DNA of 64,000 bases from Pirellulales bacterium (GTDB lineage: Bacteria > Planctomycetota > Planctomycetia > Pirellulales > JACPPG01). The translations under genes were made by a program, and so were the position numbers. The DNA lies in contig DASZWQ010000022.1 of NCBI GenBank assembly GCA_035546535.1, positions 1 through 64,000 of the forward strand, given 5' to 3'. Under the pieces are notes generated by a model that was not told the DNA's origin, ran no database searches, and worked only from the letters and a program-made list of their open reading frames with translations. Position 1 is the first letter of the stretch, and each line of letters opens with the position of its first letter. Below, piece by piece: positions 1 through 64,000 of this stretch.

Positions 1-9
1 TTCCGTTGC

Positions 10-37
10 TTGACTGACCCTAGTCGCGGGCTAGGAT
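10..37 (+). promoter_or_regulatory. Candidate sigma-70 promoter for the esterase gene
   Basis: TTGACT (10-15), a 16-base spacer and TAGGAT (32-37) lie about 60 bases upstream of the esterase start codon at 99. The fit to the -35/-10 consensus is good but read by eye; no transcript data. Confidence 0.45.
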
Positions 38-98
38 AAGTCGCAGTTGGCCAGGAAATCGCTCGCATTCGCCCCCTATTTCTCGCGAGGAATCGACC

Positions 99-1076
99 AT
101 GCGCCGCTCCCTCTTTCGTGCCTTGGCCCTGTGCGTGACGCTCTGTGCCGCGGCGGCCACTGCCGCGGAACCGTTGCCGGTCCAGACCATCGAGCACGAC
201 GCACCTTCGGTCGGGCGGAAGATGAAATTCAATCTGGTTCTGCCTGCCGGCTACGACAGCTCGCAGGATCGCTACCCGGTGCTGTATTTGCTGCACGGCT
301 TGACGAGCAATTACACGCTGTGGGCGGCGATGAACGTGCCGCAGTTCGCGGCCAACTACAAGCTAATCGTGGTCATGCCCGACGTCGGAAACTCGTGGTA
401 TGTCAACTGGGCCGAGAGCGACGCGAGCCAGAAGAACAATTGGGAAGATTACATCATCAAGGATTTGATCGGCTACATCGATGGCCATTACCGGACGATC
501 GCCAGCCGCGCTGGCCGCGCGATCAACGGTCTGTCGATGGGCGGATACGGGGCCATGACGCTCGGTCTGCGCCATCCCGACATGTTCTGCACGATTGGCA
601 GCCATTCGGGCGCGCTGGCCTTCGCCGAGCGCTCGGCCGAGAACGTAGCCAAGGGGGAACAGCCGGAGTTCCTGCGCCGCGAATGGTCGAAAGAATTGAA
701 CCCGAAGATCAAGATCGATGGCTTCAGCACGCCGGCCGAACGGACGCCGAAAGGAAAGATCTTTTCCAACACCGAACAATGCGACGCCCACGATCCGTTC
801 AAGCTGGTGCTGAAAGTTGATCGCGCCGAGCTGCCATTTATCTACGTCGATTGCGGCACCGACGACGGCTTGATCACCAGCAACCAGCGCTTCTGCGAGC
901 TCTTGATGAAGAACAATATCCCGTTCACGTACGGGCAATCGAAAGGGGGGCACGTGCCGCCCTATTGGGCGCGCGAGGTGGGCCAATCAATGGCCGTGCA
1001 GCATTTAATCATCCAACGGGCGCTAGCGGCGGCGGCGAAAGCTGAGAAGGCCGCCGGGAACGCCGGTGGCAATTAG
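99..1076 (+). CDS. Secreted alpha/beta-hydrolase esterase (esterase D / PF00756 type)
   Basis: Predicted 325-residue secreted carboxylesterase. Residues 1-22 form a signal peptide ending in an AxA site, so it should act in the periplasm or outside. The nucleophile elbow is GLSMGG with Ser146; probable partners are Asp255 or Asp256 (DCGTDD) and His285 (GGHVPPYW). The order and spacing match the esterase D / S-formylglutathione hydrolase / acetyl xylan esterase superfamily. The natural substrate cannot be read from sequence; planctomycete relatives are often linked to breakdown of acylated polysaccharides, which is inference here. The ATG at 99 is preceded by GCGAGG at 85-90. It is transcribed towards a Tat protein on the other strand, with a dispersed hairpin between them. 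Confidence 0.85.
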   Translation: MRRSLFRALALCVTLCAAAATAAEPLPVQTIEHDAPSVGRKMKFNLVLPAGYDSSQDRYPVLYLLHGLTSNYTLWAAMNVPQFAANYKLIVVMPDVGNSWYVNWAESDASQKNNWEDYIIKDLIGYIDGHYRTIASRAGRAINGLSMGGYGAMTLGLRHPDMFCTIGSHSGALAFAERSAENVAKGEQPEFLRREWSKELNPKIKIDGFSTPAERTPKGKIFSNTEQCDAHDPFKLVLKVDRAELPFIYVDCGTDDGLITSNQRFCELLMKNNIPFTYGQSKGGHVPPYWAREVGQSMAVQHLIIQRALAAAAKAEKAAGNAGGN

Positions 1077-1125
1077 CTTTCAGATATTGCTCTGTGATTT
1101 AGCTCTATGATCGCAGGCGAGACCG

Positions 1126-1155
1126 CATGCTTATTCGCTGCCGCGAAAATGCATG
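1126..1155. repeat. Dispersed hairpin element, copy 1
   Basis: Imperfect inverted repeat: left arm ATGCTTATTCGC (1127-1138), loop TGCC, right arm GCGAAAATGCAT (1143-1154). It lies between two convergent stop codons (1076 and 1229). Very similar hairpins occur at 22557-22583 and 51322-51352, also between convergent genes. It may be a bidirectional terminator or a REP-like element. Confidence 0.6.
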
Positions 1156-1228
1156 GTACGTGCGGCTATCTGTTCTTGGCTGGTAGCCCCGCAGCGCGAG
1201 CACGGCGCTTCGGTTGTCGGACGGTTGA

Positions 1229-2749
1229 TTACACCTTCAGGGCCGCTCGCGACCGTTCGGCCAGGGCCGTATCGGGCGCTTGCGAGCCGCGTAAATTGTA
1301 AACACTTGCGGCCAGGTACTTGTCGCGCCATCCGGGCGATACGTGGTAGTAATCTTCGAGCACGGCCGAGCTGAACTTGTAGTCGTGCGAATCTTTCCCC
1401 TTCAGGAACACAAGGGCCCGCGCCGTGTTGATGAACCGCTCGGGGCTGGGATGCTGTCGCGCGTAGGCCAAAGTCTTGCGAGCCGCTCGCAGCCGATCCT
1501 CGCTGACGTCGACGAAAATATCTTCGACGCCGCCGTCGCCCGATGCCGGGGCCAGTGGCTCGAGCGTGTCGAGCTTGATATCGGCCAACTCGCCGCCGCG
1601 GCGCTTGACCGCTTCGCGGAACAGCGGCACAAACGCCGCGTTTTGCAGGAGCATCATGCGACGCGTATCGTCGTTGTCGCTGGCTTCATAGGCGAAACGC
1701 AATGCGTTGCTGCTCGTCACGGCGTGTAGCGCCACGATGCCCGGCGCCCGGGCCAGCAACTCGCCGGCCCCGACCAGCAGCGCATCCCAGATCGATTGCG
1801 GCGCTACGCCACGATTCAAGAGCGCCACGACCTGCCGGGGCACCTCGGTTTCGCTGGCGGTGCGCAGGGCAGTGAGCAGTTCGAGCGTCGCCGAGTCTTC
1901 CAGCTTGCCTTCCTGCCATTCGGCACGAATCTGCTTGGCTAGCTCGCTGTTTTGCTTCCAAGGACGATCGGCCGCGGCGTCGCTGTCGGGTGGACCGTCG
2001 CCGCCGCGATCCTGCAGCGCATAGGCGAGCGATCGCAGCACTGGCTCGGCGTACTGCCAGCCCATGCAGGAAAGAGCGCGCCAACTGTTGGCGACGAAGA
2101 TCGCCTTGTGCCCAATGTCGCGGAAATCGCGCGCGCCGTAGCGGGCAAAGAGTTCAAAGATCTCGTTCGCGCCCGCCGAGCGCGCCAATCCCGCCACCGC
2201 GGGGTCGACCGCCTGTTCGTCCCAGCGGTCCATGGCCTCGATGAATGCCTGGCGCGCGTGGTTGCCATGCGGCACTGCCGCTTCGGCCACGGCTTGCATC
2301 GTCCAATTCCCTTCGCGGACGTCGGCGGCCTGCGCCACTTTGAAATAATCGAGCGCCCAAAAAATCGGCAACCAGCGTATTTCTTCGGGAGATGAGAGGC
2401 TAGCCAGGTGGGCCGAATTCACGACCAAGACGGCGTGAAATTTGAAGCCCACCGGGCGCGGCTGCACGTTGCGCACACCGGCCAGGAGCAGGGCCGTGAG
2501 GATTTCGCGATACGTGGTGCCGCTCTTGATGCGCGCCGCGACCTCTTCCAGCAGCCGCTCGCGAGGCGTGTCCTCCAGTAAGCGAACCAGGGGTTCGATC
2601 TCGGGTTGGAAGCGGACGATCTTGGGATCGACCTGCGCATCTTCGGCCGATACGACCGGCAAGCCGCGCAAAAACGTCAGGTCAGCCAGCGCGGCTAAGG
2701 CCCCGGTGGTGCCCTGCAGAAAGCGTCGACGCGAGGATCCGCCAAACAT
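1229..2749 (-). CDS. Tat-exported protein of unknown function
   Basis: 506 residues. The N-terminus has the twin-arginine pattern SRRRFLQG followed by an Ala/Leu-rich stretch and a probable cleavage site before AEDAQVD, so it should be exported folded, often a sign of a bound cofactor. The rest is a largely helical soluble protein with several His, Cys and Trp residues around positions 100-230 but no motif I can assign. Start: ATG at 2749 with GGAGG five bases upstream. It is divergent from the dienelactone-hydrolase-like gene and convergent with the esterase. I do not recognise the family; similar Tat proteins of unknown role are common in planctomycetes. Confidence 0.75.
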   Translation of the reverse strand: MFGGSSRRRFLQGTTGALAALADLTFLRGLPVVSAEDAQVDPKIVRFQPEIEPLVRLLEDTPRERLLEEVAARIKSGTTYREILTALLLAGVRNVQPRPVGFKFHAVLVVNSAHLASLSSPEEIRWLPIFWALDYFKVAQAADVREGNWTMQAVAEAAVPHGNHARQAFIEAMDRWDEQAVDPAVAGLARSAGANEIFELFARYGARDFRDIGHKAIFVANSWRALSCMGWQYAEPVLRSLAYALQDRGGDGPPDSDAAADRPWKQNSELAKQIRAEWQEGKLEDSATLELLTALRTASETEVPRQVVALLNRGVAPQSIWDALLVGAGELLARAPGIVALHAVTSSNALRFAYEASDNDDTRRMMLLQNAAFVPLFREAVKRRGGELADIKLDTLEPLAPASGDGGVEDIFVDVSEDRLRAARKTLAYARQHPSPERFINTARALVFLKGKDSHDYKFSSAVLEDYYHVSPGWRDKYLAASVYNLRGSQAPDTALAERSRAALKV

Positions 2750-2889
2750 GGTCGCCTCCGTGTGCTAAGGACGTGGGCGGGCGAGGACCGACTTCGTTAT
2801 CGCGCGCGGGGCGGCCTTTCGCAAGCTTGCCCAGGGAAATCATGCGGCGATTCGCCCGTCCGCGAGCCGTGCTACGGCACTTACCGAAC

Positions 2890-2895
2890 TATAAT
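2890..2895 (+). promoter_or_regulatory. Candidate -10 box for the dienelactone-hydrolase-like gene
   Basis: A perfect TATAAT lies about 85 bases upstream of the start at 2981. No convincing -35 hexamer is seen 16-18 bases further upstream, so this is weak evidence. Confidence 0.3.
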
Positions 2896-2980
2896 TCTAC
2901 GGACACTGCCATCGGCCCAATGGGGTTAGAGGCGCTAAAGAGAATCGCTCGCCAATCATCAACGTACGAATCACAAGATC

Positions 2981-3805
2981 ATGGGACAGCGTATGTCAGT
3001 TGGCCAACTCACTTGCAAATGCCGCTTCGTGGCGGTGCTCTCCATTTTCCTTAGCGGCGTTATGATTCCTCGCCCCGTTACGGCGCAAGGAACCGCTCGA
3101 GCCCAGCAATCGGACTGGGTGCAGATCGCCTCCGCCTCGGGACGGACGCTGCGGACTTATGTGGCGCGGCCTATCGAAGGAAACGCCTCGCGCGCCGTCC
3201 TTGTTCTGCACGAGAACCGTGGTCTGACCTCGTGGGAGCAGGAGCTAGGCGATCGCCTGGCGTCGGCCGGTTTTCTGGTGCTGGCGCCCGACATGCTCAG
3301 CGAGCGTGGGCCGAAGGGAGGGGGATCGGACACATTTGATTCGGCCGCCGCGGCTCGCGAGGCGATTCACGCGCTTGCTGCCGAACAGATCCTTGCCGAC
3401 CTGGACGCTGCGGTGACCATTGCCGAGGAACAGCTGCCGAGCGCGCGTAAGGTCGTGGTGGCAGGCTTTGGCTGGGGCGGCAGCCAGGCCTTTCGATACG
3501 CAGCACACAATCCTCGATTGGCCGCTGTGGTCAACTTCTATGGGGCCGCGCCTCATGAAGAGCAATTGTCACAGTTGCAAGTGCCGGTGTTCGCTTTCTA
3601 CGGCGAGTTGGACGGAATCACCGCCGATGTTCCCCGGCTTAAGAGTCGTCTCAAAACGCTCGCCAAGGATTTCCTGCCCGTGACGTACGGGGGGGCGAGT
3701 CACGGATTCATGCGTACGGGCAAGGCCCCTGATGCGGGGCCCGCCGATCGCAAAGCGCACGACGACGCTTGGGTGCGATTCGCCGAATTACTGGCGACCC
3801 TGTGA
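2981..3805 (+). CDS. Secreted dienelactone hydrolase-like protein lacking the catalytic cysteine
   Basis: 274 residues with an N-terminal hydrophobic export signal (about residues 15-36, ending PVTAQ). The body has the dienelactone hydrolase layout: LHENRG with Glu78, a GFGWGG turn at 162-167, GELDG with Asp211 and GASHGF with His241. In active members the turn is GxCxGG with a nucleophilic Cys; here that position (164) is Gly, encoded GGC, one base from TGC. The acid, His and Glu are kept, so either catalysis is lost, another residue is used, or the protein has a non-enzymatic role. Start: ATG 2981 is used here, but ATG 2993, with GGGA six bases upstream, is equally plausible. Fold confidence is high; activity is uncertain. 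Confidence 0.8.
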   Translation: MGQRMSVGQLTCKCRFVAVLSIFLSGVMIPRPVTAQGTARAQQSDWVQIASASGRTLRTYVARPIEGNASRAVLVLHENRGLTSWEQELGDRLASAGFLVLAPDMLSERGPKGGGSDTFDSAAAAREAIHALAAEQILADLDAAVTIAEEQLPSARKVVVAGFGWGGSQAFRYAAHNPRLAAVVNFYGAAPHEEQLSQLQVPVFAFYGELDGITADVPRLKSRLKTLAKDFLPVTYGGASHGFMRTGKAPDAGPADRKAHDDAWVRFAELLATL

Positions 3806-3818
3806 AGCGATAACCAGG

Positions 3819-4937
3819 CTAGCGGCCTCGGTGCGTGCTTCGACGCCAAAAGTACAGGCCTGTCGCTGCCGTGATTGCGAGCAGCCAGCTGCCAGGCTCG
3901 GGGACGGTCGCCAGCGATCCCGAGACGCTAACGCCGGCGTACATGGCACTGGAGACAAGGGCGATATCCTGCGTGTTGACGATTCCGTCGTGATTGGCGT
4001 CGCCTACCGGGTCATTTGTGCCGGTTCCAGTTTTCATCCAATCGCTGACCACGAGCGCCAGATCCTGCGAGTTGACAATACCGTCGTGGTTCAGGTCGCC
4101 GGGAATCGTGATGGTTTGCTCGATCTGTGTGCGGTAAGCCGAAAGATCGGCAGAATAAGTGACATCGCCGAAAACGGACGTACCCCAAGGTTGACCGGGG
4201 AGCCCATTTATGGAGAACATGATTCCCGTCAGGTTCCAGGCTCCGGTTGCAGGGTCTTTATAAAAGACCCCTCCGCCCGAATCCCCGGGGGCGCCTTGCG
4301 CCTCGTAGGGAGTACCGTTCTGGCTGAACGAGGTCATGAACGCCTTCTCGGTATTGGTGCCCACCCCTTCAATGACCGAGGTCTGATCGATGACGTTCGT
4401 ACCCCAGCGGAGATCGGGCATGTTTGACCAGATCTCACCGGCGTAGGTGCTGGGAGTCGCGGAAGGTTGCCACGACGAGGTCCAGTAACCGATTTGCGTA
4501 TTGGATCGGTCGCGCCCGTTACCGATCATAGTTACGTCCGAACCGGCAGTCGGCGTGAGGGAGCTGATCTGCAGCGACGGGAGCGGTGGCGCGGTGGCCA
4601 GTTGGTACAGCTCGAGATCGGAGTATTGCGTGTAACCATCCCCTGGCGGATTGAGCAGTTGCACTCCCGAACCTGGCAAGTTTGCATATGAGGTGCCCTG
4701 GAACCACGTGACGGCGGGAACACCGCCACTGCCGTTGTAGACATGTGCGGCGGTCAGCACCCATCCGCCTCCGAGGTAAACGGCGCTGCCGCTGCCGAGA
4801 ATCCCGACGTTGGCGAAACCCGGATCATCGGCCGGTGCAGTGGTATTGCCCTGGCCGTCTCCCGTACCGAGTATCACAGCATGGCTGGGACTTGTTAGGA
4901 ATAACAATAGTCCCATGCCGACGTACAGATTTCGCAT
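3819..4937 (-). CDS. Secreted trypsin-like protease with dockerin repeats and PEP-CTERM anchor
   Basis: 372 residues in a clear modular order. Signal peptide 1-20 (ends PSHA). Trypsin-like domain about 25-275, with TAAH (His65), YSDLEL (Asp107) and GAPGDSGGG (Ser220) forming a full S1 triad. A two-copy dockerin type I segment follows at 280-333 (GDLNHDGIVNSQD and GDANHDGIVNTQD calcium loops). The tail is PEP-CTERM: VPEPGSW, a hydrophobic helix and a basic WRRSTHRGR end. Known of the families: dockerins bind cohesins or calcium, and PEP-CTERM tails are processed by exosortase. Inference: a surface-sorted protease. No cohesin or exosortase lies in the window. It ends 13 bases from the convergent hydrolase stop. 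Confidence 0.88.
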   Translation of the reverse strand: MRNLYVGMGLLLFLTSPSHAVILGTGDGQGNTTAPADDPGFANVGILGSGSAVYLGGGWVLTAAHVYNGSGGVPAVTWFQGTSYANLPGSGVQLLNPPGDGYTQYSDLELYQLATAPPLPSLQISSLTPTAGSDVTMIGNGRDRSNTQIGYWTSSWQPSATPSTYAGEIWSNMPDLRWGTNVIDQTSVIEGVGTNTEKAFMTSFSQNGTPYEAQGAPGDSGGGVFYKDPATGAWNLTGIMFSINGLPGQPWGTSVFGDVTYSADLSAYRTQIEQTITIPGDLNHDGIVNSQDLALVVSDWMKTGTGTNDPVGDANHDGIVNTQDIALVSSAMYAGVSVSGSLATVPEPGSWLLAITAATGLYFWRRSTHRGR

Positions 4938-5477
4938 GCGGCTTTACTTCCCTGAGCCACCGAGCGCAACTTGTGAGCGTGTCTTACGCTCGTTGCAACA
5001 CAGCCAGGCCCGAATCGTTCAGTTTTCGAGCGACTGTTCAGCCCGTGCTTCGGCAGGTCCAGCGATTTACGGCTAGCACGCACGGGCGTAGAGATAGCTT
5101 CAGCCGCAAGGCTCGAAGCTTCAATCGCCGAAATGAGCGCACACCCGGTTGCACCAGAACAGGATGACGGAGTCAGTCGATCGCAATCGGTTGCGCGGAT
5201 CGCCCCCGGTCACCGCCGGAAACAGATCCGCACCTCTCCCTCAAGCGGTTACTCCGCTTGAGGCTTGCCCCAACGTTCCACAGCCGAAACGGCAACGAAC
5301 CAAATGGAAATGTGACCTTCCCTGTTCCTAACGCCGTATTACCCGATGGCAACACGGATGGGAAGTAATTTTTTGGTGAAAATGGAGTTTTCTCGCGGGC
5401 CGACGGATGACACGCATTGAGAACGGTGGCCAGAATCCATCCCGGAACCGCCTGTTACAAAAGCGGAGGCGTGGTTG
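4938..5477. other. Intergenic region with one perfect hairpin
   Basis: 540 bases between two minus-strand genes; no supported gene. It should hold the promoter of the protease gene and the 3' end of the haem/HEAT transcript. The only clear structure is the hairpin at 5239-5263. Confidence 0.5.
5239..5263. repeat. Perfect 10-bp inverted repeat
   Basis: CCTCAAGCGG (5239-5248), loop TTACT, CCGCTTGAGG (5254-5263). It lies 215 bases downstream of the minus-strand haem/HEAT gene. There is no T-run on either side, so a Rho-independent terminator is not clearly supported; it may be a protein-binding site or a REP-like element. Confidence 0.45.
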
Positions 5478-8339
5478 TTACTTCGCTCCCCGCAAAAATG
5501 CCACGAGGTCGGCCAGTTCCGCCGGCGTCATTTGGACACATAAGTCGTCGGGCATAATCGATTTGGGTTGCGTTCGCACCTCGGCCACGTCGGCGTCGCG
5601 GACCGTAATTGTCTGGCCGTCAGGCGTTCCATACTGCCGAGTGCCGTCCGGACCTTCGGACAGCATGATGCCGCTGAAGGTTGTCCCGTCGTGCCGTATC
5701 ACAGTCCAAGAGGTGAACTGAGGTGCGATTTCCTTGCTGGGCACCAGGAGTGATTCCAACAGCCGCGCGGGGGATAACGCCCGCGGTGTTACCGACAGCT
5801 CCGGACCGATCGACCCGCCTCGTCCGTCCATTTGGTGACAGCGGTAACACGCCGGTCCGCGTGGATGAAAGAAGATTCGCTCGCCGGAGGCGGGATCGCC
5901 GTCGGCGGAAATTAGTGCTGCCCACCCGGGTCCGTCGGTTCGGGGCGGCCGTGATTGGGCGGCTTCGCCGAGCAGCCGGCCGATCATCTCGTGGTCCGCC
6001 TCTTTGGGACGCAGGGCCGCTAGTCGCGCCCGATCTGACGCGGAGAGCACGGCGCCGCGCAGCGAGCGGAGCGCCTCGCGCCGGAGGTGCGAATCGTCAG
6101 TGTCGGCGAGAGCCAACAGCAACTCGCGGCGTTTCTCGGTATCGGCCGTGATGCCGACGATCGCCTCGGCCCGCAATTCGACGGGCGCCTGGCCATCGGC
6201 GGCAAGGCGCTCGATCTCGTCGCGCGCTTCCGGCTCCTGTCGTTCGCGCAGGGAGCGAATTGCCTCCACACGCGTCGGAAGATCGGGCGCCGCGGCCAGC
6301 TTCGTCAGTAAGTCAATCGTCAGCGCAGGATGGTCTGCCCGGAGCGTGCGAAGTGCCCGGGCGCGCACGGCGGGCGCAGTATCGGGATTCTCGATGAGCG
6401 ACAAGACGTATTGCTCGCCGCTCCATTCGTCTTTCACTTTGCGCTCTCGGCCATCGAGCCTTTCAAGTGCCGCGAGATAGGCTTCGAAAAGACTACGCGT
6501 CGTGGCGCCGCTGGCCAGGCCATTGGCAATCTGCTCGCGATATTCACTCAGGCCCGCTTCAGCCACCCATTGCACGGCGGCGAAACGCACGGTGGCATCC
6601 GGGTCGGCGAGCAATTTTGCAAGCGGTGCGCGGGCTGGCGACGCGGATGATTCGCGTAAAAGGAGAATAGCCGCCAGCCGTATCGGCGCGCTTTCCGCGG
6701 CGGTGAGTTGCAATCGCTCCTCAAGATTTGTCGAGCGAGCTAGCGCCGATCGGGCAGCTTGGGCGATAAAAGGATCTTGATCCGCCAACTCCTTCAAGAG
6801 CAGGGGCCGCGCGTGCGGATCGACTAGCCGGCGCAGTGCCTCGGCGCGAACTTCAGCCTCTTTATCACTCTCCAGCGTTCCCAACGTCGCCACGTCATCC
6901 ACCCCCAGCCGCGTCGCCAAGGCGCGCAGGTCAGGCGATGCATCACGCTCGGCGATCTTTTTCGCTACCTTTGCAATATGGTCCGCGCGAGCCAGGCCAA
7001 TCAAGGCGTCAGCGCGCACGGCCGGCGAGTCTTTGCCCAGCACGATGTCGGTGAGCTGCGACACTTGAACAGCAAGACGTTGCTCGGGGCTTGCGCCGCT
7101 TCGGGCATTCTGCTTTTTCGCGTTGTCGATGGATCGACGGATTGCCGCCTGTCGATCGGGGCGATGTCGAGAGTGCCGCGCGTCACGCAGCCGCGGCAAG
7201 GTCTCCCCATCGCGATTGCGGATGTGCCAGACACGCCCCTGGCCGTGCAGTTCGTACGACTTGTCGACCCAGTCACTTACGAAGAGCGACCCGTCCGGCG
7301 CAAGCGCGATGCCGACGGGTCGGAAGTTCTCGCCGCCGGTGATCACTGGTTCGGCCGTAGCCCGAAACGAGGCGCCATGCGGCACCAGCCGAAACCGCTC
7401 GATGCGATGATCGCCCCAGGAAGTTACCAATAGTGTGCCGCGGAACTCCTCAGGAAGCATATCCGAGTCGTAGGCCAGCACACCCGACGGTGCTTCGCCG
7501 GTTCCGGCGGTCATGGGCAGTGTGCCGGGCAGTTCGCCGTTCCAGGCCGTGAACGGATGCACCCCCTTGCGGCCGTTGCGGAAGCGATAGCCGTAATCTC
7601 CGCCAGGCACCACGTGCAACAACCGGCACGGCGGGCGCGAATCGGGATCGTTATCGACGGCGAACAGCCGGTCGAAGGCGTCGCAGCAGAGATGGAACGG
7701 GTTCCAGAAGCCCGTCGCCAGCCGCACAAGCTGTGAACCGTCGGGCCGGCAGCGGTAAATGCTTCCTCCTTCGCCGCCGCCGCTGAGTGTCGTACCGTCG
7801 GCGCCAATCAGCCGATAATCGGCGCCAAGGTTTTCGCCGAGTCCGAAATAGACGTTCCCCAATCCGTCGAAGGCGAAGCCCGACAGACCGTTGTGCGGAT
7901 AGTTGCCGGCCGTCTCGAGCCGGGCGATCAATTTTCGATCGTCCGACACGCCGTCACTGTCGCGATCGGACAGCCGATGGATGTCCATCCGCGTGGCGAC
8001 GAACACCGAGCCATCTTCGTAGACGGCCAGGTTCATCGTGGCCGTGCCCCCTTCGTAGAAATTCGTCACGCGATCGGCCCGGCCGTCGTTGTCCGTATCG
8101 ACCAGCATGCGAATGCGATCGGCCGGCGGGCCGGCATAGTCGGGTGGACGAAAATGCGTGTGGCACTCGGCCACCAGCACCCGACCTTGCTCGTCGACCG
8201 CGAGCCCCGTCGGCGTGACGATATCCGGCTGCGCGGCGAATTCTTCGATGACGACGCGCGGATCGAGCGAGCGGGGCGGCGCCTCGGCAGCGGGGGCCGC
8301 GCCGATGAAACTCATGAACAGGAAGAGAGCGGAATGCAT
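5478..8339 (-). CDS. PVC-type membrane-bound dehydrogenase / HEAT protein with C-terminal cytochrome c domain
   Basis: 953 residues from the ATG at 8339. The open frame runs on to 8693, but the extra 118 residues look non-coding and overlap the glycosylase gene, while the start at 8339 gives a clean signal peptide (ends AAPAAEA). Order: a beta-propeller dehydrogenase-like domain (about 25-400, with DTDNDGRADRV and later GGDYGYR), a long Ala/Leu/Arg-rich HEAT-type helical stretch (about 420-800), then a haem c domain with CYRCH near 831-835 and the planctomycete-specific tail. This matches the TIGR02604/TIGR02603 architecture. Likely role: periplasmic oxidation of a sugar or alcohol with electron transfer through haem; substrate unknown. 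Confidence 0.85.
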   Translation of the reverse strand: MHSALFLFMSFIGAAPAAEAPPRSLDPRVVIEEFAAQPDIVTPTGLAVDEQGRVLVAECHTHFRPPDYAGPPADRIRMLVDTDNDGRADRVTNFYEGGTATMNLAVYEDGSVFVATRMDIHRLSDRDSDGVSDDRKLIARLETAGNYPHNGLSGFAFDGLGNVYFGLGENLGADYRLIGADGTTLSGGGEGGSIYRCRPDGSQLVRLATGFWNPFHLCCDAFDRLFAVDNDPDSRPPCRLLHVVPGGDYGYRFRNGRKGVHPFTAWNGELPGTLPMTAGTGEAPSGVLAYDSDMLPEEFRGTLLVTSWGDHRIERFRLVPHGASFRATAEPVITGGENFRPVGIALAPDGSLFVSDWVDKSYELHGQGRVWHIRNRDGETLPRLRDARHSRHRPDRQAAIRRSIDNAKKQNARSGASPEQRLAVQVSQLTDIVLGKDSPAVRADALIGLARADHIAKVAKKIAERDASPDLRALATRLGVDDVATLGTLESDKEAEVRAEALRRLVDPHARPLLLKELADQDPFIAQAARSALARSTNLEERLQLTAAESAPIRLAAILLLRESSASPARAPLAKLLADPDATVRFAAVQWVAEAGLSEYREQIANGLASGATTRSLFEAYLAALERLDGRERKVKDEWSGEQYVLSLIENPDTAPAVRARALRTLRADHPALTIDLLTKLAAAPDLPTRVEAIRSLRERQEPEARDEIERLAADGQAPVELRAEAIVGITADTEKRRELLLALADTDDSHLRREALRSLRGAVLSASDRARLAALRPKEADHEMIGRLLGEAAQSRPPRTDGPGWAALISADGDPASGERIFFHPRGPACYRCHQMDGRGGSIGPELSVTPRALSPARLLESLLVPSKEIAPQFTSWTVIRHDGTTFSGIMLSEGPDGTRQYGTPDGQTITVRDADVAEVRTQPKSIMPDDLCVQMTPAELADLVAFLRGAK

Positions 8340-8413
8340 AGGAACTGCCAATCGATGGACTCTTTGATGAAGCCGGAGTAGCGCCGCGACCTCAATGGAT
8401 CTCCACGGCAGAC

Positions 8414-9088
8414 CTAGCTTAACAGCCGGCGCGCCCGGCGGAACACCGCGTCGAACATCGGTTCTGTCAGCCGGCCCGTGAAAGTGTTCTGCTGGCTGGG
8501 GTGATAACTCGCCAACAGGCGGCGGCCGTCGGCCAATCCTTGCTCGGCGCCGTGCTGAAACTTCGCCGCACGCCCGGTGAGCCAATCGCGCGAGCGGGCT
8601 TCGCGAATCATCGCCTGCCAGGCGATTTGGCCCAGCGCCACGAAAACCGTCGCGGGTAGCAGATCGATCGTGGCTGCAAGCCACTTGCGGCACTTGCGGA
8701 TCTCGTCCGGGGTCGGTCGGTTATCCGGCGGGGCGCAATGCGCTACCGCCGTGATCGCGCAGTCAATGAGCCTGAGGCTGTCGCCCGAATCGGTCGAGGT
8801 CGGCTGGTTGGCAAAGCCGGCCTTGTGGAGCGCGCGATAGAGCCATTCGCCGCTTCGATCTCCCGTGAACATGCGCCCCGTGCGATTCGCGCCGTGCGCG
8901 GCCGGCGCGAGGCCAACGATCAAAAGGCGTGCTTTGCGATCGCCAAAATTCGGGACCGGCCGGCCCCAGTACCTGTGAAGCGCGAAGGCCTTGCGTTTTT
9001 CCTCGGCCACTTGCCGGCAATACGCGCGCAAGCGTGGGCAGGCTTCGCAGGCGATGATCTGTTCGTTGAGCGACTTCGAACTTTTCAT
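8414..9088 (-). CDS. Family 5 (UDGb-type) uracil-DNA glycosylase
   Basis: 224 residues, a usual family length. Removes uracil and some other deaminated bases from DNA, starting base-excision repair in the cytoplasm. Visible motifs: CEACPRL (Cys14, Cys17) plus Cys118 ([12 protein letters not shown]) and Cys133 (RKCRKWL), the four likely iron-sulphur ligands; motif [20 protein letters not shown] near 59-77; and motif [13 protein letters not shown] with His196. The Ala-rich motif A lacks the Asp of E. coli Ung, as is usual for family 5. It stands alone upstream of the haem/HEAT gene, 74 bases apart on the same strand; no functional link is evident. Confidence 0.88.
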
Positions 9089-9154
9089 GCGGCGCGCCGC
9101 GGCAGATTGACCGCGGAGAACTTCAGGCCAATGGAACAGGCAAAGACCTAGGTT

Positions 9155-10204
9155 CTACTTCGCCGGCATGAGCAGCCGCAAACCGTGCAGCAAGAGAGCC
9201 GCACCGCCGACGAACGCGAGGAACAACTCAATCTGTTCCAGCGCTCCCGGCTGGTCGGCGGTGGTGTCGCCGCTCGCCTCGGCCGTTGACGGCTGGTGCG
9301 CGGGTCCCGTGGCACTTGTCGCGACCGCTGATTGGCCCCCGGTTGGCTTAGCGATCGTCGCATGAGCGGCCGTCCAATGCTGGTCGGCGACGACCTTATC
9401 CGAACGGTTCGCCTGGGCCACTGGAGCGTTGTACTGCACAGGCACAAGCGCTCCGGCCGTTGCGGCCGGCGCCTGGGCGATTTGCACGTTGCGCTCTTCG
9501 CCAACTCCCGGGGGTGGCATGATCGCCGCGACGAACGAGGCGACTCGCCCGCAATAGCTTCCGGCAGTCGTGCCCCAGCCGGCGCCCCACAGGACACCCG
9601 CCAGTTCGCCCCGATCATTGAAGATCGGTCCGCCGGAATCCCCCTGCCGCGCGGCGACTGACAGCTCGACCATTTCATACGGGCGGTTCATTGCCGGGGC
9701 CACGTACTGCGTACACTTGCCGGTGACGGCGCGATATTTTCCCGATCCATAGCCGGCAATCGTCAACGGCTCGCCTGGCTTGGGAGGCTGCGAGGCCAGA
9801 CGCACTGGCTCGACCGTGGGACGCCACACCGCCAGCGCCGCCAGGTCCCACGTGCGGTCGGTCGTGATCACGCGCGCCGCCGTGCGGAAGCCATCGGGAA
9901 AGAGAACTTCGATCGTGTGCGTAGCGTCGGCCACGACGTGCCAGTTGGTCAGCACCAGGCCATAATCGCCGCGGACGTCGACCAAGGTGCCCGAGCCGTA
10001 GGAGGTGCCCCCTTCCTCGGGAGCGATGACGCGCACCACGGCCGGGTGCGGTTTCTGCGCGACCTCGGGCGTTAGAGCTTGCGGAGTGAGCGCGCTTGGC
10101 CAGATACCGGCGGGCGCGGCGCCCGGCAATCCGACCATCGTCGCCAGAGCCAGAGCGAACGCCATCGAGCAACGCACGAATCGGAGCTTCAACACGTCTC
10201 GCAC
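9155..10204 (-). CDS. Membrane-anchored trypsin-like serine protease
   Basis: 349 residues from a GTG at 10204; GTG 10195 or TTG 10192 would give a shorter signal peptide and cannot be excluded. The hydrophobic signal (about 14-33) is followed by a trypsin-like fold with NWHVV (His89), TWDLAAL (Asp120) and RQGDSGGPIF (Ser190), a complete DegP/trypsin triad. There is no PDZ domain; instead a low-complexity Ala/Thr-rich linker (about 225-320) leads to a C-terminal membrane helix (about 327-346). It probably faces the periplasm, tethered at its C-terminus. Substrate unknown. It is transcribed away from the small-gene patch upstream. Confidence 0.82.
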   Translation of the reverse strand: MRDVLKLRFVRCSMAFALALATMVGLPGAAPAGIWPSALTPQALTPEVAQKPHPAVVRVIAPEEGGTSYGSGTLVDVRGDYGLVLTNWHVVADATHTIEVLFPDGFRTAARVITTDRTWDLAALAVWRPTVEPVRLASQPPKPGEPLTIAGYGSGKYRAVTGKCTQYVAPAMNRPYEMVELSVAARQGDSGGPIFNDRGELAGVLWGAGWGTTAGSYCGRVASFVAAIMPPPGVGEERNVQIAQAPAATAGALVPVQYNAPVAQANRSDKVVADQHWTAAHATIAKPTGGQSAVATSATGPAHQPSTAEASGDTTADQPGALEQIELFLAFVGGAALLLHGLRLLMPAK

Positions 10205-10330
10205 TCAGAGGGACGGTCTCGTCGGGCGCTGGCCTGCGGAAAACTGCGGGGCGCGCGATGCTGGCTCGCGCGTGAGCGGCGCGGTCTTGCGTTCGGCTGG
10301 CGGACGAGAGAACGGATCGTGGGAGGGCAG

Positions 10331-10465
10331 TTATCGCGGCACGGCCACGCGCAGGTTGCGCGCGGTGGCGGGGCTATTGTTCTTGACGATCATCCGCAGC
10401 AGTTCTTCACGCAGCTTTTTCAACTCAGTGGAGCTTTGCGAGGTCGTTTGCTTGGCCTCTGCCAT
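10331..10465 (-). CDS. 44-residue helical protein, partner of the RHH-like gene
   Basis: The open frame extends further upstream, but the ATG at 10465, with AAGGTG about seven bases before it, gives a natural 44-residue product (starts MAEAKQTT). It is charged and helical (ELKKLREELLRMIV), then ends in a Pro/Arg-rich tail with no known domain. It starts ten bases after the stop of the RHH-like gene, so the two are almost certainly co-transcribed and translationally linked. I do not recognise it. It could be an accessory or antitoxin-like partner, or a small protein unrelated to a toxin system. Confidence 0.6.
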   Translation of the reverse strand: MAEAKQTTSQSSTELKKLREELLRMIVKNNSPATARNLRVAVPR

Positions 10466-10475
10466 GTTTGACACC

Positions 10476-10727
10476 TTATGCGGCGATCGGGCGACCGCCT
10501 TTGAGGTCTTCGTCGCGACGAGGAAAGTCCATTCCCGCGTTGTACCGCTCCTTGAGGCGCGCCAGTTCGGCCGCCAGGGCATTCTCGACCAGCTTCGTGA
10601 GAGTCATGCGCGCCGGGTAGCCTGCCAAATGAAAGGCGGCGTCGCGTGCCTGCTCCAGCAAGTCTGCCGAGACATACAGCGTCGCCCGCACTTTCTGACA
10701 GCCGTTCCGGTTCGCGCCGCTCTTCAT
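10476..10727 (-). CDS. Small RHH-like DNA-binding protein (ParB C-terminal / centromere-binding type)
   Basis: 83 residues. The segment ATLYVSADLLEQARDAA begins with a short strand followed by two helices, and the chain ends with FPRRDEDLKGGRP, a pattern like ribbon-helix-helix proteins and the dimerisation domain of some plasmid ParB/centromere-binding proteins. It should bind DNA as a dimer. Upstream, within about 110 bases, are tandem GACGATTG repeats and a palindrome that could be its operator. The ATG at 10727 lacks a strong ribosome-binding site. The downstream 44-residue gene forms the second member of the pair. Family assignment is moderate. Confidence 0.6.
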   Translation of the reverse strand: MKSGANRNGCQKVRATLYVSADLLEQARDAAFHLAGYPARMTLTKLVENALAAELARLKERYNAGMDFPRRDEDLKGGRPIAA

Positions 10728-11071
10728 GGTCTAGCGCACGATCGTTCTGAATGTTTCACGAGAAGCTGGCCGACTCTCGGCCCATCTGTAAAACATGTCG
10801 GACGATTGTGGACGATTGCTGAAAACGTATGACGTTTGCCCGCAAGTCTTGCCGGGGGGGCACAGGCCGCGCGAATCGGCACATGCCGCACGGCGAGAAC
10901 ACCTTATCGGCGCAACCGCCCCCAGCCGGCCCAGGATGTGACAGCCCGGCGGGTTCGTAGGGTGGGGTAAATCGTGCCGGCGGTGTCGATCGGTAAGAAA
11001 TACCGGTTGCGCGGCGCGGAGCATGCCGCGCCCCGGGGCGCGAGGAAACGCGGAGAGAAATCCAGGTGCGG
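10728..11071. other. Intergenic region upstream of the RHH pair
   Basis: 344 bases without a supported gene. It holds the likely control region of the RHH pair (tandem repeats and palindrome at 10801-10837); the remainder shows nothing I can name. Confidence 0.4.
10801..10837. promoter_or_regulatory. Candidate operator: tandem repeats plus palindrome
   Basis: GACGATTG occurs at 10801-10808 and 10811-10818, exactly one helical turn apart, followed by the palindrome AAACGT-ATG-ACGTTT at 10823-10837. RHH repressors commonly bind tandem sites with about 10-bp spacing upstream of their own gene, which starts at 10727 on the minus strand. Autoregulation is inferred. Confidence 0.4.
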
Positions 11072-11344
11072 CTACTCGCTTGTCGTCGGATCGATGATCG
11101 AGCGCACTTCCGAAATCCGATTGGCAGGAAAGCCCCCTTCGCGGGCGTGCTGTTCGATCAGCGCCTTGTTCGGCGCGATGTACACACAGTAGATCTTGTC
11201 GTCGGTGACGTAGCTCTCGACCCATTGAATCGAGGGGCCGAGCTTTTTCAGCACACCGCAGGAAACGGCTGCCGCTTCGTGCAGCTCTTCTTTGCTCTTG
11301 GAACCGGCGCCTGGGATCTCGCGTTCGATGACGTACTTCGGCAT
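11072..11344 (-). CDS. DUF4242-type small ferredoxin-like-fold protein
   Basis: 90 residues from the ATG at 11344, which has AGGAGGG upstream; the longer open frame to 11584 runs into the neighbouring gene and is rejected. It starts MPKYVIEREIPGAG and contains IQWVESYVTDDKIYCVY and EHAREGGFPANRI-like signatures typical of DUF4242 (the SCO4226-like family, for which a nickel-binding structure is known). Cys29 and Cys54-region residues could bind metal, but this is not shown here. Probably cytoplasmic; role unknown. Isolated from recognisable partners. Confidence 0.78.
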   Translation of the reverse strand: MPKYVIEREIPGAGSKSKEELHEAAAVSCGVLKKLGPSIQWVESYVTDDKIYCVYIAPNKALIEQHAREGGFPANRISEVRSIIDPTTSE

Positions 11345-11478
11345 GACTGCCCTCCTGGTTGATGCTGCCGGGTTTGAATGCCGCCAAGCTAATGCGCGGG
11401 GCCGGGTGTTGCAATCTTCACTGAGCAGCGAACACGAGGCACCCCGAGTGTCGGAGGCGTGAGTAACCGCGGAACCGT

Positions 11479-11829
11479 TTATCGCGGCTGTATGCAGCCT
11501 ATGTGAAAAATCTTGAGCGGTGGGTCGTAGGCCATGACTAGTTCGGGGTGCTGGAGCAGATGCTCGAAATAACCCGGCCCCCACTCGTTTAGTCCGTTGT
11601 CATCGTGCGGAACGAAGCGGCCGCCGACGACGGATGGGACGTCTTCCCAGGCATCCACAGAGCCAGAGGCGTTCTCCATAGGGGAGAAAAACCGGACTTC
11701 CACCTTCTCGTCCCAGAGCTTTGCGATTCGTTGACGGTCGGCCTGGGAGAGCGCGGTCCACCATTCTTTGACGATCGGACCGGCCTCATCCGGAAGTAAT
11801 CGCAATAACTCCGCCGGACATTCTTCCAT
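11479..11829 (-). CDS. Hypothetical protein, 116 residues
   Basis: ATG at 11829, preceded by GAGGCGAGAC; the frame continues upstream to 11988, but that part is Arg/Pro-rich and looks non-coding. The product starts MEECPAELL, has a WWTALSQADRQRIAKLWDEK helix and an acidic-aromatic C-terminal half (WGPGYFEHLL). No signal peptide or membrane helix, so probably cytoplasmic. I do not recognise the family. Codon use resembles its neighbours. Its 5' side borders a degraded-looking stretch. Confidence 0.55.
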   Translation of the reverse strand: MEECPAELLRLLPDEAGPIVKEWWTALSQADRQRIAKLWDEKVEVRFFSPMENASGSVDAWEDVPSVVGGRFVPHDDNGLNEWGPGYFEHLLQHPELVMAYDPPLKIFHIGCIQPR

Positions 11830-12229
11830 TGTCTCGCCTCTATGCCCGAATTGAGGTCTGAGGACAAGTTTACGCACTCGGTATCGAAATGCAAAAGATA
11901 GGCAGTGCGGTAGTCGTTCACTCTGATCCGGTGGGCGTTCGCGTTCGGGCCCGCGTTGTGTTCGTTGTCGCGGGTCATGGGGCCTCACGACGGGGAAAGC
12001 TCAATCCCATAAACGAAAGGGCGATGCCCATTCCAACCTAGACAGCGATGGCGAGTGCTGCCCAGGCCGCGACCTTAATTGCACGACGGCGAAAAGACCT
12101 TGAATCCATGCCGTGATTCTACCACGCGGACATTGTCCCATCCCCTTCGGTTCGCCCCTCAGAGTGAACCACTACCGGCAGCGCACGTTTGCGCCGCGGC
12201 GACCAACAGCTGCCAGCTTGAGACGCTTT
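11830..12229. other. Non-coding or decayed stretch
   Basis: 400 bases between the hypothetical gene and mutS. The minus strand holds the interrupted small ORF at 11975-12109; the rest shows no supported gene. It should contain the 3' end of the mutS transcript. Confidence 0.4.
11975..12109 (-). pseudogene. Small membrane-protein-like ORF broken by an in-frame TAG
   Basis: ATG at 12109 opens MDSRSFRRRAIKVAAW and a hydrophobic stretch; a TAG at 12038-12040 (codon 24) stops it, but the same frame goes on for 20 hydrophobic codons (VGMGIALSFMG...) to a TGA at 11975. Read through, it would be a 44-residue protein with one membrane helix after an Arg-rich start. The TGA overlaps an ATG (11978) of another short frame. 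Either a decaying gene or chance. Confidence 0.3.
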
Positions 12230-14821
12230 TCACTTTCGAGGGCCGAGCTTCGCCTGCCAATCGCCCAGGAGCGCGAGCGCGTCGAGCGGTCGGAGCTGGT
12301 TGACGTCGACCTGGCGAATCTCGTCCAACAGCGGATGCTCGGCCGCGGCGAAGAGCGTCAGTTGCAAATCCGCCACACGCGTCGAACGGCGGCGACGGGC
12401 AAGCTTTGCCCGGCCTCCTTCGTCGATGTGCTCGGCTTCGAGCTGCGCGAGAATCTGCTTGGCACGCTCCAGCACTTCGCGCGGCACGCCGGCCAGTCGA
12501 GCCACGTGAATGCCGTAGCTCTTGTCCGCCGGACCGTCGATGATCTTGTGCAGAAAGACGACGTCCTCCTGCCATTCGCGCACGGCCACGTTCAGGTTGC
12601 GCAACTGCGCGAGCGATTGCGTCAGGTCGGTCAGCTCGTGGTAGTGCGTGGCAAACAAGGTGCGGCAGCCCACCTGATCGTGCAGAAACTCCACTGCCGC
12701 CCAAGCGAGGGACACGCCGTCGTAGGTGCTGGTGCCGCGGCCGATCTCGTCGAGAATCACCAGGCTGCGATCGGTGGCCGTGTTGAGAATCCGCGCCGTC
12801 TCGGTCATCTCGACCATGAACGTGCTGCGGCCGCGCGAGAGGTCATCGCTGGCGCCCACGCGCGCGAAAATACGATCGGCGATCCCTATCGTGGCGGACT
12901 GTGCCGGCACGAAGCTTCCCATCTGCGCCATGATCGCCAACAGCGCCGTCTGGCGAATGTACGTGCTCTTGCCGGCCATGTTCGGCCCGGTGATCAACAG
13001 GACTAGCCCCTCGTCGGAGCCCATAGCGGTATCGTTCGGGACAAACGTCCCCTGCGACAACTGCTGATCGAGCACCGGGTGGCGTCCCGCCGTGATCTTC
13101 AACACCGGCTCCGCGACGAGCGTCGGCCGGCAGTACCCACCATGACGAGCAAGCTCGGCCAGCGCGGCGAGGCAATCCAGTTCGGCGATGACCTCGGCCG
13201 TCGTGCGTAGGCGGCGCGACTCGGCCGCCGTGGCGTCGCGTAGCTCGATAAAAAGGTCGTACTCCAACTGTTTGGCGCGCTCGTCGGCCGTGAGAACTTT
13301 TTCCTCGTATTCCTTCAACTCGGGCGTGACGTAGCGCTCGGCGTTTTTCACCGTCTGCCGGCGATGGTATTCCGGTGGAACTTTTTCGCGATGCGGGTTC
13401 GTGACTTCCAGGTAGTAGCCGAAGACGTTGTTGAAGCCGACTTTCAGATTCGGGATGCCGGTGCGCGCGGCTTCCGAAGCCTGATAGTTGGCGATCCACT
13501 GCTTGCCGCCCGTGGCCAACTCGCGCAATGCGTCGAGTTCCGGGCGAAAGCCGTCGCGGATGAAGCCGCCTTCGCGACTCAGGAGCGGGCAATCCTCGAC
13601 GAGCGCCGCGTCGAGCCTCGATCGCAACTCCGGGCAAAGATCCAGCGCCGCTTCGAGTTGATTCAACCGCTCGCTTTGGCGCGCCGTTAGCTTTGCCTTG
13701 AGCGCTGGCAGGGCACGTAGCGTGCGGGCCAGGCAGCTCAAATCGCGTGGGCTGGCACGCCCGGTAGTTACGCGAGCTAACAGCCGTTCCACGTCGAACA
13801 TGCTTTTCAACGATTCACGCAGGCCCGCCAGCAAGCCTGCATCGGAGATCAACTCCGACACGGCATCGAGCCGGGCGTTGATCGCCGCGAGATCTGTGAG
13901 CGGGTTGGCCGCCCAATGACTCATCAAACGCGAACCCATGGCCGTGACGGTGCGATCGAGGACGCCCAAGAGCGACCCCTGCCGGGCGCCGTCGCGCAGC
14001 GTGCGCGTGATCTCCAGGCTGCGGCGCGTGGCTTCGTCGATTTCGAGCACGGTGCCAGGCCGGTAGGGGATCAAGCGGTCGATATGCCCGATCGAGGCCT
14101 TTTGCGTCTCGACGAGGTAATCGATGATGGCGCCGGCGGCGCGAATGGCCGCGCCGTCTTCATCGCCAAAGCCGAAACCTTCGAGCGTGGCGGTGCCAAA
14201 TTGTTTGCCGAGCGATTCCTGCGCCGCGTGCTGGGCGAAGGCCCAGTTCGGCCGGCGAGTAACGAGCATCCCGTCGGTTAGAACGTGCGCCGGCGGCTCG
14301 GCATCCTCGGCCAGCAGGCATTCGACGGGCCCGATGCGCGCCAACTCGTCAGATAATTGCTCGCTCGGCAACTGCATCGCGTGAAAGCGTCCCGTCGACA
14401 GTTCCACCCATGCCAGGCCGGCCGTTTTCCCGGGTACAAGCGCGGCGAGGAAATTGTTCTCGCGCGGGTCGAGCAGTGCGTCGTCGGTCACGGTGCCGCG
14501 CGAGACAATCCGCACCAGCTCACGCTTCACCAGGCCTTTGGCCTCGCGCGGATCTTCCACCTGGTCGCAAATCGCCACGCGCAAGCCCGCGGCGATCAGC
14601 TTGCCCAAATAGGCTTCGAGCTGATGATGCGGAAAGCCCGCCATGGGGATGGCGTTTTCCCCTTTTTCGCGGCTGGTGAGTGCCAGGTTCAGTACCTGCG
14701 CGGCGCGCTTGGCGTCGTCGTGGAACAGCTCGTAGAAATCGCCCATGCGAAACAGCAGAAGCGCATCAGGGCACGCCGCCTTGGCGTCCTGATACTGCCG
14801 CATCATGGGGGTGGCTGTCAT
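12230..14821 (-). CDS. mutS: DNA mismatch repair protein MutS
   Basis: 863 residues from the ATG at 14821, placing the mismatch-contacting GDFYELF motif at the normal distance from the start; 50 upstream in-frame codons are rejected. MutS binds mispaired bases as a dimer and recruits MutL. Visible: the N-terminal FxE motif, the connector and lever/clamp region, Walker A GPNMAGKST near residue 612, the signature DDLSRGRSTFMVEM, Walker B LVILDEIGRGTSTYDG and FATHYHEL. The C-terminal helix-turn-helix region is present. This is a bona fide MutS1-type protein. No mutL lies in the window. Confidence 0.96.
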   Translation of the reverse strand: MTATPMMRQYQDAKAACPDALLLFRMGDFYELFHDDAKRAAQVLNLALTSREKGENAIPMAGFPHHQLEAYLGKLIAAGLRVAICDQVEDPREAKGLVKRELVRIVSRGTVTDDALLDPRENNFLAALVPGKTAGLAWVELSTGRFHAMQLPSEQLSDELARIGPVECLLAEDAEPPAHVLTDGMLVTRRPNWAFAQHAAQESLGKQFGTATLEGFGFGDEDGAAIRAAGAIIDYLVETQKASIGHIDRLIPYRPGTVLEIDEATRRSLEITRTLRDGARQGSLLGVLDRTVTAMGSRLMSHWAANPLTDLAAINARLDAVSELISDAGLLAGLRESLKSMFDVERLLARVTTGRASPRDLSCLARTLRALPALKAKLTARQSERLNQLEAALDLCPELRSRLDAALVEDCPLLSREGGFIRDGFRPELDALRELATGGKQWIANYQASEAARTGIPNLKVGFNNVFGYYLEVTNPHREKVPPEYHRRQTVKNAERYVTPELKEYEEKVLTADERAKQLEYDLFIELRDATAAESRRLRTTAEVIAELDCLAALAELARHGGYCRPTLVAEPVLKITAGRHPVLDQQLSQGTFVPNDTAMGSDEGLVLLITGPNMAGKSTYIRQTALLAIMAQMGSFVPAQSATIGIADRIFARVGASDDLSRGRSTFMVEMTETARILNTATDRSLVILDEIGRGTSTYDGVSLAWAAVEFLHDQVGCRTLFATHYHELTDLTQSLAQLRNLNVAVREWQEDVVFLHKIIDGPADKSYGIHVARLAGVPREVLERAKQILAQLEAEHIDEGGRAKLARRRRSTRVADLQLTLFAAAEHPLLDEIRQVDVNQLRPLDALALLGDWQAKLGPRK

Positions 14822-15017
14822 CCGTGTGCCCGACTCGCGCGCTCTAGGGTGGCTGGTTTCCGTGGAGGCCAGCGAATGAGAGCGGTGTTTCCGGGAATCG
14901 CAGACCCCGGCTACGGATTTGGGATTCCCCGACTCGCTTCGCCGAATGCTAGCAAATCGTCGAAGTGTCACAAGGCCCGACTTGCTTTGAGCGCGCGCGG
15001 CGCAAGCCGGGAAGTCG

Positions 15018-15926
15018 CTAGGCGACGAGGCGACTGGTCGGTGGCAAGGGATCTAACGTGATCTTGCCGGCATTTTGCAAATCACGGAGCGTGGTGGCGA
15101 TCGTATGCCGCGATTGCTCGACAATTGCCGGAGGGACGTTGCCTAAGTGTGCGACCGCATGACGCAGGCGCTCGGCGAATGGCGCCGGCAACAATTCGAG
15201 GATTTTGCGACGCGATTCGCTAGGTATCTGCTTGAGCGCGACGGCCAATGGTGGCGTCTCGATTTTGGCCAAAAGTATCTGGGCAGTCGCCCGCGACCAA
15301 TCGAGTACATCCTCGATCGAGAAGGTGTGGCAGGCCACGGCCTGCGCCAGCTCCGGCTCGTTGCTGGCGAGGCCATTGAGCAGCAAACGCTCCGCGCCTC
15401 GATCGAGAGATTGCAGGATTTCGCCGAGTGCTGCGACACCATCGATCGCCGCAAATCGCGCGGTGGGCAAGGCCGCCAGTCGCTCGGCGAGCACCGCCTC
15501 GACCGCGCCGATTGTCGCTTCGTCGACGGATTCGATGGTGGCGATCCGCCGCGCGACATTGCCGCGCAAGTCGACGGGCAGCAGTTCCAGGATTTCGGCG
15601 GCCACCGCCGGCGCCAGGCGCGCGAGCACAAGCGCGATCGCTTGCGGATGCTCTTCGACAAGCACCGAGGCCAGGTGCGACGGGGCTGCCTTGGTCGCAA
15701 ATCTTGCGTCGTCACCAGATGGATGCGACTGGTCGGCACTCAAGGCCAGCAGAAAATCGGTCACAGCGGCCGTGCGCTGCTCGGTGGGGAAGTCCATCGA
15801 GCGGGCGCGCTCGGACGCAATTAGTTGCCGTTCGTCGGCCGAGAGCTGCGCTTCGAGCGCCACGACGGCCTGCTCGGGCAAACCGTTCAACAAGGCGGCA
15901 ACTTTGCGAAGGCCCAATTCGGACAT
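15018..15926 (-). CDS. FliG-like protein (orphan flagellar switch paralogue)
   Basis: 302 residues from the ATG at 15926. The middle domain carries the FliG EHPQ motif (92-95, EHPQAIALVLARL) followed by ELLPVDLRGNVARRIA; the C-terminal part (about 205-300) matches FliG-C, including FSIEDVLDW, LAVALKQIP and the closing GKITLD. FliG normally forms the rotor ring that contacts the stator. Here no other flagellar gene is nearby, and the torque helix lacks the acidic-basic DDRS cluster of typical FliG (WSRATAQ instead), so a motor role is doubtful. It is transcribed in the same direction as mutS, which starts 196 bases away, but shows no link to it. Confidence 0.75.
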   Translation of the reverse strand: MSELGLRKVAALLNGLPEQAVVALEAQLSADERQLIASERARSMDFPTEQRTAAVTDFLLALSADQSHPSGDDARFATKAAPSHLASVLVEEHPQAIALVLARLAPAVAAEILELLPVDLRGNVARRIATIESVDEATIGAVEAVLAERLAALPTARFAAIDGVAALGEILQSLDRGAERLLLNGLASNEPELAQAVACHTFSIEDVLDWSRATAQILLAKIETPPLAVALKQIPSESRRKILELLPAPFAERLRHAVAHLGNVPPAIVEQSRHTIATTLRDLQNAGKITLDPLPPTSRLVA

Positions 15927-16033
15927 CGCTTCGACCTTTGGTCGCGCGCTCGATCGCAAGCGCGCAATGTGGCCAAAGTTATCGACCGAAATGGGGCATT
16001 AACTTGAAACTGCCACTTACGACACGGTCGCTA

Positions 16034-16669
16034 TCACAGCTCGCGAATGCGGATGTTGCGGTAATCGAGCCGTGAACCGTGGTTCTGCAGGCCCAAGTAG
16101 CCCGTCGTCCGTTTCAAGCCTGGATGCGTCGGCAGTTTATCGGGATGCGCCGTCAGATCGGCGTTGACAATTTGCGTGCCGTTCAGCGAGACCTTCACGC
16201 TGTTCCCGTTACAAATGATTTGCATCTTCTGCCACTCGCCGGCTTTCTTCGAGACACGCGGGCTGGCCGGTGCGACGTCGTACAAGCTGCCGCAATATTG
16301 CGTCGGTTTCAAGTTCGTATAGTCAGGGCCGTAGTCGTCGAGAACCTGGATTTCCATCCCCTCGAAGGCCGGGTTGCCCTTGTGCGGGGCTCTCAGGAAC
16401 ACACCGCTATTGCCGTTGGCGGGTACGCGAAATTCGAGCTCCAGCTCGAAGTTGCCGTATTCCTTGTCCGTGGACAGCCAACCCGATCCCTGCCCCGAGC
16501 AGAACAGCAGACCATCCTCGACCTTCCAACTGCTGGCAGGGCCGTCGATGGCTTGCCAGCCTCCGAGGTCCTTGCCATTGAAGAGCGATTTCCATTCGCC
16601 GGCACTCGAGGGGAGCGTCGTTAGCATGCAGGCAGCAAATGCAAAGGCAACTTGGAAAGAGCATTTCAT
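16034..16669 (-). CDS. Secreted DUF1080 / 3-keto-disaccharide hydrolase-like protein
   Basis: 211 residues with a signal peptide (about 1-23, ending PSSA). The mature part opens with WKSLFNGKDLGGWQ, then has GNFELELEFRVPANGNSGVFLR, GMEIQVLDD and the closing GYLGLQNHGSRLDYRNIRIREL, the full signature of DUF1080 in a concanavalin-like fold. Members act on 3-keto-sugars produced by periplasmic oxidoreductases, and the family is strongly expanded in planctomycetes. Probably periplasmic or outer-membrane facing. Single gene, divergent from the small lipoprotein gene. Confidence 0.85.
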   Translation of the reverse strand: MKCSFQVAFAFAACMLTTLPSSAGEWKSLFNGKDLGGWQAIDGPASSWKVEDGLLFCSGQGSGWLSTDKEYGNFELELEFRVPANGNSGVFLRAPHKGNPAFEGMEIQVLDDYGPDYTNLKPTQYCGSLYDVAPASPRVSKKAGEWQKMQIICNGNSVKVSLNGTQIVNADLTAHPDKLPTHPGLKRTTGYLGLQNHGSRLDYRNIRIREL

Positions 16670-17058
16670 CGGCGCGGGATCTCCAGGCGGGTAGGCGTAG
16701 CGGGTTTGCTTCCGGCGAGTTTAGCCCTCGTTCGGAATGAATCCAGACCCCCCAGCACACGAATTCGACCGTTGGCCGTGGGCATTGGCGTCAATTAACT
16801 CGAAGGTGGGCGACCGACCCGACGTTGAATGCCCGGGTGGACTGGGCGAGATGCGTCAACATCAGTTGCGTCTCGTTCTTCGAAAAGCCATCGGGGAATT
16901 GGAAAAAATACCGATTTCGCGGGTTGCGACAGCCGATGATACCGCTGGTACTGCGTTCCACAGTGGCAGGATATGCCGAAGGGGAGTCAGCAGCTGCTCG
17001 CAACAGGCTAGGAGAAGAGACGGCGAGCGGGGCCGGAACACGGGGAAAAGGACGTCCG
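16670..17058. other. Divergent intergenic region
   Basis: 389 bases between the DUF1080 gene and the lipoprotein gene, which must hold both promoters. The open frame from 16825 towards 17059 lacks protein-like composition. No clear operator or riboswitch is seen. Confidence 0.4.
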
Positions 17059-17373
17059 ATGCTGCGAACGACTGTTGCACTCCTGATGCTGGCGCTGGCG
17101 ACTACGACCACCGGCTGCGCGATGTGCGCCGCGCCAGATGACTACATGGGCCCCACGCCTGCCGATGGGCTCGGCTTCAACGAGCGAGCCGGATCGATTC
17201 TCGGACCAAGTGGTCCCTCGAACATGGTCTTCGATCAAGAGGTCTCGCAAGAAGCGATCGGCGAGTCGGTCAGTGAAGGGGTGCCTGCCGAAGCGATTCC
17301 TCCGCAGCCGGTGCCGGCGGTTGATTACATTCCTCAATCGCGCCGGGCTGCGCCACAATCGCAGTGGCGGTAG
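17059..17373 (+). CDS. Small putative lipoprotein of unknown function
   Basis: 104 residues from the ATG at 17059; the frame extends upstream to 16825 but that part lacks a signal and reads as non-coding. The hydrophobic signal LLMLALATTTTGC ends in a lipobox-like Cys near residue 17, followed by AMC, so it is probably lipidated and periplasm-facing. The mature chain is Pro/Ser/Glu-rich and disordered. Similar tiny lipoproteins are frequent in planctomycetes; I cannot name a family. It lies on the same strand as the CbiM-like gene, 262 bases downstream. Confidence 0.6.
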   Translation: MLRTTVALLMLALATTTTGCAMCAAPDDYMGPTPADGLGFNERAGSILGPSGPSNMVFDQEVSQEAIGESVSEGVPAEAIPPQPVPAVDYIPQSRRAAPQSQWR

Positions 17374-17527
17374 GGGCCTATTTCCGGCCGCCGCGATAGT
17401 CTCGGCGTTGAGCTGTTGCACGCCGAGGCGGGTTGGGCACGACTGAGCCTCCTCCTGTCTCTCGGATTGCAACAGCGCGGCACATGAACCACCCCTTCGT
17501 TGCGCTGTCGCCCTTTAGCTTGGCCTG

Positions 17528-17556
17528 TTGGGGCGGCTCCGTCCCTGGTTTATATT
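17528..17556 (+). promoter_or_regulatory. Candidate promoter for the CbiM-like gene
   Basis: TTGGGG (17528-17533), a 17-base spacer and TATATT (17551-17556), 80 bases upstream of the start at 17636. The match is moderate. No cobalamin or Ni/Co riboswitch hallmark is recognised in the leader. Confidence 0.35.
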
Positions 17557-17635
17557 GGGCGTGAAAGCACCAGGTCGGCTTGGCGCCGCACGTTTGCGTA
17601 GCGCCACTCGGTACTCACGTCACGGAATCCCGTCC

Positions 17636-18610
17636 ATGCACCTTCTCGACGGCCTTTTGAGTGCCGGCACCTGCGCAAGTGCAGGAGTCGTGGCGGGCGG
17701 GACGTGTGCTTGGGCCGCGCGCCAGGCCCGCGCCGAAATTGGCGACCGCGTCGTGCCGCTGATGGGCGTCATGAGCGCGTGCATCTTTGCGGCGCAAATG
17801 GTCAATTTTCCGATTCTGTTCGGCACCTCGGGGCATTTGCTGGGGGGCGTGCTCGCCGGCGTCGTGCTCGGGCCTTGGGCGGGCGTTCTGGCCATGTCCG
17901 TGGTGCTTGTCGTGCAATGCTTATTGTTTGGCGATGGCGGATTGACGGTCTTGGGGGCCAACATCGTCAACATGGCGCTCGCCGGCTCGCTGGCAGGTTA
18001 CGCCATCTATGCGCTCGTAAGGCGTGTGATTCGCTCTCCGGCCGGGGATGTGGCGGGAGCGGTCATTGCCAGTTGGTTCTCGGTGCAGTTGGCGGCTACG
18101 CTGTGTGCCTTGGAATTGTGGTGGTCGGGGACCTATCCACTCTCCGCCGTATTGCCGGCTCTGTTGATCATTCACAGCCTGATTGGCGTGGGCGAGGCCC
18201 TGATCACCGGAAGCGTCGTGGCATTTCTCTTGAGCGTGAAGCCGACGATGCTTTACGCTCTGCGCTCTCAAGAGCCTCGTTCGGCCGGCGTATGGACGTT
18301 GGCCGTCGTGGGGTTAGCGGTCGCGCTTTTTGTCGCCTTCTTCCTGTCGCCGTTGGCCTCGGCGGCTCCGGATGGCCTGGAGCATGTCGCGGAGCAACTT
18401 GGTCCCATCGAGGCGGCGGCGACACCCTCGCTCGTTCTGCTCCCGGACTATCAGGTGACGGCATTTGGCGGGTTGTGGATCGCGACCAGCCTGGCCGGGG
18501 GGATCGGCACGGTGGTTGTTTTTGCGTTGGCCTGGGGCCTATCGCGCGGTATCCACATCTGCAACCGCCCATCGTCTCAAGGGCTCAGTTCGGCGCCCGA
18601 GTCGTCGTAG
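17636..18610 (+). CDS. CbiM-like ECF-type metal-ion permease with CbiN-like (PDGLE) tail
   Basis: 324 residues starting MHLLDGLLS, close to the CbiM/NikM opening MHIPDGFLS. The second-residue His, essential for metal binding in the family, is kept, as are SGHLLGG (His67), FGDGG (Asp100) and NIVNMALAG. Six or more membrane helices fill 1-240; after residue 244 comes APDGLEHVAEQ, the PDGLE signature of CbiN-like subunits, then one more helix. So this is a CbiM-CbiN-type fusion for Co2+ or Ni2+ uptake. The CbiQ and CbiO partners are absent beside it. The longer frame back to 17528 is not needed. Its last 34 bases overlap the antisense vanZ-like gene. Confidence 0.78.
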   Translation: MHLLDGLLSAGTCASAGVVAGGTCAWAARQARAEIGDRVVPLMGVMSACIFAAQMVNFPILFGTSGHLLGGVLAGVVLGPWAGVLAMSVVLVVQCLLFGDGGLTVLGANIVNMALAGSLAGYAIYALVRRVIRSPAGDVAGAVIASWFSVQLAATLCALELWWSGTYPLSAVLPALLIIHSLIGVGEALITGSVVAFLLSVKPTMLYALRSQEPRSAGVWTLAVVGLAVALFVAFFLSPLASAAPDGLEHVAEQLGPIEAAATPSLVLLPDYQVTAFGGLWIATSLAGGIGTVVVFALAWGLSRGIHICNRPSSQGLSSAPESS

Positions 18611-19017
18611 TTTGCGCGACTCGACCGGGTCAAGTACCTGGTGGCCGCGATACCGAGGCCGACGCCGCTGAGCGCACCCAAGATATCCGCGACCCAATCC
18701 ATCCATTCAAAATCGCGCGCCGTGAGGGGCTGCGTGATTTCATCGACGAAACCAGCCGTGACCGCCACCAGAAGTAAGGCCAGAATCGGTAGCGGTTTGC
18801 CCGGCCGGTTGCGGGTCCAAGCGACAAAAGTGAGCAAGAATCCCAGGCCCGCGTAAGCTGAGAAATGCAGCAACTTGTCGCTGGAAAGCATCGGCTGTTG
18901 CGCGGGGGGGACTTTGTACGGCCAATGAGTTGCGGTCAGGAGCGTCAGCCAATACAGCACCAGGGCGGCAGTCGCTGCGCGGCGCTTGAAATGTCCGGTC
19001 GTGAGCGGTTCCGGCAC
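18577..19017 (-). CDS. VanZ-like small membrane protein
   Basis: 146 residues from a GTG at 19017. Four hydrophobic segments, the motif HWPYKVPP, SSDKLLHFSAYAGLGF and DEITQPLTARDFEWMDWVADILG, which together are the VanZ-like pattern (DK-x-LH-F and DxxxDxxAN/G). Members sit in the inner membrane; VanZ gives low teicoplanin resistance in enterococci, but most homologues are of unknown role. It runs antisense to the end of the CbiM-like gene with a 34-base overlap. Possible function is unassigned. Confidence 0.78.
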   Translation of the reverse strand: MPEPLTTGHFKRRAATAALVLYWLTLLTATHWPYKVPPAQQPMLSSDKLLHFSAYAGLGFLLTFVAWTRNRPGKPLPILALLLVAVTAGFVDEITQPLTARDFEWMDWVADILGALSGVGLGIAATRYLTRSSRANYDDSGAELSP

Positions 19018-19708
19018 GAATCGATTCCGTGTTTTGGTCGTGCCGTAGACGCTGTTGAGAGTCGTCGCGGCGAAGCTGTAGGGTTATTGCCCCAGGCTGG
19101 GGCCAAGCCTGGTCCCAGTGGTTTGCGGTCGGTGAGCAGCCGCACCGGGGAGTCCGCCCCCTGTACTCTAGCAGGATAAATTTCTGCCGGATAATGCTTG
19201 ACGTGACGGATTGGGTAGTTATTATCAATTGAGTAGGACCTTGCCGATGAGGCAAAGTGTCCGCACATTTTCCGCAAAATAAGCTTCTTTGAGAGGTCGC
19301 TAGTGCAGTTCGTCCTTCAGTCCTCGCCACCGGAAGTCCCGGCGCGATGACGAAGTGGACGTAATGCCGGTGGCCTCGCTCGGCGAGCCTCTCTGGCGTC
19401 GGGTCTCACTCGTCTGAAGTACGCGTGATCGCGTTCTGTTTCGCGCGCGTTGCTTCCCTTCCTGGCCTTGGACCAAGGCTTCGGTCCCATTTGCCGACCG
19501 CGCAGGTCGAGCTGTCTGCCGATCTGCGCGCGTAGTGCGAACACCCTGCGCAGGACAGCACGGTGACCAGGGACCCGCCGCACGATGTGGAGTGGGAGCA
19601 TTGCACCGTTTTCGCATGGATGCGGAACACAACCGATCAGGCGAGTTGATGGACCAGCACTCGCCGCACGCATGTCTCGGATTGCGACCGAGAACCAGGT
19701 AGCACGAA
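19018..19708. other. Long intergenic region before a PEP-CTERM gene
   Basis: 691 bases. The only feature seen is a promoter-like pair at 19198-19225, about 480 bases upstream of the next gene. No open frame here looks protein-like. It may hold a long leader or an unrecognised RNA. Confidence 0.4.
19198..19225 (+). promoter_or_regulatory. Candidate sigma-70 promoter
   Basis: TTGACG (19198-19203), a 16-base spacer and TATTAT (19220-19225): one of the best matches in the window. The next gene starts at 19709, so it would give a 5' leader of almost 480 bases or drive a non-coding RNA. A TTGCC/GGCAA hairpin follows at 19241-19255. Confidence 0.4.
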
Positions 19709-20479
19709 ATGACTTTGAGAAAACAGCTTAAGACGTTCCTTACAGCCGTCGCGGTTTTCGCCGTCGCGCTCGGCGTGCCCTCGCCTTCGGACGCCACGCC
19801 TGTGTCGACCGATGGATTTGCCATCAAGATATTTCCTAATATCGGCTCGATGGGCGGCCTGTCACAGTCGCTCTTCAACTCGCTTACTCTCGTGGCCGAA
19901 GATCGACCCACGATCTCGATTACCAATGCTTCGGTCACTGCCGACATCACCGGATTCTCGATCCAAATGGGCAACAATCTGTATGCCTTTGGTTCGGTGA
20001 TCATCGATGCCCAGCAGGCCTCGACCGCCGTGGCAACGAGTCACTTGCCCACGAATGCGCCGGGAACGCACGCCAATAGTCCCACCGCCTCGTTGACCTT
20101 CAGCGGCTTTGCGCCCGAGCAGATCTACGATTTCCGGGTCGATCTCGACCGGGTGGCTGACGGTGGCGCGAGCCTGGTGGATTACAAGCAAGCCCTGGCG
20201 AGCGGGTCGAATCCGTCGAACTGGGCTTCGGTAACGGTTTCGTTCTCGGATGGTCAGACCTTGACCGAGCGCATCACGCCGGGAGACATCTCGGGCGCGG
20301 CGCAGAATCCGACCTACTCGTACTTTTATTGCCTGCGGAGTATCCCCTCGGCGGGCGAGATCAATGTGCAGAACTCGATACCCACGCCGGAGCCGTCGAC
20401 CTGGCTCTTGGCAGCCTTCGGAGCGGTTGGACTAGCCGTCGCGGCGGTTCGTAGCCGTCGGCAGATGCCCGCGCGCTGA
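19709..20479 (+). CDS. PEP-CTERM sorting-domain protein of unknown function
   Basis: 256 residues: signal peptide about 1-29 (ends SDATP), a beta-rich middle part with few Cys, then IPTPEPSTW near 225-233, a hydrophobic helix and a basic RSRRQMPAR end. The tail marks it for exosortase processing and display outside the cell. The middle domain (TSHLPTNAPGTHANSP, FAPEQIYDFRVDLDRV) has no family I can name. Single gene with a long untranslated upstream region. Confidence 0.8.
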   Translation: MTLRKQLKTFLTAVAVFAVALGVPSPSDATPVSTDGFAIKIFPNIGSMGGLSQSLFNSLTLVAEDRPTISITNASVTADITGFSIQMGNNLYAFGSVIIDAQQASTAVATSHLPTNAPGTHANSPTASLTFSGFAPEQIYDFRVDLDRVADGGASLVDYKQALASGSNPSNWASVTVSFSDGQTLTERITPGDISGAAQNPTYSYFYCLRSIPSAGEINVQNSIPTPEPSTWLLAAFGAVGLAVAAVRSRRQMPAR

Positions 20480-20914
20480 GTATTCGCTGACGCCGGTAGC
20501 GACGTCGCGTCAAGGGTCAGGCGCGACGTCGGGAAATTTCGGGCCTGGAATTTCAAGAAGCTGTCGGACCATCGCTCGCTGAGTTGACAGCGGCGGCGGG
20601 GCGACAGCTCTTTTCTTGCGCGCCAGGACATTCCTCCCCTCTACGGTGGCGGTGCGTCTTCATCTGCTTTCGAGCGCGTGTGCTTTCCCTCTCACACGCC
20701 GCTTGTGCCCGCTGGCAATGCCGGCATGAGGGCTCCTCGTCACCCTGGTACTCTGTTCCGGCTGGGGAAAGTTGCCCGGTTGTAAGGGAAAATCCGCAAG
20801 CGGTGACTCTGCGGATGCCGAAAAGATTTCCGGATCGTCTCACAGGAGGTGAGCGCGCAGCGTTAGGGCTGCTTGCGAGGAAGTCGGTGCACGGCTGGCA
20901 AACGAGGTGCTGTC
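20480..20914. other. Intergenic region upstream of the barrel gene
   Basis: 435 bases, no supported gene. It contains a short ATCCGC...GCGGAT inverted repeat (20792-20816) about 100 bases before the next start; nothing else is recognised. Confidence 0.35.
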
Positions 20915-22516
20915 ATGAAGGTCTCGGGACGTGTCCTGCTTACGCTGGCGATTTTCGCCCTCGTGGCGATCGCTTGGAGCGGTCGGGCGGACCTGGCATC
21001 AGCAAAATCACCGGATGTTGACTCGAACGGCACGGCCGATGTCAACAACGCGAACGAGCCTTTGTTGTTGACGCCCCGAACGAACGCGTCGTCCACCCGG
21101 GCATCTGCGAGCAGGGCCGCGGGCGCCACTGCCGAGCCTCGCGCCTTGCCATCTGGTACACGTACGGCGAAGCCCCCGATGTCCGCGCCTGTCTCAGCAA
21201 ACCGGCGGCCGGCCAAACCCAAGACGGTTTCAGCCGCTGCCTTCCAGGAGCAGCCGCCCGAGGAGATTCAACCGCCGAAGCCGGTCGCCGAGAGATCGCG
21301 CCGCGGCCCGCCGCGTGAAGAGATTGTCGAACAGGCCTATGAGCCAGCGTACGAGCCGGCGCCGTTCCCTGGACCAAACCCCGGCTATCATCCGGCCCGT
21401 GTGCCTCGCTACGGCGCAGGGTGGATACTGGCGAGTATGCAACCGGCGCCGCCAACGGGTGGAGAAATGATTCCATCGCCTGAGCCGATGGATGACTCGG
21501 ATCCTTACATGCCCTACGGCGGCGGTGATAGCTTCGACGAGATGGCCGAAGAAGGCAACTTCTACGGCGGCTACGCCATGCCCGGCCGACGCTACGCCTG
21601 GCTGGCCGGTGGCGAAGGATTGTTGCTGCGGCCTCACTGGAGCCAGGCAACGGCGATGACGGAAACGACGTCATCGCAATCCGGCGCGACCACGATCTTC
21701 AACGAGAACTTAATCAACTTCAATCCTGGCTATCAGGGCGCGTTCCGCACCTACTTGGGCATCCGCAACTGTGCCTGCGGCGATGAAATTCGCTTCACAT
21801 TCTTGAATTTCAACTCCGCCGAAAGCTTGAAGGGCACGGCCACGTCGAACATGAGCGTGTGCGACTTTTTGTGCAATACCACGCCCAACCCCGGCGACAG
21901 TGTGAGCACGTCGTTCGGTATGGGCATGAGCTTATGGGACATCGATTGCATCCGGCCGTTTTTCTGCGTGCCGCCGTGCAACAATCCGTGTGGCCCGCAA
22001 TGCCATCCTTGGGACCTGCGGTGGTTTGCCGGTCTACGGTTTGCCTACATCAATCAGAACATCTCTTCGCTCGTGACCGATTCCGCAGCCGCCGGCGGTA
22101 TCTTCGCCCAGGCGGGTGCGGCCAACAAGTTCACCGGCTTCGGTCCGCGGGTCGGCCTGCAGGGACGTAAATACTTCGGCCAGAATGGCCGCTTTTCGGT
22201 CTACACCCGCGGCGCCGGTTCGATCCTGGTCGGCAACGATTATCAGAGCGTCACCAACTCGACGCCCACCGGCGACCTGCCCACGGTGACGAATCTGGTC
22301 TCGCGCAACTCGCGTATCATTCCCGTGGCCGAGGTCGAACTTGGCGCCACGTGGTGGATGTTGCCGCGGTTTGCGGTCTCGGGCGGCTGGATGCTGATGA
22401 GCTTCTGGGATTTGGGAATGCAGGCGACGGGCAACATCGGCGCCACGCCCAACCTGGACGATTCGAACATTCTCGGCTTCGACGGCTTCTTCCTCCGCGG
22501 CGAGCTGGTGTTCTAA
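20915..22516 (+). CDS. Lpg1974-like outer-membrane beta-barrel protein
   Basis: 533 residues from the ATG at 20915 (the frame opens at 20873). Signal peptide about 1-29, then a long Pro/Ala-rich, low-complexity periplasmic stretch (30-215), then a beta-barrel from about 225 (RRYAWLAGGEGLLLRPHW) to the terminal aromatic FLRGELVF. Alternating aromatic strands, WFAGLRFAYINQNI and a closing Phe are typical of outer-membrane barrels; the layout resembles the Lpg1974 pore-forming family common in planctomycetes. A Cys-rich turn CVPPCNNPCGPQC lies near 350. Pore function is inferred. Confidence 0.75.
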   Translation: MKVSGRVLLTLAIFALVAIAWSGRADLASAKSPDVDSNGTADVNNANEPLLLTPRTNASSTRASASRAAGATAEPRALPSGTRTAKPPMSAPVSANRRPAKPKTVSAAAFQEQPPEEIQPPKPVAERSRRGPPREEIVEQAYEPAYEPAPFPGPNPGYHPARVPRYGAGWILASMQPAPPTGGEMIPSPEPMDDSDPYMPYGGGDSFDEMAEEGNFYGGYAMPGRRYAWLAGGEGLLLRPHWSQATAMTETTSSQSGATTIFNENLINFNPGYQGAFRTYLGIRNCACGDEIRFTFLNFNSAESLKGTATSNMSVCDFLCNTTPNPGDSVSTSFGMGMSLWDIDCIRPFFCVPPCNNPCGPQCHPWDLRWFAGLRFAYINQNISSLVTDSAAAGGIFAQAGAANKFTGFGPRVGLQGRKYFGQNGRFSVYTRGAGSILVGNDYQSVTNSTPTGDLPTVTNLVSRNSRIIPVAEVELGATWWMLPRFAVSGGWMLMSFWDLGMQATGNIGATPNLDDSNILGFDGFFLRGELVF

Positions 22517-22556
22517 GCCAGGCGCCGTTGAAAAGAGGGAGCCTTGCCGGGACGCA

Positions 22557-22583
22557 ATGCTTTTCACCGCAGGCGATAAGCAT
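22557..22583. repeat. Dispersed hairpin element, copy 2
   Basis: Left arm ATGCTTTTCACC (22557-22568), loop GCA, right arm GGCGATAAGCAT (22572-22583), two mismatches. It lies between the convergent stops at 22516 and 22595, and resembles the copies at 1126 and 51322. Confidence 0.6.
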
Positions 22584-22594
22584 GCCAGGGGACC

Positions 22595-24604
<2,010 letters not shown>

Positions 24605-24611
24605 GCGTCCT

Positions 24612-25841
24612 TCACAGGCCCAGTTCCTTCATGAACCGCGACATCTCGGAATCGCCGGCAGGGCCCTTTTCCTCGCCGAGTTTCAGCTTGCTGCCGGCGT
24701 CTTTCGCGGGTTCATCCGGACCTTCTGCGGTCACCTCAGATTCGGCCAGATCGAACGTCATGGCGTCTTCGTCCGCGGCTTCGGCGGCAGGCGCCGCTTC
24801 GGGGGCTGCTTCCGCGGGCGACTCTTCGAGGTCTTCGAGCGTGAAGCCAAGATCATCACCCGCTTCGCCGGATTCGGTGCCCGCGGCCGCCGGCTCCCCG
24901 AGATCCTTGAGATCGAATCCCAAATCGTCGTCCAGCAAATCATCGAGCGAATCGGCCGATTTTTTGGCCGCCGGAGCACTGCCTTCGGAAAGACTGTCTC
25001 CGGAAAGACTGTCATCGGAAAGATCGAAGTCAGCGACCGCGTCGTCACTGTCGGCCGCCGCAACAGCCGGCGCCGGTCCGTTCGGTTCTTTCGCCGCAGA
25101 TGCTGGCTCGGCGGGGGCCGCGCCCAGATTGCCATCCGCTAGGTCCGCTTCGCCCAGATCATTAAGGTCGAACTCGACGCTCAAGTCGTCGTCGAACGAG
25201 ACTTCTTCGTCGGCGGCCGCAGCCGGCGCTACGGACGCGGCCTGTGCCGGCGCGGGCGCCTCGTCGGCGATCGCCTCTTCCGCGCTCTCGTCGCTACCGA
25301 TCTCCGCCGGCATATCAAGCTCGGCGAGATCGCTGACGCTGAACTCCTCGAACTCCAACTCGCCGGGAGTGTCCGAGGGCTTCGCAGTTTGCGTAATTGT
25401 CGCGGGAGCCCCTTCTTCCGCCGCTCCAATATCTCGGGTAGCTTCTTCGGCCGTGTTGACCATTGCAGTTGCGGCCGTGGCGATGCCAGCATCGGTCGCT
25501 GCGCCATTGGCCGCGGGCGCGGGTTCGTCCGAACTCATGAACGAATCAGCCGGCTCATAGTCGGCGCGGAAGGTCAGGGGGCCGATGGTCAATGTATGCC
25601 CCGGCTTGACCATCGCCTCCTTCTTGATCGGAGCGCTATCGACCAGCGTGCCATTCCGCGAGCCGGTGTCACGGACGAATAGCATGCCGTGCCGTTCGAA
25701 TAGTTCGCAGTGCCGGCGGCTGACGGTCTTATGGGCGATCATCAAGCCAGCATCGTGCGTGCGGCCCACGATGGTGGGCAACTTGAGGCGGATTTCAGCC
25801 TTATCCGCCTTACCTGCAACGAGAACTAATTTCGGTCGCAT
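24612..25841 (-). CDS. FHA-domain protein with acidic disordered tail
   Basis: 409 residues from the ATG at 25841; the frame runs to 25946 but the FHA domain begins right after MRPKLVLV. The FHA domain (about 1-95) has [14 protein letters not shown] and [11 protein letters not shown], the phosphothreonine-binding residues. Everything after about 100 is Ala/Asp/Glu-rich and predicted disordered, with short repeated motifs of the form F-x-L-x-D-L (about 167, 224, 272, 309, 333 and 363). It should bind a phosphorylated partner and use the tail as a multivalent linker. It is followed closely by the secreted DUF255 gene. Confidence 0.8.
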
Positions 25842-26231
25842 GCCAGGTGTCGCTCCGCTGGCCAAGGGCAATCGGGCAAGGGTCGCTGCGCGCACAATGT
25901 TTGCGTCGCAAACCCTTACTATAAATGGACAAAAACCCGACCGCAACTATTTCCTGCAGTTGTTTCGCAAGGGCCGGAAGTACGTGCAGCGGGCCGAGGG
26001 CGTGGGTAACGCGCGCGTGGGACTTACGAGCGGCTTGTCGTCGCTGCGGAGCCTTCGCGAGCCGGCGTTCGACGATTATGACGAATACGACTGCAAGTCG
26101 TTGCCAGCGTGTCGTTCGACCGAGGTTCAACTGCCCTTGCATGGTACCTAGTCGAATCTATAATCCGTTGGTCCCAGGGGGATTACGATCCAGTGGCGCG
26201 TGCCTCAACGGGCGCTTTTGGGTGTGTCCGC
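25842..26231. other. Intergenic region upstream of the tRNA
   Basis: 390 bases between the divergent FHA gene and tRNA-Gly; it holds the tRNA promoter at 26137-26164 and presumably the FHA promoter. No gene seen. Confidence 0.45.
26137..26164 (+). promoter_or_regulatory. Candidate promoter for tRNA-Gly (and tig)
   Basis: TTGCAT (26137-26142), a 16-base spacer and a perfect TATAAT (26159-26164), 67 bases before the tRNA. With no obvious terminator after the tRNA, the downstream tig gene could share this promoter. Confidence 0.5.
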
Positions 26232-26304
26232 GCGGGTGTAGCTCAGTTGGTAGAGCACGACGTTGCCAACGTCGTTGTCGTGGGTTCGAATCCCATCACC
26301 CGCT
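26232..26304 (+). tRNA. tRNA-Gly (anticodon GCC)
   Basis: A 73-base cloverleaf: acceptor GCGGGTG pairs with CACCCGC, D arm AGCTCAGTTGGTAGAGC, anticodon stem CGACG-TTGCCAA-CGTCG with GCC anticodon, and T arm GTGGGTTCGAATCCCAT. CCA is not encoded. It sits 128 bases before the trigger factor start, a common bacterial arrangement for a tRNA beside tig. Confidence 0.95.
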
Positions 26305-26432
26305 CTTGTAGTAGCATTCTTGAGGGCAAGATCGACGAACGAGTCCCGCGTGGCCTTCGCCGCGCCGGTGGCGATTTTGCCGCAGACCAGCAAGTGTTGC
26401 CCAGCAAGTCACCTGTTGACAATCGAGGCGTC

Positions 26433-27941
26433 ATGTCCGAGAGCGAGGATGAAGTACGGGGCGAGGAAGCAGCCGGCGGCGCGGAAGTGTCCGGTGAGGC
26501 GCCAAAGCTGAATCTCGGCGTGCAGGTCGCCAAGAAAAGCGCGTGCGAGCGCCACGTGACGGTCACCGTTCCGCGCGAGGACATCGACCGCTACTTCGAT
26601 AATTCTTACTCGGAGCTGATGGGCAAGGCCGAGGTGCCGGGCTTTCGTCATGGGCGCGCTCCCCGGAAGTTGGTCGAAGCACGCTTCCGCAAGGACGTCG
26701 GCGACCAGGTGAAGATGTCGCTGCTCATGGACAGCATGACGCAGATCTCCGAGGACGGCAGCCTGTCGCCGATCAGCGAGCCCGATTTCGATCCCGTGGC
26801 CGTGTCGATCCCCGACGAAGGACCGATGACGTTCGAGTTCGATATCGAGGTCCGCCCCGAATTCGATCTGCCGAAGTGGCAGGGGCTGTCGATCGAGCGG
26901 GCGACGCACGAATTCACTGATGCCGAAGTTGAGAAGCAGCTTAAGGATCTGCTGGCGCGGCGTGGCCGGCTGGTGCCCTTCGACGGCGCCGCGCAGGCCG
27001 GCGACTACGTTACGGTGAACCTGGCGTTCCAGGACGCCGACGGCAAAGAGATTTCCAGTGCCAAGGAAGAGACCATCCGCATTCGCCCGGTCTTGAGCTT
27101 CCGCGACGGCAAGGTCGAGCGTTTTGACAAGTTGATGAAGGGAGTCAAGGCCGGCGAAACCCGTGAAGGGGAAGCCAGGCTATCGGCCGACGCCCCCAAC
27201 GAATCGTTGCGCGGCAAAACGATCAAAGCGGTTTTCGAAGTGCTGGAAGTCAAGAAGCTGGAGTTGCCGCAACTTACGCCAGCGCTACTTGAGGAGCTGG
27301 GCGGCTTCGGATCCGAAGCCGAGTTGCGTGACGCCGTAAAGGAGCAGCTCGAACGCCGTTTGCAATACGAGCAGCAACGCCGGGCCCGCGAGCAAGTTCT
27401 TGCGGCCTTGACGGTGGCGGCGAATTGGGATTTGCCCCCCGAATTGTTGCGTCGACAGGCGCGGCGCGAGTTGGAGCGGAGCGTGCTCGAATTGCGTCGC
27501 AGCGGATTCAGTGACTCCGAGATTCGTGCCCACGAAAACGAACTGCGACAAAACAGCAGCGTTGCCACGGCTCGGGCGCTCAAGGAGCACTTCATTCTCG
27601 AGCGCATTGCCGAGGACGAGAAGATCGAGGACCTGCCCGAGGACTACGATCTGGAGATCGAGTTGATCGCACAGCAGACCGGAGACAGCGCGCGGCGCAC
27701 CCGGGCTCAGTTGGAGAAGCGTGGGCTGATGGACGCCCTGCGCAATCAAATCATCGAGCGCAAGGCGATCGACCTCATTCTCTCCCACGCCAAGTTCAAG
27801 GACGTGCCCTTTAAGATGGAGGGGACCGAGGCCGAGGCCTTGGATCAGGCAGTCGGTGGTGAGGAAGAGGAAGCAGACATCCCCGAAGCCAAGCACAGCG
27901 GCGGTGCCGAATCGTTGAAGCAGCCCCAGGAACGTGGCTGA
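26433..27941 (+). CDS. tig: Trigger factor
   Basis: 502 residues from the ATG at 26433; the frame goes back to 26109 but crosses the tRNA, so the upstream part is not coding. Trigger factor is the ribosome-bound chaperone with peptidyl-prolyl isomerase activity. The ribosome-binding signature GFRHGRAPRKL is at 70-80, a PPIase region follows (about 175-265, GDYVTVNLAFQD), and the helical C-terminal arms are long (ELERSVLELRRSGFSDSEIRAHENELR). It is longer than the E. coli protein because of an acidic start (1-25) and an acidic C-terminal extension. It heads a tig-clpP-clpP cluster, the usual quality-control grouping. Confidence 0.93.
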   Translation: MSESEDEVRGEEAAGGAEVSGEAPKLNLGVQVAKKSACERHVTVTVPREDIDRYFDNSYSELMGKAEVPGFRHGRAPRKLVEARFRKDVGDQVKMSLLMDSMTQISEDGSLSPISEPDFDPVAVSIPDEGPMTFEFDIEVRPEFDLPKWQGLSIERATHEFTDAEVEKQLKDLLARRGRLVPFDGAAQAGDYVTVNLAFQDADGKEISSAKEETIRIRPVLSFRDGKVERFDKLMKGVKAGETREGEARLSADAPNESLRGKTIKAVFEVLEVKKLELPQLTPALLEELGGFGSEAELRDAVKEQLERRLQYEQQRRAREQVLAALTVAANWDLPPELLRRQARRELERSVLELRRSGFSDSEIRAHENELRQNSSVATARALKEHFILERIAEDEKIEDLPEDYDLEIELIAQQTGDSARRTRAQLEKRGLMDALRNQIIERKAIDLILSHAKFKDVPFKMEGTEAEALDQAVGGEEEEADIPEAKHSGGAESLKQPQERG

Positions 27942-28262
27942 GTTCTGGTTTATGTCGGCGTAGCGGACAGTTTAGTCGGCGTAGCGTACGGTATTTGTCA
28001 GCGTTAGGGACAAGGAAGTCCGTCAGGACGCTGTCGCCCTGGCAAGTCGTCAGGGGCCAGCATCATCTCGAACCAAAATCAGGGAAGTTTTTCGGTTAGC
28101 GGCAGTGTCCCGGTAGTATTGGCGCCCTGGCAGGGCGAAACGGTGGCCGAAGCGTCGCACGGGGCACGCGGTCGAGCGGCGTCCCGCAAGGCAACACGAC
28201 AACTTGCCAGTCCGCGCCTACAATTCCTCGCTCATGGTCATCGTGCTCGAAAAGGATTATTC
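27942..28262 (+). promoter_or_regulatory. Leader between tig and the first clpP
   Basis: 321 bases without a gene. It contains a direct repeat of GTCGGCGTAGCG at 27954-27965 and 27975-27986, 21 bases apart, and CCTGG-rich short inverted repeats near 28045 and 28120. No CIRCE element is seen. The function of the repeat is unknown. Confidence 0.3.
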
Positions 28263-28898
28263 ATGAACTACAACTCAGGCCATTCAAAATTCGAGCCCAG
28301 GGCGAGTTATCGCGACTATCAACGTCAGCGGCAGTTGACGCTGGGTGACTTGTTGCTGGAGAACCGCATCATTCTGTTGCAGGGCGAAATTCACGACGGC
28401 AACGCCAACGAATTGGTGATGAAGTTACTCTACCTGCAAAGCGAAAACCGCCGCAAAGGAATTCATTTTTACATCAATTCCCCGGGAGGCAGCGTCAGTG
28501 CCACTCTTGCCATTTACGACACGATGCAGATTTTGACGTGTCCGGTGGCTACCTACTGCGTGGGCCTTGCCGCTAGCGGGGGCGCGGTGCTCTTGGCCGG
28601 TGGTGCTAAGGGAAAACGCTACGCATTGCCACACGCGAAGATCATGATTCACCAGCCCTATGGGCAAGTAGGCGGACAGGTCTCGGATATCGAGATCCAG
28701 GCACAAGAGATTCTCAAGACGCGCGACGTTTTGAACAAGATCCTGGCCGATCACACCTCGCAACCGATCGATCGCATCGCCAAGGATACCGACCGCGATT
28801 TCTACATGAGCGCCGCGCAGGCCAAGGAGTATGGCGTCGTCGATGAGATTCTGACGAAGCCGCCAGGCGACACCAGCGACGAAGACAAGGCCGATTGA
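28263..28898 (+). CDS. clpP: ATP-dependent Clp protease proteolytic subunit, copy 1
   Basis: 211 residues from the ATG at 28263 (frame opens at 28119 but the upstream part lacks a ClpP-like sequence). ClpP forms the barrel-shaped peptidase used by ClpX, ClpA or ClpC. The triad is visible: Ser105 in GLAASGGA, His130 in KIMIHQP and Asp179 in DTDRDFYM. The usual SMG turn is SGG here, and there is a longer N-terminal part (1-28, Tyr/Arg-rich). A second clpP follows 62 bases downstream, so a mixed ClpP1P2 ring is possible. Which partner unfoldase it uses is not shown; no clpX is in the window. Confidence 0.93.
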
Positions 28899-28960
28899 CG
28901 CCAGGGCCGCAATCGCCCGTATCACAATGCACAATAAATCACAGCCAGCGAGTTTTTCCG

Positions 28961-29563
28961 ATGCCACTGATTCCCTACGTGATTGAAAAAAGCGGCCGCG
29001 AAGAGCGGGCTATGGACATCTATAGCCGGCTGCTCAAGGACCGCATTATTTTCCTTGGATCGGCCATCAACGACGAGGTCGCCAACTCGATCGTGGCCCA
29101 GTTGCTATTCTTGCAGGCCGAGGACGCCAAGGCCGACGTGCATTTGTACTTGAATTCGCCTGGCGGCAGCGTCACGGCCGGCATGGCTATTTACGACACC
29201 ATGCAATTCATCACCTGCGACGTGGCAACGTACTGCATTGGGCAATGTGCCTCGATGGGGGCTGTGCTGCTGACGGCCGGCGCCGCCGGCAAGCGCAACG
29301 CGCTTCCCAATGCCCGGATCATGATCCATCAGCCGCTGGCCGGCATGGAAGGCACGGCCGAAGAGATCATGATTCACGCCAAGGAGTTTCAGAAGGTGAA
29401 GGCCAAGCTTAACGCGATCCTGCTAAAGCACACGGGCCACCCCTTGGACAAGATCGAGAAGGATACAGATCGCGATCGTTTCATGTCGGCCGAAGAGGCT
29501 CAGGAGTATGGCTTGATCGACCGGGTCATCGAGCACATGTCGCCCGCCCAGGCGGCGGTGTAG
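28961..29563 (+). CDS. clpP: ATP-dependent Clp protease proteolytic subunit, copy 2
   Basis: 200 residues from the ATG at 28961. This copy has the canonical motif set: [20 protein letters not shown] start, GQCASMGA with Ser98, ARIMIHQP with His123 and DTDRDRFMS with Asp172. It is therefore the more typical ClpP of the pair, and the first copy the divergent one. The genes probably share a transcript. Paired clpP genes are known in several bacterial groups, including planctomycetes, where hetero-oligomers have been proposed. Confidence 0.95.
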
Positions 29564-29918
29564 TTGACCGTCGAAACGCGGCATCAACGCGTCTCCGTGA
29601 GACGCCGCCCGCCAATGCGTTTCGCATGATCGAAGAACAGGGCAACGGCCTCCCATCCCGCTATCAAGTCGTTGCTCTGGTAAGTTTTGCAATCCCATCA
29701 AGAACACAAGGATGTGAATCGGTAAGTGCGTTGCTAGCCCGGGACATGGATCGCCCCTTGCGCATACTCGGGGCGAATGTGTCGCGCGGCAGCGTGCGTT
29801 TTGCCGCGACATGTCTGCGGTGCCGAGTCGGCGCGACCAACTAAACTTTCCAGGAACGGGACGAGCGCTCGTCTTCCAGGACGTGCGCGCCACATCCGAT
29901 TTCTGCGCGAGGCTGCAC
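29564..29918. other. Intergenic region after clpP
   Basis: 355 bases. A perfect small hairpin GCGTCTC-CGT-GAGACGC lies at 29589-29605, just after the clpP stop, but without a T-run. The frame from 29811 before the lipoprotein start is not protein-like. Nothing else is seen. Confidence 0.35.
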
Positions 29919-31262
29919 ATGATCCGATGGCAGATACTGGCCGCAGTGGCCCTGGTGTGCTCGACCGGCGGTTGCCAGTTGAAGCAACTGCGCCGGGCGA
30001 ATGAGGATCTGGAGCGAGAGAATTTTCAGCTCGAACAGCGGCTCGACGAGCTGACCTGGCAGCTCGAGGACGCCAAGGCGGCCCTGCAAACGTGCCAGAA
30101 CTCGCTGTGTGCCACGGGCACGGGATCGTCGTCATCGCCGCGGTCCTCGTCCGATGCCGGGCCGACGAGCAAGCCACGCCGCTCGTCGATTTTTTCCAGC
30201 CCATCGCGCCAGGACGCCGGGCCAGCGGCCGTCGATACCGAGACCGAAGCGCCGCGCGTGGAATTGCCCGACGAGGAGACGCGTCCCGGCGCTCGGCGTC
30301 CGCCGCGGGCACGTGAACCCGTGCCTCGATATACCGGGCCGCCGATCATCAGCCCGCCTGACCCGCAGGTCCCTGACGGTGTGCTGCGCGAAGCACCGCG
30401 CGTCGAGGACGCGGCACAACAACGCGATCCGCGCGATGCCGACGCGGGGCGCTATGCACCAATTTCGACGCGCCCGAACGCGCCGCCGCCATCCGAGGCA
30501 CCATCGTCGCCGGAAGAAGTTCTGCCGCAGCCCGAAGCGCGTGACTCCGACGCTCCTCCCTATGCGCCCATGGCAGCTCCTGGCAGCGATGCGGCGCGCA
30601 CCGGTCCAGAAGACGGTCCCCGCGCGCAGTTTGCCTCGCAAACGCCACGCGTCGCGGCGCTGGCCGTGAACCCCAAGCTCACCGTGTGGCGAAAAACGAC
30701 CGGCGATAAACCGGTCGACGAAGGATTGCGGGTCGTTGTCGAGCCGCGCACGGCGCAAGGACAGATTGTGCCAGCGCGTGGAATCATGGCCATTGCGGTG
30801 ATCGATCCGGCGGAAGAGGGAGCGGCCGCGCGCCTAGCGCGCTGGGATTTTACGGCTGAGCAGACGGCCGAGCATTTCCAAGGTTCGGAGTCGGGCGGTG
30901 GACTCCATTTTTCTTTGCAATGGCCCCACGCGGCTCCGGCGCGAGATGACTTGCTGTTATTCGTCCGCCTGACGACCGACGAAGGTCAGCAATTCGTCGC
31001 GGAATTTGCCCTACATCCCACCTCCGCCAATACTCCCGCCGCATGGACCGAAGCCGTCGCCGAACCGCGAACCCCTCAGGCGAACTCGAGCTTGGCCAAT
31101 GTGGCGTGGAAACGGGCCGTGACGCCGTTACCGCCGCCGCCTGCGACGGCGGATTCGACTCGCAGCGCTTTGCCTGCGGCGCTCGAGGCGCCGCCGTCAA
31201 CTGGTGACGAGGCCGAGTCGAAGAGCGCGCCGCCGGGGCCGACCTGGGAACCGTATCGCTGA
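29919..31262 (+). CDS. Coiled-coil lipoprotein of unknown function
   Basis: 447 residues from the ATG at 29919, with GCGAGG eight bases upstream. The signal ends at a lipobox CSTGGC, so residue 18-19 is the lipidated Cys. Next is a clear coiled coil (about 20-62: LRRANEDLERENFQLEQRL), then a long Pro/Ser/Arg-rich disordered middle (65-290), and a beta-rich C-terminal domain (about 285-400, LTVWRKTTGDKPVDEGLRVVVEPR). Probably anchored in the outer or inner membrane facing the periplasm; the coiled coil may oligomerise. No family recognised. Confidence 0.7.
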   Translation: MIRWQILAAVALVCSTGGCQLKQLRRANEDLERENFQLEQRLDELTWQLEDAKAALQTCQNSLCATGTGSSSSPRSSSDAGPTSKPRRSSIFSSPSRQDAGPAAVDTETEAPRVELPDEETRPGARRPPRAREPVPRYTGPPIISPPDPQVPDGVLREAPRVEDAAQQRDPRDADAGRYAPISTRPNAPPPSEAPSSPEEVLPQPEARDSDAPPYAPMAAPGSDAARTGPEDGPRAQFASQTPRVAALAVNPKLTVWRKTTGDKPVDEGLRVVVEPRTAQGQIVPARGIMAIAVIDPAEEGAAARLARWDFTAEQTAEHFQGSESGGGLHFSLQWPHAAPARDDLLLFVRLTTDEGQQFVAEFALHPTSANTPAAWTEAVAEPRTPQANSSLANVAWKRAVTPLPPPPATADSTRSALPAALEAPPSTGDEAESKSAPPGPTWEPYR

Positions 31263-31320
31263 CCGAGCCGCTGGACGGCCAAGTTTGTGGCGAGCCACCG
31301 GAACGATCGCACTACGATCG

Positions 31321-31668
31321 TCAGATCGCTTCGTTGCCACGTTCGCCGGTGCGGATGCGGATACAGTCATCCATGGGCAGAATGAAGATCTTGCCGTCGC
31401 CGATTTCACCGGCGGTCCCGGAGCGTCCGCCCTTGATGATCGCCTGGATCGTGGGTTCGACGAAGGCTTCGTTGACGGCGATCTGCAACTGCACCTTGCG
31501 CAGCAGATTGACCGAGAACTCATGGCCGCGAAAGACCTCGGTGTGCCCCTTCTGACGCCCGAACCCCTGCACGTCCATAACCGTCAGTCGAAAGACCTCG
31601 ACCTCGGTGAGCGCCGCCTTGACGGCTTCGAGCCGACTGGGCTGGATAATCGCGATAATCAGCTTCAT
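31321..31668 (-). CDS. glnB: PII nitrogen regulatory protein (GlnB/GlnK type) with altered T-loop
   Basis: 115 residues. The real start is the ATG at 31668 with GGAG seven bases upstream; the frame opens three bases earlier at TTG. PII proteins are trimeric sensors of 2-oxoglutarate and ATP/ADP. Seen: QGFGRQKGHTEV (T-loop base), Lys58, GEIGDGKIF and RIRTGE, the ATP/2-oxoglutarate-binding set. The T-loop reads FRGHEF, so Tyr51, the uridylylation site, is Phe, as is Tyr46, and position 49, the cyanobacterial Ser phosphorylation site, is His. Thus no known T-loop modification site remains. It stands alone, with no amtB or glnA beside it. Confidence 0.92.
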   Translation of the reverse strand: MKLIIAIIQPSRLEAVKAALTEVEVFRLTVMDVQGFGRQKGHTEVFRGHEFSVNLLRKVQLQIAVNEAFVEPTIQAIIKGGRSGTAGEIGDGKIFILPMDDCIRIRTGERGNEAI

Positions 31669-31967
31669 CAAACGGCTCCGCGCGGGGCATGAATACGGAT
31701 TTGATATTAGCCGCGCCGTTACGGCCCCTCAAGAGCAGCGCGGGCGAGCCAGGCCTCCGTGAATGAAGATCCGGCGAGAAACGGCCGCTCGTGATTCAAT
31801 ACGAATTCGATGTGCGTCGCGCATGGTCAATGATCGTCAACCGGCGAACGACCGCCGGTGCGAGCACGGTCGCGCGGGTCAGCGAATGCGACTGGCGGGC
31901 TTACGAATCGGATCCTGTCGAGAGAGAAATGCCGTTACGACAGCAGGCGATTGTCAGGGCTGAAGAG

Positions 31968-32016
31968 ACGCCCCAGCTTGGGTGAGCTAGGCGGAGCGCC
32001 CACCCAAGCCATTGGG
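31968..32016. repeat. Bulged inverted repeat
   Basis: GCCCCA-G-CTTGGGTG (31968-31982) pairs with CACCCAAG-CCAT-TGGGGC (31999-32016): 14 paired bases with one asymmetric bulge. The bulged stem is more RNA-like than operator-like. No product is known. Confidence 0.35.
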
Positions 32017-32229
32017 GCATCCTTCTGGACGGACGGGAACGCGGTGCAGTCCGTTGGGTGCTATGCCTTACGAGCCGCGACAATCGCGAAATCGTTTGAC
32101 ATAGCAACGCTTCCATGCACTTCCACCAGGACAATCGCCGGCATTCCCTTTCTCGGCGACCGCGACATCTGAAGATTGTCAACCTGCCCCGCGACCGTTG
32201 TTTGGTTTCTGTTGCGGCGAGAAAAAGTC

Positions 32230-32260
32230 ACTCGCGGGTGAGGGCCCTTCACCCGCGAGT
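32230..32260 (-). terminator. Strong 12-bp hairpin, terminator-like on the minus strand
   Basis: ACTCGCGGGTGA (32230-32241) and TCACCCGCGAGT (32249-32260) around a 7-base loop. On the minus strand it is followed by GACTTTTTC, giving a terminator shape, but it lies about 280 bases beyond the porin terminator, with no gene in between. It could end an unannotated RNA. Confidence 0.45.
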
Positions 32261-32540
32261 CACGCATCGCACGCCCACCTCGCCTTAAGCAAGCGGTGTG
32301 CCGAAACCGGTGACCGGCGACTGGATTCGTTCTAGAGCCTTGGCCTGCAAGGGTTTTTAGAATCATTCACGACAACGCCATGGAAGCACAAGGCACGATT
32401 GTCGACGTTATGTGCCTGTCAACGAAGCACGAGGCGTCGCGCAAGCATGCAGAGTGCAAAACAGCGGGCAGAATCTCCGTTTCGATCGCGCGCGTCGCGA
32501 TGATCCGGCTCGGTTACCCCCATCATGGGCGCAAGGAAAA

Positions 32541-32573
32541 GGGCCGCCCACGCTGAGGGAGCGTGGGCGGCCC
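32541..32573 (-). terminator. Rho-independent terminator of the porin gene
   Basis: A perfect 14-bp stem: GGGCCGCCCACGCT (32541-32554), 5-base loop, AGCGTGGGCGGCCC (32560-32573). On the minus strand the stem runs into TTTTCCTT. It begins 29 bases after the porin stop codon. Confidence 0.85.
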
Positions 32574-32601
32574 CAAGGACGATCTCGACCCGGAACTGGA
32601 G

Positions 32602-34071
32602 TTAGTAGATCAGCGACACGTCGGTGCCCCAGATGAACTGCTGGCTACGGGTACCGCTGTCATACGGCAACTGGCCCGAAGCGTTGCGTGGGCCGTTGTA
32701 CCAGTCCCAACGCAGGTTGGGTCGGATCAACAGGTTCTGGCTGCCACCCGGACGCCACTGCGGCCCCCAGGTCGTTTCGCAGAAGTTGCCCGCGAAACCG
32801 GGACCGACGGCGTTACCGCTCGAGTTCGGGCTGAACACGCTCGGCACGGCTGCACCGACACGGAAGCCTTCCTCGTCACGGAACCACTCGTAGCTGGCAC
32901 CCCAGGTCCAGGCATTGTTGACTTTATAGAAGAGGTACTGATTCAAGCCATACCAACGAGCGGTGCGGGTGCCCGGCCCGAAGGCGGCACCTTGCACGCC
33001 CAAGTCACTTTGCGCGACCCAGGTGACCTTATCGGTAATGGGCCTGGTGTAAACCAAAGTGTGCAAGTAGCGCGAGCTATAGACGCGGCCGCCCGGCGGA
33101 GCGACAACGCCGCTGGAGTTGGCATCCGGTTCATGGCCTTGCACCCAGACCCACGCGAACGAGTCTTTGTTATCGCCCGTCCAAGTTGCTGTAGTGATCG
33201 ATCCGAGGTGTGGGTTCGGACCGCCGAAGAAGCTATCCCAGCCTTGCGTAATACCGCCGCCGAAGGTCCAGTGCTCGTTGGCCGTCCAAGTGGCCAACAT
33301 GCCGGAGTGAGTGAACGGCTCGCCGTATTGGAACGTGTAAGGCAGGGTGTTGAAGAAGTTGTTAATCGTCGGCACGACGAAGTAGCCTACCGGCGAATAG
33401 AAGTGACCCAACTTGACTTTCAAGTTGTTGACCGCCACTTCGCCGTAGAACTGCGGAATCGCCAGGCCCATGTACGGATTGTTGGGCGTGTTGATCTTGT
33501 TCTCGAGGCCCGCTTCGGTCGTAAAACGATAGTCCGTGCCGTACAGGAAGTCGGCGCGACCACCAAAATCCCAGCCGTCGCCGCCCGTGTTCGTCGGGCG
33601 TTCGAAGTACAGGTACTGCTGGTTCAACTGATATTGATTCGCCTGGTCTGTCCACGTGACCGGGCCGTTAAAACGATCGGCCGGATTGCTGGTGTTCCAG
33701 GTGAAGCTCTGGGTTGTCCAGCCACCAATGTTCAAGCCCCACTTCTTCGTAAAGCAGCACTCGAACAGGTGGCACATTTCCGGCGCTGCATCGTCGCCGC
33801 AGGCGTCGGCGCAACCGGAGCTCTCGCCGCAGCCATTCTTCTCGCCGCAACCGCTGGCGCAAGCGTCATTGGCAGGAGCAGCAGGTGCTTCTGCCGCGGG
33901 CGCCGCGGCCGCCGGCGGAGAATCTTCCTGTTGCGCGTAGTAGCTGTCGTATTCATAGGCGGTTGTCCGCGCCGGTGGCGCCAGCCTCTGCGGCTGCTGC
34001 GCCAAGGCGGTCTGGCCCGCGGCCAGTATCCCGGCAACGGCAAGCGCCATTGCTCGCTTGGTAAACCTCAT
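32602..34071 (-). CDS. BBP2-like outer-membrane porin with Cys-rich periplasmic segment
   Basis: 489 residues. The ATG at 34071, with GGAG eight bases upstream, is preferred over the in-frame GTG at 34080. Signal peptide 1-25 (ends TALAQ), a Pro/Ala-rich stretch, then eight cysteines within 36 residues (Cys71, 75, 81, 87, 91, 100, 105, 106), and from about 112 a beta-barrel of alternating aromatic strands (GLNIGGWTTQSFTWN, WDFGGRADFLYGTDYRF) ending in FIWGTDVSLIY with a terminal Tyr. It resembles the BBP2/OmpL-like porin family common in planctomycetes. Probably an outer-membrane channel. Followed by a strong terminator. Confidence 0.82.
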   Translation of the reverse strand: MRFTKRAMALAVAGILAAGQTALAQQPQRLAPPARTTAYEYDSYYAQQEDSPPAAAAPAAEAPAAPANDACASGCGEKNGCGESSGCADACGDDAAPEMCHLFECCFTKKWGLNIGGWTTQSFTWNTSNPADRFNGPVTWTDQANQYQLNQQYLYFERPTNTGGDGWDFGGRADFLYGTDYRFTTEAGLENKINTPNNPYMGLAIPQFYGEVAVNNLKVKLGHFYSPVGYFVVPTINNFFNTLPYTFQYGEPFTHSGMLATWTANEHWTFGGGITQGWDSFFGGPNPHLGSITTATWTGDNKDSFAWVWVQGHEPDANSSGVVAPPGGRVYSSRYLHTLVYTRPITDKVTWVAQSDLGVQGAAFGPGTRTARWYGLNQYLFYKVNNAWTWGASYEWFRDEEGFRVGAAVPSVFSPNSSGNAVGPGFAGNFCETTWGPQWRPGGSQNLLIRPNLRWDWYNGPRNASGQLPYDSGTRSQQFIWGTDVSLIY

Positions 34072-34547
34072 GACCCACACTCCGTTAGTCCTGGGTTAGG
34101 AGAAAAAGCAGGGAGCCCGCCTGGCATCCTGCCGAGATCACAAATCCGTAAGTCGCCGGGCCATTACAGAGCGCGATCCGCGCGCAGTGACCGGCGATAA
34201 TACTGCTATCGGAAGTGCCAACCAGAATGGTTCACGCCAAGAAATGCATATCTGGCTTGCTAGTCACGATTTACGTCGCGTCGTTGATAAGCGGTGCCGG
34301 TCGCAGAAAGTCTGCCGACGGTGCTGTCGTCTCCGGCAACCCGTGCCGGAATCGACCATGACAAAACGTCGTAGCAACCGATCCTAGATCGCCTGTGCGA
34401 AACCTGTGGGTTCGCCCCCCGACAGATGAGGATGCACGCGCGTTTCGGGATTTGGCGTTGATAGCCGCTGCTCTCCCGCGCTCAACGGCGCCTTTTGAAG
34501 GTATCGCTGTGAGACCACTTTGTGACACCTCTCCGAGAATACTCCGA
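34072..34547. other. Intergenic region between porin and comEC
   Basis: 476 bases, holding the porin promoter and the comEC 3' end. A TTGGCAC...TATTAT pair exists on the minus strand near 34195-34225, but its spacing is too short for sigma-70 and wrong for sigma-54, so no promoter is assigned. No gene seen. Confidence 0.35.
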
Positions 34548-37073
34548 TCAATAGTCGTCGTCCGCAGCGAACCATGTCGGCTCCCTGGAGGAGTGTCCAC
34601 TGCGCCAGGGCGAGACGTTGAGCGCCGATCGATCGATCCTCACCGTCACCGCGCCGGACTGCGACGTATTGAGCACCGTCGCGCCGCGGCGGCGATAGGC
34701 GTCTGCTACAGCAGGCCGATTCGAACGGCTGTCACCACTAATGATCGTCCATTCCGGCGTCGTCCAAGCGACAAAGCCCGGCGGATCGCTTTGCGTGCTG
34801 CCGTGGTGCGGCGCGAGCACGACATCGCAATCCAACGGGCTTTCGGCCAGCAGTTCGTCGAGTCCCGGTGACTCCAAGTCGCCCGGTAGCAAAATGCGAC
34901 GGCCATAACAAACAACTTCGAGCACGACGCTGTTGGAGTTATCGCTGCCGAGCGTGCCGCGCGACGGTGGGTGCAGCACCGTCAGCAGGCAATCATCGCT
35001 GCCGTGCAACCGGTCCCCGGCGTAGATCTCGCGCAAGGGTACGCCTGCTCTGTTGATGGCGCCACGTAACTCATCGAGCGCTGCGCCGTCCCCGTCGAAC
35101 ATAACCGGCGACACGTAAATCGCACCGATGCGGAAACGGCGGAGCAACTCGGGAAGGGCGTTGAAATGGTCGATATCCGCATGTGAGATCACGACGGCGT
35201 CGATCCGTGTTCTCCCGCGCGACCAAAGATAGCCTGAAATGGATCGTGCCGCCGCCGCCGGAGAGCCAAGTTGTCCCGCGTCGTACAGCACGGTCGAACC
35301 ATCGGGCAGCGACATTACCGCCGCGCAGCCATGGCCCACCGAGAGAAACGTGCAATCGAACGCGTCGCGCGTCGATTGGTGCAGTTGTGCGGTGATTAAG
35401 CCCACGGCTGACCAGCCGGCCAGGATTGCCACACACCAGCGTCGCGGCGGCCGCCACCGATCGCTTGCCGCCCATAATGTCAGCAACGCATAGCAGCCAA
35501 CAAGCCACCACCACGACGGACCTGGCAGCCATAGATGGCTGCCGGGCACTCGATCAACGAGCGCCACGCCATGGTTTACGCATGCCAGGCAGGCGTCGCA
35601 CATCCATCCCAAGGGAATCGATAGAGGCCAGATCAACCAGCCCACCGAGACGAGCACGAAGCCCGTGAACAAACCAAGCGCGATCGGAATGGCCAAGAGC
35701 GGCGTAAGCAAGAGCGATGCTGGCGAGATCAAATTGAAACGCGCGAGCACCAGCGGCATCGAGACCAGCCAAATGGTCGAGGTGAGGACCATCATCCGTG
35801 CTATTGAGGTTCCATACTTCTTGAGCATTCGTGCCGGCCAGGGGCGCGTTCGGGCGATCAGTCGCGTGAGCGGATCCTGTATGCCTTGGGGCGCCAGACG
35901 TTGCCCCAGCCAAGCCAATGTGGCGACGGCCAGAAACGAAAGCTGTGTGCCGGTGCGAAACAATTCGGCTGGGTTCATCGCGACGACCACGATTGCGGCC
36001 ATAGCGAGCAAGTTGAACATGGAAACTGGCCGGCCACTGTAGAGTGCCAAACACACCAACAGCACCATGACCGCGGCGCGGACTGCCGGCGGCTCGGCAT
36101 CGATCACAAGCGCGTAGAACGTCGTGATGGCCGCGACAGCAGCCAGTGCTGGACCGCGCTGCAGGAAACCGAGTTCCAATCCGCGAAATAGCAAAAAAGC
36201 CAACAGCCCGACATGTAGGCCCGAAATCGATAGAAGGTGAACCGTACCGGACTCGTAGAAGTGGCGCGTCGTCGTCGCGTCGAGCTGTTCGCGCTGCCCG
36301 AGGATGAGCGCCAGCGCCAGACCTGATTGCGCGCGGCTGAGCGAGGACCAGAGGGCATCGTCGCCGGCTCGTCGCGCGCGATCGAGCCAGCGCCGCGGCT
36401 GCCAGGTCGAACCCGGTGCGACAACTGTCACGCATTCCGGGTGATCGGCGGTGAGGCGACACAGGCGTCGGTCGGCCCGCTGGTATACGGCGAAATCAAA
36501 TTCACCGGGATTTGCTGGCGGAGTTACCGCGCGCAACTGGCCGAAAATCTGCAGTCGATCGCCTGCCTTCACTCCCAGCAGATGACCGTTGACGTCGAGT
36601 GTGGTTTCGCCCGACGCATCGAGCCAGCGATCGCCGTCGCGCACTGCTGTTAATCGCAATATGAGCCGACTACGGTCCGCGGTTGTGATCGGCCGCAACG
36701 GATCGAACTCCGGCGCCGGCATGCGGCGCGGACTGGCGCGCGCGACGGCTTGCAGGCAGGTGGGCTGCGCGACGTCGGCGGCGAATGCACCAAGCTCGTC
36801 CGTCGAGTACAAAGACCAACAGGCCTGGTGCCAGGCCGCGCCGACCGCGGCGAGGGACGCCAGGAGCATCATCGACGCCCAGGCGCGACGCCCGCTGCCC
36901 CAGGCGGCGCACCAGCCGCACCACAGCACGACGGCAGCCAACCACCAGACGACGAACCGCGCCGGCGAGTAGCGATCCACCACAATTCCCGCGCAGACGG
37001 CGGACGCGACGACAACCAGCGGCTGATAAGCGCGGGGTGGCGACCGGCGTGATTTGCTCGCGGGCAAGTTCAC
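34548..37073 (-). CDS. comEC: ComEC/Rec2-type DNA uptake channel protein
   Basis: 841 residues, a usual length for full ComEC. N-terminal membrane helices and DUF4131-type OB-like domain (about 20-240), the Competence domain with multiple helices and the motif HLLSISGLHVGLLAF (near 285), and a C-terminal metallo-beta-lactamase domain (about 570-830) with SHADIDHFN and APHHGST. It forms the inner-membrane channel for single-stranded DNA in natural transformation. No comEA, pilus or dprA genes are near. It is divergent from the S9 peptidase. Orphan comEC genes are common in bacteria not known to be competent. Confidence 0.9.
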   Translation of the reverse strand: MNLPASKSRRSPPRAYQPLVVVASAVCAGIVVDRYSPARFVVWWLAAVVLWCGWCAAWGSGRRAWASMMLLASLAAVGAAWHQACWSLYSTDELGAFAADVAQPTCLQAVARASPRRMPAPEFDPLRPITTADRSRLILRLTAVRDGDRWLDASGETTLDVNGHLLGVKAGDRLQIFGQLRAVTPPANPGEFDFAVYQRADRRLCRLTADHPECVTVVAPGSTWQPRRWLDRARRAGDDALWSSLSRAQSGLALALILGQREQLDATTTRHFYESGTVHLLSISGLHVGLLAFLLFRGLELGFLQRGPALAAVAAITTFYALVIDAEPPAVRAAVMVLLVCLALYSGRPVSMFNLLAMAAIVVVAMNPAELFRTGTQLSFLAVATLAWLGQRLAPQGIQDPLTRLIARTRPWPARMLKKYGTSIARMMVLTSTIWLVSMPLVLARFNLISPASLLLTPLLAIPIALGLFTGFVLVSVGWLIWPLSIPLGWMCDACLACVNHGVALVDRVPGSHLWLPGPSWWWLVGCYALLTLWAASDRWRPPRRWCVAILAGWSAVGLITAQLHQSTRDAFDCTFLSVGHGCAAVMSLPDGSTVLYDAGQLGSPAAAARSISGYLWSRGRTRIDAVVISHADIDHFNALPELLRRFRIGAIYVSPVMFDGDGAALDELRGAINRAGVPLREIYAGDRLHGSDDCLLTVLHPPSRGTLGSDNSNSVVLEVVCYGRRILLPGDLESPGLDELLAESPLDCDVVLAPHHGSTQSDPPGFVAWTTPEWTIISGDSRSNRPAVADAYRRRGATVLNTSQSGAVTVRIDRSALNVSPWRSGHSSREPTWFAADDDY

Positions 37074-37315
37074 GTTGCCGTCCTTCGAGCCAACAAGTGA
37101 GCCAGTGGGTAGGTGTCGTCAGAGTCACTGACTTTAGGCAAAGCACGGCGCGGAAGCCAGTATTCGCCGGCAAGATCGATGGCAGGAGTCGAGAGCCGAT
37201 TGCGGGGGCGCAAGTGGCGATTTCGTCGGTAATCCGCTATGTTGCCACACAGCCTCAGAGGACGAAACAGTTCACTGGCGAGCGGATTTTGCGCATCTCA
37301 CAAGGAGGAACAACT

Positions 37316-39577
37316 ATGCGGCTCAGCCAAAATAACCTGTTGCGATGGGTCTTCGTGTTGGCTCTTGCACTTTGTCCGGCGTGCAATCCCGCGGTCGCGG
37401 AGAAGGGCAAAAAGGGAGTGGACAACAAAGCCGCCACAGAAGAAATTTCCCCACCCGCAGAGCCGATGCCGGTCGAAGCCAAGGCCGAGCCTGCTGCGAC
37501 GGCTAAGTCCGCCGAGACGCCGTCCGTCGAAACCGCGGCACCAACGAAGATCGAAAACCCCGGGCCGGCAAAGGTCGATGATCAACCAGCCGCGGCGGCG
37601 AAGGCGCCTGCTCCTCCGAAATATCTGGCGGGCGTTCCGCTCATTCCGCGCACCGCGCTGTTTGGAAATCCTGACAAATCGAGCCCACGGATCAGCCCTG
37701 ATGGCAAACGGCTGGCCTACCTGGCACCGGTCGAAGGGGTAATGAACGTGTGGGTCGGTCCCGTGGACGATCCGTCGGCCGCCAAGCCCGTCACTGAGGA
37801 CAAAAAGCGTGGCATCCGCGCCTATTTCTGGGCTTATACGAACGACCACGTGTTGTACGTCCAGGATCAAGACGGCGATGAGAACTGGCACGTGTACGCC
37901 GTGAACCTGGCGGACAACAAGACGAAGGACCTCACGCCCCTGGCGAATGTCGCGGCGCAAATCGAAGAAGTCAGCGAGAGAGCGCCTGATGAAATCCTGA
38001 TCGGTTTGAACGATCGGGACCAGCAGTTCCACGACATCTATCGCGTCAACATCGTCACCGGCGAGCGCCAGCTCGTCGAACAGAACAAGCAAGGGTTTGC
38101 GGGGTATTTGACGGATGATGATCTGAAAGTGCGCTTCGCCATGCAGTACATGCCCGATGGCAGCAACGTGATTCTCAAGCCCAACGGCTCGGGTGGTTGG
38201 GATGACTATATGAAGATCCCCATGGCCGACACGCTGACGACGCAGCCGGCCGGTTTCAACAAGTCGGGGGACGTACTGTATTTCATCGACAGCCGCGATC
38301 GCAACACGGGGGCCCTGACGACGATCGATCTCGGAACAGGCAAGCAAAGTACGTTAGCCGAGCATGGTAAAGCGGACGTGGCGGGCGTGATCGCGCACCC
38401 GACCGAGAAGACCGTTCAAGCCGTGGCTTTCACCTACACGCGCAAAGAGTGGCAAATCCTCGATCCGGCCATCAAGCCAGACCTCGATTATCTGGCGACG
38501 GTGACGCGCGGCGATGTGGAGATCACGAGCCGTTCGCTCGACGATCGCCTGTGGACCGTGGCTTACCTGACCGATGACGGACCGGTGAGCTACTACTTGT
38601 ACGACCATGAGCAGAAGAAGGCGACGTTTCTTTTCAACAATCGCAACGACCTCGACGGCCTGCCGCTGGTCAAGATGCACGATGTGGTCGTCAAGGCGCG
38701 CGACGGCTTGGAACTGGTGTGCTACTTGTCGCTACCCAAAGGAACCGATCCAGATGGTGACGGCCGCCCCGATCAGCCGGTACCGATGGTCCTGGATGTC
38801 CACGGCGGGCCGTGGGCGCGCGACGATTGGGGCTACGACGCCACGCACCAACTGTGGGCCAATCGTGGCTACGCCGTGCTGAGCATTAATTTCCGGGGCT
38901 CGACCGGCTTCGGCAAAGAATTCGTTAACGCCGGCAACAAAGAATGGGCTGGCAAGATGCACACCGATTTGCTCGACGCCGTCGACTGGGCCGTGACGAA
39001 CAAGATTGCCGCCTCGAAGCTTGTCGCCATCACCGGTGGAAGCTACGGCGGCTACGCGACGCTGGTCGGCATGACGTTGACGCCCGATGTATTTGCCTGC
39101 GGCATCGATCTGGTAGGACCATCGAACATCATCACACTTTTGCAGTCGATTCCGCCGTACTGGCAACCGCAGATTCAACTGTTCAAGGATCGTGTCGGAG
39201 ATTTTACGACCGATGCTGGAAAGGCCATGCTCACCGACCGATCACCGCTGTCGCACGTGGCCAACATCAAGCGGCCGCTATTGATCGGGCAGGGGGCCAA
39301 CGATCCACGCGTCAAGCAGGCCGAAGCGGATCAGGTCGTCTCGGCCATGGAGGCCAAGAAGATTCCCGTGACGTACGTGCTGTACCCCGACGAGGGGCAC
39401 GGCTTTGCGCGTCCGGAGAATCGCATGTCGTTTTACGCCGTGAGCGAGGCGTTTCTGGCCGTGCATCTGGGCGGCCGGTACGAGCCCATCGGTACGGCCT
39501 TCGCCGGTTCCAGCATCACGGTGCCCGTCGGAGCTGACGAGGTGCCGGGTTTGGCGCAGGCTCTACCCCAGAAGTAA
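37316..39577 (+). CDS. Secreted S9-family prolyl oligopeptidase-like peptidase
   Basis: 753 residues from the ATG at 37316, with AAGGAGG about eight bases upstream; the long upstream frame is antisense to comEC and rejected. Signal peptide or lipoprotein signal at 1-24 (ALCPACNPAVA), an Ala/Pro/Lys-rich linker to about 105, a beta-propeller domain (about 115-455), then the alpha/beta-hydrolase catalytic domain with GGSYGGYAT (Ser near 576), GANDPRV (Asp near 663) and DEGHGF (His near 695). S9 enzymes cut short peptides, often after Pro or Ala. It is likely periplasmic or outer-membrane-linked. Followed 48 bases later by a secreted unknown gene, probably on the same transcript. Confidence 0.9.
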   Translation: MRLSQNNLLRWVFVLALALCPACNPAVAEKGKKGVDNKAATEEISPPAEPMPVEAKAEPAATAKSAETPSVETAAPTKIENPGPAKVDDQPAAAAKAPAPPKYLAGVPLIPRTALFGNPDKSSPRISPDGKRLAYLAPVEGVMNVWVGPVDDPSAAKPVTEDKKRGIRAYFWAYTNDHVLYVQDQDGDENWHVYAVNLADNKTKDLTPLANVAAQIEEVSERAPDEILIGLNDRDQQFHDIYRVNIVTGERQLVEQNKQGFAGYLTDDDLKVRFAMQYMPDGSNVILKPNGSGGWDDYMKIPMADTLTTQPAGFNKSGDVLYFIDSRDRNTGALTTIDLGTGKQSTLAEHGKADVAGVIAHPTEKTVQAVAFTYTRKEWQILDPAIKPDLDYLATVTRGDVEITSRSLDDRLWTVAYLTDDGPVSYYLYDHEQKKATFLFNNRNDLDGLPLVKMHDVVVKARDGLELVCYLSLPKGTDPDGDGRPDQPVPMVLDVHGGPWARDDWGYDATHQLWANRGYAVLSINFRGSTGFGKEFVNAGNKEWAGKMHTDLLDAVDWAVTNKIAASKLVAITGGSYGGYATLVGMTLTPDVFACGIDLVGPSNIITLLQSIPPYWQPQIQLFKDRVGDFTTDAGKAMLTDRSPLSHVANIKRPLLIGQGANDPRVKQAEADQVVSAMEAKKIPVTYVLYPDEGHGFARPENRMSFYAVSEAFLAVHLGGRYEPIGTAFAGSSITVPVGADEVPGLAQALPQK

Positions 39578-39625
39578 CGGTGCGGGAAGGTCCAAGGTCC
39601 ATCGGTCGAATCGAGGAGACTGATT

Positions 39626-40201
39626 ATGTTTCGCGCGATCAAGCCGGGCGAACGTGCAACGCGGGCAGCGCTGTTTTTAGCAATGGTCGGCGAATTGAGC
39701 GTGCTCTCGTCGCATTCGGCGCTTGCCCAGGCGCCGGCAGCCAGCGACGCAACGCCGCCGGGCGAAGGACGCCTGTACAATCTCATGCAGCGCCCCTTCG
39801 TCGTGCAACTCCACCGGGCCGACGGCGTGAAGTGGTCCGACGGGTTTGTGATTCAACCAGGAAAATTCTACGCGGTGCGCGTACCGCGACCCGGCGAGCG
39901 CAGCGACATTATGGGGCTTTCCGGTAACGGGCAGGGATTCGTGATCGTGCGCTTCAAAGATCCCAAGCTCGGCGGCTTTCGCACGCTGCGCCTCACGGCA
40001 ACGAACGCCAACACCATGAAACTCGAGCCCAACTGGTTTGCCGTTGAAGACTCGAATGGAATCATCAACCTTCTGCAAAACGCTAACTTGGCCGAGGCCA
40101 AGGCGGCCCAAGAGAACCTTTTGAAGGAACCCGCCATGACTCCCGCGGAACTGCAGAGCATGAAGCGCACGTTGCGGGCGAACTATGTGCTCACCGATTA
40201 G
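39626..40201 (+). CDS. Secreted hypothetical protein, 191 residues
   Basis: Signal peptide about 1-35 (ends HSALAQ), preceded by GAGGAGA. The mature part (RLYNLMQRPFVVQLHRADGVKWSDGFVIQPGKFYAV) is beta-rich, then a helical end (LAEAKAAQENLLKEP...). No Cys in the mature part, no known domain. It lies 48 bases after the S9 peptidase and is closed by the terminator at 40238, so the two genes form a likely operon. Periplasmic location inferred. Confidence 0.7.
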   Translation: MFRAIKPGERATRAALFLAMVGELSVLSSHSALAQAPAASDATPPGEGRLYNLMQRPFVVQLHRADGVKWSDGFVIQPGKFYAVRVPRPGERSDIMGLSGNGQGFVIVRFKDPKLGGFRTLRLTATNANTMKLEPNWFAVEDSNGIINLLQNANLAEAKAAQENLLKEPAMTPAELQSMKRTLRANYVLTD

Positions 40202-40237
40202 TGACCACGTTGCAAAGGCAAAACATTCGCGCTAAAA

Positions 40238-40278
40238 ATCGCCGCCGACGGATCCTCGTAACATCCGCCGGCGGCGAT
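40238..40278. terminator. Bidirectional terminator between convergent genes
   Basis: Sixteen-base arms ATCGCCGCCGACGGAT (40238-40253) and ATCCGCCGGCGGCGAT (40263-40278), one mismatch, 9-base loop. A T-rich CTCGTTTTCTT follows on the plus strand and TTTTTAGCG on the minus strand, so it can end both transcripts. Confidence 0.8.
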
Positions 40279-40303
40279 CTCGTTTTCTTGGGCCGTTATC
40301 GAC

Positions 40304-42676
40304 CTATGCTCTGGCGCCCGAACTACGCCGACAACGTGCGCAACCCGCGATCACGACGCCCAACCCGGCCAGCACGAGAGTCGAAGGCTCGGGCACCTTG
40401 TAATTCACGATCAGTGAGTCGCCGGTGGCCATGACGCTGAAATGGCCGATCAACGGGTTTTGGAAGCTCGAGGTATCGACCGTGAATCCCGCGGCACCAG
40501 ACAGCGTTAGGCCGCTGGTAAGAACCGTCCAACTGTAATTGTGCGTTGGATCAAAATCGGGAACGAGCCCGGGCTGATTGCCAGCCGTCAACGACTCGAG
40601 CGAAATGGTGTGGGGAAGTGATCCCAACAGGACACCTGCGCCGACCGACATCAGGCTCCAGCCCGTGGTGCCACCGGCGGTGCCAGTGGCATCGTTGATG
40701 GCAATCTTAAGAATGCCGCCCGCGTTCCAAATTAGCGATCCGGCGGTGAGCGTTCCGGGGCTGTCGCCCGGGGCGAGCGTGCCGGAAAACGTCAGGCCGC
40801 CCGTAATTTGACCGGTGCCTGACACGTTGCCCGTTGAGTTGACGCCGGACGCTTGCAAGACGCCGTCGACGTGCAGCATTCCGCTGTTCTGTACCGAGAG
40901 CACGTTGATCGAACCCTGCTGGATGTCCACGGTTCCCAGGGGGCCGACACTGAGATGGCCCAGAGCGATGCCATTTTGGACGCCGATGTTTACCGTACCG
41001 CCGTTGGTAACGGAAAGCTGGGCGGTCCCGTTAAAATTGCCGCCCAAGGAGATCAGGGATTTGGCTCCCTGGATAACGTTAAACGACGAGCCCGCTCCAT
41101 CCACATCGAGTGCCCCGTTGTTTCCGGCATTGGGAGCAATAACAACCTTCTCGCTCCCCAAAAGGGCATTTACGACCGCTCCGTTTTGGACGTGAACTGC
41201 GCCTTGAAAAATATTGAAACTTCCATTGTTGCCGTCGGTGAAATTCCCTGTCGTGCCGGCTCCATCGAAGGTCAGGTTATTGTTGTTGTTGATATTGCCG
41301 CCGACCCCCAAGGCAAGTTGAGAGGCGCTCAGCGTTGCTCCGTTTTGCACCGTGACGGACGCCGTTGCGCCGCTGCCATTGCTTCCTAGTGTCAAAAAGC
41401 CATTCGGCACCGACAGACGGGATCCGGCCCCATCGACGGTTACCGTTCCCGAAGAGCCGCCGGTGACCGCGACCCCCACGTTTCCCAGAGTGACCTGCGC
41501 GCCCCCCGTGACGGAGAAGCTGCCGGTTCCGGCGTTGCCCACGGTGGCAGAACTGATGGGATTGTTGGTCGCAGTCGAAATGAGGGACGACGTGGCGCCG
41601 TCGATCGTCAACGAGCCATTCGAGCCGGCCACATCTCCGATGATGAGGGGCTGGCCCTGGGTATCCAGCTTTCCGCCGCCGGTGATCGAAAACTTTCCGG
41701 TACCGCTTTCGCCGATGAAAAGTGAGCCGTTGGAATTACCCAGTTGGTAGGAAGAGCCGGCGCCGTCGATCTTCATCGTGCCGTTTCCACCGCTTTGAAA
41801 GCCGAGATAGACCGGTGCTCCTACCGACCTGCCGGTGGCGCCGGCGGTGAAATCCATTTCACCTGTGCCGCCGTAGCCTACATAGAGCTCGTGGCTATCG
41901 TTCGAACTCGTACCGTTGGTCCAGGTCGATCCGGTGCCGGTGACCGAAAGCGTTCCTTGCGAGCCGGCCGCGTAACCGATGTACTGCTTTGTGAGCGAGT
42001 TCCCCGCGGCTCCGTTCTGAATCGTGACACTGCCGGTTCCACCATAGCCCAAATACGTATCAAACCAGGTCGATTTTGCCCCCGAGGCGGTGACGGTGCC
42101 TTGCGACCCGGGTTGGTTGCCGACGTACGTTGCGCCGGCGCCGCCGCTGAAGACGTTGACCGTGCCGGTTCCGCTGCCACCGATGCTGCCCGTGCCGAAG
42201 AAGGTGCCGCTGGGGCTGGAGCCGTTGACGATAACGGTCCCCGTGCTGCCGGCCGCGTTGCCGACCGCACCGTTTTGACCGGCCAATTCTCCGAGCAGAA
42301 GCGTAACGTTGCCGACGTCGCCGGAGGTATTGCCCACAATCACGGTGTTGGCCATCGAATCGATCGTGGGGATTTGGAACGTTACCGTGTCGTTATCGAC
42401 TTCGATCGCGTTAATGTCGAACGCAATCAACGACGGTGTTGACACGGTGTAACCGCTCGACCCGAGATTGTAGATGGCGCTATCGCTGATGGTCTGAGGA
42501 ACGCCGACAGGGCTCCAGTTCGTGGCCACCGTGGGATCTCCCGAGACCGGCGCCGCCCAGAAAAAATCGGTTGCACGAGCCTGACGGGCAAGCACAAGCA
42601 GCCCGAAGAGAATGGCAACAAATGCCGAAATCGTGCGCGAAGCCGCGCGGTCACGGACGCGTTGAGTGCGTTGCAT
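40304..42676 (-). CDS. Large repeat protein with PEP-CTERM anchor (T5SS/PEP-CTERM-associated repeats)
   Basis: 790 residues from the ATG at 42676, with GGAG eight bases upstream (the frame opens at 42754). Signal peptide about 1-35 (ends ARATD). The body is built of many Gly/Thr/Ser-rich repeats such as VGYGGTGEMDFTAGA, YIGYAAGSQGTLSVTG and IGDVAGSNGSLTIDGA, matching the short repeat family shared by autotransporter and PEP-CTERM proteins (TIGR04393). It would fold as an elongated beta-helix. The C-terminus is KVPEPSTLVLAG, a membrane helix and basic RCRRSSGARA. Likely a surface fibre or adhesin sorted by exosortase. Confidence 0.85.
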   Translation of the reverse strand: MQRTQRVRDRAASRTISAFVAILFGLLVLARQARATDFFWAAPVSGDPTVATNWSPVGVPQTISDSAIYNLGSSGYTVSTPSLIAFDINAIEVDNDTVTFQIPTIDSMANTVIVGNTSGDVGNVTLLLGELAGQNGAVGNAAGSTGTVIVNGSSPSGTFFGTGSIGGSGTGTVNVFSGGAGATYVGNQPGSQGTVTASGAKSTWFDTYLGYGGTGSVTIQNGAAGNSLTKQYIGYAAGSQGTLSVTGTGSTWTNGTSSNDSHELYVGYGGTGEMDFTAGATGRSVGAPVYLGFQSGGNGTMKIDGAGSSYQLGNSNGSLFIGESGTGKFSITGGGKLDTQGQPLIIGDVAGSNGSLTIDGATSSLISTATNNPISSATVGNAGTGSFSVTGGAQVTLGNVGVAVTGGSSGTVTVDGAGSRLSVPNGFLTLGSNGSGATASVTVQNGATLSASQLALGVGGNINNNNNLTFDGAGTTGNFTDGNNGSFNIFQGAVHVQNGAVVNALLGSEKVVIAPNAGNNGALDVDGAGSSFNVIQGAKSLISLGGNFNGTAQLSVTNGGTVNIGVQNGIALGHLSVGPLGTVDIQQGSINVLSVQNSGMLHVDGVLQASGVNSTGNVSGTGQITGGLTFSGTLAPGDSPGTLTAGSLIWNAGGILKIAINDATGTAGGTTGWSLMSVGAGVLLGSLPHTISLESLTAGNQPGLVPDFDPTHNYSWTVLTSGLTLSGAAGFTVDTSSFQNPLIGHFSVMATGDSLIVNYKVPEPSTLVLAGLGVVIAGCARCRRSSGARA

Positions 42677-43446
42677 TAGTCGATCTCCCTGTCCAATGAA
42701 TGTCGAATGATCGGATAACATGCGCGAGGCGTCGTGCCCTCGCCGATCCGTCACGCGGATCGGGTTGTCCCGAAGAGCGCCGAGAAACGGTGAGGACCGT
42801 CTGCAGAAGGTCGCAACTTGCCTGGGACCTCAGGGGCCCGTGCGTGGGCGACGAGCGGCTGTCGACAAACAGAAAACAGGATAAGAGCTAAGCGAGCCGG
42901 TCCCGACGCGAGTTGCCTGCGAACGTTCTTTGGTTTTCTGGCGCTAAGATTGCTCCCACGTCAGTAGCGTTCTCCACGGGTGCACAAGGCAGCGATCGGC
43001 ATTTGCATGGGTGCTGCACGAAGGCCCATGGCGCGGGGACCATGTCGCCAACGTCCCGTGTGGGCTCGCCCCGGATGAAGAAAATAAAGTGGGACGAGCG
43101 GGACCAGGCTGGTGCGACAATTCGGGCGGTGCGAATGGCACCGCAGCCGCGCAAACAAATTGGATTCGTCGGCAAAAAAACTGCTGCTGCGCCACAAAGG
43201 GCGCAGCGCAATCACCGAACGTTAGAAGTGCCTCATTAGCGTACTCCGCCCGCAACGCGCTCTGTTCCGCAAAGCGCGGCGCCGCAACCATTCGGCCACG
43301 ACGTTACCACCCGGAAGTGTAGAAAGGCCGCCGGACGAACGCAACAAGATTTTCCCAAAAAGTAATCTTCCGACTTCGGCTAATACTCAAACAGGGAGAG
43401 AGCCTTGTGTATTTCCGGGGAATTGCACGTCCAGCCAACGCGAGGA
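42677..43446. other. 0.77 kb region without a supported gene
   Basis: Between two minus-strand genes. Short frames exist on both strands near 42888-43322, but they overlap one another, carry no recognisable domain, and none has a clear ribosome-binding site. It holds the promoter of the repeat protein and the 3' end of the DUF255 transcript. Confidence 0.4.
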
Positions 43447-45525
43447 TTAGCGGTTCCACCGATCGAATTCGGCCGTGATGGCCGCGGCATCGGCGATTGG
43501 CTCGCGGCAGGCGAAGTTTTCGCAAACGTACAGGACCGGTTCGCCACCATTTTCTTGTCCAGCGCCCGCCATGCCTTTGCCCTCGAACAAGGGGGCGAGA
43601 ACCGCGCCTTGGTGTTCGGTCGGGCGAGCGGCCACGACCTTGGCGGGCCAGAATCGTCGCCGCAAATCGGCCAACACATTGCTAACCGCTGCGCTACGCG
43701 AATCGCCGATCAGGACTAGCTCGGGAGTCGGCCCTTGCGCGAAATCAAACGCGATCAGCATCTGCGCCGTGGCCATTGGGTGCTTTTGCATCAGATCGGC
43801 GAACAGCCGTAGCGTCTTGTCGGCCGCTTCCAGGTAATCCGTCCTGCCCGTCAACTTGCCCAGGCGTAATAGCGCCGTGACGGCCATGGCCGTGGCGCTG
43901 GGAGTGGAACCGTCCTGGATCTCGGCCGGCCGGGCGACCAGCGTCTCGTGATCGTCGGCGGTGAAGAAAAAGCCACCACGCGCCCGATCGGCGAAGCGAG
44001 CAAGAATAATATCGGCAAGGACGACTGCTTCGGCAATCCAGCGTTCGTCGAAGTCGGCTTCGTACAACGACACAAGCGCATCGGCCAGGCAGGCGTAATC
44101 GTCCAGGTACCCATCAAACCGCGCGGCGCCGTTGCGGTACGCGTGCAAAAGACGGCCATCGTCGCGCCGCATGCGCTCAAGAATAAAATTTGCCGCCTGC
44201 GCAGCGGCCGCGACATACGCAGGCACTCCCAGCGCAGCGCCGGCTTGCGCCAGCGCCGCGATCATCAGCCCATTCCAATTCACGAGAACCTTGTCGTCGA
44301 GCGCCGGCGCCACGCGTTTGGCGCGAGCGGCCAGCAATTGCTTGCGGCTGTTGGCTAACTCTTCCTCCAGGTCATCCGGTTCGCGATGGAGGACACGTGC
44401 GCACTGATCCAGCGGTTTCGGGCGGTTGAGGATGTTGCTCGCTTCGAAGTTTCCGGCGTCGCTGACGTCGTAAACGCAACAAAAGGTTCGCGCGCGATCC
44501 GTGCCGAGAACTTCCTCGACCTCGGCCGGCTTCCAGACATAGAACTTCCCCTCTTCGCCTTCGCTGTCGGCGTCCTGCGTGCTGCGAAATCCGCCGGCCG
44601 GATCGCGCATTTCGCGCAGCACGTAATCGAGTGTTTCGCGCACGACCTGGGCGTAACGTTCGTCGCCGGTCGCCTGAAAGGCTTCGATATAGCACGAGGC
44701 CAAAAGCGCGTTGTCGTAGAGCATTTTCTCGAAATGGGGAACGAGCCAATGATCGTCGACCGAGTAGCGGTGGAACCCGCCCCCCAGATGATCGTAAATG
44801 CCGCCGGCCGCCATCTTGTCGAGTGTCAGCCGCACCATGTCGAGCGTTTTCGCGTTGCGGTCGCGTTGCCACAGTCGCAGCAGCAAACGCAGGTCGATGG
44901 CGTGCGGGAACTTGGGCGCGCCGCCAATTCCGCCTTCGCGGGGATCGAACAATCGCGCCAGCTCGCCTTGGGCTGCGGCGAACGCCGCCGCCGTCGGAGC
45001 CTCGGCGGGCACAGCTAATTGCGTCATCGAAGTTAACTGATCGGTCAGTCGTTGCGCGGCGCTGGTTACCTCCGTACGGCGGTTTTTCCAAGCGTCGAGC
45101 ACAGCGGCCAGTACCTGGTCGAAGCCCGGCATGCCCATGCGCGCATGGGGCGGAAAGTAGGTGCCGCCGTAGAACGGCTTCAACTCCGGCGTCAGGAATA
45201 CCGACATCGGCCAGCCGCCGCGGCCTGTCAGCATCTGCACGGCGCTCATATAGATTTGATCGAGATCGGGACGCTCCTCGCGGTCGACCTTGATCGATAC
45301 GAACCCGGCATTCAGCTGTGCGGCGATCGCCGGGTTTTCAAAGCTTTCGTGCTCCATGACGTGGCACCAGTGGCATGCCGAGTAGCCAATCGACAGAAAA
45401 ATCGGTCGATCGTCTTGGCGAGCCCGTGCGAGCGCCTCGCTTCCCCACGGATACCAGTCGACCGGATTGCCCGCATGCTGCAAGAGATAGGGACTGGTTT
45501 CATTGGCCAGGCGATTGGGCATCAT
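43447..45525 (-). CDS. Cytoplasmic thioredoxin-fold / DUF255 protein (YyaL/SSP411 type)
   Basis: 692 residues from the ATG at 45525, with AGGAG five bases upstream. The frame starts with a GTG at 45531, but that lacks spacing to the ribosome-binding site. No signal peptide: it opens [24 protein letters not shown], then CHWC (Cys51, Cys54) in the thioredoxin-like domain, and an (alpha/alpha)6 barrel domain with [13 protein letters not shown] and [11 protein letters not shown]. It is the cytosolic paralogue of the secreted gene at 22595-24604. The family role is unresolved: thioredoxin-like and glycosidase-like parts are both seen. Confidence 0.88.
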
Positions 45526-45655
45526 GGACACTCCTGCGAGAAAGCCAGACGCATGCGGTCAGGCCATTGAAGGCACGACCGCGAGCCGAAGCGAGCAAAT
45601 CGTGGGCCGGAGCAAAGACGCCGGCTTAGCACGCGGTGACGTGGAACGTGCCGCC

Positions 45656-46456
45656 TTATTTGAACGAATGCCCGGCGTCCGGGTAAGTGCCGTCGCGCAC
45701 TTCTTGCTGGTAGCGCTTGGCCGCCTCTTGAATATCGCGCCCCAGGTTGGCGTAGGTCTTAACGAAGCGCGGCAGGTAGCCGCTGGTGATACCCAGCATG
45801 TCGTTCACGACCAGCACTTGTCCGTCGCAGCCGGGCCCGGCGCCGATGCCGATCGTGGGAATGGCTAGCGCCTTCGTGATCCGCTCGGCCATGCCCATAG
45901 GGATGCACTCCAGCAGTACCGCAAAGGCTCCGGCGTCCTGGGCGGCTTGGGCATCAGCGAGGAGCTTTTCTTCGTCGCGCTGGACCTTGTATCCCCCCAG
46001 CACGTTCACGCTCTGCGGTCGCAGGCCACAATGCGCCATCACGGGAATTCCGGCTGATACCAGGGCCCGGATCGTGTCGGCCTGCTCGGCCCCCCCTTCC
46101 AGTTTGACCGCTCGGCAATGGGTTTCCTTGAGGATGCGACCGGCCGACTCGACCGCCTTGCAGGCCCCCAGGTGACACATCGGGAAAGGGAGGTCGACGA
46201 TAACCAGGGCTCGTTTGACAGCCCGCCCAACCATCTCGGCATGGTAGATCATCTGGTCCAAGGTGACGGCCAGGGTCGAGGGGTGCCCCTGCACGACCAT
46301 CGACAGGCTGTCCCCTACCAGGATGGCGTCTATGCCTGCCTCGTCGAGCAAGGTCGCCATCGCGTGGTCATAGGCCGTCAATACGCAGATCTTCTGACCA
46401 GCGGCCTTCATGGCCACGAATTGCGTCACGGTCATCGGGCCGGCGCTTGTACTCAT
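45656..46456 (-). CDS. panB: 3-methyl-2-oxobutanoate hydroxymethyltransferase
   Basis: 266 residues from the ATG at 46456 (the frame opens at 46495). PanB makes ketopantoate from 3-methyl-2-oxobutanoate using methylene-tetrahydrofolate, the first committed step to pantothenate and CoA. Seen: VLTAYDHAMATLLDEAGIDAILVGDS with the metal-binding Asp residues, GHPSTL, VKLEGG, PVMAHCGLRPQ and LLECIP with the catalytic Glu. The TIM-barrel length is standard. No panC or panD is adjacent, so the pathway genes are scattered, as is frequent in planctomycetes. Confidence 0.95.
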   Translation of the reverse strand: MSTSAGPMTVTQFVAMKAAGQKICVLTAYDHAMATLLDEAGIDAILVGDSLSMVVQGHPSTLAVTLDQMIYHAEMVGRAVKRALVIVDLPFPMCHLGACKAVESAGRILKETHCRAVKLEGGAEQADTIRALVSAGIPVMAHCGLRPQSVNVLGGYKVQRDEEKLLADAQAAQDAGAFAVLLECIPMGMAERITKALAIPTIGIGAGPGCDGQVLVVNDMLGITSGYLPRFVKTYANLGRDIQEAAKRYQQEVRDGTYPDAGHSFK

Positions 46457-46871
46457 GAGCAACTTCGAACCTGGAAGGGCGGGCAGTGGACGCAATCAAC
46501 CCCATGGAACAATTACCACAGGCGTCGTTGGCATTGTTACGGTGGTCGCCCTAGCTGACAACCGCAGTCAAGCGCGCCGTCCTTGCGCACTGGATGCGAT
46601 TTCTGCGTTCGGTCTGGTTTAAAGGGAGGGCATGACCAAGGAACGTAAAAGCATAGGTCGCGAGGAAAACCGCGGCAAAACGCCGCATTTCTGCGCTGCA
46701 GCGGCAAGGCCTGTTGCCGTATCCAGCCCGCGACCCGCTCCATCGGGTCCGACGGATGGGGTAGCAAAACAGTTGGCGTTCGACCGCCGAGACGATATCG
46801 TGGCAAAGAGGGAAGGGCGGCTGAGCGAGGGCAATGGAAGAGATGAGTTCCAGGGGGGAGAGGTGGCGAAT
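46457..46871. other. Divergent region between panB and a secreted gene
   Basis: 415 bases. An open frame leading into the downstream gene from 46632 is not protein-like. Both promoters should lie here, but none is convincing by eye. Confidence 0.4.
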
Positions 46872-47687
46872 ATGACGCGCTCGACTGGTTTGATATCCGG
46901 ATTTGTCCTGGCAGTGGCCGTTTGGTGCTCGGCCGTTTGGTCCTCGGGCGAGGCCCGTGCCCAATACAACAATGCGCAGCTCAATCGCAAGGCGCAACTC
47001 TTGCAACTGCCGGTCGTCGACCTGAAAGGGACGGTCGAGCAGGTTGGCGCCGACGGAATGACCATCAAATGCGAGGGGCAATCGTTCCTGCTGGCGGTCG
47101 ATCCGTCGCATACGAAGATGGTATGCAGCGGGACGGCCGAGCGCTCTTACCTGAAGCCCGGCGTCATGGTGCGCTTCGAGGGTGAATTCGATCGCCGCAT
47201 GCAACTCAAGGGAGGGCCGCTGGAAGAGGTTTGCGTCGTCACTCCCTCGGAGACCTCGCAGCCGGGCATTCACACAGATTCGGAGGGTGGTTCCGGGGGC
47301 GAGGGGGACGAGTACGAGCGACGTCCCAAGCAACGCGGCGCCAGTGAAAACTGCGTCGTGATTGGCGTGATCAAGTTGATCAAGGACGGCCAGTTGCAGG
47401 TCGTGGCCGATGGCAAGCCAGTAAAGGTCCCGTTAGCCGACGACGCCGAGATCAAGGTCGAGGTCGACGACTATTCGCTGGCCGCTGCCGGCGATGAGAT
47501 CGTCGTGCGCGGCCGCACCGTGCAGCCTCCGCAAGGACAGCAGGCGGGGCAGGTCTTTGGCGAGGACGTGGCCATCACGCTGTCTCAGCCGCTGGAATCG
47601 ACCACGAAGGCGCCGGCCAGGAAAAAGAAATCTGGCAAGGGGGCCCGGCCGGTCAAACGGGCCGTCGATCCGGATAATTTCGAGTAG
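46872..47687 (+). CDS. Secreted hypothetical protein with OB-like domains
   Basis: 271 residues from the ATG at 46872, with GGGGAGAGG upstream. Signal peptide about 1-30 (ends GEARAQ). Two related beta-rich segments (about 45-110: VVDLKGTVEQVGADGMTIKC; about 150-225: IGVIKLIKDGQLQVVADG) look like a repeated small beta-barrel joined by an acidic linker, and the tail is Lys/Arg-rich (ARKKKSGKGARPVKRA). Family not recognised. It ends 21 bases from the convergent DUF4404 gene. Confidence 0.65.
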   Translation: MTRSTGLISGFVLAVAVWCSAVWSSGEARAQYNNAQLNRKAQLLQLPVVDLKGTVEQVGADGMTIKCEGQSFLLAVDPSHTKMVCSGTAERSYLKPGVMVRFEGEFDRRMQLKGGPLEEVCVVTPSETSQPGIHTDSEGGSGGEGDEYERRPKQRGASENCVVIGVIKLIKDGQLQVVADGKPVKVPLADDAEIKVEVDDYSLAAAGDEIVVRGRTVQPPQGQQAGQVFGEDVAITLSQPLESTTKAPARKKKSGKGARPVKRAVDPDNFE

Positions 47688-47708
47688 CGCCTTGGAATAG
47701 CGCTACGA

Positions 47709-48014
47709 TCAGATTCCCATCCGCCCCAGGGCGTCGATGATGCTGCCGACGATGCCGGCCAACGTGGGGTGAGTGGCTTCGAATACGCGCTCGGCGCCAC
47801 CCAGCCGCGCGAGGATCGATTCTTGCCTGAGCGCCCTTAGCGGCCCGGCCGGAGAAGCGGACCCGGCGGGCGGCTTTTCCTCCAGCAGCGCCTCGATGTC
47901 CGAGGCGACGCCCTGCAGCAGCGCTCGGTTCTCGGCACTGAGGTCCGGAGCGGCGCGCAACTGCTCTTGGAGTCGGCTGAGTGTTTCCCGCAAATTACTC
48001 GACGCTTCCGTCAT
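47709..48014 (-). CDS. DUF4404 family small protein
   Basis: 101 residues; ATG at 48014 preceded by GGAG. It opens with a helical LRETLSRLQEQLRAAPDLSAENRALLQGVASDIEALL and ends FEATHPTLAGIVGSIIDALGRMGI, the pattern of DUF4404. Cytoplasmic, all-helical; function unknown. Its 3' end lies close to the secreted gene on the opposite strand. Confidence 0.75.
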   Translation of the reverse strand: MTEASSNLRETLSRLQEQLRAAPDLSAENRALLQGVASDIEALLEEKPPAGSASPAGPLRALRQESILARLGGAERVFEATHPTLAGIVGSIIDALGRMGI

Positions 48015-48324
48015 GGTCGCTCCGGAGCTCTAGTCGCTGAACGGACGCGTTCCCACTCGTTCCATTGACCCCAAGATTACGGCTGTTGACGCTGCGGAAC
48101 AAGTAGCAGCGCGTCGGAAAACGGATGTCGGCTCGCTTGCATCCTCGGCCACCGGTTGGATCAGTCCTTTCCAGGAATTCGCCTTGGTCGAAACTGGGCT
48201 GCCGACCTATAATCTCCGCGTCCCGGGGCACTTCGAATGGACCGGCAAGCCACGTCGATGAAAATCGTGGCACGGCGCCTCGCATGGAGCGTAGTGTGCC
48301 CCTTTCAACAGCAAGGAATGCGCC
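48015..48324. other. Divergent intergenic region before the DUF4254 gene
   Basis: 310 bases containing the promoter candidate at 48184-48213; no gene seen. Confidence 0.4.
48184..48213 (+). promoter_or_regulatory. Candidate promoter for the DUF4254 gene
   Basis: TTGGTC (48184-48189), an 18-base spacer and a perfect TATAAT (48208-48213), about 110 bases before the start at 48325. Confidence 0.45.
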
Positions 48325-48924
48325 ATGTTTCGCGTCCAGGACGTTCTCGATCTCCACGAAAGCACCGTCGCTCTCTGGCACCAGCAGGATATTCACAACC
48401 CGTATCATGGGTTCTTGCAGCTGGTGTGCGAGCAACACCGCTTCAATTACTTGCTGTGGCACGAGGAAGATATTGCCCGCAGCCCGGACGTGAGCGACGC
48501 CCGGATTGCCGAGGTCAAGCGCGCCATCGACCGGTACAACCAGCAGCGCAACGATCATATCGAGCGGTTGGACATGTGCTTCATGGACTGGCTGGTGCGC
48601 GAAGGGATCACGCCGCAAAAGGGAGCCCGCCTCAATACCGAGACTCCCGGCAGCGGCATCGATCGACTGTCGATCCTGTCACTGCGCCTTTACCACTTGC
48701 AGGAGCAGATCGACCGTGCGGACGCGACCGAAGAGCATCGCCAGAAAGCCGCCGATCGCCAGGCGGTGTGTCTGCGGCAGCGCACGGATCTCTCGGGCGC
48801 GCTTGCAGAATTGGTCGACGATATCGCGACCGGCCGCAAGCGCCTGCAACTGTATCGGCAGATGAAAATGTACAATGACCCGACGATGAACCCGTACCTG
48901 TACGGCGCGAAGAAGGTTGCGTAG
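48325..48924 (+). CDS. DUF4254 family protein
   Basis: 199 residues; ATG at 48325 with AAGGA upstream. Mostly helical: HQQDIHNPYHGFLQLVCEQHRFNYLLWHEEDIARSPD, then ID(R)YNQQRNDHIERLD and the tail MKMYNDPTMNPYLY. These are the hallmarks of DUF4254, a family often seen beside cell-envelope glycosyltransferase genes. Several His, Glu and Trp residues are conserved-looking, but no function is established. Its stop lies 4 bases from that of the convergent family 9 glycosyltransferase gene. Confidence 0.8.
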   Translation: MFRVQDVLDLHESTVALWHQQDIHNPYHGFLQLVCEQHRFNYLLWHEEDIARSPDVSDARIAEVKRAIDRYNQQRNDHIERLDMCFMDWLVREGITPQKGARLNTETPGSGIDRLSILSLRLYHLQEQIDRADATEEHRQKAADRQAVCLRQRTDLSGALAELVDDIATGRKRLQLYRQMKMYNDPTMNPYLYGAKKVA

Positions 48925-48928
48925 CCGC

Positions 48929-49960
48929 TTACGCTGCCTTGGCCCGACGTCCCAGCACACCTTGGCATGCCCGCGCGACGTCTTCGACCGTGATCGCGAG
49001 CATCGATTCGGGACCGGCCTTGCGGCGGCCATGCCGTGTAGCGTTGGGCGCTATTTTCTGCACGGCCACGTGGCCCATGCCGTAGGGCCCGTTGCGCTCG
49101 GCGGGCATTGGTCCAAACAGAGCGACGCAGGGCGTTCCCACGGCTGCTGCCAGATGCAGGGGGCCCGTGTCGCTGCTGACAAACAATCGCGCCCTGCGAA
49201 TAAGGGAAGCCAGCTCAGTGAGCGTCGTGGGGGGCGCCATCAGAGCGTGACCTTCCGAAGCCGCGGCGATCGATTCTGCCATCGCCCGTTCCTTCGCCCC
49301 GGCCCATACGACGAGGCTCGGCAATCCGTGATCGTGCGCCAGGCAACGGGCCACGGCGGCGAAGCGCTCGGTCGGCCACAGCTTCGAGGGCCAGCCGGCG
49401 CCCGGGTTGATCATAACGAAGCCAGAGGTCAGCTCGGCCGTACGGACGATCTGATCGGCCCGCGAGTCATCGAGCGCGCTGCGTGGAATGTCGAATTTCA
49501 CCGCGGGAGCCGTAATGCCCAGCGGCCGGAGCAACTCCAGGTTGCGATCCACCACGTGCTTGCTAGCAGGCTCGATCAGCACGTTGTTGAAGAGCGTGCT
49601 GAATTCACGGCCGTCGACTCCCTTCATGCCAATGCGCGTCGGCGCACCTGAGAGCCAGGCCGCGATGCCGCTTTTTGTCAGGCCCTGCACGTCGATGGCC
49701 ACGTCAAAACGAAGCTGACGTAGCTTGCGCCGCAGTTGCCACACTAGCCGCGGCGATTTGAGCCAGCCGCGCGGGACAATCACCAGCTCGTCCAGGGCGG
49801 AGTGCTCGCGCAGCAGATCGCCCGACCGTCCCTCGACGACCCACGTCAGAAAGGCCTTCGGCATTCTCTCCCGCAGCGCGCAGACAACCGGCAAGGCATG
49901 CAAGCAGTCGCCGATGGCACTGAGGCGTACGATCAAAATGCGGGGGGAAGCATCCAGCAT
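48929..49960 (-). CDS. Family 9 glycosyltransferase (ADP-heptose:LPS heptosyltransferase type)
   Basis: 343 residues; ATG at 49960 with GGAGG upstream. The GT-B fold shows ILIVRLSAIGDCLHALPVV at the start, DVAIDVQGLTKSGI, NPGAGWPSKLWP, and the nucleotide-sugar-binding VSSDTGPLHLAAAVGTPCVALFG. Family members transfer heptose onto the LPS core. Its presence supports a diderm envelope with an LPS-like core. It starts divergently from the hydrolase at 50244 and ends at the DUF4254 stop, a possible functional pair. Confidence 0.9.
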   Translation of the reverse strand: MLDASPRILIVRLSAIGDCLHALPVVCALRERMPKAFLTWVVEGRSGDLLREHSALDELVIVPRGWLKSPRLVWQLRRKLRQLRFDVAIDVQGLTKSGIAAWLSGAPTRIGMKGVDGREFSTLFNNVLIEPASKHVVDRNLELLRPLGITAPAVKFDIPRSALDDSRADQIVRTAELTSGFVMINPGAGWPSKLWPTERFAAVARCLAHDHGLPSLVVWAGAKERAMAESIAAASEGHALMAPPTTLTELASLIRRARLFVSSDTGPLHLAAAVGTPCVALFGPMPAERNGPYGMGHVAVQKIAPNATRHGRRKAGPESMLAITVEDVARACQGVLGRRAKAA

Positions 49961-50243
49961 TTCCCTTTTTCCTCCGTGATTGCCGCGTTTTGGCGTGGCC
50001 AGGCGGGAATTTATAGCCCGAGGGTCGGTCGACGGCCAATAGAGCTTTGCCAGCAGACCCTCGGTCGGCAGCTATCCCGCGAGCGGACCCGGCTGCGGCC
50101 GCCACCCTCCGTTCCCCACCACTGTGCGGTCCGGCGGGCCGCTTGCTATAGTGGTCCTGGGAAAGCAAGGTGGCCGCTCGCTGCTGCTTTCTAACATCGG
50201 CCGTTCCTGGCAAAGTTTTCCGTAATTACGAGATTTTCAGACC

Positions 50244-51248
50244 GTGAAAACGATTCATCGCTCGTTCGTCGTGTTGGCCGTCTGCTCGTTGTTCACCTCA
50301 CCGGCCGTGGCGCTGCCGCCGCCGCGCGAAGGTGAAATACGCTTCGAGACGACCGACAAGGAGCCGGCGGTCGCCAAGATATTTCAGCTCGAGCCGCATA
50401 CATTCCACTTTCAGCAGGAATTCCAGAAAACGGCCTCGACGGCGTTTGAAATCTCGCTCGTGACGTTTCCCTCGCCCGTTGTCACTGCGCATCCCGAGAA
50501 CAACACGGTTCATTGCGAGTATTTTCGTTGTTTGGCGCCGGGCAAGCATCCGGCCGTGATCGCCTTGCACATTTTGGGGGGCGACTTCGATCTGTCGCGC
50601 TTGTTCTGCCGGCAATTGGCCCAGAACGGGGTGAACGCGCTCTTCTTGAAACTGCCGTACTATGGTCCGCGCCGTCCGGAGGGGGTCGAAGTGCGGATGA
50701 TCAACGATGATCCCCAGCAGACCGTTAACAATATGCGGCAAGGAATTCTGGACATTCGCCGCGGCGCCGCCTTCCTGGCCGGGCAGGACGATGTCGACAA
50801 AAACCAGCTCGGCGTCTTCGGGATCAGCCTGGGGGGGATCACGAGCGCCCTGGCCAGCACGGCCGAGCCGCGTTTTCAGAAAATCTGCTTGATGCTAGCG
50901 GGCGGCGACATGGCTAAGATCGCTTGGGAGTCGCCCGAGGTAAAGGACGTGCGCGAGCGCTGGCTAGCGCGTGGCGGCAAGAAGGAAGATTTCTACGACA
51001 TCATCAAGCAGATCGATCCGGTCACCTACGGCGATCAGGTGCGCGGACGCAAGATCCTGATGCTCAACGCAACGCACGACGAGATCATTCCCAAGGTTTG
51101 CACCGAATCGCTGTGGCATGCCTTTGGCGAGCCCGAGATCGTCTGGCTCGACGCCGGACACTACTCGGCGATGCGTCATATCTTCGACGCCCTGGGCCGG
51201 GTCACGAAGTTCTTCCAGGACGACTCGCGGAAAAGCGCGGCGAAATAA
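50244..51248 (+). CDS. Secreted alpha/beta-hydrolase
   Basis: 334 residues from a GTG start at 50244, the only one giving a clean signal peptide (about 1-23, ends SPAVA). The fold shows HPAVIALHILGGDF (oxyanion region), FGISLGGITSAL with the nucleophile Ser, LNATHDEIIP (probable acid) and LDAGHYSA (probable His). It resembles the prolyl-oligopeptidase/dienelactone-like hydrolases of unknown substrate. A TATAGT at 50147-50152 may be its -10 box. It is convergent with ppc. Confidence 0.8.
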   Translation: MKTIHRSFVVLAVCSLFTSPAVALPPPREGEIRFETTDKEPAVAKIFQLEPHTFHFQQEFQKTASTAFEISLVTFPSPVVTAHPENNTVHCEYFRCLAPGKHPAVIALHILGGDFDLSRLFCRQLAQNGVNALFLKLPYYGPRRPEGVEVRMINDDPQQTVNNMRQGILDIRRGAAFLAGQDDVDKNQLGVFGISLGGITSALASTAEPRFQKICLMLAGGDMAKIAWESPEVKDVRERWLARGGKKEDFYDIIKQIDPVTYGDQVRGRKILMLNATHDEIIPKVCTESLWHAFGEPEIVWLDAGHYSAMRHIFDALGRVTKFFQDDSRKSAAK

Positions 51249-51321
51249 GCCTTCGAGGCGAACGGATAAAACCTCGCTGGCGCTTCGGGCTAGTAGGTGG
51301 GGGAAAAACCCGAGGGTGTGC

Positions 51322-51352
51322 CATGCTTTTTCGCCGGAGGCGAATCAGCATG
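51322..51352. repeat. Dispersed hairpin element, copy 3
   Basis: Left arm CATGCTTTTTCGCC (51322-51335), loop GGA, right arm GGCGAATCAGCATG (51339-51352), two mismatches. It lies between the convergent stops at 51248 and 51366 and matches the copies at 1126 and 22557. It is preceded by the GC-rich block 51275-51320, which may belong to the same repeat. Confidence 0.6.
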
Positions 51353-51365
51353 CAAGCCGTGGCCT

Positions 51366-54200
51366 TCACCCTGTATTCTTCAGTCCGGAAGCGATGCCGT
51401 TGACGCTTTCCAGGCACGCGGTCAGCAGTTCGCCGTGCGGTTCTTCGCCCGCGCGCAGGCGTTTGAGCAGCACCAACTGAATGAAGCTCAGCGGGTCGAC
51501 GTAAGGATTGCGCCGATCGATCGATCCTTGCAGCACCGGCACATTATCCAACAGGCGCTGCTGGCCGGTGATCTTCAGCACGAAGTCGACCGTGGCGTGA
51601 AATTCGGTTTCGATGCGGCGATAAATGTCGTCGGCCAGTGACTGGTCCGGAACCAGGTCAGCATAGAGTCGGGCGATGGTCAAATCGGCCTTGGCCAGGA
51701 TCATCTGCGTGTTGTCGATCAACGTTCGCCACAGCGGCCAACGTCGATACATGTCCATCAGTTGCCCGACATCCCCGCCGTGATCGAGCAGAAAGTCACC
51801 CACGGCGCTACCGAAGCCGAACCAGCCAGGCAGCGTGTGCCGGCTTTGCATCCAACTGAATACCCAGGGGATAGCGCGCAATTGATCGATGGTCCGCGTC
51901 GTACCGCGGAAGGCCGGCCGCGAGGCGATCTTCAACTGGCTGATCTCGCCAAATGGCGTCGCGTGCTCGAAGTAGGTGAGGAACTCGGGCGTTTCGTAGA
52001 CCAGCTTGCGGTAATGGCGCGAGGCACTGGCGGCCAATCGCTCCATGGCCCAATCCCAACTCGGATCGACTTGTTCTTCTTCGGGAAAGCTGGCGAGCAG
52101 GACGGCGTTTATCAATTGTTCCAGGTGCCGATCCGCGATTGCCGGCCGGCCATAGCGGTCGGCGATCATTTCGCCCTGTTCGGTAATGCGAATCCGACCG
52201 TTCACCGCGCCGCGCGGCTGGGCCAGGATCGCCTGGTTGGCCGGGCCGCCGCCGCGTCCGACCGATCCGCCACGGCCGTGGAAAATCTGGATCGTGACGC
52301 CGGTGCGGCGCATCAACTCGCCCAGGTCGCGGTGAGCCTTGTAGATCGACCAGCACGACTGCAGGAAGCCGGCTTCCTTGCTCGAGTCGGAGTAACCGAG
52401 CATCACTTCCTGGATATTTCCGCGCAGCTCCAAATGACGGCGATAGACCGGCTGGCAGAGCAGTCGCTGCACGAATGGCACCGCGCCGCGCAGCGGATCG
52501 AGCGATTCCAAAAGTGGAACGATCTGTAGCCGACTGATTTCGTCGGCCGGCCGGAACAGCCGCGCCTCGCGCGCGAGCAACAACACTTCCAGCATGTTGC
52601 CAGGCTCGCTCGTGCCGCTGGTGATGTAGGTGTCGATGGCCTCGCTGCACTGCCCTTCGAGGATAGCGGCAATGGTGCGGAAGGTTTGCACGACTTCGCG
52701 CGTCTCGGGCGTGAACGGCAGATCGACGGGAACCAGCGGCCGGTTCTGTGAAAGCTCGCCTTCCAAGAGCTCGAACCGTTCATTCGGCGTGAGCTTCGAG
52801 TAGCGCGGGCAAACGCCGGCCCAATTGAAAATCTCGTCCAAAGCCCGACTGTGTCGCGTGGCGTGCTGCCGGACGTCCAGTGTCAACATGTGCAGCCCGA
52901 AGACGTCGACCTCCCGTGTCAGGTCGCGGACCAGGCCCGCAGCGAGGTGCGAGACGCGCGACACCTGCAGATCGTCGGCAATCAGCGTGAGGTCGGCACG
53001 CAACTCGGCGGGCTCTCGATAGATGCCCGGAGCCGCCGGCGCCGCATCACCGTACCAGTCGGGCGCGTTTTTCTTGAGGTTGTCAAGGGTGCGCTGCAAT
53101 CGGGCGACGATGTAGCGACACTTTTGCCGATACGGCTCCAGATCTCCCGGCCGTCGCGCCTCCGGTAATAGCACCTCGTCAGCCGCAAGCGAGGCGACCA
53201 GCTCGGCGCCGGGCTCGAGAAAATGCCGCGAATGGCTCAGCCGCCGGCCCAGCTCGCGTACCTGTCCCAGGTAATGCTTGAGAATCGTTTCCTGGTGCAG
53301 CCGTACGGCCTCGCGCGTGACTTCGGGAGTAACGTGCGGATTACCGTCACGATCGCCGCCAATCCAGGAGCCGAACCGCAATAGCGGCGGTATGGCTTGC
53401 TTGTCATCGGGGAATGTCCGCTCGAGCGCTTCTTCGACGTCGCGATAAACGCGAGGCACGGTCGCGAAAAGCGTCTCGCTGACCAGGCCTAGTCCATGGC
53501 GGATTTCGTCGAGAACGGTGGGCCGCTCATTGCGCACGATATCGCTGAACCAGCAAGCCTCGACCTCGGCCGTAATTGCCGCGAGGGCCTCGGCACGCTC
53601 GCGAGCGAGTAATTGGCAATACTCCAAACGATCGAGCTGGCCGGCGATCGCGTCGAGCTTTTCCAGGATGGTGCGTCGCCGGGCCTCACTGGGATGCGCC
53701 GTAAACACCGGGCGGATCAGGGCTCGACCGAGAAGCGCCGAAATCTTTTCTGTTGCAAAGCCTCGATCGCGCAGGCGGCACAGCGCCATTTCCACCGATT
53801 CGGGCAGTGGTTGCCCCGGATTCTGTTCGGCCCGATTGCGAAGCGCGCGCACGCGGGCCTGCTGCTCCGTGAGATTGATGAGGTCGAAATACAGGCTGAA
53901 AGCTCGCGTTAGAGTGCGCAAACGGCGCAAGTCGAGCGTCGTCAAGCGATCGCGCAGCGCGCGCGCCGCGTCGACCGAAGGCGAGGCGCGCAATTGCTGG
54001 CCGGCGGTGCGGATTTCGTCCACCAGCCGAAAGGCTTCCTCACCCTCCAGCCGCAGAATCGTTTCGTCGAGCACTTGATCAAGCATGCGCGTGTCAAACT
54101 CCAGGCCCGGTTCGTCCAACAGCACGTCGCCTGGGACTGGCTCCTTGTGCAGGTTGAACCGGACCGCCAATTCCGTTTGGGTAATCAAGGCTTCCGACAT
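51366..54200 (-). CDS. ppc: Phosphoenolpyruvate carboxylase
   Basis: 944 residues. The ATG at 54200 is taken; the frame opens one codon earlier at TTG. PEPC fixes bicarbonate onto PEP to give oxaloacetate, replenishing the citric acid cycle. Seen: FTAHPSEARRRT (catalytic His near 171; the usual TAHPT has Ser), FGSWIGGDRDGNP, FHGRGGSVGRGGGP and the C-terminal end NTG, which is characteristic. Full-length. It starts 15 bases after the pfk stop, so the two genes form an operon; both feed from PEP/fructose phosphates and are divergent from the glycogen phosphorylase gene. Confidence 0.96.
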   Translation of the reverse strand: MSEALITQTELAVRFNLHKEPVPGDVLLDEPGLEFDTRMLDQVLDETILRLEGEEAFRLVDEIRTAGQQLRASPSVDAARALRDRLTTLDLRRLRTLTRAFSLYFDLINLTEQQARVRALRNRAEQNPGQPLPESVEMALCRLRDRGFATEKISALLGRALIRPVFTAHPSEARRRTILEKLDAIAGQLDRLEYCQLLARERAEALAAITAEVEACWFSDIVRNERPTVLDEIRHGLGLVSETLFATVPRVYRDVEEALERTFPDDKQAIPPLLRFGSWIGGDRDGNPHVTPEVTREAVRLHQETILKHYLGQVRELGRRLSHSRHFLEPGAELVASLAADEVLLPEARRPGDLEPYRQKCRYIVARLQRTLDNLKKNAPDWYGDAAPAAPGIYREPAELRADLTLIADDLQVSRVSHLAAGLVRDLTREVDVFGLHMLTLDVRQHATRHSRALDEIFNWAGVCPRYSKLTPNERFELLEGELSQNRPLVPVDLPFTPETREVVQTFRTIAAILEGQCSEAIDTYITSGTSEPGNMLEVLLLAREARLFRPADEISRLQIVPLLESLDPLRGAVPFVQRLLCQPVYRRHLELRGNIQEVMLGYSDSSKEAGFLQSCWSIYKAHRDLGELMRRTGVTIQIFHGRGGSVGRGGGPANQAILAQPRGAVNGRIRITEQGEMIADRYGRPAIADRHLEQLINAVLLASFPEEEQVDPSWDWAMERLAASASRHYRKLVYETPEFLTYFEHATPFGEISQLKIASRPAFRGTTRTIDQLRAIPWVFSWMQSRHTLPGWFGFGSAVGDFLLDHGGDVGQLMDMYRRWPLWRTLIDNTQMILAKADLTIARLYADLVPDQSLADDIYRRIETEFHATVDFVLKITGQQRLLDNVPVLQGSIDRRNPYVDPLSFIQLVLLKRLRAGEEPHGELLTACLESVNGIASGLKNTG

Positions 54201-54215
54201 CAAAACGTCTTCCCG

Positions 54216-55595
54216 TTAGTCGAGGTAACAGATGCGCTTGTTGACGTCGACGTTGACCGAGTGGTAGGGCTCGGCCAGATTGCTACGTCGGAACATCGTC
54301 TGGCGAACGTGTTCCAAGTCGTCCAGGCCGATCGCGTTGTTGAAGATCGGCAGCATGTAGTCGATTCCCATGCGCGACAGGCCCAGTCGTTCCGGGTCGT
54401 AAAAGGAAGCATGGGCCTGGCGGGCGTGAATCACGCCCCAGCGATCGCGGAAATCGTTGCCGTTGATGCCGCTGACGAAAAACCCCTTTTCGCGGTCGTA
54501 CTGCAGAATCGCCACGCCGTTGACCTGCCCTTCGAGCAACAAGTCCAGGGCATGCCCACCTAGCTGCGTACCGTAGAAGGAGTCGAACAGGATCGGCCGG
54601 CCGCCACGCTGCGTGTGGCCGACTTTTCTGGTAAAGATCGCGGCCCGGGCTGATTCGTTGCGCCGTTTGCTGGTGAAATAGCTGTCTCCCATCCGCTCAA
54701 TCAATATCTGCCGCAGCGCTTCGGCCGCGCCGGAAAGAATTTTGTTGCCGGCCGGATCGGTCGAATTGTGTACGGCGCCCAGTTCGCAGCCGTGTTCGTC
54801 GACAATTCCCTCGGCGCACACGATGACGACGTTTTTCTGCAGTTCGTAAAGTTCAATGACCCGTTCGACGACACGCTCAACATTGAGCGGAATCTCGGGA
54901 ATGAGCACCATGTCAGGTTGCCCATAGGCGGCGCCCAGGGCCAGGTAGCCGGAGTGCCGGCCCATGACCTCGACGATGGCGATCCGCCGATGGCTCTCGG
55001 CCGTGGTGCGGATGCGCTGGACGCCGCCGGCCGAGACATATACTGCCGTGGCGAAACCGGGGGTCACATAGTTGATGATGTGGTCCAACTCGAAGCGAAT
55101 ACGCGAAGGAGCGCGCACGTAGCGATATCCGGGCGCAGCTTCACACGGCTCGCGTTGCCATTCGTCGGGCTCGTGCCGATAGTTGAGCCCCAAATCATTG
55201 TCGATCGTCTTGGGCGCGAGCACCGTGGGAAAGAATTCCGACAGGACCTGCATGCCGCTCAATGTGCCGTCGCCCCCAATGCAGATCAGCCCTTCGACGC
55301 CGAGCCGCTTCATTCGGTCGGCGATTTCTTCGATGGTGCCGCGATCGCGTGGGTCGACATAGTCGCGCGATGCGCCAACGATCGTTCCCCCGTAATTGGG
55401 GTTCAACTCGGGGATTGTCGTGAACAGCGGGTTGAGCCGAAGGTGTGGAACGCGCGGATTGAAGAGACTGCTGAAGCCCTTGATGAAACCGAGGACCTCG
55501 ACCTTCAACTGGTTCGCGCGGACCACGGCCCCATAGATCGTGGCGTTCAAGGCCGGAGTATCGCCGCCGGCGGTGAGGATGCCGATACGTTTCAT
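54216..55595 (-). CDS. pfk: 6-phosphofructokinase (G104/K124 type)
   Basis: 459 residues from the ATG at 55595 (the frame opens at 55694). Phosphorylates fructose-6-phosphate in glycolysis. GILTAGGDTPALNA opens the protein; ICIGGDGTLSG and PKTIDNDL carry the catalytic residues, including Asp132. At the two positions used to call the phosphoryl donor, E. coli numbering 104 and 124, it has Gly110 and Lys129: Gly suggests ATP, Lys is the residue typical of PPi-dependent enzymes. Trypanosome ATP enzymes combine the same pair, so ATP is likely but not certain. Longer than E. coli PfkA (320). First gene of the pfk-ppc operon. Confidence 0.9.
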   Translation of the reverse strand: MKRIGILTAGGDTPALNATIYGAVVRANQLKVEVLGFIKGFSSLFNPRVPHLRLNPLFTTIPELNPNYGGTIVGASRDYVDPRDRGTIEEIADRMKRLGVEGLICIGGDGTLSGMQVLSEFFPTVLAPKTIDNDLGLNYRHEPDEWQREPCEAAPGYRYVRAPSRIRFELDHIINYVTPGFATAVYVSAGGVQRIRTTAESHRRIAIVEVMGRHSGYLALGAAYGQPDMVLIPEIPLNVERVVERVIELYELQKNVVIVCAEGIVDEHGCELGAVHNSTDPAGNKILSGAAEALRQILIERMGDSYFTSKRRNESARAAIFTRKVGHTQRGGRPILFDSFYGTQLGGHALDLLLEGQVNGVAILQYDREKGFFVSGINGNDFRDRWGVIHARQAHASFYDPERLGLSRMGIDYMLPIFNNAIGLDDLEHVRQTMFRRSNLAEPYHSVNVDVNKRICYLD

Positions 55596-56058
55596 GCGTT
55601 TCTTTTGAGGGGGGCGACGTCTGCAGGGTGAAATAGCAAAGCCCGTACCATGCCCCCTCGCCTCGCCCAGCGAGGCATGTTCGAGGCAGCCCAAGCCATC
55701 GAAGCCCGAGAATCTGCGGCGCGAGGGTCGAATTCTTCGGTACGGTCGACGGGAACCACCGTCGCGCCATCTCTTTGCACGGTGAAGATTTGTGCGATGA
55801 CTGCCTATGGCTTTGGCACTCGTCGGAAAGGAAGCACGAAGTCGCCAATCTCGCTACGGCCGCACTCCGCCGTCTGTGCCCGCAGCGGATGACTATTTGT
55901 TCGTTGCACGTCTAGCTTTAGGACGACGGAGCAAGGCCTTCGAAGAGCCGGAGCGAAAATGGATTTAATCGCGCGGCATGTAAAGTGCCTGGGGAGACCA
56001 AGGCGCATGGCGCGCCGCATTGCGCCTGATTCCCTTATCCTTCGGGGAAGCATCCACC
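55596..56058. other. Divergent region between pfk-ppc and the phosphorylase
   Basis: 463 bases holding the promoters of two divergent carbon-metabolism units. AT-richer DNA lies near 55960-55985, but no hexamer pair is convincing. No gene seen. Confidence 0.4.
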
Positions 56059-58728
56059 ATGAGCCTGCTCGATCATCCCGCCGTGGATCAAACGGCCGCG
56101 GCCAATCTAGACCCGCTCGCTATCCCCGCTCTTAGTCAACTTGCACCCGGCGTTGGCGATCCGGCGGGCACGCTGAGTAACGTCGTGCGGCTGATTCAGG
56201 AGCACTTTCAGACTGACGTTTGCTCGATTTACCTGATCAAGCCCGACCGGGCCAACCTGGTGCTCGCCGCCACCGTGGGCCTGCGGCCCGAGAGCGTGGG
56301 CCGAGTGTCGATGAAATTACACGAGGGGCTGACCGGGCTGGCGGCCGAGCAACTGCGGCCGATCGTCGTTGACGATGCGCCGCGCCACCCGAGATTCAAG
56401 TACTTCGCCGAGGCGGGCGAGGAGCCTTACCGTTCGTTCGTCGGGGTGCCGCTCTTGGACCAGGGGGTCATCCAAGGGGTGCTCGTGGTACAGACGCGCG
56501 AGCCGCGCAGTTTTTCGCGCGAGGAAACCTCGATGATGGTTGTGGCGGCCAACCAGGTCGCGCCGATCGTCAGCGAAGCGCGGACGCTCGAACAGTTTAT
56601 CGCGCCGGCGTACGAGCGGATTTGGGCCTTGGCCCGTAACCTGTGGTGGAGCTGGGACCCGGTCGCCGAATCGCTCTTTCGCGAGCTCGACCCGGTACGA
56701 TGGCGCGAGCTGGATCACAATCCGATCGCGCTATTGAGCGAGATCTCGATGGAGCAGCTCGAAGAGCGTTCGCGCCGGCACATGCTGCACAGCAGCCTGA
56801 ACTATACCTATCGCCGTTTTCAGGAATACGTGAAGTCGGACGAAACGTGGGGCGCGGCCCATGCCGGCGTGTTGCGGGCGCGGCCGGTCGTCTATTTTTC
56901 CGCCGAGTTCGGTCTGCACGAGTCGCTGCCGATTTACTCCGGCGGCCTGGGCATCCTGGCTGGCGATCATTTCAAAAGTGCGAGCGACCTGGGCGTACCT
57001 TTGGTCGGCATGGGTTTGTTCTACGATCAGGGCTATTTCCGCCAGCACCTCACGACCGAAGGTTGGCAGAGCGAAGATTACTTGGAAGTCGACGTCAAAA
57101 AACTGCCCATGGAACTTGCGCTGGGTCGTGACCAACGTCCGATTACCGTGACCATGGAAACGCGCACCGGGCAGCTGTACGCACGCGTGTGGCGGGTCAC
57201 GGTGGGGCGCAATACGTTGTACTTGCTCGATTCGGACGTCGACGGCAACGCGCCCGAGGATCGCGACCTGACCGCCCGTCTTTACGGTGGCGACCAGCGC
57301 GTACGGATTCGCCAGGAACTGTTGCTGGGTGTTGGCGGTGTGCGCGCCTTGGAAGCGCTGGGCATCGTGCCCGGCGTTTTGCACCTCAACGAGGGGCACA
57401 GTGCTTTCGCTTGTCTGGAAATGGTCCGCCAGCGCATGCAGCGCGAAGGGATCGCCTTCGACGAAGCTCGCCGCCGCGTCGCTCGGCAGGTGGTGTTTAC
57501 TACGCACACACCGGTGCCGGCCGGGCATGACCGCTTTTCCGACGCGCTGATCGAAGAGCATCTTGGCCCGCTTCGCGACGGCTTGGGAATCACCTTCGAA
57601 GACCTGATGTCGCAAGGACGCGTTAACGTCCACAACCCGGAAGAAGATTTCTGCATGACGGTGCTAGCGCTCAAGAACTCGCGCCGCGCCAATGCCGTTG
57701 CTTCGCTGCACGGAGACGTCAGCCGGGCCATGTGGCAATGCCTCTATCCTGGCCGCACGGAAGACGAAGTCCCGATTGATCACATCACGAACGGTATCCA
57801 CGTCCCCAGTTGGCTGGCGCCGCAGATGCGGCAACTGTTCGACCGGCACCTGGGGCCCGATTGGATCCGTCGCAGCAGCGATCCCACGCTGTGGGACAAG
57901 ATCCCCTCGATCGACAATGGCGAGTTGTGGGAAACACACCAGGTGCTCAAGAGCGAGCTGATCAGCTTTGTTCGCGCGAGGGCCATGCGCCAGGCTGAGC
58001 AGCGCGGGGAGCCACGCGAGGTGATTCAGCGGCTCGGACGTGCGCTCAGTCCCGATGCGTTGACGATCGGCTTTGCCCGCCGTTTCGCCACTTACAAGCG
58101 GGCGAATCTGCTGTTCCAAGACTTGGAGCAGATCGCCTCGTTGATCAACGATCCGCAACTGCCCGTGCAAGTGATCTTCGCCGGCAAGGCGCATCCGCGT
58201 GATGTGCCGGGCAAGGAAGTGCTGCAAGAGATTGCCCGTTTTGCGAGATCGCCGCAGTTCTTCGGAAAGATCGTGTTCGTCGAGAACTACGACATCGACG
58301 TGGGCGAACACCTGGTGCAAGGCGTCGACCTGTGGCTCAATACGCCGCGCCGGCCGCTCGAGGCCTCGGGAACAAGCGGCATGAAAGTCGTTCTTAACGG
58401 TGGCTTGAATCTATCGGTACTCGATGGCTGGTGGGCCGAGGCCTACGACGGCACGAACGGTTTTGCCGTCGGCACGGGCGACACGCACGTGCTCACCGAC
58501 GTACACGACCGCCTGGACGCCGGCTCGCTGTATCGAGTCTTGGCGGAGCAAGTGATTCCGCTGTTCTACGATCGCGATCAGGACGGCTTGCCGTTGGCGT
58601 GGATCAAACGCATGAAGGCGGCCATTCGCACACTTGGCTGGCGCTTCAATGCCGATCGCATGGTGCGCGATTACGTCGAGAAGTGCTACATCCCCGCGGC
58701 CGGCGGACGATCAAGTGGCGTGCGGTAA
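56059..58728 (+). CDS. Alpha-glucan (glycogen) phosphorylase with N-terminal GAF domain
   Basis: 889 residues from the ATG at 56059, with GGGGAAG upstream. Residues about 38-175 form a GAF domain closely like that of PtsP: TDVCSIYLI, LVLAATVGL, EGLTGLAAE, DAPRHPRFKYF and a GVPLLDQGVIQGVLVVQ closing strand. From about 180 follows a GT35 phosphorylase of the long bacterial/archaeal type: YFSAEFGLHESLPIYSGGLG, LNEGHSAF, THTPVPAGHDRF and SGTSGMKVVLNGGLN with the PLP lysine, Lys776. It releases glucose-1-phosphate from glycogen. The GAF fusion suggests direct metabolite control. Divergent from pfk-ppc. Confidence 0.93.
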   Translation: MSLLDHPAVDQTAAANLDPLAIPALSQLAPGVGDPAGTLSNVVRLIQEHFQTDVCSIYLIKPDRANLVLAATVGLRPESVGRVSMKLHEGLTGLAAEQLRPIVVDDAPRHPRFKYFAEAGEEPYRSFVGVPLLDQGVIQGVLVVQTREPRSFSREETSMMVVAANQVAPIVSEARTLEQFIAPAYERIWALARNLWWSWDPVAESLFRELDPVRWRELDHNPIALLSEISMEQLEERSRRHMLHSSLNYTYRRFQEYVKSDETWGAAHAGVLRARPVVYFSAEFGLHESLPIYSGGLGILAGDHFKSASDLGVPLVGMGLFYDQGYFRQHLTTEGWQSEDYLEVDVKKLPMELALGRDQRPITVTMETRTGQLYARVWRVTVGRNTLYLLDSDVDGNAPEDRDLTARLYGGDQRVRIRQELLLGVGGVRALEALGIVPGVLHLNEGHSAFACLEMVRQRMQREGIAFDEARRRVARQVVFTTHTPVPAGHDRFSDALIEEHLGPLRDGLGITFEDLMSQGRVNVHNPEEDFCMTVLALKNSRRANAVASLHGDVSRAMWQCLYPGRTEDEVPIDHITNGIHVPSWLAPQMRQLFDRHLGPDWIRRSSDPTLWDKIPSIDNGELWETHQVLKSELISFVRARAMRQAEQRGEPREVIQRLGRALSPDALTIGFARRFATYKRANLLFQDLEQIASLINDPQLPVQVIFAGKAHPRDVPGKEVLQEIARFARSPQFFGKIVFVENYDIDVGEHLVQGVDLWLNTPRRPLEASGTSGMKVVLNGGLNLSVLDGWWAEAYDGTNGFAVGTGDTHVLTDVHDRLDAGSLYRVLAEQVIPLFYDRDQDGLPLAWIKRMKAAIRTLGWRFNADRMVRDYVEKCYIPAAGGRSSGVR

Positions 58729-59285
58729 CTCTTGTTCGGCCGCCAGTGATTTACGATCGCGATTTCCACTTACTCGCGCTGCGAAGGCCCTTGCTGGCGC
58801 TACCTGGTCCGATTCTCCGACATCCCTGCGCATTCAGTGCGCAGGCGCGCAATTTTCTGCCCATTTTTTTTACTAATGCCGTTTGGGCGTTCCGTTAGCC
58901 TCGTGTTTGATTCGCTACCTAAAGATTCGGGCTGCCTGGAAATCTACATGTGAAGTGGGGTAAATACGTGAAGACCTCGTTTGCTGTCGCGTTGCCTGCG
59001 TGTCGAAAAAATCGCCGGGACAGGCATTTATAACTCCTGTCAGTCCGCTGGGGTTTTCGCTCCCTCCCGATCCAGTTGTTCCAAAAGTAGGGTTTCTAAT
59101 GGAGGCGGGCGCGCCAAATCCGCACATTCACTATGGGGCTCTTGCGGTTTTTTCGCCTCTCATGCACTCTAGGGTGAACACAGGGTCCAACGGGATGGAT
59201 CCTGGCCGGATTTCCTTGCTGGTTCGCTAGACCGGCGGCGATACGGCTGCGTTAGCAAGTCACGCACATCGAACGGAGAATGCCA
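58729..59285. other. Intergenic region after the phosphorylase
   Basis: 557 bases. It starts with the terminator-like hairpin at 58825-58845 and shows no supported gene beyond it. The last part should hold the promoter of the choice-of-anchor-A gene. Confidence 0.4.
58825..58845 (+). terminator. Probable terminator of the phosphorylase gene
   Basis: CCTGCGCA (58825-58832), loop TTCAG, TGCGCAGG (58838-58845), then ATTTTC and a run of eight Ts about 20 bases on. It lies about 100 bases after the stop codon. The distance between stem and main T-run makes it less than ideal. Confidence 0.5.
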
Positions 59286-60350
59286 GTGAATTGTTCCCTC
59301 CGAGGCACCCTTGTTGCCTCATCCTGCCTCGTTCTTTCTCTCCTGCTCGGCGAGCAGATGGCCCTCGCTGGCCCTCTGGCGCTGGGTCCTGCCGGCGATT
59401 TCAACATCTTTGTGTTCGGTGACGACACTCAAGGTAATAGCGATACCGAGGGCCGCGTGGCCGTCGGCGGGAATGCCTTTTTCAGCGGCTCCGGCTGGAC
59501 CATCGGTAGCGCAATTTCCAGCAGCACGACGAATCTGATCGTCGGCGGCAGCCTCTCGAACCAGTTCAACACGGTCACCGGTAGCGTGCTGGTAAACGGA
59601 AACGTCACGTGGCCCGGGCCGTCGATCCATGGCTCGCTCTTTGTGAACGGGAACGCCAACTTCGGCAACAGCGGTGGTCAAATCAACGGCACAGTCGACG
59701 TGGTAGGCACGTACACGAAGCCGGCGAACGGTTTCCCGCCCAATCAGAGTCCGCCCACCGTCACGCCGCTTCCTTTCAACTTTGCGGCGGTGAAGACCTC
59801 GTTACAGGGCGAATCGACTTACCTGGCCAGTCTCACGCCGAATGGCACGACGACGGTCAACTTTGGTGCCCTGGCGCTCACCGCGACCGGTCCGACGAAC
59901 AGCTTTTATGTCTTCGACGTCACGGGCGCGCAGATGGCGGCAGCGGCAAGCCACGGACTGAGCATCACGGCTCCTTCTGGTTCGACGGTCGTTGTGAATG
60001 TCGACGGCACAAGCGATTCCATGACGAGCATGGGCATCTCGCTCAACGGCGTCGATAACCAGCACGTGCTGTACAACTTTTCGCAAGCGACCAGCTTGAC
60101 CGTTAATCAGATTGGTATCGAAGGGACGATTCTGGCCCCCAATGCCAACGTGAATTTTGCCGGTGGCCAAATCAACGGCAGCTTGATCGCGCAGAGCGTT
60201 ACCGGCCAGGGTGAGAGCCATAATCACCTGTTCATCGGCAACCTGCCGACGAACCCGATTCCCGAGCCCTCGACCTTCGTGCTGGCTGCGTGCGGCCTGG
60301 CGGCCTTCGCGGGCACGCGTGCGTATCGTGCGCGTCGCCTGGGCTCCTAA
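59286..60350 (+). CDS. Choice-of-anchor-A protein with PEP-CTERM anchor
   Basis: 354 residues from a GTG at 59286, which has GGAG seven bases upstream; the ATG at 59280 sits only one base from that GGAG and is less likely. Signal peptide about 1-28 (ends MALAG). The body matches the choice-of-anchor-A domain (FNIFVFGDD, EGRVAVGGNAFF, NLIVGGSL, GTILAPNANVNF). The end is NPIPEPSTFVLAAC, a membrane helix and RAYRARRLGS, the PEP-CTERM tail. Likely an exported surface protein sorted by exosortase. Followed by a strong terminator. Confidence 0.85.
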   Translation: MNCSLRGTLVASSCLVLSLLLGEQMALAGPLALGPAGDFNIFVFGDDTQGNSDTEGRVAVGGNAFFSGSGWTIGSAISSSTTNLIVGGSLSNQFNTVTGSVLVNGNVTWPGPSIHGSLFVNGNANFGNSGGQINGTVDVVGTYTKPANGFPPNQSPPTVTPLPFNFAAVKTSLQGESTYLASLTPNGTTTVNFGALALTATGPTNSFYVFDVTGAQMAAAASHGLSITAPSGSTVVVNVDGTSDSMTSMGISLNGVDNQHVLYNFSQATSLTVNQIGIEGTILAPNANVNFAGGQINGSLIAQSVTGQGESHNHLFIGNLPTNPIPEPSTFVLAACGLAAFAGTRAYRARRLGS

Positions 60351-60380
60351 GTTTCGTTGGGACAAGCCTGGTATAAACAC

Positions 60381-60418
60381 GGCGTGCCACGCTCAGGCGT
60401 GGCACGCCTTTTCTTTTG
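60381..60418 (+). terminator. Rho-independent terminator
   Basis: Perfect 12-bp stem GGCGTGCCACGC (60381-60392), loop TCAG, GCGTGGCACGCC (60397-60408), followed by TTTTCTTTT. It lies 30 bases after the anchor-A stop codon. Confidence 0.9.
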
Positions 60419-60434
60419 CGCTACCTTTGTTCCG

Positions 60435-60463
60435 TTGCCGCTCCTTGGCGATCGCACTACAAT
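60435..60463 (+). promoter_or_regulatory. Candidate promoter for the desaturase gene
   Basis: TTGCCG (60435-60440), a 17-base spacer and TACAAT (60458-60463), about 117 bases before the start at 60580 and just after a strong terminator. Confidence 0.5.
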
Positions 60464-60579
60464 GGTTGACATCAGCGACGAATTTGGGTTGCGCGGCATC
60501 ACTTAAAAAAATGGCCGCCCCCAGCAGGCGGTTCGTTCGCTTTACCTGCCGTTATCTCCTTCCTGCTGGGATCTCGATT

Positions 60580-61602
60580 ATGTCCACGCTGCCATCGGAT
60601 ATTGCAGCTGTTGTGGATACAGATTCACGCATTCTGGATCCGAAGTCCGATCCCGGCGACATGGGCACGTCGAAACTGCCGGGCCGTCACGTCCTTGATA
60701 TCGAGACGGTGCGCGGTCTCAGCCAGCGCTCCGACGCGCGCGGCCTGTTGCGGTTTGCCACGCACATGGCTTGCTTGTGCGTTACCGGCACGCTGATCTG
60801 GCTCGCACAGCCGCACTGGTACTTGATGCTGCCGGCCATGGTCGCGCACGGGTTCGGGATTGTGACCATGTTCGCGCCGATGCACGAATGCATTCATCGT
60901 ACGGCCTTCAAAAGCCGGCAGTTGAACGACATATTTGGCTGGATCGCCGGCCTTTTGTGTTTTTACAACGCGACCTATTACCGCCGCTACCACACCTGGC
61001 ATCATCGTTATACGCAGGACTTGGATCGCGATCCGGAGCTTTCGACGCCGCGGCCCCGTCATGTGCGCGACTATCTCGTTCACATCAGCGGCATTCCGTT
61101 CTGGTTTGCAAAACCGCGCGAACTGCTCTTGATCGCTACCGGGAAGACGCGGCATCTGCCTTACATCACGGAGGATTCACGGCGCGCCGTGGCACTGTCG
61201 GCCGCGGCGCAATTGACCGTCTACGCGGCCGCGATTGCCTTCTCGGTGGCAACACGCAGCACGTTTTTCTTGTATTACTGGTTCTTGCCGGCGCTTCTGG
61301 CACAACCGCTCTTGCGAATGTTGCTGATCGTCGAACACACCGGCTGCAGCGAAGATGCGAATGGGCTGACGAATACACGCACCACACTGACGGCCTGGCC
61401 GGTGCGCTTGTATATGTGGAATATGCCGTTTCACGCCGAGCATCATCTTTACCCGTCGATTCCTTTTCATCAGTTGCCTGCGGCGCACACCAAGTTGCGC
61501 GAACGGCTCGTGCACTTGGCGCCCAGCTACGTGGCGGCCAATCGCACCGTAGTCCATTCGCTCAGCAGGATGGAACAGCACCAAGACGCTACTGGCGTGT
61601 AG
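60580..61602 (+). CDS. Fatty acid desaturase
   Basis: 340 residues from the ATG at 60580; the frame starts earlier at 60211 but crosses a terminator. A membrane di-iron desaturase: three histidine boxes HECIH (102-106), HTWHH (138-142) and HAEHH (285-289), and several membrane helices in between. It introduces double bonds into fatty acyl chains or hydroxylates a related lipid, at the inner membrane. The exact regiospecificity is not readable. It has its own promoter, and the MetX-like gene follows 21 bases later, so they may be co-transcribed. Confidence 0.88.
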   Translation: MSTLPSDIAAVVDTDSRILDPKSDPGDMGTSKLPGRHVLDIETVRGLSQRSDARGLLRFATHMACLCVTGTLIWLAQPHWYLMLPAMVAHGFGIVTMFAPMHECIHRTAFKSRQLNDIFGWIAGLLCFYNATYYRRYHTWHHRYTQDLDRDPELSTPRPRHVRDYLVHISGIPFWFAKPRELLLIATGKTRHLPYITEDSRRAVALSAAAQLTVYAAAIAFSVATRSTFFLYYWFLPALLAQPLLRMLLIVEHTGCSEDANGLTNTRTTLTAWPVRLYMWNMPFHAEHHLYPSIPFHQLPAAHTKLRERLVHLAPSYVAANRTVVHSLSRMEQHQDATGV

Positions 61603-61623
61603 TCAAGCCCAGAAGGCGTCGCC

Positions 61624-62628
61624 ATGGAGATCTTCGAGCTACCGAATTTCCGCCTGCAGTCCGGCGAAACACTGCCGCACGCGCAAGTGGCCTATCAGAC
61701 GTACGGCCAGCTCAATGCCGCGAAGTCGAACGCCATTCTTTACCCGACCTCCTACGGGGCGCACCATACAGACATCGAATGGGTGATCGGGCCTGACGGC
61801 ATCCTCGATTCGTCGCGCTATTTCGTCATCATCCCGAATATGTTCGGCAACGGATTATCGACGTCGCCGAGCAACTTAGGAGACGCGTGGGGTGATAAGC
61901 CGTGGCCCACGTTCACGCATATCGACAACGTGGCCGCTCAGCGCCGCCTGCTCGCCGAGGTTTTCGGCATCCAGCGACTGGCGCTTGTCTACGGTTGGTC
62001 GATGGGCGGGCAGCAAGCTCTGCACTGGGGAGCGCTACATCCCGAGCAGGTCGAGCGCATCGCAGCCCTGTGCTCGTCGGCCAAAACGTCTGTTCACAAC
62101 CGCGTCTTCCTGGAAGGACTGCAGGCAACGCTGACGGCCGACACGGCCTGGAATGGTACGCACTTCACGGGTAAGCCCGATCGCGGCCTGCGCGCCATGG
62201 GCCGGGTTTATGCGGGCTGGGCCTTGTCGCAAGCCTTTTATCGCGAACAGTTGTACCGCGAAATCGGTTACGCATCGCTGGAAGATTTCCTGGTGCGCGA
62301 TTGGGAAGCCAGCTTCCTGCGCCGCGATGCCGGCAATCTGCTTTCGATGATCGAGACCTGGAAACGCTCCGACATCAGCGACAACGACCGCTTCGGGGGC
62401 GACCTGCGGCGGGCGCTCGCTTCGATTCAGGCGCGGACGCTGATCATGCCGTCGGCAACCGACTTGTATTTCACGGCCGCTGATGCCCAGGCCGAATCGC
62501 AACACATCCCGCACGCCCAGTTTCGTTCCATTCCCTCCATTTGGGGACACCGCGCCGGTAATCCCCTGAAAAACCCTGCCGATGCCGCCTTCATCAAAGC
62601 AGCCGTGGCCGAGTTGCTCGACTCCTAG
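61624..62628 (+). CDS. MetX-like alpha/beta-hydrolase acyltransferase
   Basis: 334 residues; ATG at 61624. Resembles homoserine O-acetyltransferase: opening FRLQSGETLPHAQVAYQTYGQLN, a GWSMGG elbow with Ser126, Asp280 (PSATDLYF) and His309 (WGHRAGNP). It lacks the extra C-terminal lid part of some MetX proteins, and the substrate-defining residues cannot be judged, so it could be a homoserine acyltransferase or a general hydrolase of the same fold. No other methionine gene is beside it. Confidence 0.75.
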   Translation: MEIFELPNFRLQSGETLPHAQVAYQTYGQLNAAKSNAILYPTSYGAHHTDIEWVIGPDGILDSSRYFVIIPNMFGNGLSTSPSNLGDAWGDKPWPTFTHIDNVAAQRRLLAEVFGIQRLALVYGWSMGGQQALHWGALHPEQVERIAALCSSAKTSVHNRVFLEGLQATLTADTAWNGTHFTGKPDRGLRAMGRVYAGWALSQAFYREQLYREIGYASLEDFLVRDWEASFLRRDAGNLLSMIETWKRSDISDNDRFGGDLRRALASIQARTLIMPSATDLYFTAADAQAESQHIPHAQFRSIPSIWGHRAGNPLKNPADAAFIKAAVAELLDS

Positions 62629-62693
62629 CGAGCGCCGCGCGGTTACACGAATCGGAAGTTGCGTCGGCGGGAACCATTCCCAAGGGTGCGGAT

Positions 62694-63992
62694 ATGCTCG
62701 CCGAGCAAGCGAAAAAACTGGGTATCAAGTATTTTCTCGTGTCGTTTTCGGACCTCTTCGGTACGCAGCGGGCCAAGCTCGTACCCGCCGCCGCGATCGA
62801 TGACGTCTGCAAGACAGGGGCCGGGTTCGCCGGCTTTGCCACCTGGCTCGACATGACACCGGCCGATCCCGACATTTTCGCCGTGCCGGCGGTGGAAAGT
62901 CTCACGCAACTTCCTTGGAAGCCAGAGATCGGCTGGTTGGCCGCCGACTTGTACGTGAACGGCACGCCGCTCGCGCAAGCACCGCGCAACGTGCTCAAAC
63001 GATCGCTAGCACGACTTGACGAGCAAGGGTACGAATTGCGGACGGGCGTCGAGTGTGAGTTCTTCGTGCTCGCGGCCGATGATCATGCGATAGCCGACCC
63101 GCGCGATGCGCAGCAAAAGCCCTGCTACGACCAGCAATCCTTGGTGCGCCAGTACGATCTGATTGCCGAAATCTGCGATTGCCTGCTCGAACTCGGCTGG
63201 CAACCCTATCAAAACGACCACGAAGATGCGAGCGGACAGTTCGAGATCAACTGGGCCTACGCTCCGGCGCTTGTCACGGCCGATCGGCAAGCGTTCTTCA
63301 AGTACCTCGTGAAATCGCTCGCCGAACGTCGTGGACTGCGTGCCACGTTCATGCCCAAGCCGTTCGATCATCTGACGGGTAACGGTTGCCACATGCATCT
63401 GTCGTTGTGGAACCGCACTCAAGGGACGAATCTGTTCCATGACGCGCATGACGAAATGGGACTCTCGCCGCTGGCCTATGCCTTCATTGGCGGGATGCTG
63501 CACTCTGCTGATGCCGTGTGCGCGCTGACGAACCCGACGGTGAACTCCTATCGCCGCATCAATGCCCCGGTCACAAGCTCCGGTGCCACATGGTCGCCGA
63601 ACGTGATTAGCTACGCCGGCAACAATCGGACGCACATGATCCGCATTCCCGCGCCAGGCCGCATCGAGTTGCGCCTGCCCGACGGTTCGGCAAATCCGTA
63701 CCTCATGGCGGCGGCGGTGGCGGAAGCGGGCCGCGAGGGGATCGCCGCACGGCGCAACCCCGGGCCTGTGCTCGACGCCAACATTTATCGCGACGCCGCG
63801 GCGGTCACGTCGTTGCGCACACTGCCCGACAATCTGCTCGACGCGTTGCGGGCCTTGGAGTCCAATACGGTGCTGCGCGAAGGGCTCGGGGCGACGTTCA
63901 CCGACTCGTACCTGAAGCTGAAACGTGCCGAATGGCGCGATTACGCTCGCTTCGTGTCGCCGTGGGAACGCCAGCACACGCTCGACTGCTGA
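62694..63992 (+). CDS. glnT: Type III glutamine synthetase-like enzyme (GlnT / gamma-glutamylmethylamide synthetase type)
   Basis: 432 residues; ATG at 62694 with AAGG upstream. It belongs to the short GS group called type III glutamate-ammonia ligase: FSDLFGTQRAKLVPA and GAGFAGFATWLDMTPADPD near the start, VECEFFV (metal Glu), NDHEDASGQFEINWAYA, GNGCHMHLSLW, and RIPAPGRIELRLPDGSANPYL at the end. Some close members make gamma-glutamylmethylamide from methylamine rather than glutamine, so the substrate is open. No classical glnA, PII partner or methylamine genes adjoin it in this window. Confidence 0.85.
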   Translation: MLAEQAKKLGIKYFLVSFSDLFGTQRAKLVPAAAIDDVCKTGAGFAGFATWLDMTPADPDIFAVPAVESLTQLPWKPEIGWLAADLYVNGTPLAQAPRNVLKRSLARLDEQGYELRTGVECEFFVLAADDHAIADPRDAQQKPCYDQQSLVRQYDLIAEICDCLLELGWQPYQNDHEDASGQFEINWAYAPALVTADRQAFFKYLVKSLAERRGLRATFMPKPFDHLTGNGCHMHLSLWNRTQGTNLFHDAHDEMGLSPLAYAFIGGMLHSADAVCALTNPTVNSYRRINAPVTSSGATWSPNVISYAGNNRTHMIRIPAPGRIELRLPDGSANPYLMAAAVAEAGREGIAARRNPGPVLDANIYRDAAAVTSLRTLPDNLLDALRALESNTVLREGLGATFTDSYLKLKRAEWRDYARFVSPWERQHTLDC

Positions 63993-64000
63993 ATGAGTCG
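63993..64000 (+). other. Possible start of the next gene, cut by the window edge
   Basis: An ATG at 63993-63995 directly follows the glnT-like stop codon, suggesting a coupled downstream gene. Only eight bases are visible, so nothing can be said about the product. Confidence 0.2.

Follow-up and report, generated by a model that had tools for sequence, protein, structure and literature searches.

A PtsP-type GAF domain fused to an alpha-glucan phosphorylase in Planctomycetota and Acidobacteriota, a possible direct link between nitrogen status and glycogen breakdown

Background

What is known of how bacteria match the use of glycogen to their nitrogen supply mostly concerns transcription or partner proteins. 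A gene in a 64,000-nucleotide stretch of DNA from a Pirellulales bacterium (hereafter the window), predicted to encode a GAF domain like that of the nitrogen-phosphotransferase enzyme PtsP joined to a glycogen phosphorylase, raises the question of whether such coupling may reside within a single polypeptide, and of where its sensor came from. The original prediction held that phosphorylases are usually regulated by phosphorylation, by nucleotides or, in bacteria, not at all. This list is incomplete: a partner protein, HPr of the phosphotransferase system (PTS), controls GlgP of E. coli (PMC11046441), and PDB entries of 2026 show the same enzyme with AMP.

Architecture of the fused gene

The gene is a single unbroken open reading frame on the forward strand, running from the ATG at 56059 to the stop at 58728 (889 amino acids). 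Its features and those of its divergent neighbours are:

51366..54203, - strand, PEP carboxylase gene, second divergent neighbour (Pfam PEPcase, 5.5e-302)
54216..55595, - strand, 6-phosphofructokinase family gene, divergent neighbour (Pfam PFK, 2.9e-59)
56044..56050, + strand, probable ribosome-binding site GGGGAAG, G-rich, before ATG 56059 (sequence and conservation in congeners)
56059..58728, + strand, GAF-DUF3417-alpha-glucan phosphorylase fusion gene (open reading frame, translation, Pfam, NCBIfam)
56164..56583, + strand, PtsP-type GAF domain, residues 36-175 (Pfam, PtsP profile, structural matches to PtsP GAF domains 3ci6 and 3trc, tree)
56614..56928, + strand, DUF3417 domain, residues 186-290 (Pfam, 3.7e-27)
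56887..58692, + strand, TIGR02094 alpha-glucan phosphorylase domain, residues 277-878 (NCBIfam, 825 bits)
58384..58386, + strand, codon of the PLP lysine, Lys776 (invariant column in 34 fused proteins; role from the GT35 family)

Domain searches with Pfam and NCBIfam agree with the original prediction of a GAF domain fused to a full GT35 phosphorylase with its PLP lysine at Lys776; the reading frame had been placed correctly, as had the limits of the GAF domain (about 38-175, compared with 36-175 here). The Pfam match to the GAF domain covers residues 36-168 (1.1e-18), and the TIGR02094 match (825 bits against a cut-off of 191.7) spans model positions 1-599 of 600, accompanied by a Pfam Phosphorylase match of 3e-31. 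Lys776 lies in the motif EASGTSGMK, which takes the form EASGTSGxK, with the lysine invariant, in 34 fused proteins. By sequence, the phosphorylase is of the short DUF3417/TIGR02094 type, not the TIGR02093 type of E. coli and animals; relatives of the short type are found in archaea and Segatella, and the nearest solved structure is 9l6i/20yr, the glycogen phosphorylase of Segatella copri. From its family membership, the fused protein is predicted to phosphorolyse glycogen or maltodextrin. Other DUF3417/TIGR02094 enzymes, such as the archaeal maltodextrin phosphorylase, the S. copri enzyme and an unfused paralogue encoded in the host genome itself (C201, 62% identity), share DUF3417 and the full catalytic domain with its PLP lysine, but begin at DUF3417 or close to it and lack a GAF domain. 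Only the GAF domain, DUF3417 and the phosphorylase were detected with Pfam in the fused protein, the enzyme I domains PF05524, PF00391 and PF02896 being absent after the GAF domain.

Three congeners preserve both the ATG at 56059 and the G-rich site ahead of it, but not the sequence further upstream. Between congeners, dN/dS is 0.03-0.05 for the GAF domain and 0.04-0.05 for the catalytic part, and over 63 fused proteins near-invariant positions make up 25% of the GAF domain, 24% of DUF3417 and 35% of the catalytic part. A translation start downstream of the GAF domain is ruled out by the conserved ATG and the GAF dN/dS, placing the start ahead of the domain. Degradation of the GAF domain is ruled out by its conserved residues and motifs and its confidently predicted fold: predicted in isolation, it has the usual order of GAF elements with pLDDT above 90 across nearly all of its length, and the core residues of PtsP GAF domains are retained, in keeping with the intact domain originally described. 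The full-length model (mean pLDDT 72, worst in the C-terminal half) is too uncertain to place the GAF domain on the enzyme. Given the conserved start, the equal purifying selection and the recurrence of the same architecture in dozens of genomes, the fusion is neither a chance event nor a start-codon artefact; the same recurrence rules out an oddity of one genome.

Origin of the GAF domain

The PtsP model NF008283 (NCBIfam) matches only the GAF part of the fused protein (2e-34 to 3.3e-34), and the NifA profile matches this part more weakly (1.6e-10 to 3.4e-9). In a maximum-likelihood tree that included PtsP GAF domains from planctomycetes, Acinetobacter and Coxiella, and in which free-standing and ANTAR-type GAF domains of Acidobacteriota formed the outgroup, 27 fused GAF domains form one clade (support 100/99.9) nested within those of PtsP. 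The best structural matches are likewise the PtsP GAF domains 3ci6 (Z 23.6) and 3trc (Z 22.7), the next score being 19.1. Identity is 40% to the GAF domain of E. coli PtsP across 129 residues (52-180), and reaches 51% among those of planctomycete PtsP proteins, of which L197 is the closest found. Profile, tree and fold thus all agree with the PtsP-like character originally claimed for the domain, which, as judged from sequence and fold, is derived from PtsP.

Twenty-three GAF positions are conserved in both of the sets compared (59 fused proteins and 17 PtsP GAF domains). The fused GAF domains have drifted in part from the PtsP core at positions 47, 92, 107, 117, 122 and 166, and have invariant residues of their own (R64, A70, E97, H110 and Q139), some of which may line the GAF pocket. 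PtsP (EI-Ntr) resembles the fused protein in having an N-terminal GAF domain of the same clade, with the same core motifs, ahead of a catalytic part, but the fused protein has neither enzyme I domains nor phosphohistidine chemistry, and its output is a phosphorylase. The GAF domain of NifA, a 2-oxoglutarate sensor, shares the GAF fold and a weaker sequence similarity, but is more distant than PtsP in both sequence and fold, and the output of NifA is that of a sigma-54 activator. The signatures PRFK and EAFLS(A/V)PV of the PtsP-type GAF domain also occur in free-standing GAF proteins of Acidobacteriota of about 200 amino acids (L224 and L225) and in Acidobacteriota GAF proteins with an ANTAR-like tail (L227 and L228).

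Distribution and evolutionary history

The fusion is present in four of the five genomes of the window's genus and in 14 of 246 genomes of its order, and in an even draw of 199 Planctomycetota genomes it was found only in the window's own. Among sampled Acidobacteriota, five of 297 genomes carry it. A scan of genome collections identified about 40 carriers in Acidobacteriota and six in Planctomycetota (60-71% identity), which with few exceptions are metagenome assemblies. The survey of planctomycetes proposed with the original prediction therefore shows a patchy presence there, and extends the fusion to one clade of Acidobacteriota. A search of plasmids for the fusion returned only unfused relatives of less than 60% identity.

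In phosphorylase trees, the fused proteins emerge among unfused planctomycete enzymes, and those of Acidobacteriota form one subclade (support 100). When 27 fused phosphorylases were constrained to one clade, the likelihood was above that of the free tree (p-AU 0.627), so that a single origin is not rejected; one long-branched sequence, L118, falls outside the fused group in the free phosphorylase trees and inside it in the GAF tree. On these trees the fusion looks to have had a single origin. Its patchy spread in Planctomycetota and its restriction to one clade of Acidobacteriota suggest transfer between the phyla, and we infer the direction to have been from planctomycetes, where the fusion may have been born, to Acidobacteriota.

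A phosphorylase adjoining the fused clade (L057, genome G261) has an unrelated N-terminus in place of the GAF domain: it has lost the domain, or else is the closest unfused relative. The fusion, with an adjacent pfk gene, is also carried by a contig labelled as a Bifidobacterium breve metagenome-assembled genome (L099), which is probably misbinned because it groups with planctomycete and Acidobacteriota sequences.

Gene neighbourhood

The gene map and Pfam place the fused gene divergently from the phosphofructokinase (pfk) and PEP carboxylase (ppc) genes, as had been described. The pfk gene is kept beside the fused gene in the window's genus and is found beside fused genes elsewhere, and in about nine distinct loci, a minority of carriers, ppc or pfk adjoins the fused gene. 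The arrangement is divergent in the window's genus, L234 and L108; ppc lies on the same strand 20-30 bp downstream of the fused gene in L072 and L073, and is convergent with it in L075; in L085 pfk follows the fused gene at about 100 bp, and in L099 it precedes it by 36 bp. Neither gene was found beside any of 30 unfused genes (412 kb of surrounding sequence), a difference with a nominal Fisher p of 0.023 that is indicative only, because the loci are related and not independent. The neighbouring ppc genes belong to different subfamilies (35-55% identity to that of the window), and so have probably been joined to the fused gene more than once. Phosphofructokinase and PEP carboxylase carry glycogen carbon to oxaloacetate, the point of entry into nitrogen assimilation, and the linkage may reflect a functional connection with this flow.

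The neighbourhoods examined showed no conserved glycogen operon at the fused gene. Four kilobases downstream of it in the window, a gene at 62694-63989 (+) encodes a type III glutamate-ammonia ligase (glutamine synthetase; TIGR03105, 643 bits), a proximity kept in the window's genus only. Near the fused gene in L078, L103, L104, L117, L120 and L237, which span both phyla, lies a recurrent group of genes for circularly permuted ATP-grasp, Alpha-E and transglutaminase-like proteins; none of 30 unfused phosphorylase genes has this group nearby. The next gene downstream in the window (59280-60350, +) encodes a probably exported protein that has an ice-binding-like adhesive domain and a weak PEP-CTERM tail. 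The match of the phosphofructokinase (54216-55595, -) to its families is split in two, with additional sequence at about residues 137-175.

Proposed regulation and alternatives

The GAF domain of E. coli PtsP is needed for binding of glutamine, which inhibits, and of 2-oxoglutarate, which stimulates, and in Rhizobium, Sinorhizobium and Caulobacter PtsP is reported to be regulated by glutamine (PMC13104625; PMC4848567). By analogy we infer the ligand, the gating and the direction of control in the fused protein, and assign a probability of about 0.5 to the reading that a nitrogen/carbon signal, probably one or both of these metabolites, gates the phosphorylase allosterically. In this reading, the simplest one, the ligand-binding GAF domain of PtsP (the nitrogen-PTS enzyme I), joined once to an alpha-glucan phosphorylase, would serve as an allosteric switch: its pocket would bind a small metabolite indicative of nitrogen/carbon balance, most probably the glutamine and/or 2-oxoglutarate bound by PtsP. 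The signal would pass along a continuous helical connection (helices 154-176 and 184-198) from the GAF domain into DUF3417 and alter phosphorolysis. Nitrogen sufficiency (high glutamine, low 2-oxoglutarate) would favour release of glucose-1-phosphate, which by way of phosphofructokinase, PEP and PEP carboxylase would yield carbon skeletons for nitrogen assimilation, while the unfused paralogue would supply ungated glycogen breakdown. In favour of this explanation stand the PtsP ancestry and retained core of the GAF domain, its purifying selection, the recurrent ppc/pfk linkage and the upkeep of the domain in hosts that have no GAF-bearing enzyme I. Counting against it, the linkage is confined to a minority of carriers, GAF domains shift easily in ligand specificity, and to our knowledge ligand binding by PtsP has been tested in Proteobacteria only. 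Some PtsP phenotypes of Pseudomonas aeruginosa, moreover, are unaltered by deletion of the PtsP GAF domain (PMC12369347).

It is possible, if somewhat unlikely, that the GAF domain is a switch with a changed ligand, such as a nucleotide (AMP, a cyclic form or some other), a sugar phosphate, an amino acid or a redox signal, in which case glycogen breakdown would track the energy or carbon state of the cell instead of nitrogen. GAF domains as a class bind a wide range of ligands; after PtsP, the next structural matches are free-methionine sulfoxide reductases and a GAF domain with bound cAMP (5w10); structures of E. coli GlgP with AMP exist (2026 PDB entries); and R64, A70 and Q139 are invariants particular to the fused proteins. 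Against this, PtsP GAF domains lie far nearer than any cyclic-nucleotide GAF domain by sequence, tree and fold alike, and the fused domains keep the PtsP core.

The prospect that the GAF domain is mainly a module for dimerisation or targeting, setting the oligomeric state or tethering the enzyme with no control by a ligand, is distinctly poorer. GAF domains often dimerise through flanking helices, here predicted at residues 35-50 and 154-176, and oligomeric state often governs phosphorylase activity, but the ligand-loop motifs EGLxGL, HPRFKYF and GVPL are conserved in addition to the helices, and closely related unfused paralogues manage without a GAF domain.

A relation to the PTS itself was also considered. 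The host encodes an hpf-ptsN-ptsH-ptsI regulatory PTS module (contig C59; L229 4292-7716) with an enzyme I that has no GAF domain, and a second enzyme I that likewise has none, in agreement with the GAF-less EI-R group of enzyme I described for planctomycetes (PMC2405797). No further strongly PtsP-like GAF domain was found in the host genome, the best other being 26% identical. Enzyme I is absent from all eight Acidobacteriota carriers searched, and EIIA of the ptsN type from seven of the eight. These absences, together with the lack of a GAF domain in the host's enzymes I, rule out retention of the fused GAF domain as a component of a PTS chain; the predicted PtsP-type sensor is one that acts here apart from phosphotransfer and the nitrogen PTS. 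The host module would accommodate a GAF domain that docks HPr or EIIA and places the enzyme under control of PTS phosphorylation, much as E. coli GlgP is under that of HPr (PMC11046441), yet this is very improbable when the GAF domain is still kept in carriers without enzyme I and, in seven of eight, without EIIA. A GAF domain that is a passive passenger, or untranslated, can be dismissed, as no point was found in its favour and it is contradicted by the dN/dS of 0.03-0.05, conservation across two phyla and the conserved start ATG.

Conclusions

Both halves of the protein are known; the combination is apparently new, no description of a GAF-phosphorylase fusion having been found among the open-access papers searched, and the architecture may stand in protein databases as uncharacterised. 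A close parallel, E. coli GlgP with HPr, also ties a GT35 phosphorylase to a PTS component, but GlgP is of the TIGR02093 subfamily and the PTS protein binds it externally, whereas the fused protein has a PTS sensor domain within its own chain. Tentatively, and with a little less confidence than in the gating alone, we propose that a nitrogen/carbon sensor of PtsP moved once onto a glycogen phosphorylase, where it would read glutamine and 2-oxoglutarate directly, was passed between Planctomycetota and Acidobacteriota, and works without a GAF-bearing enzyme I or any enzyme I, so that release of a carbon store would be coupled to nitrogen status in one polypeptide. If so, a one-protein link from a nitrogen-status sensor to glycogen phosphorolysis would constitute a direct allosteric mechanism, testable because cultured carriers exist (Paracidobacterium acidisoli and Occallatibacter savannae), and the PtsP sensor would prove to be portable and functional without phosphotransfer. 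In the soil bacteria that carry the fusion, nitrogen status may directly govern the release of stored carbon.
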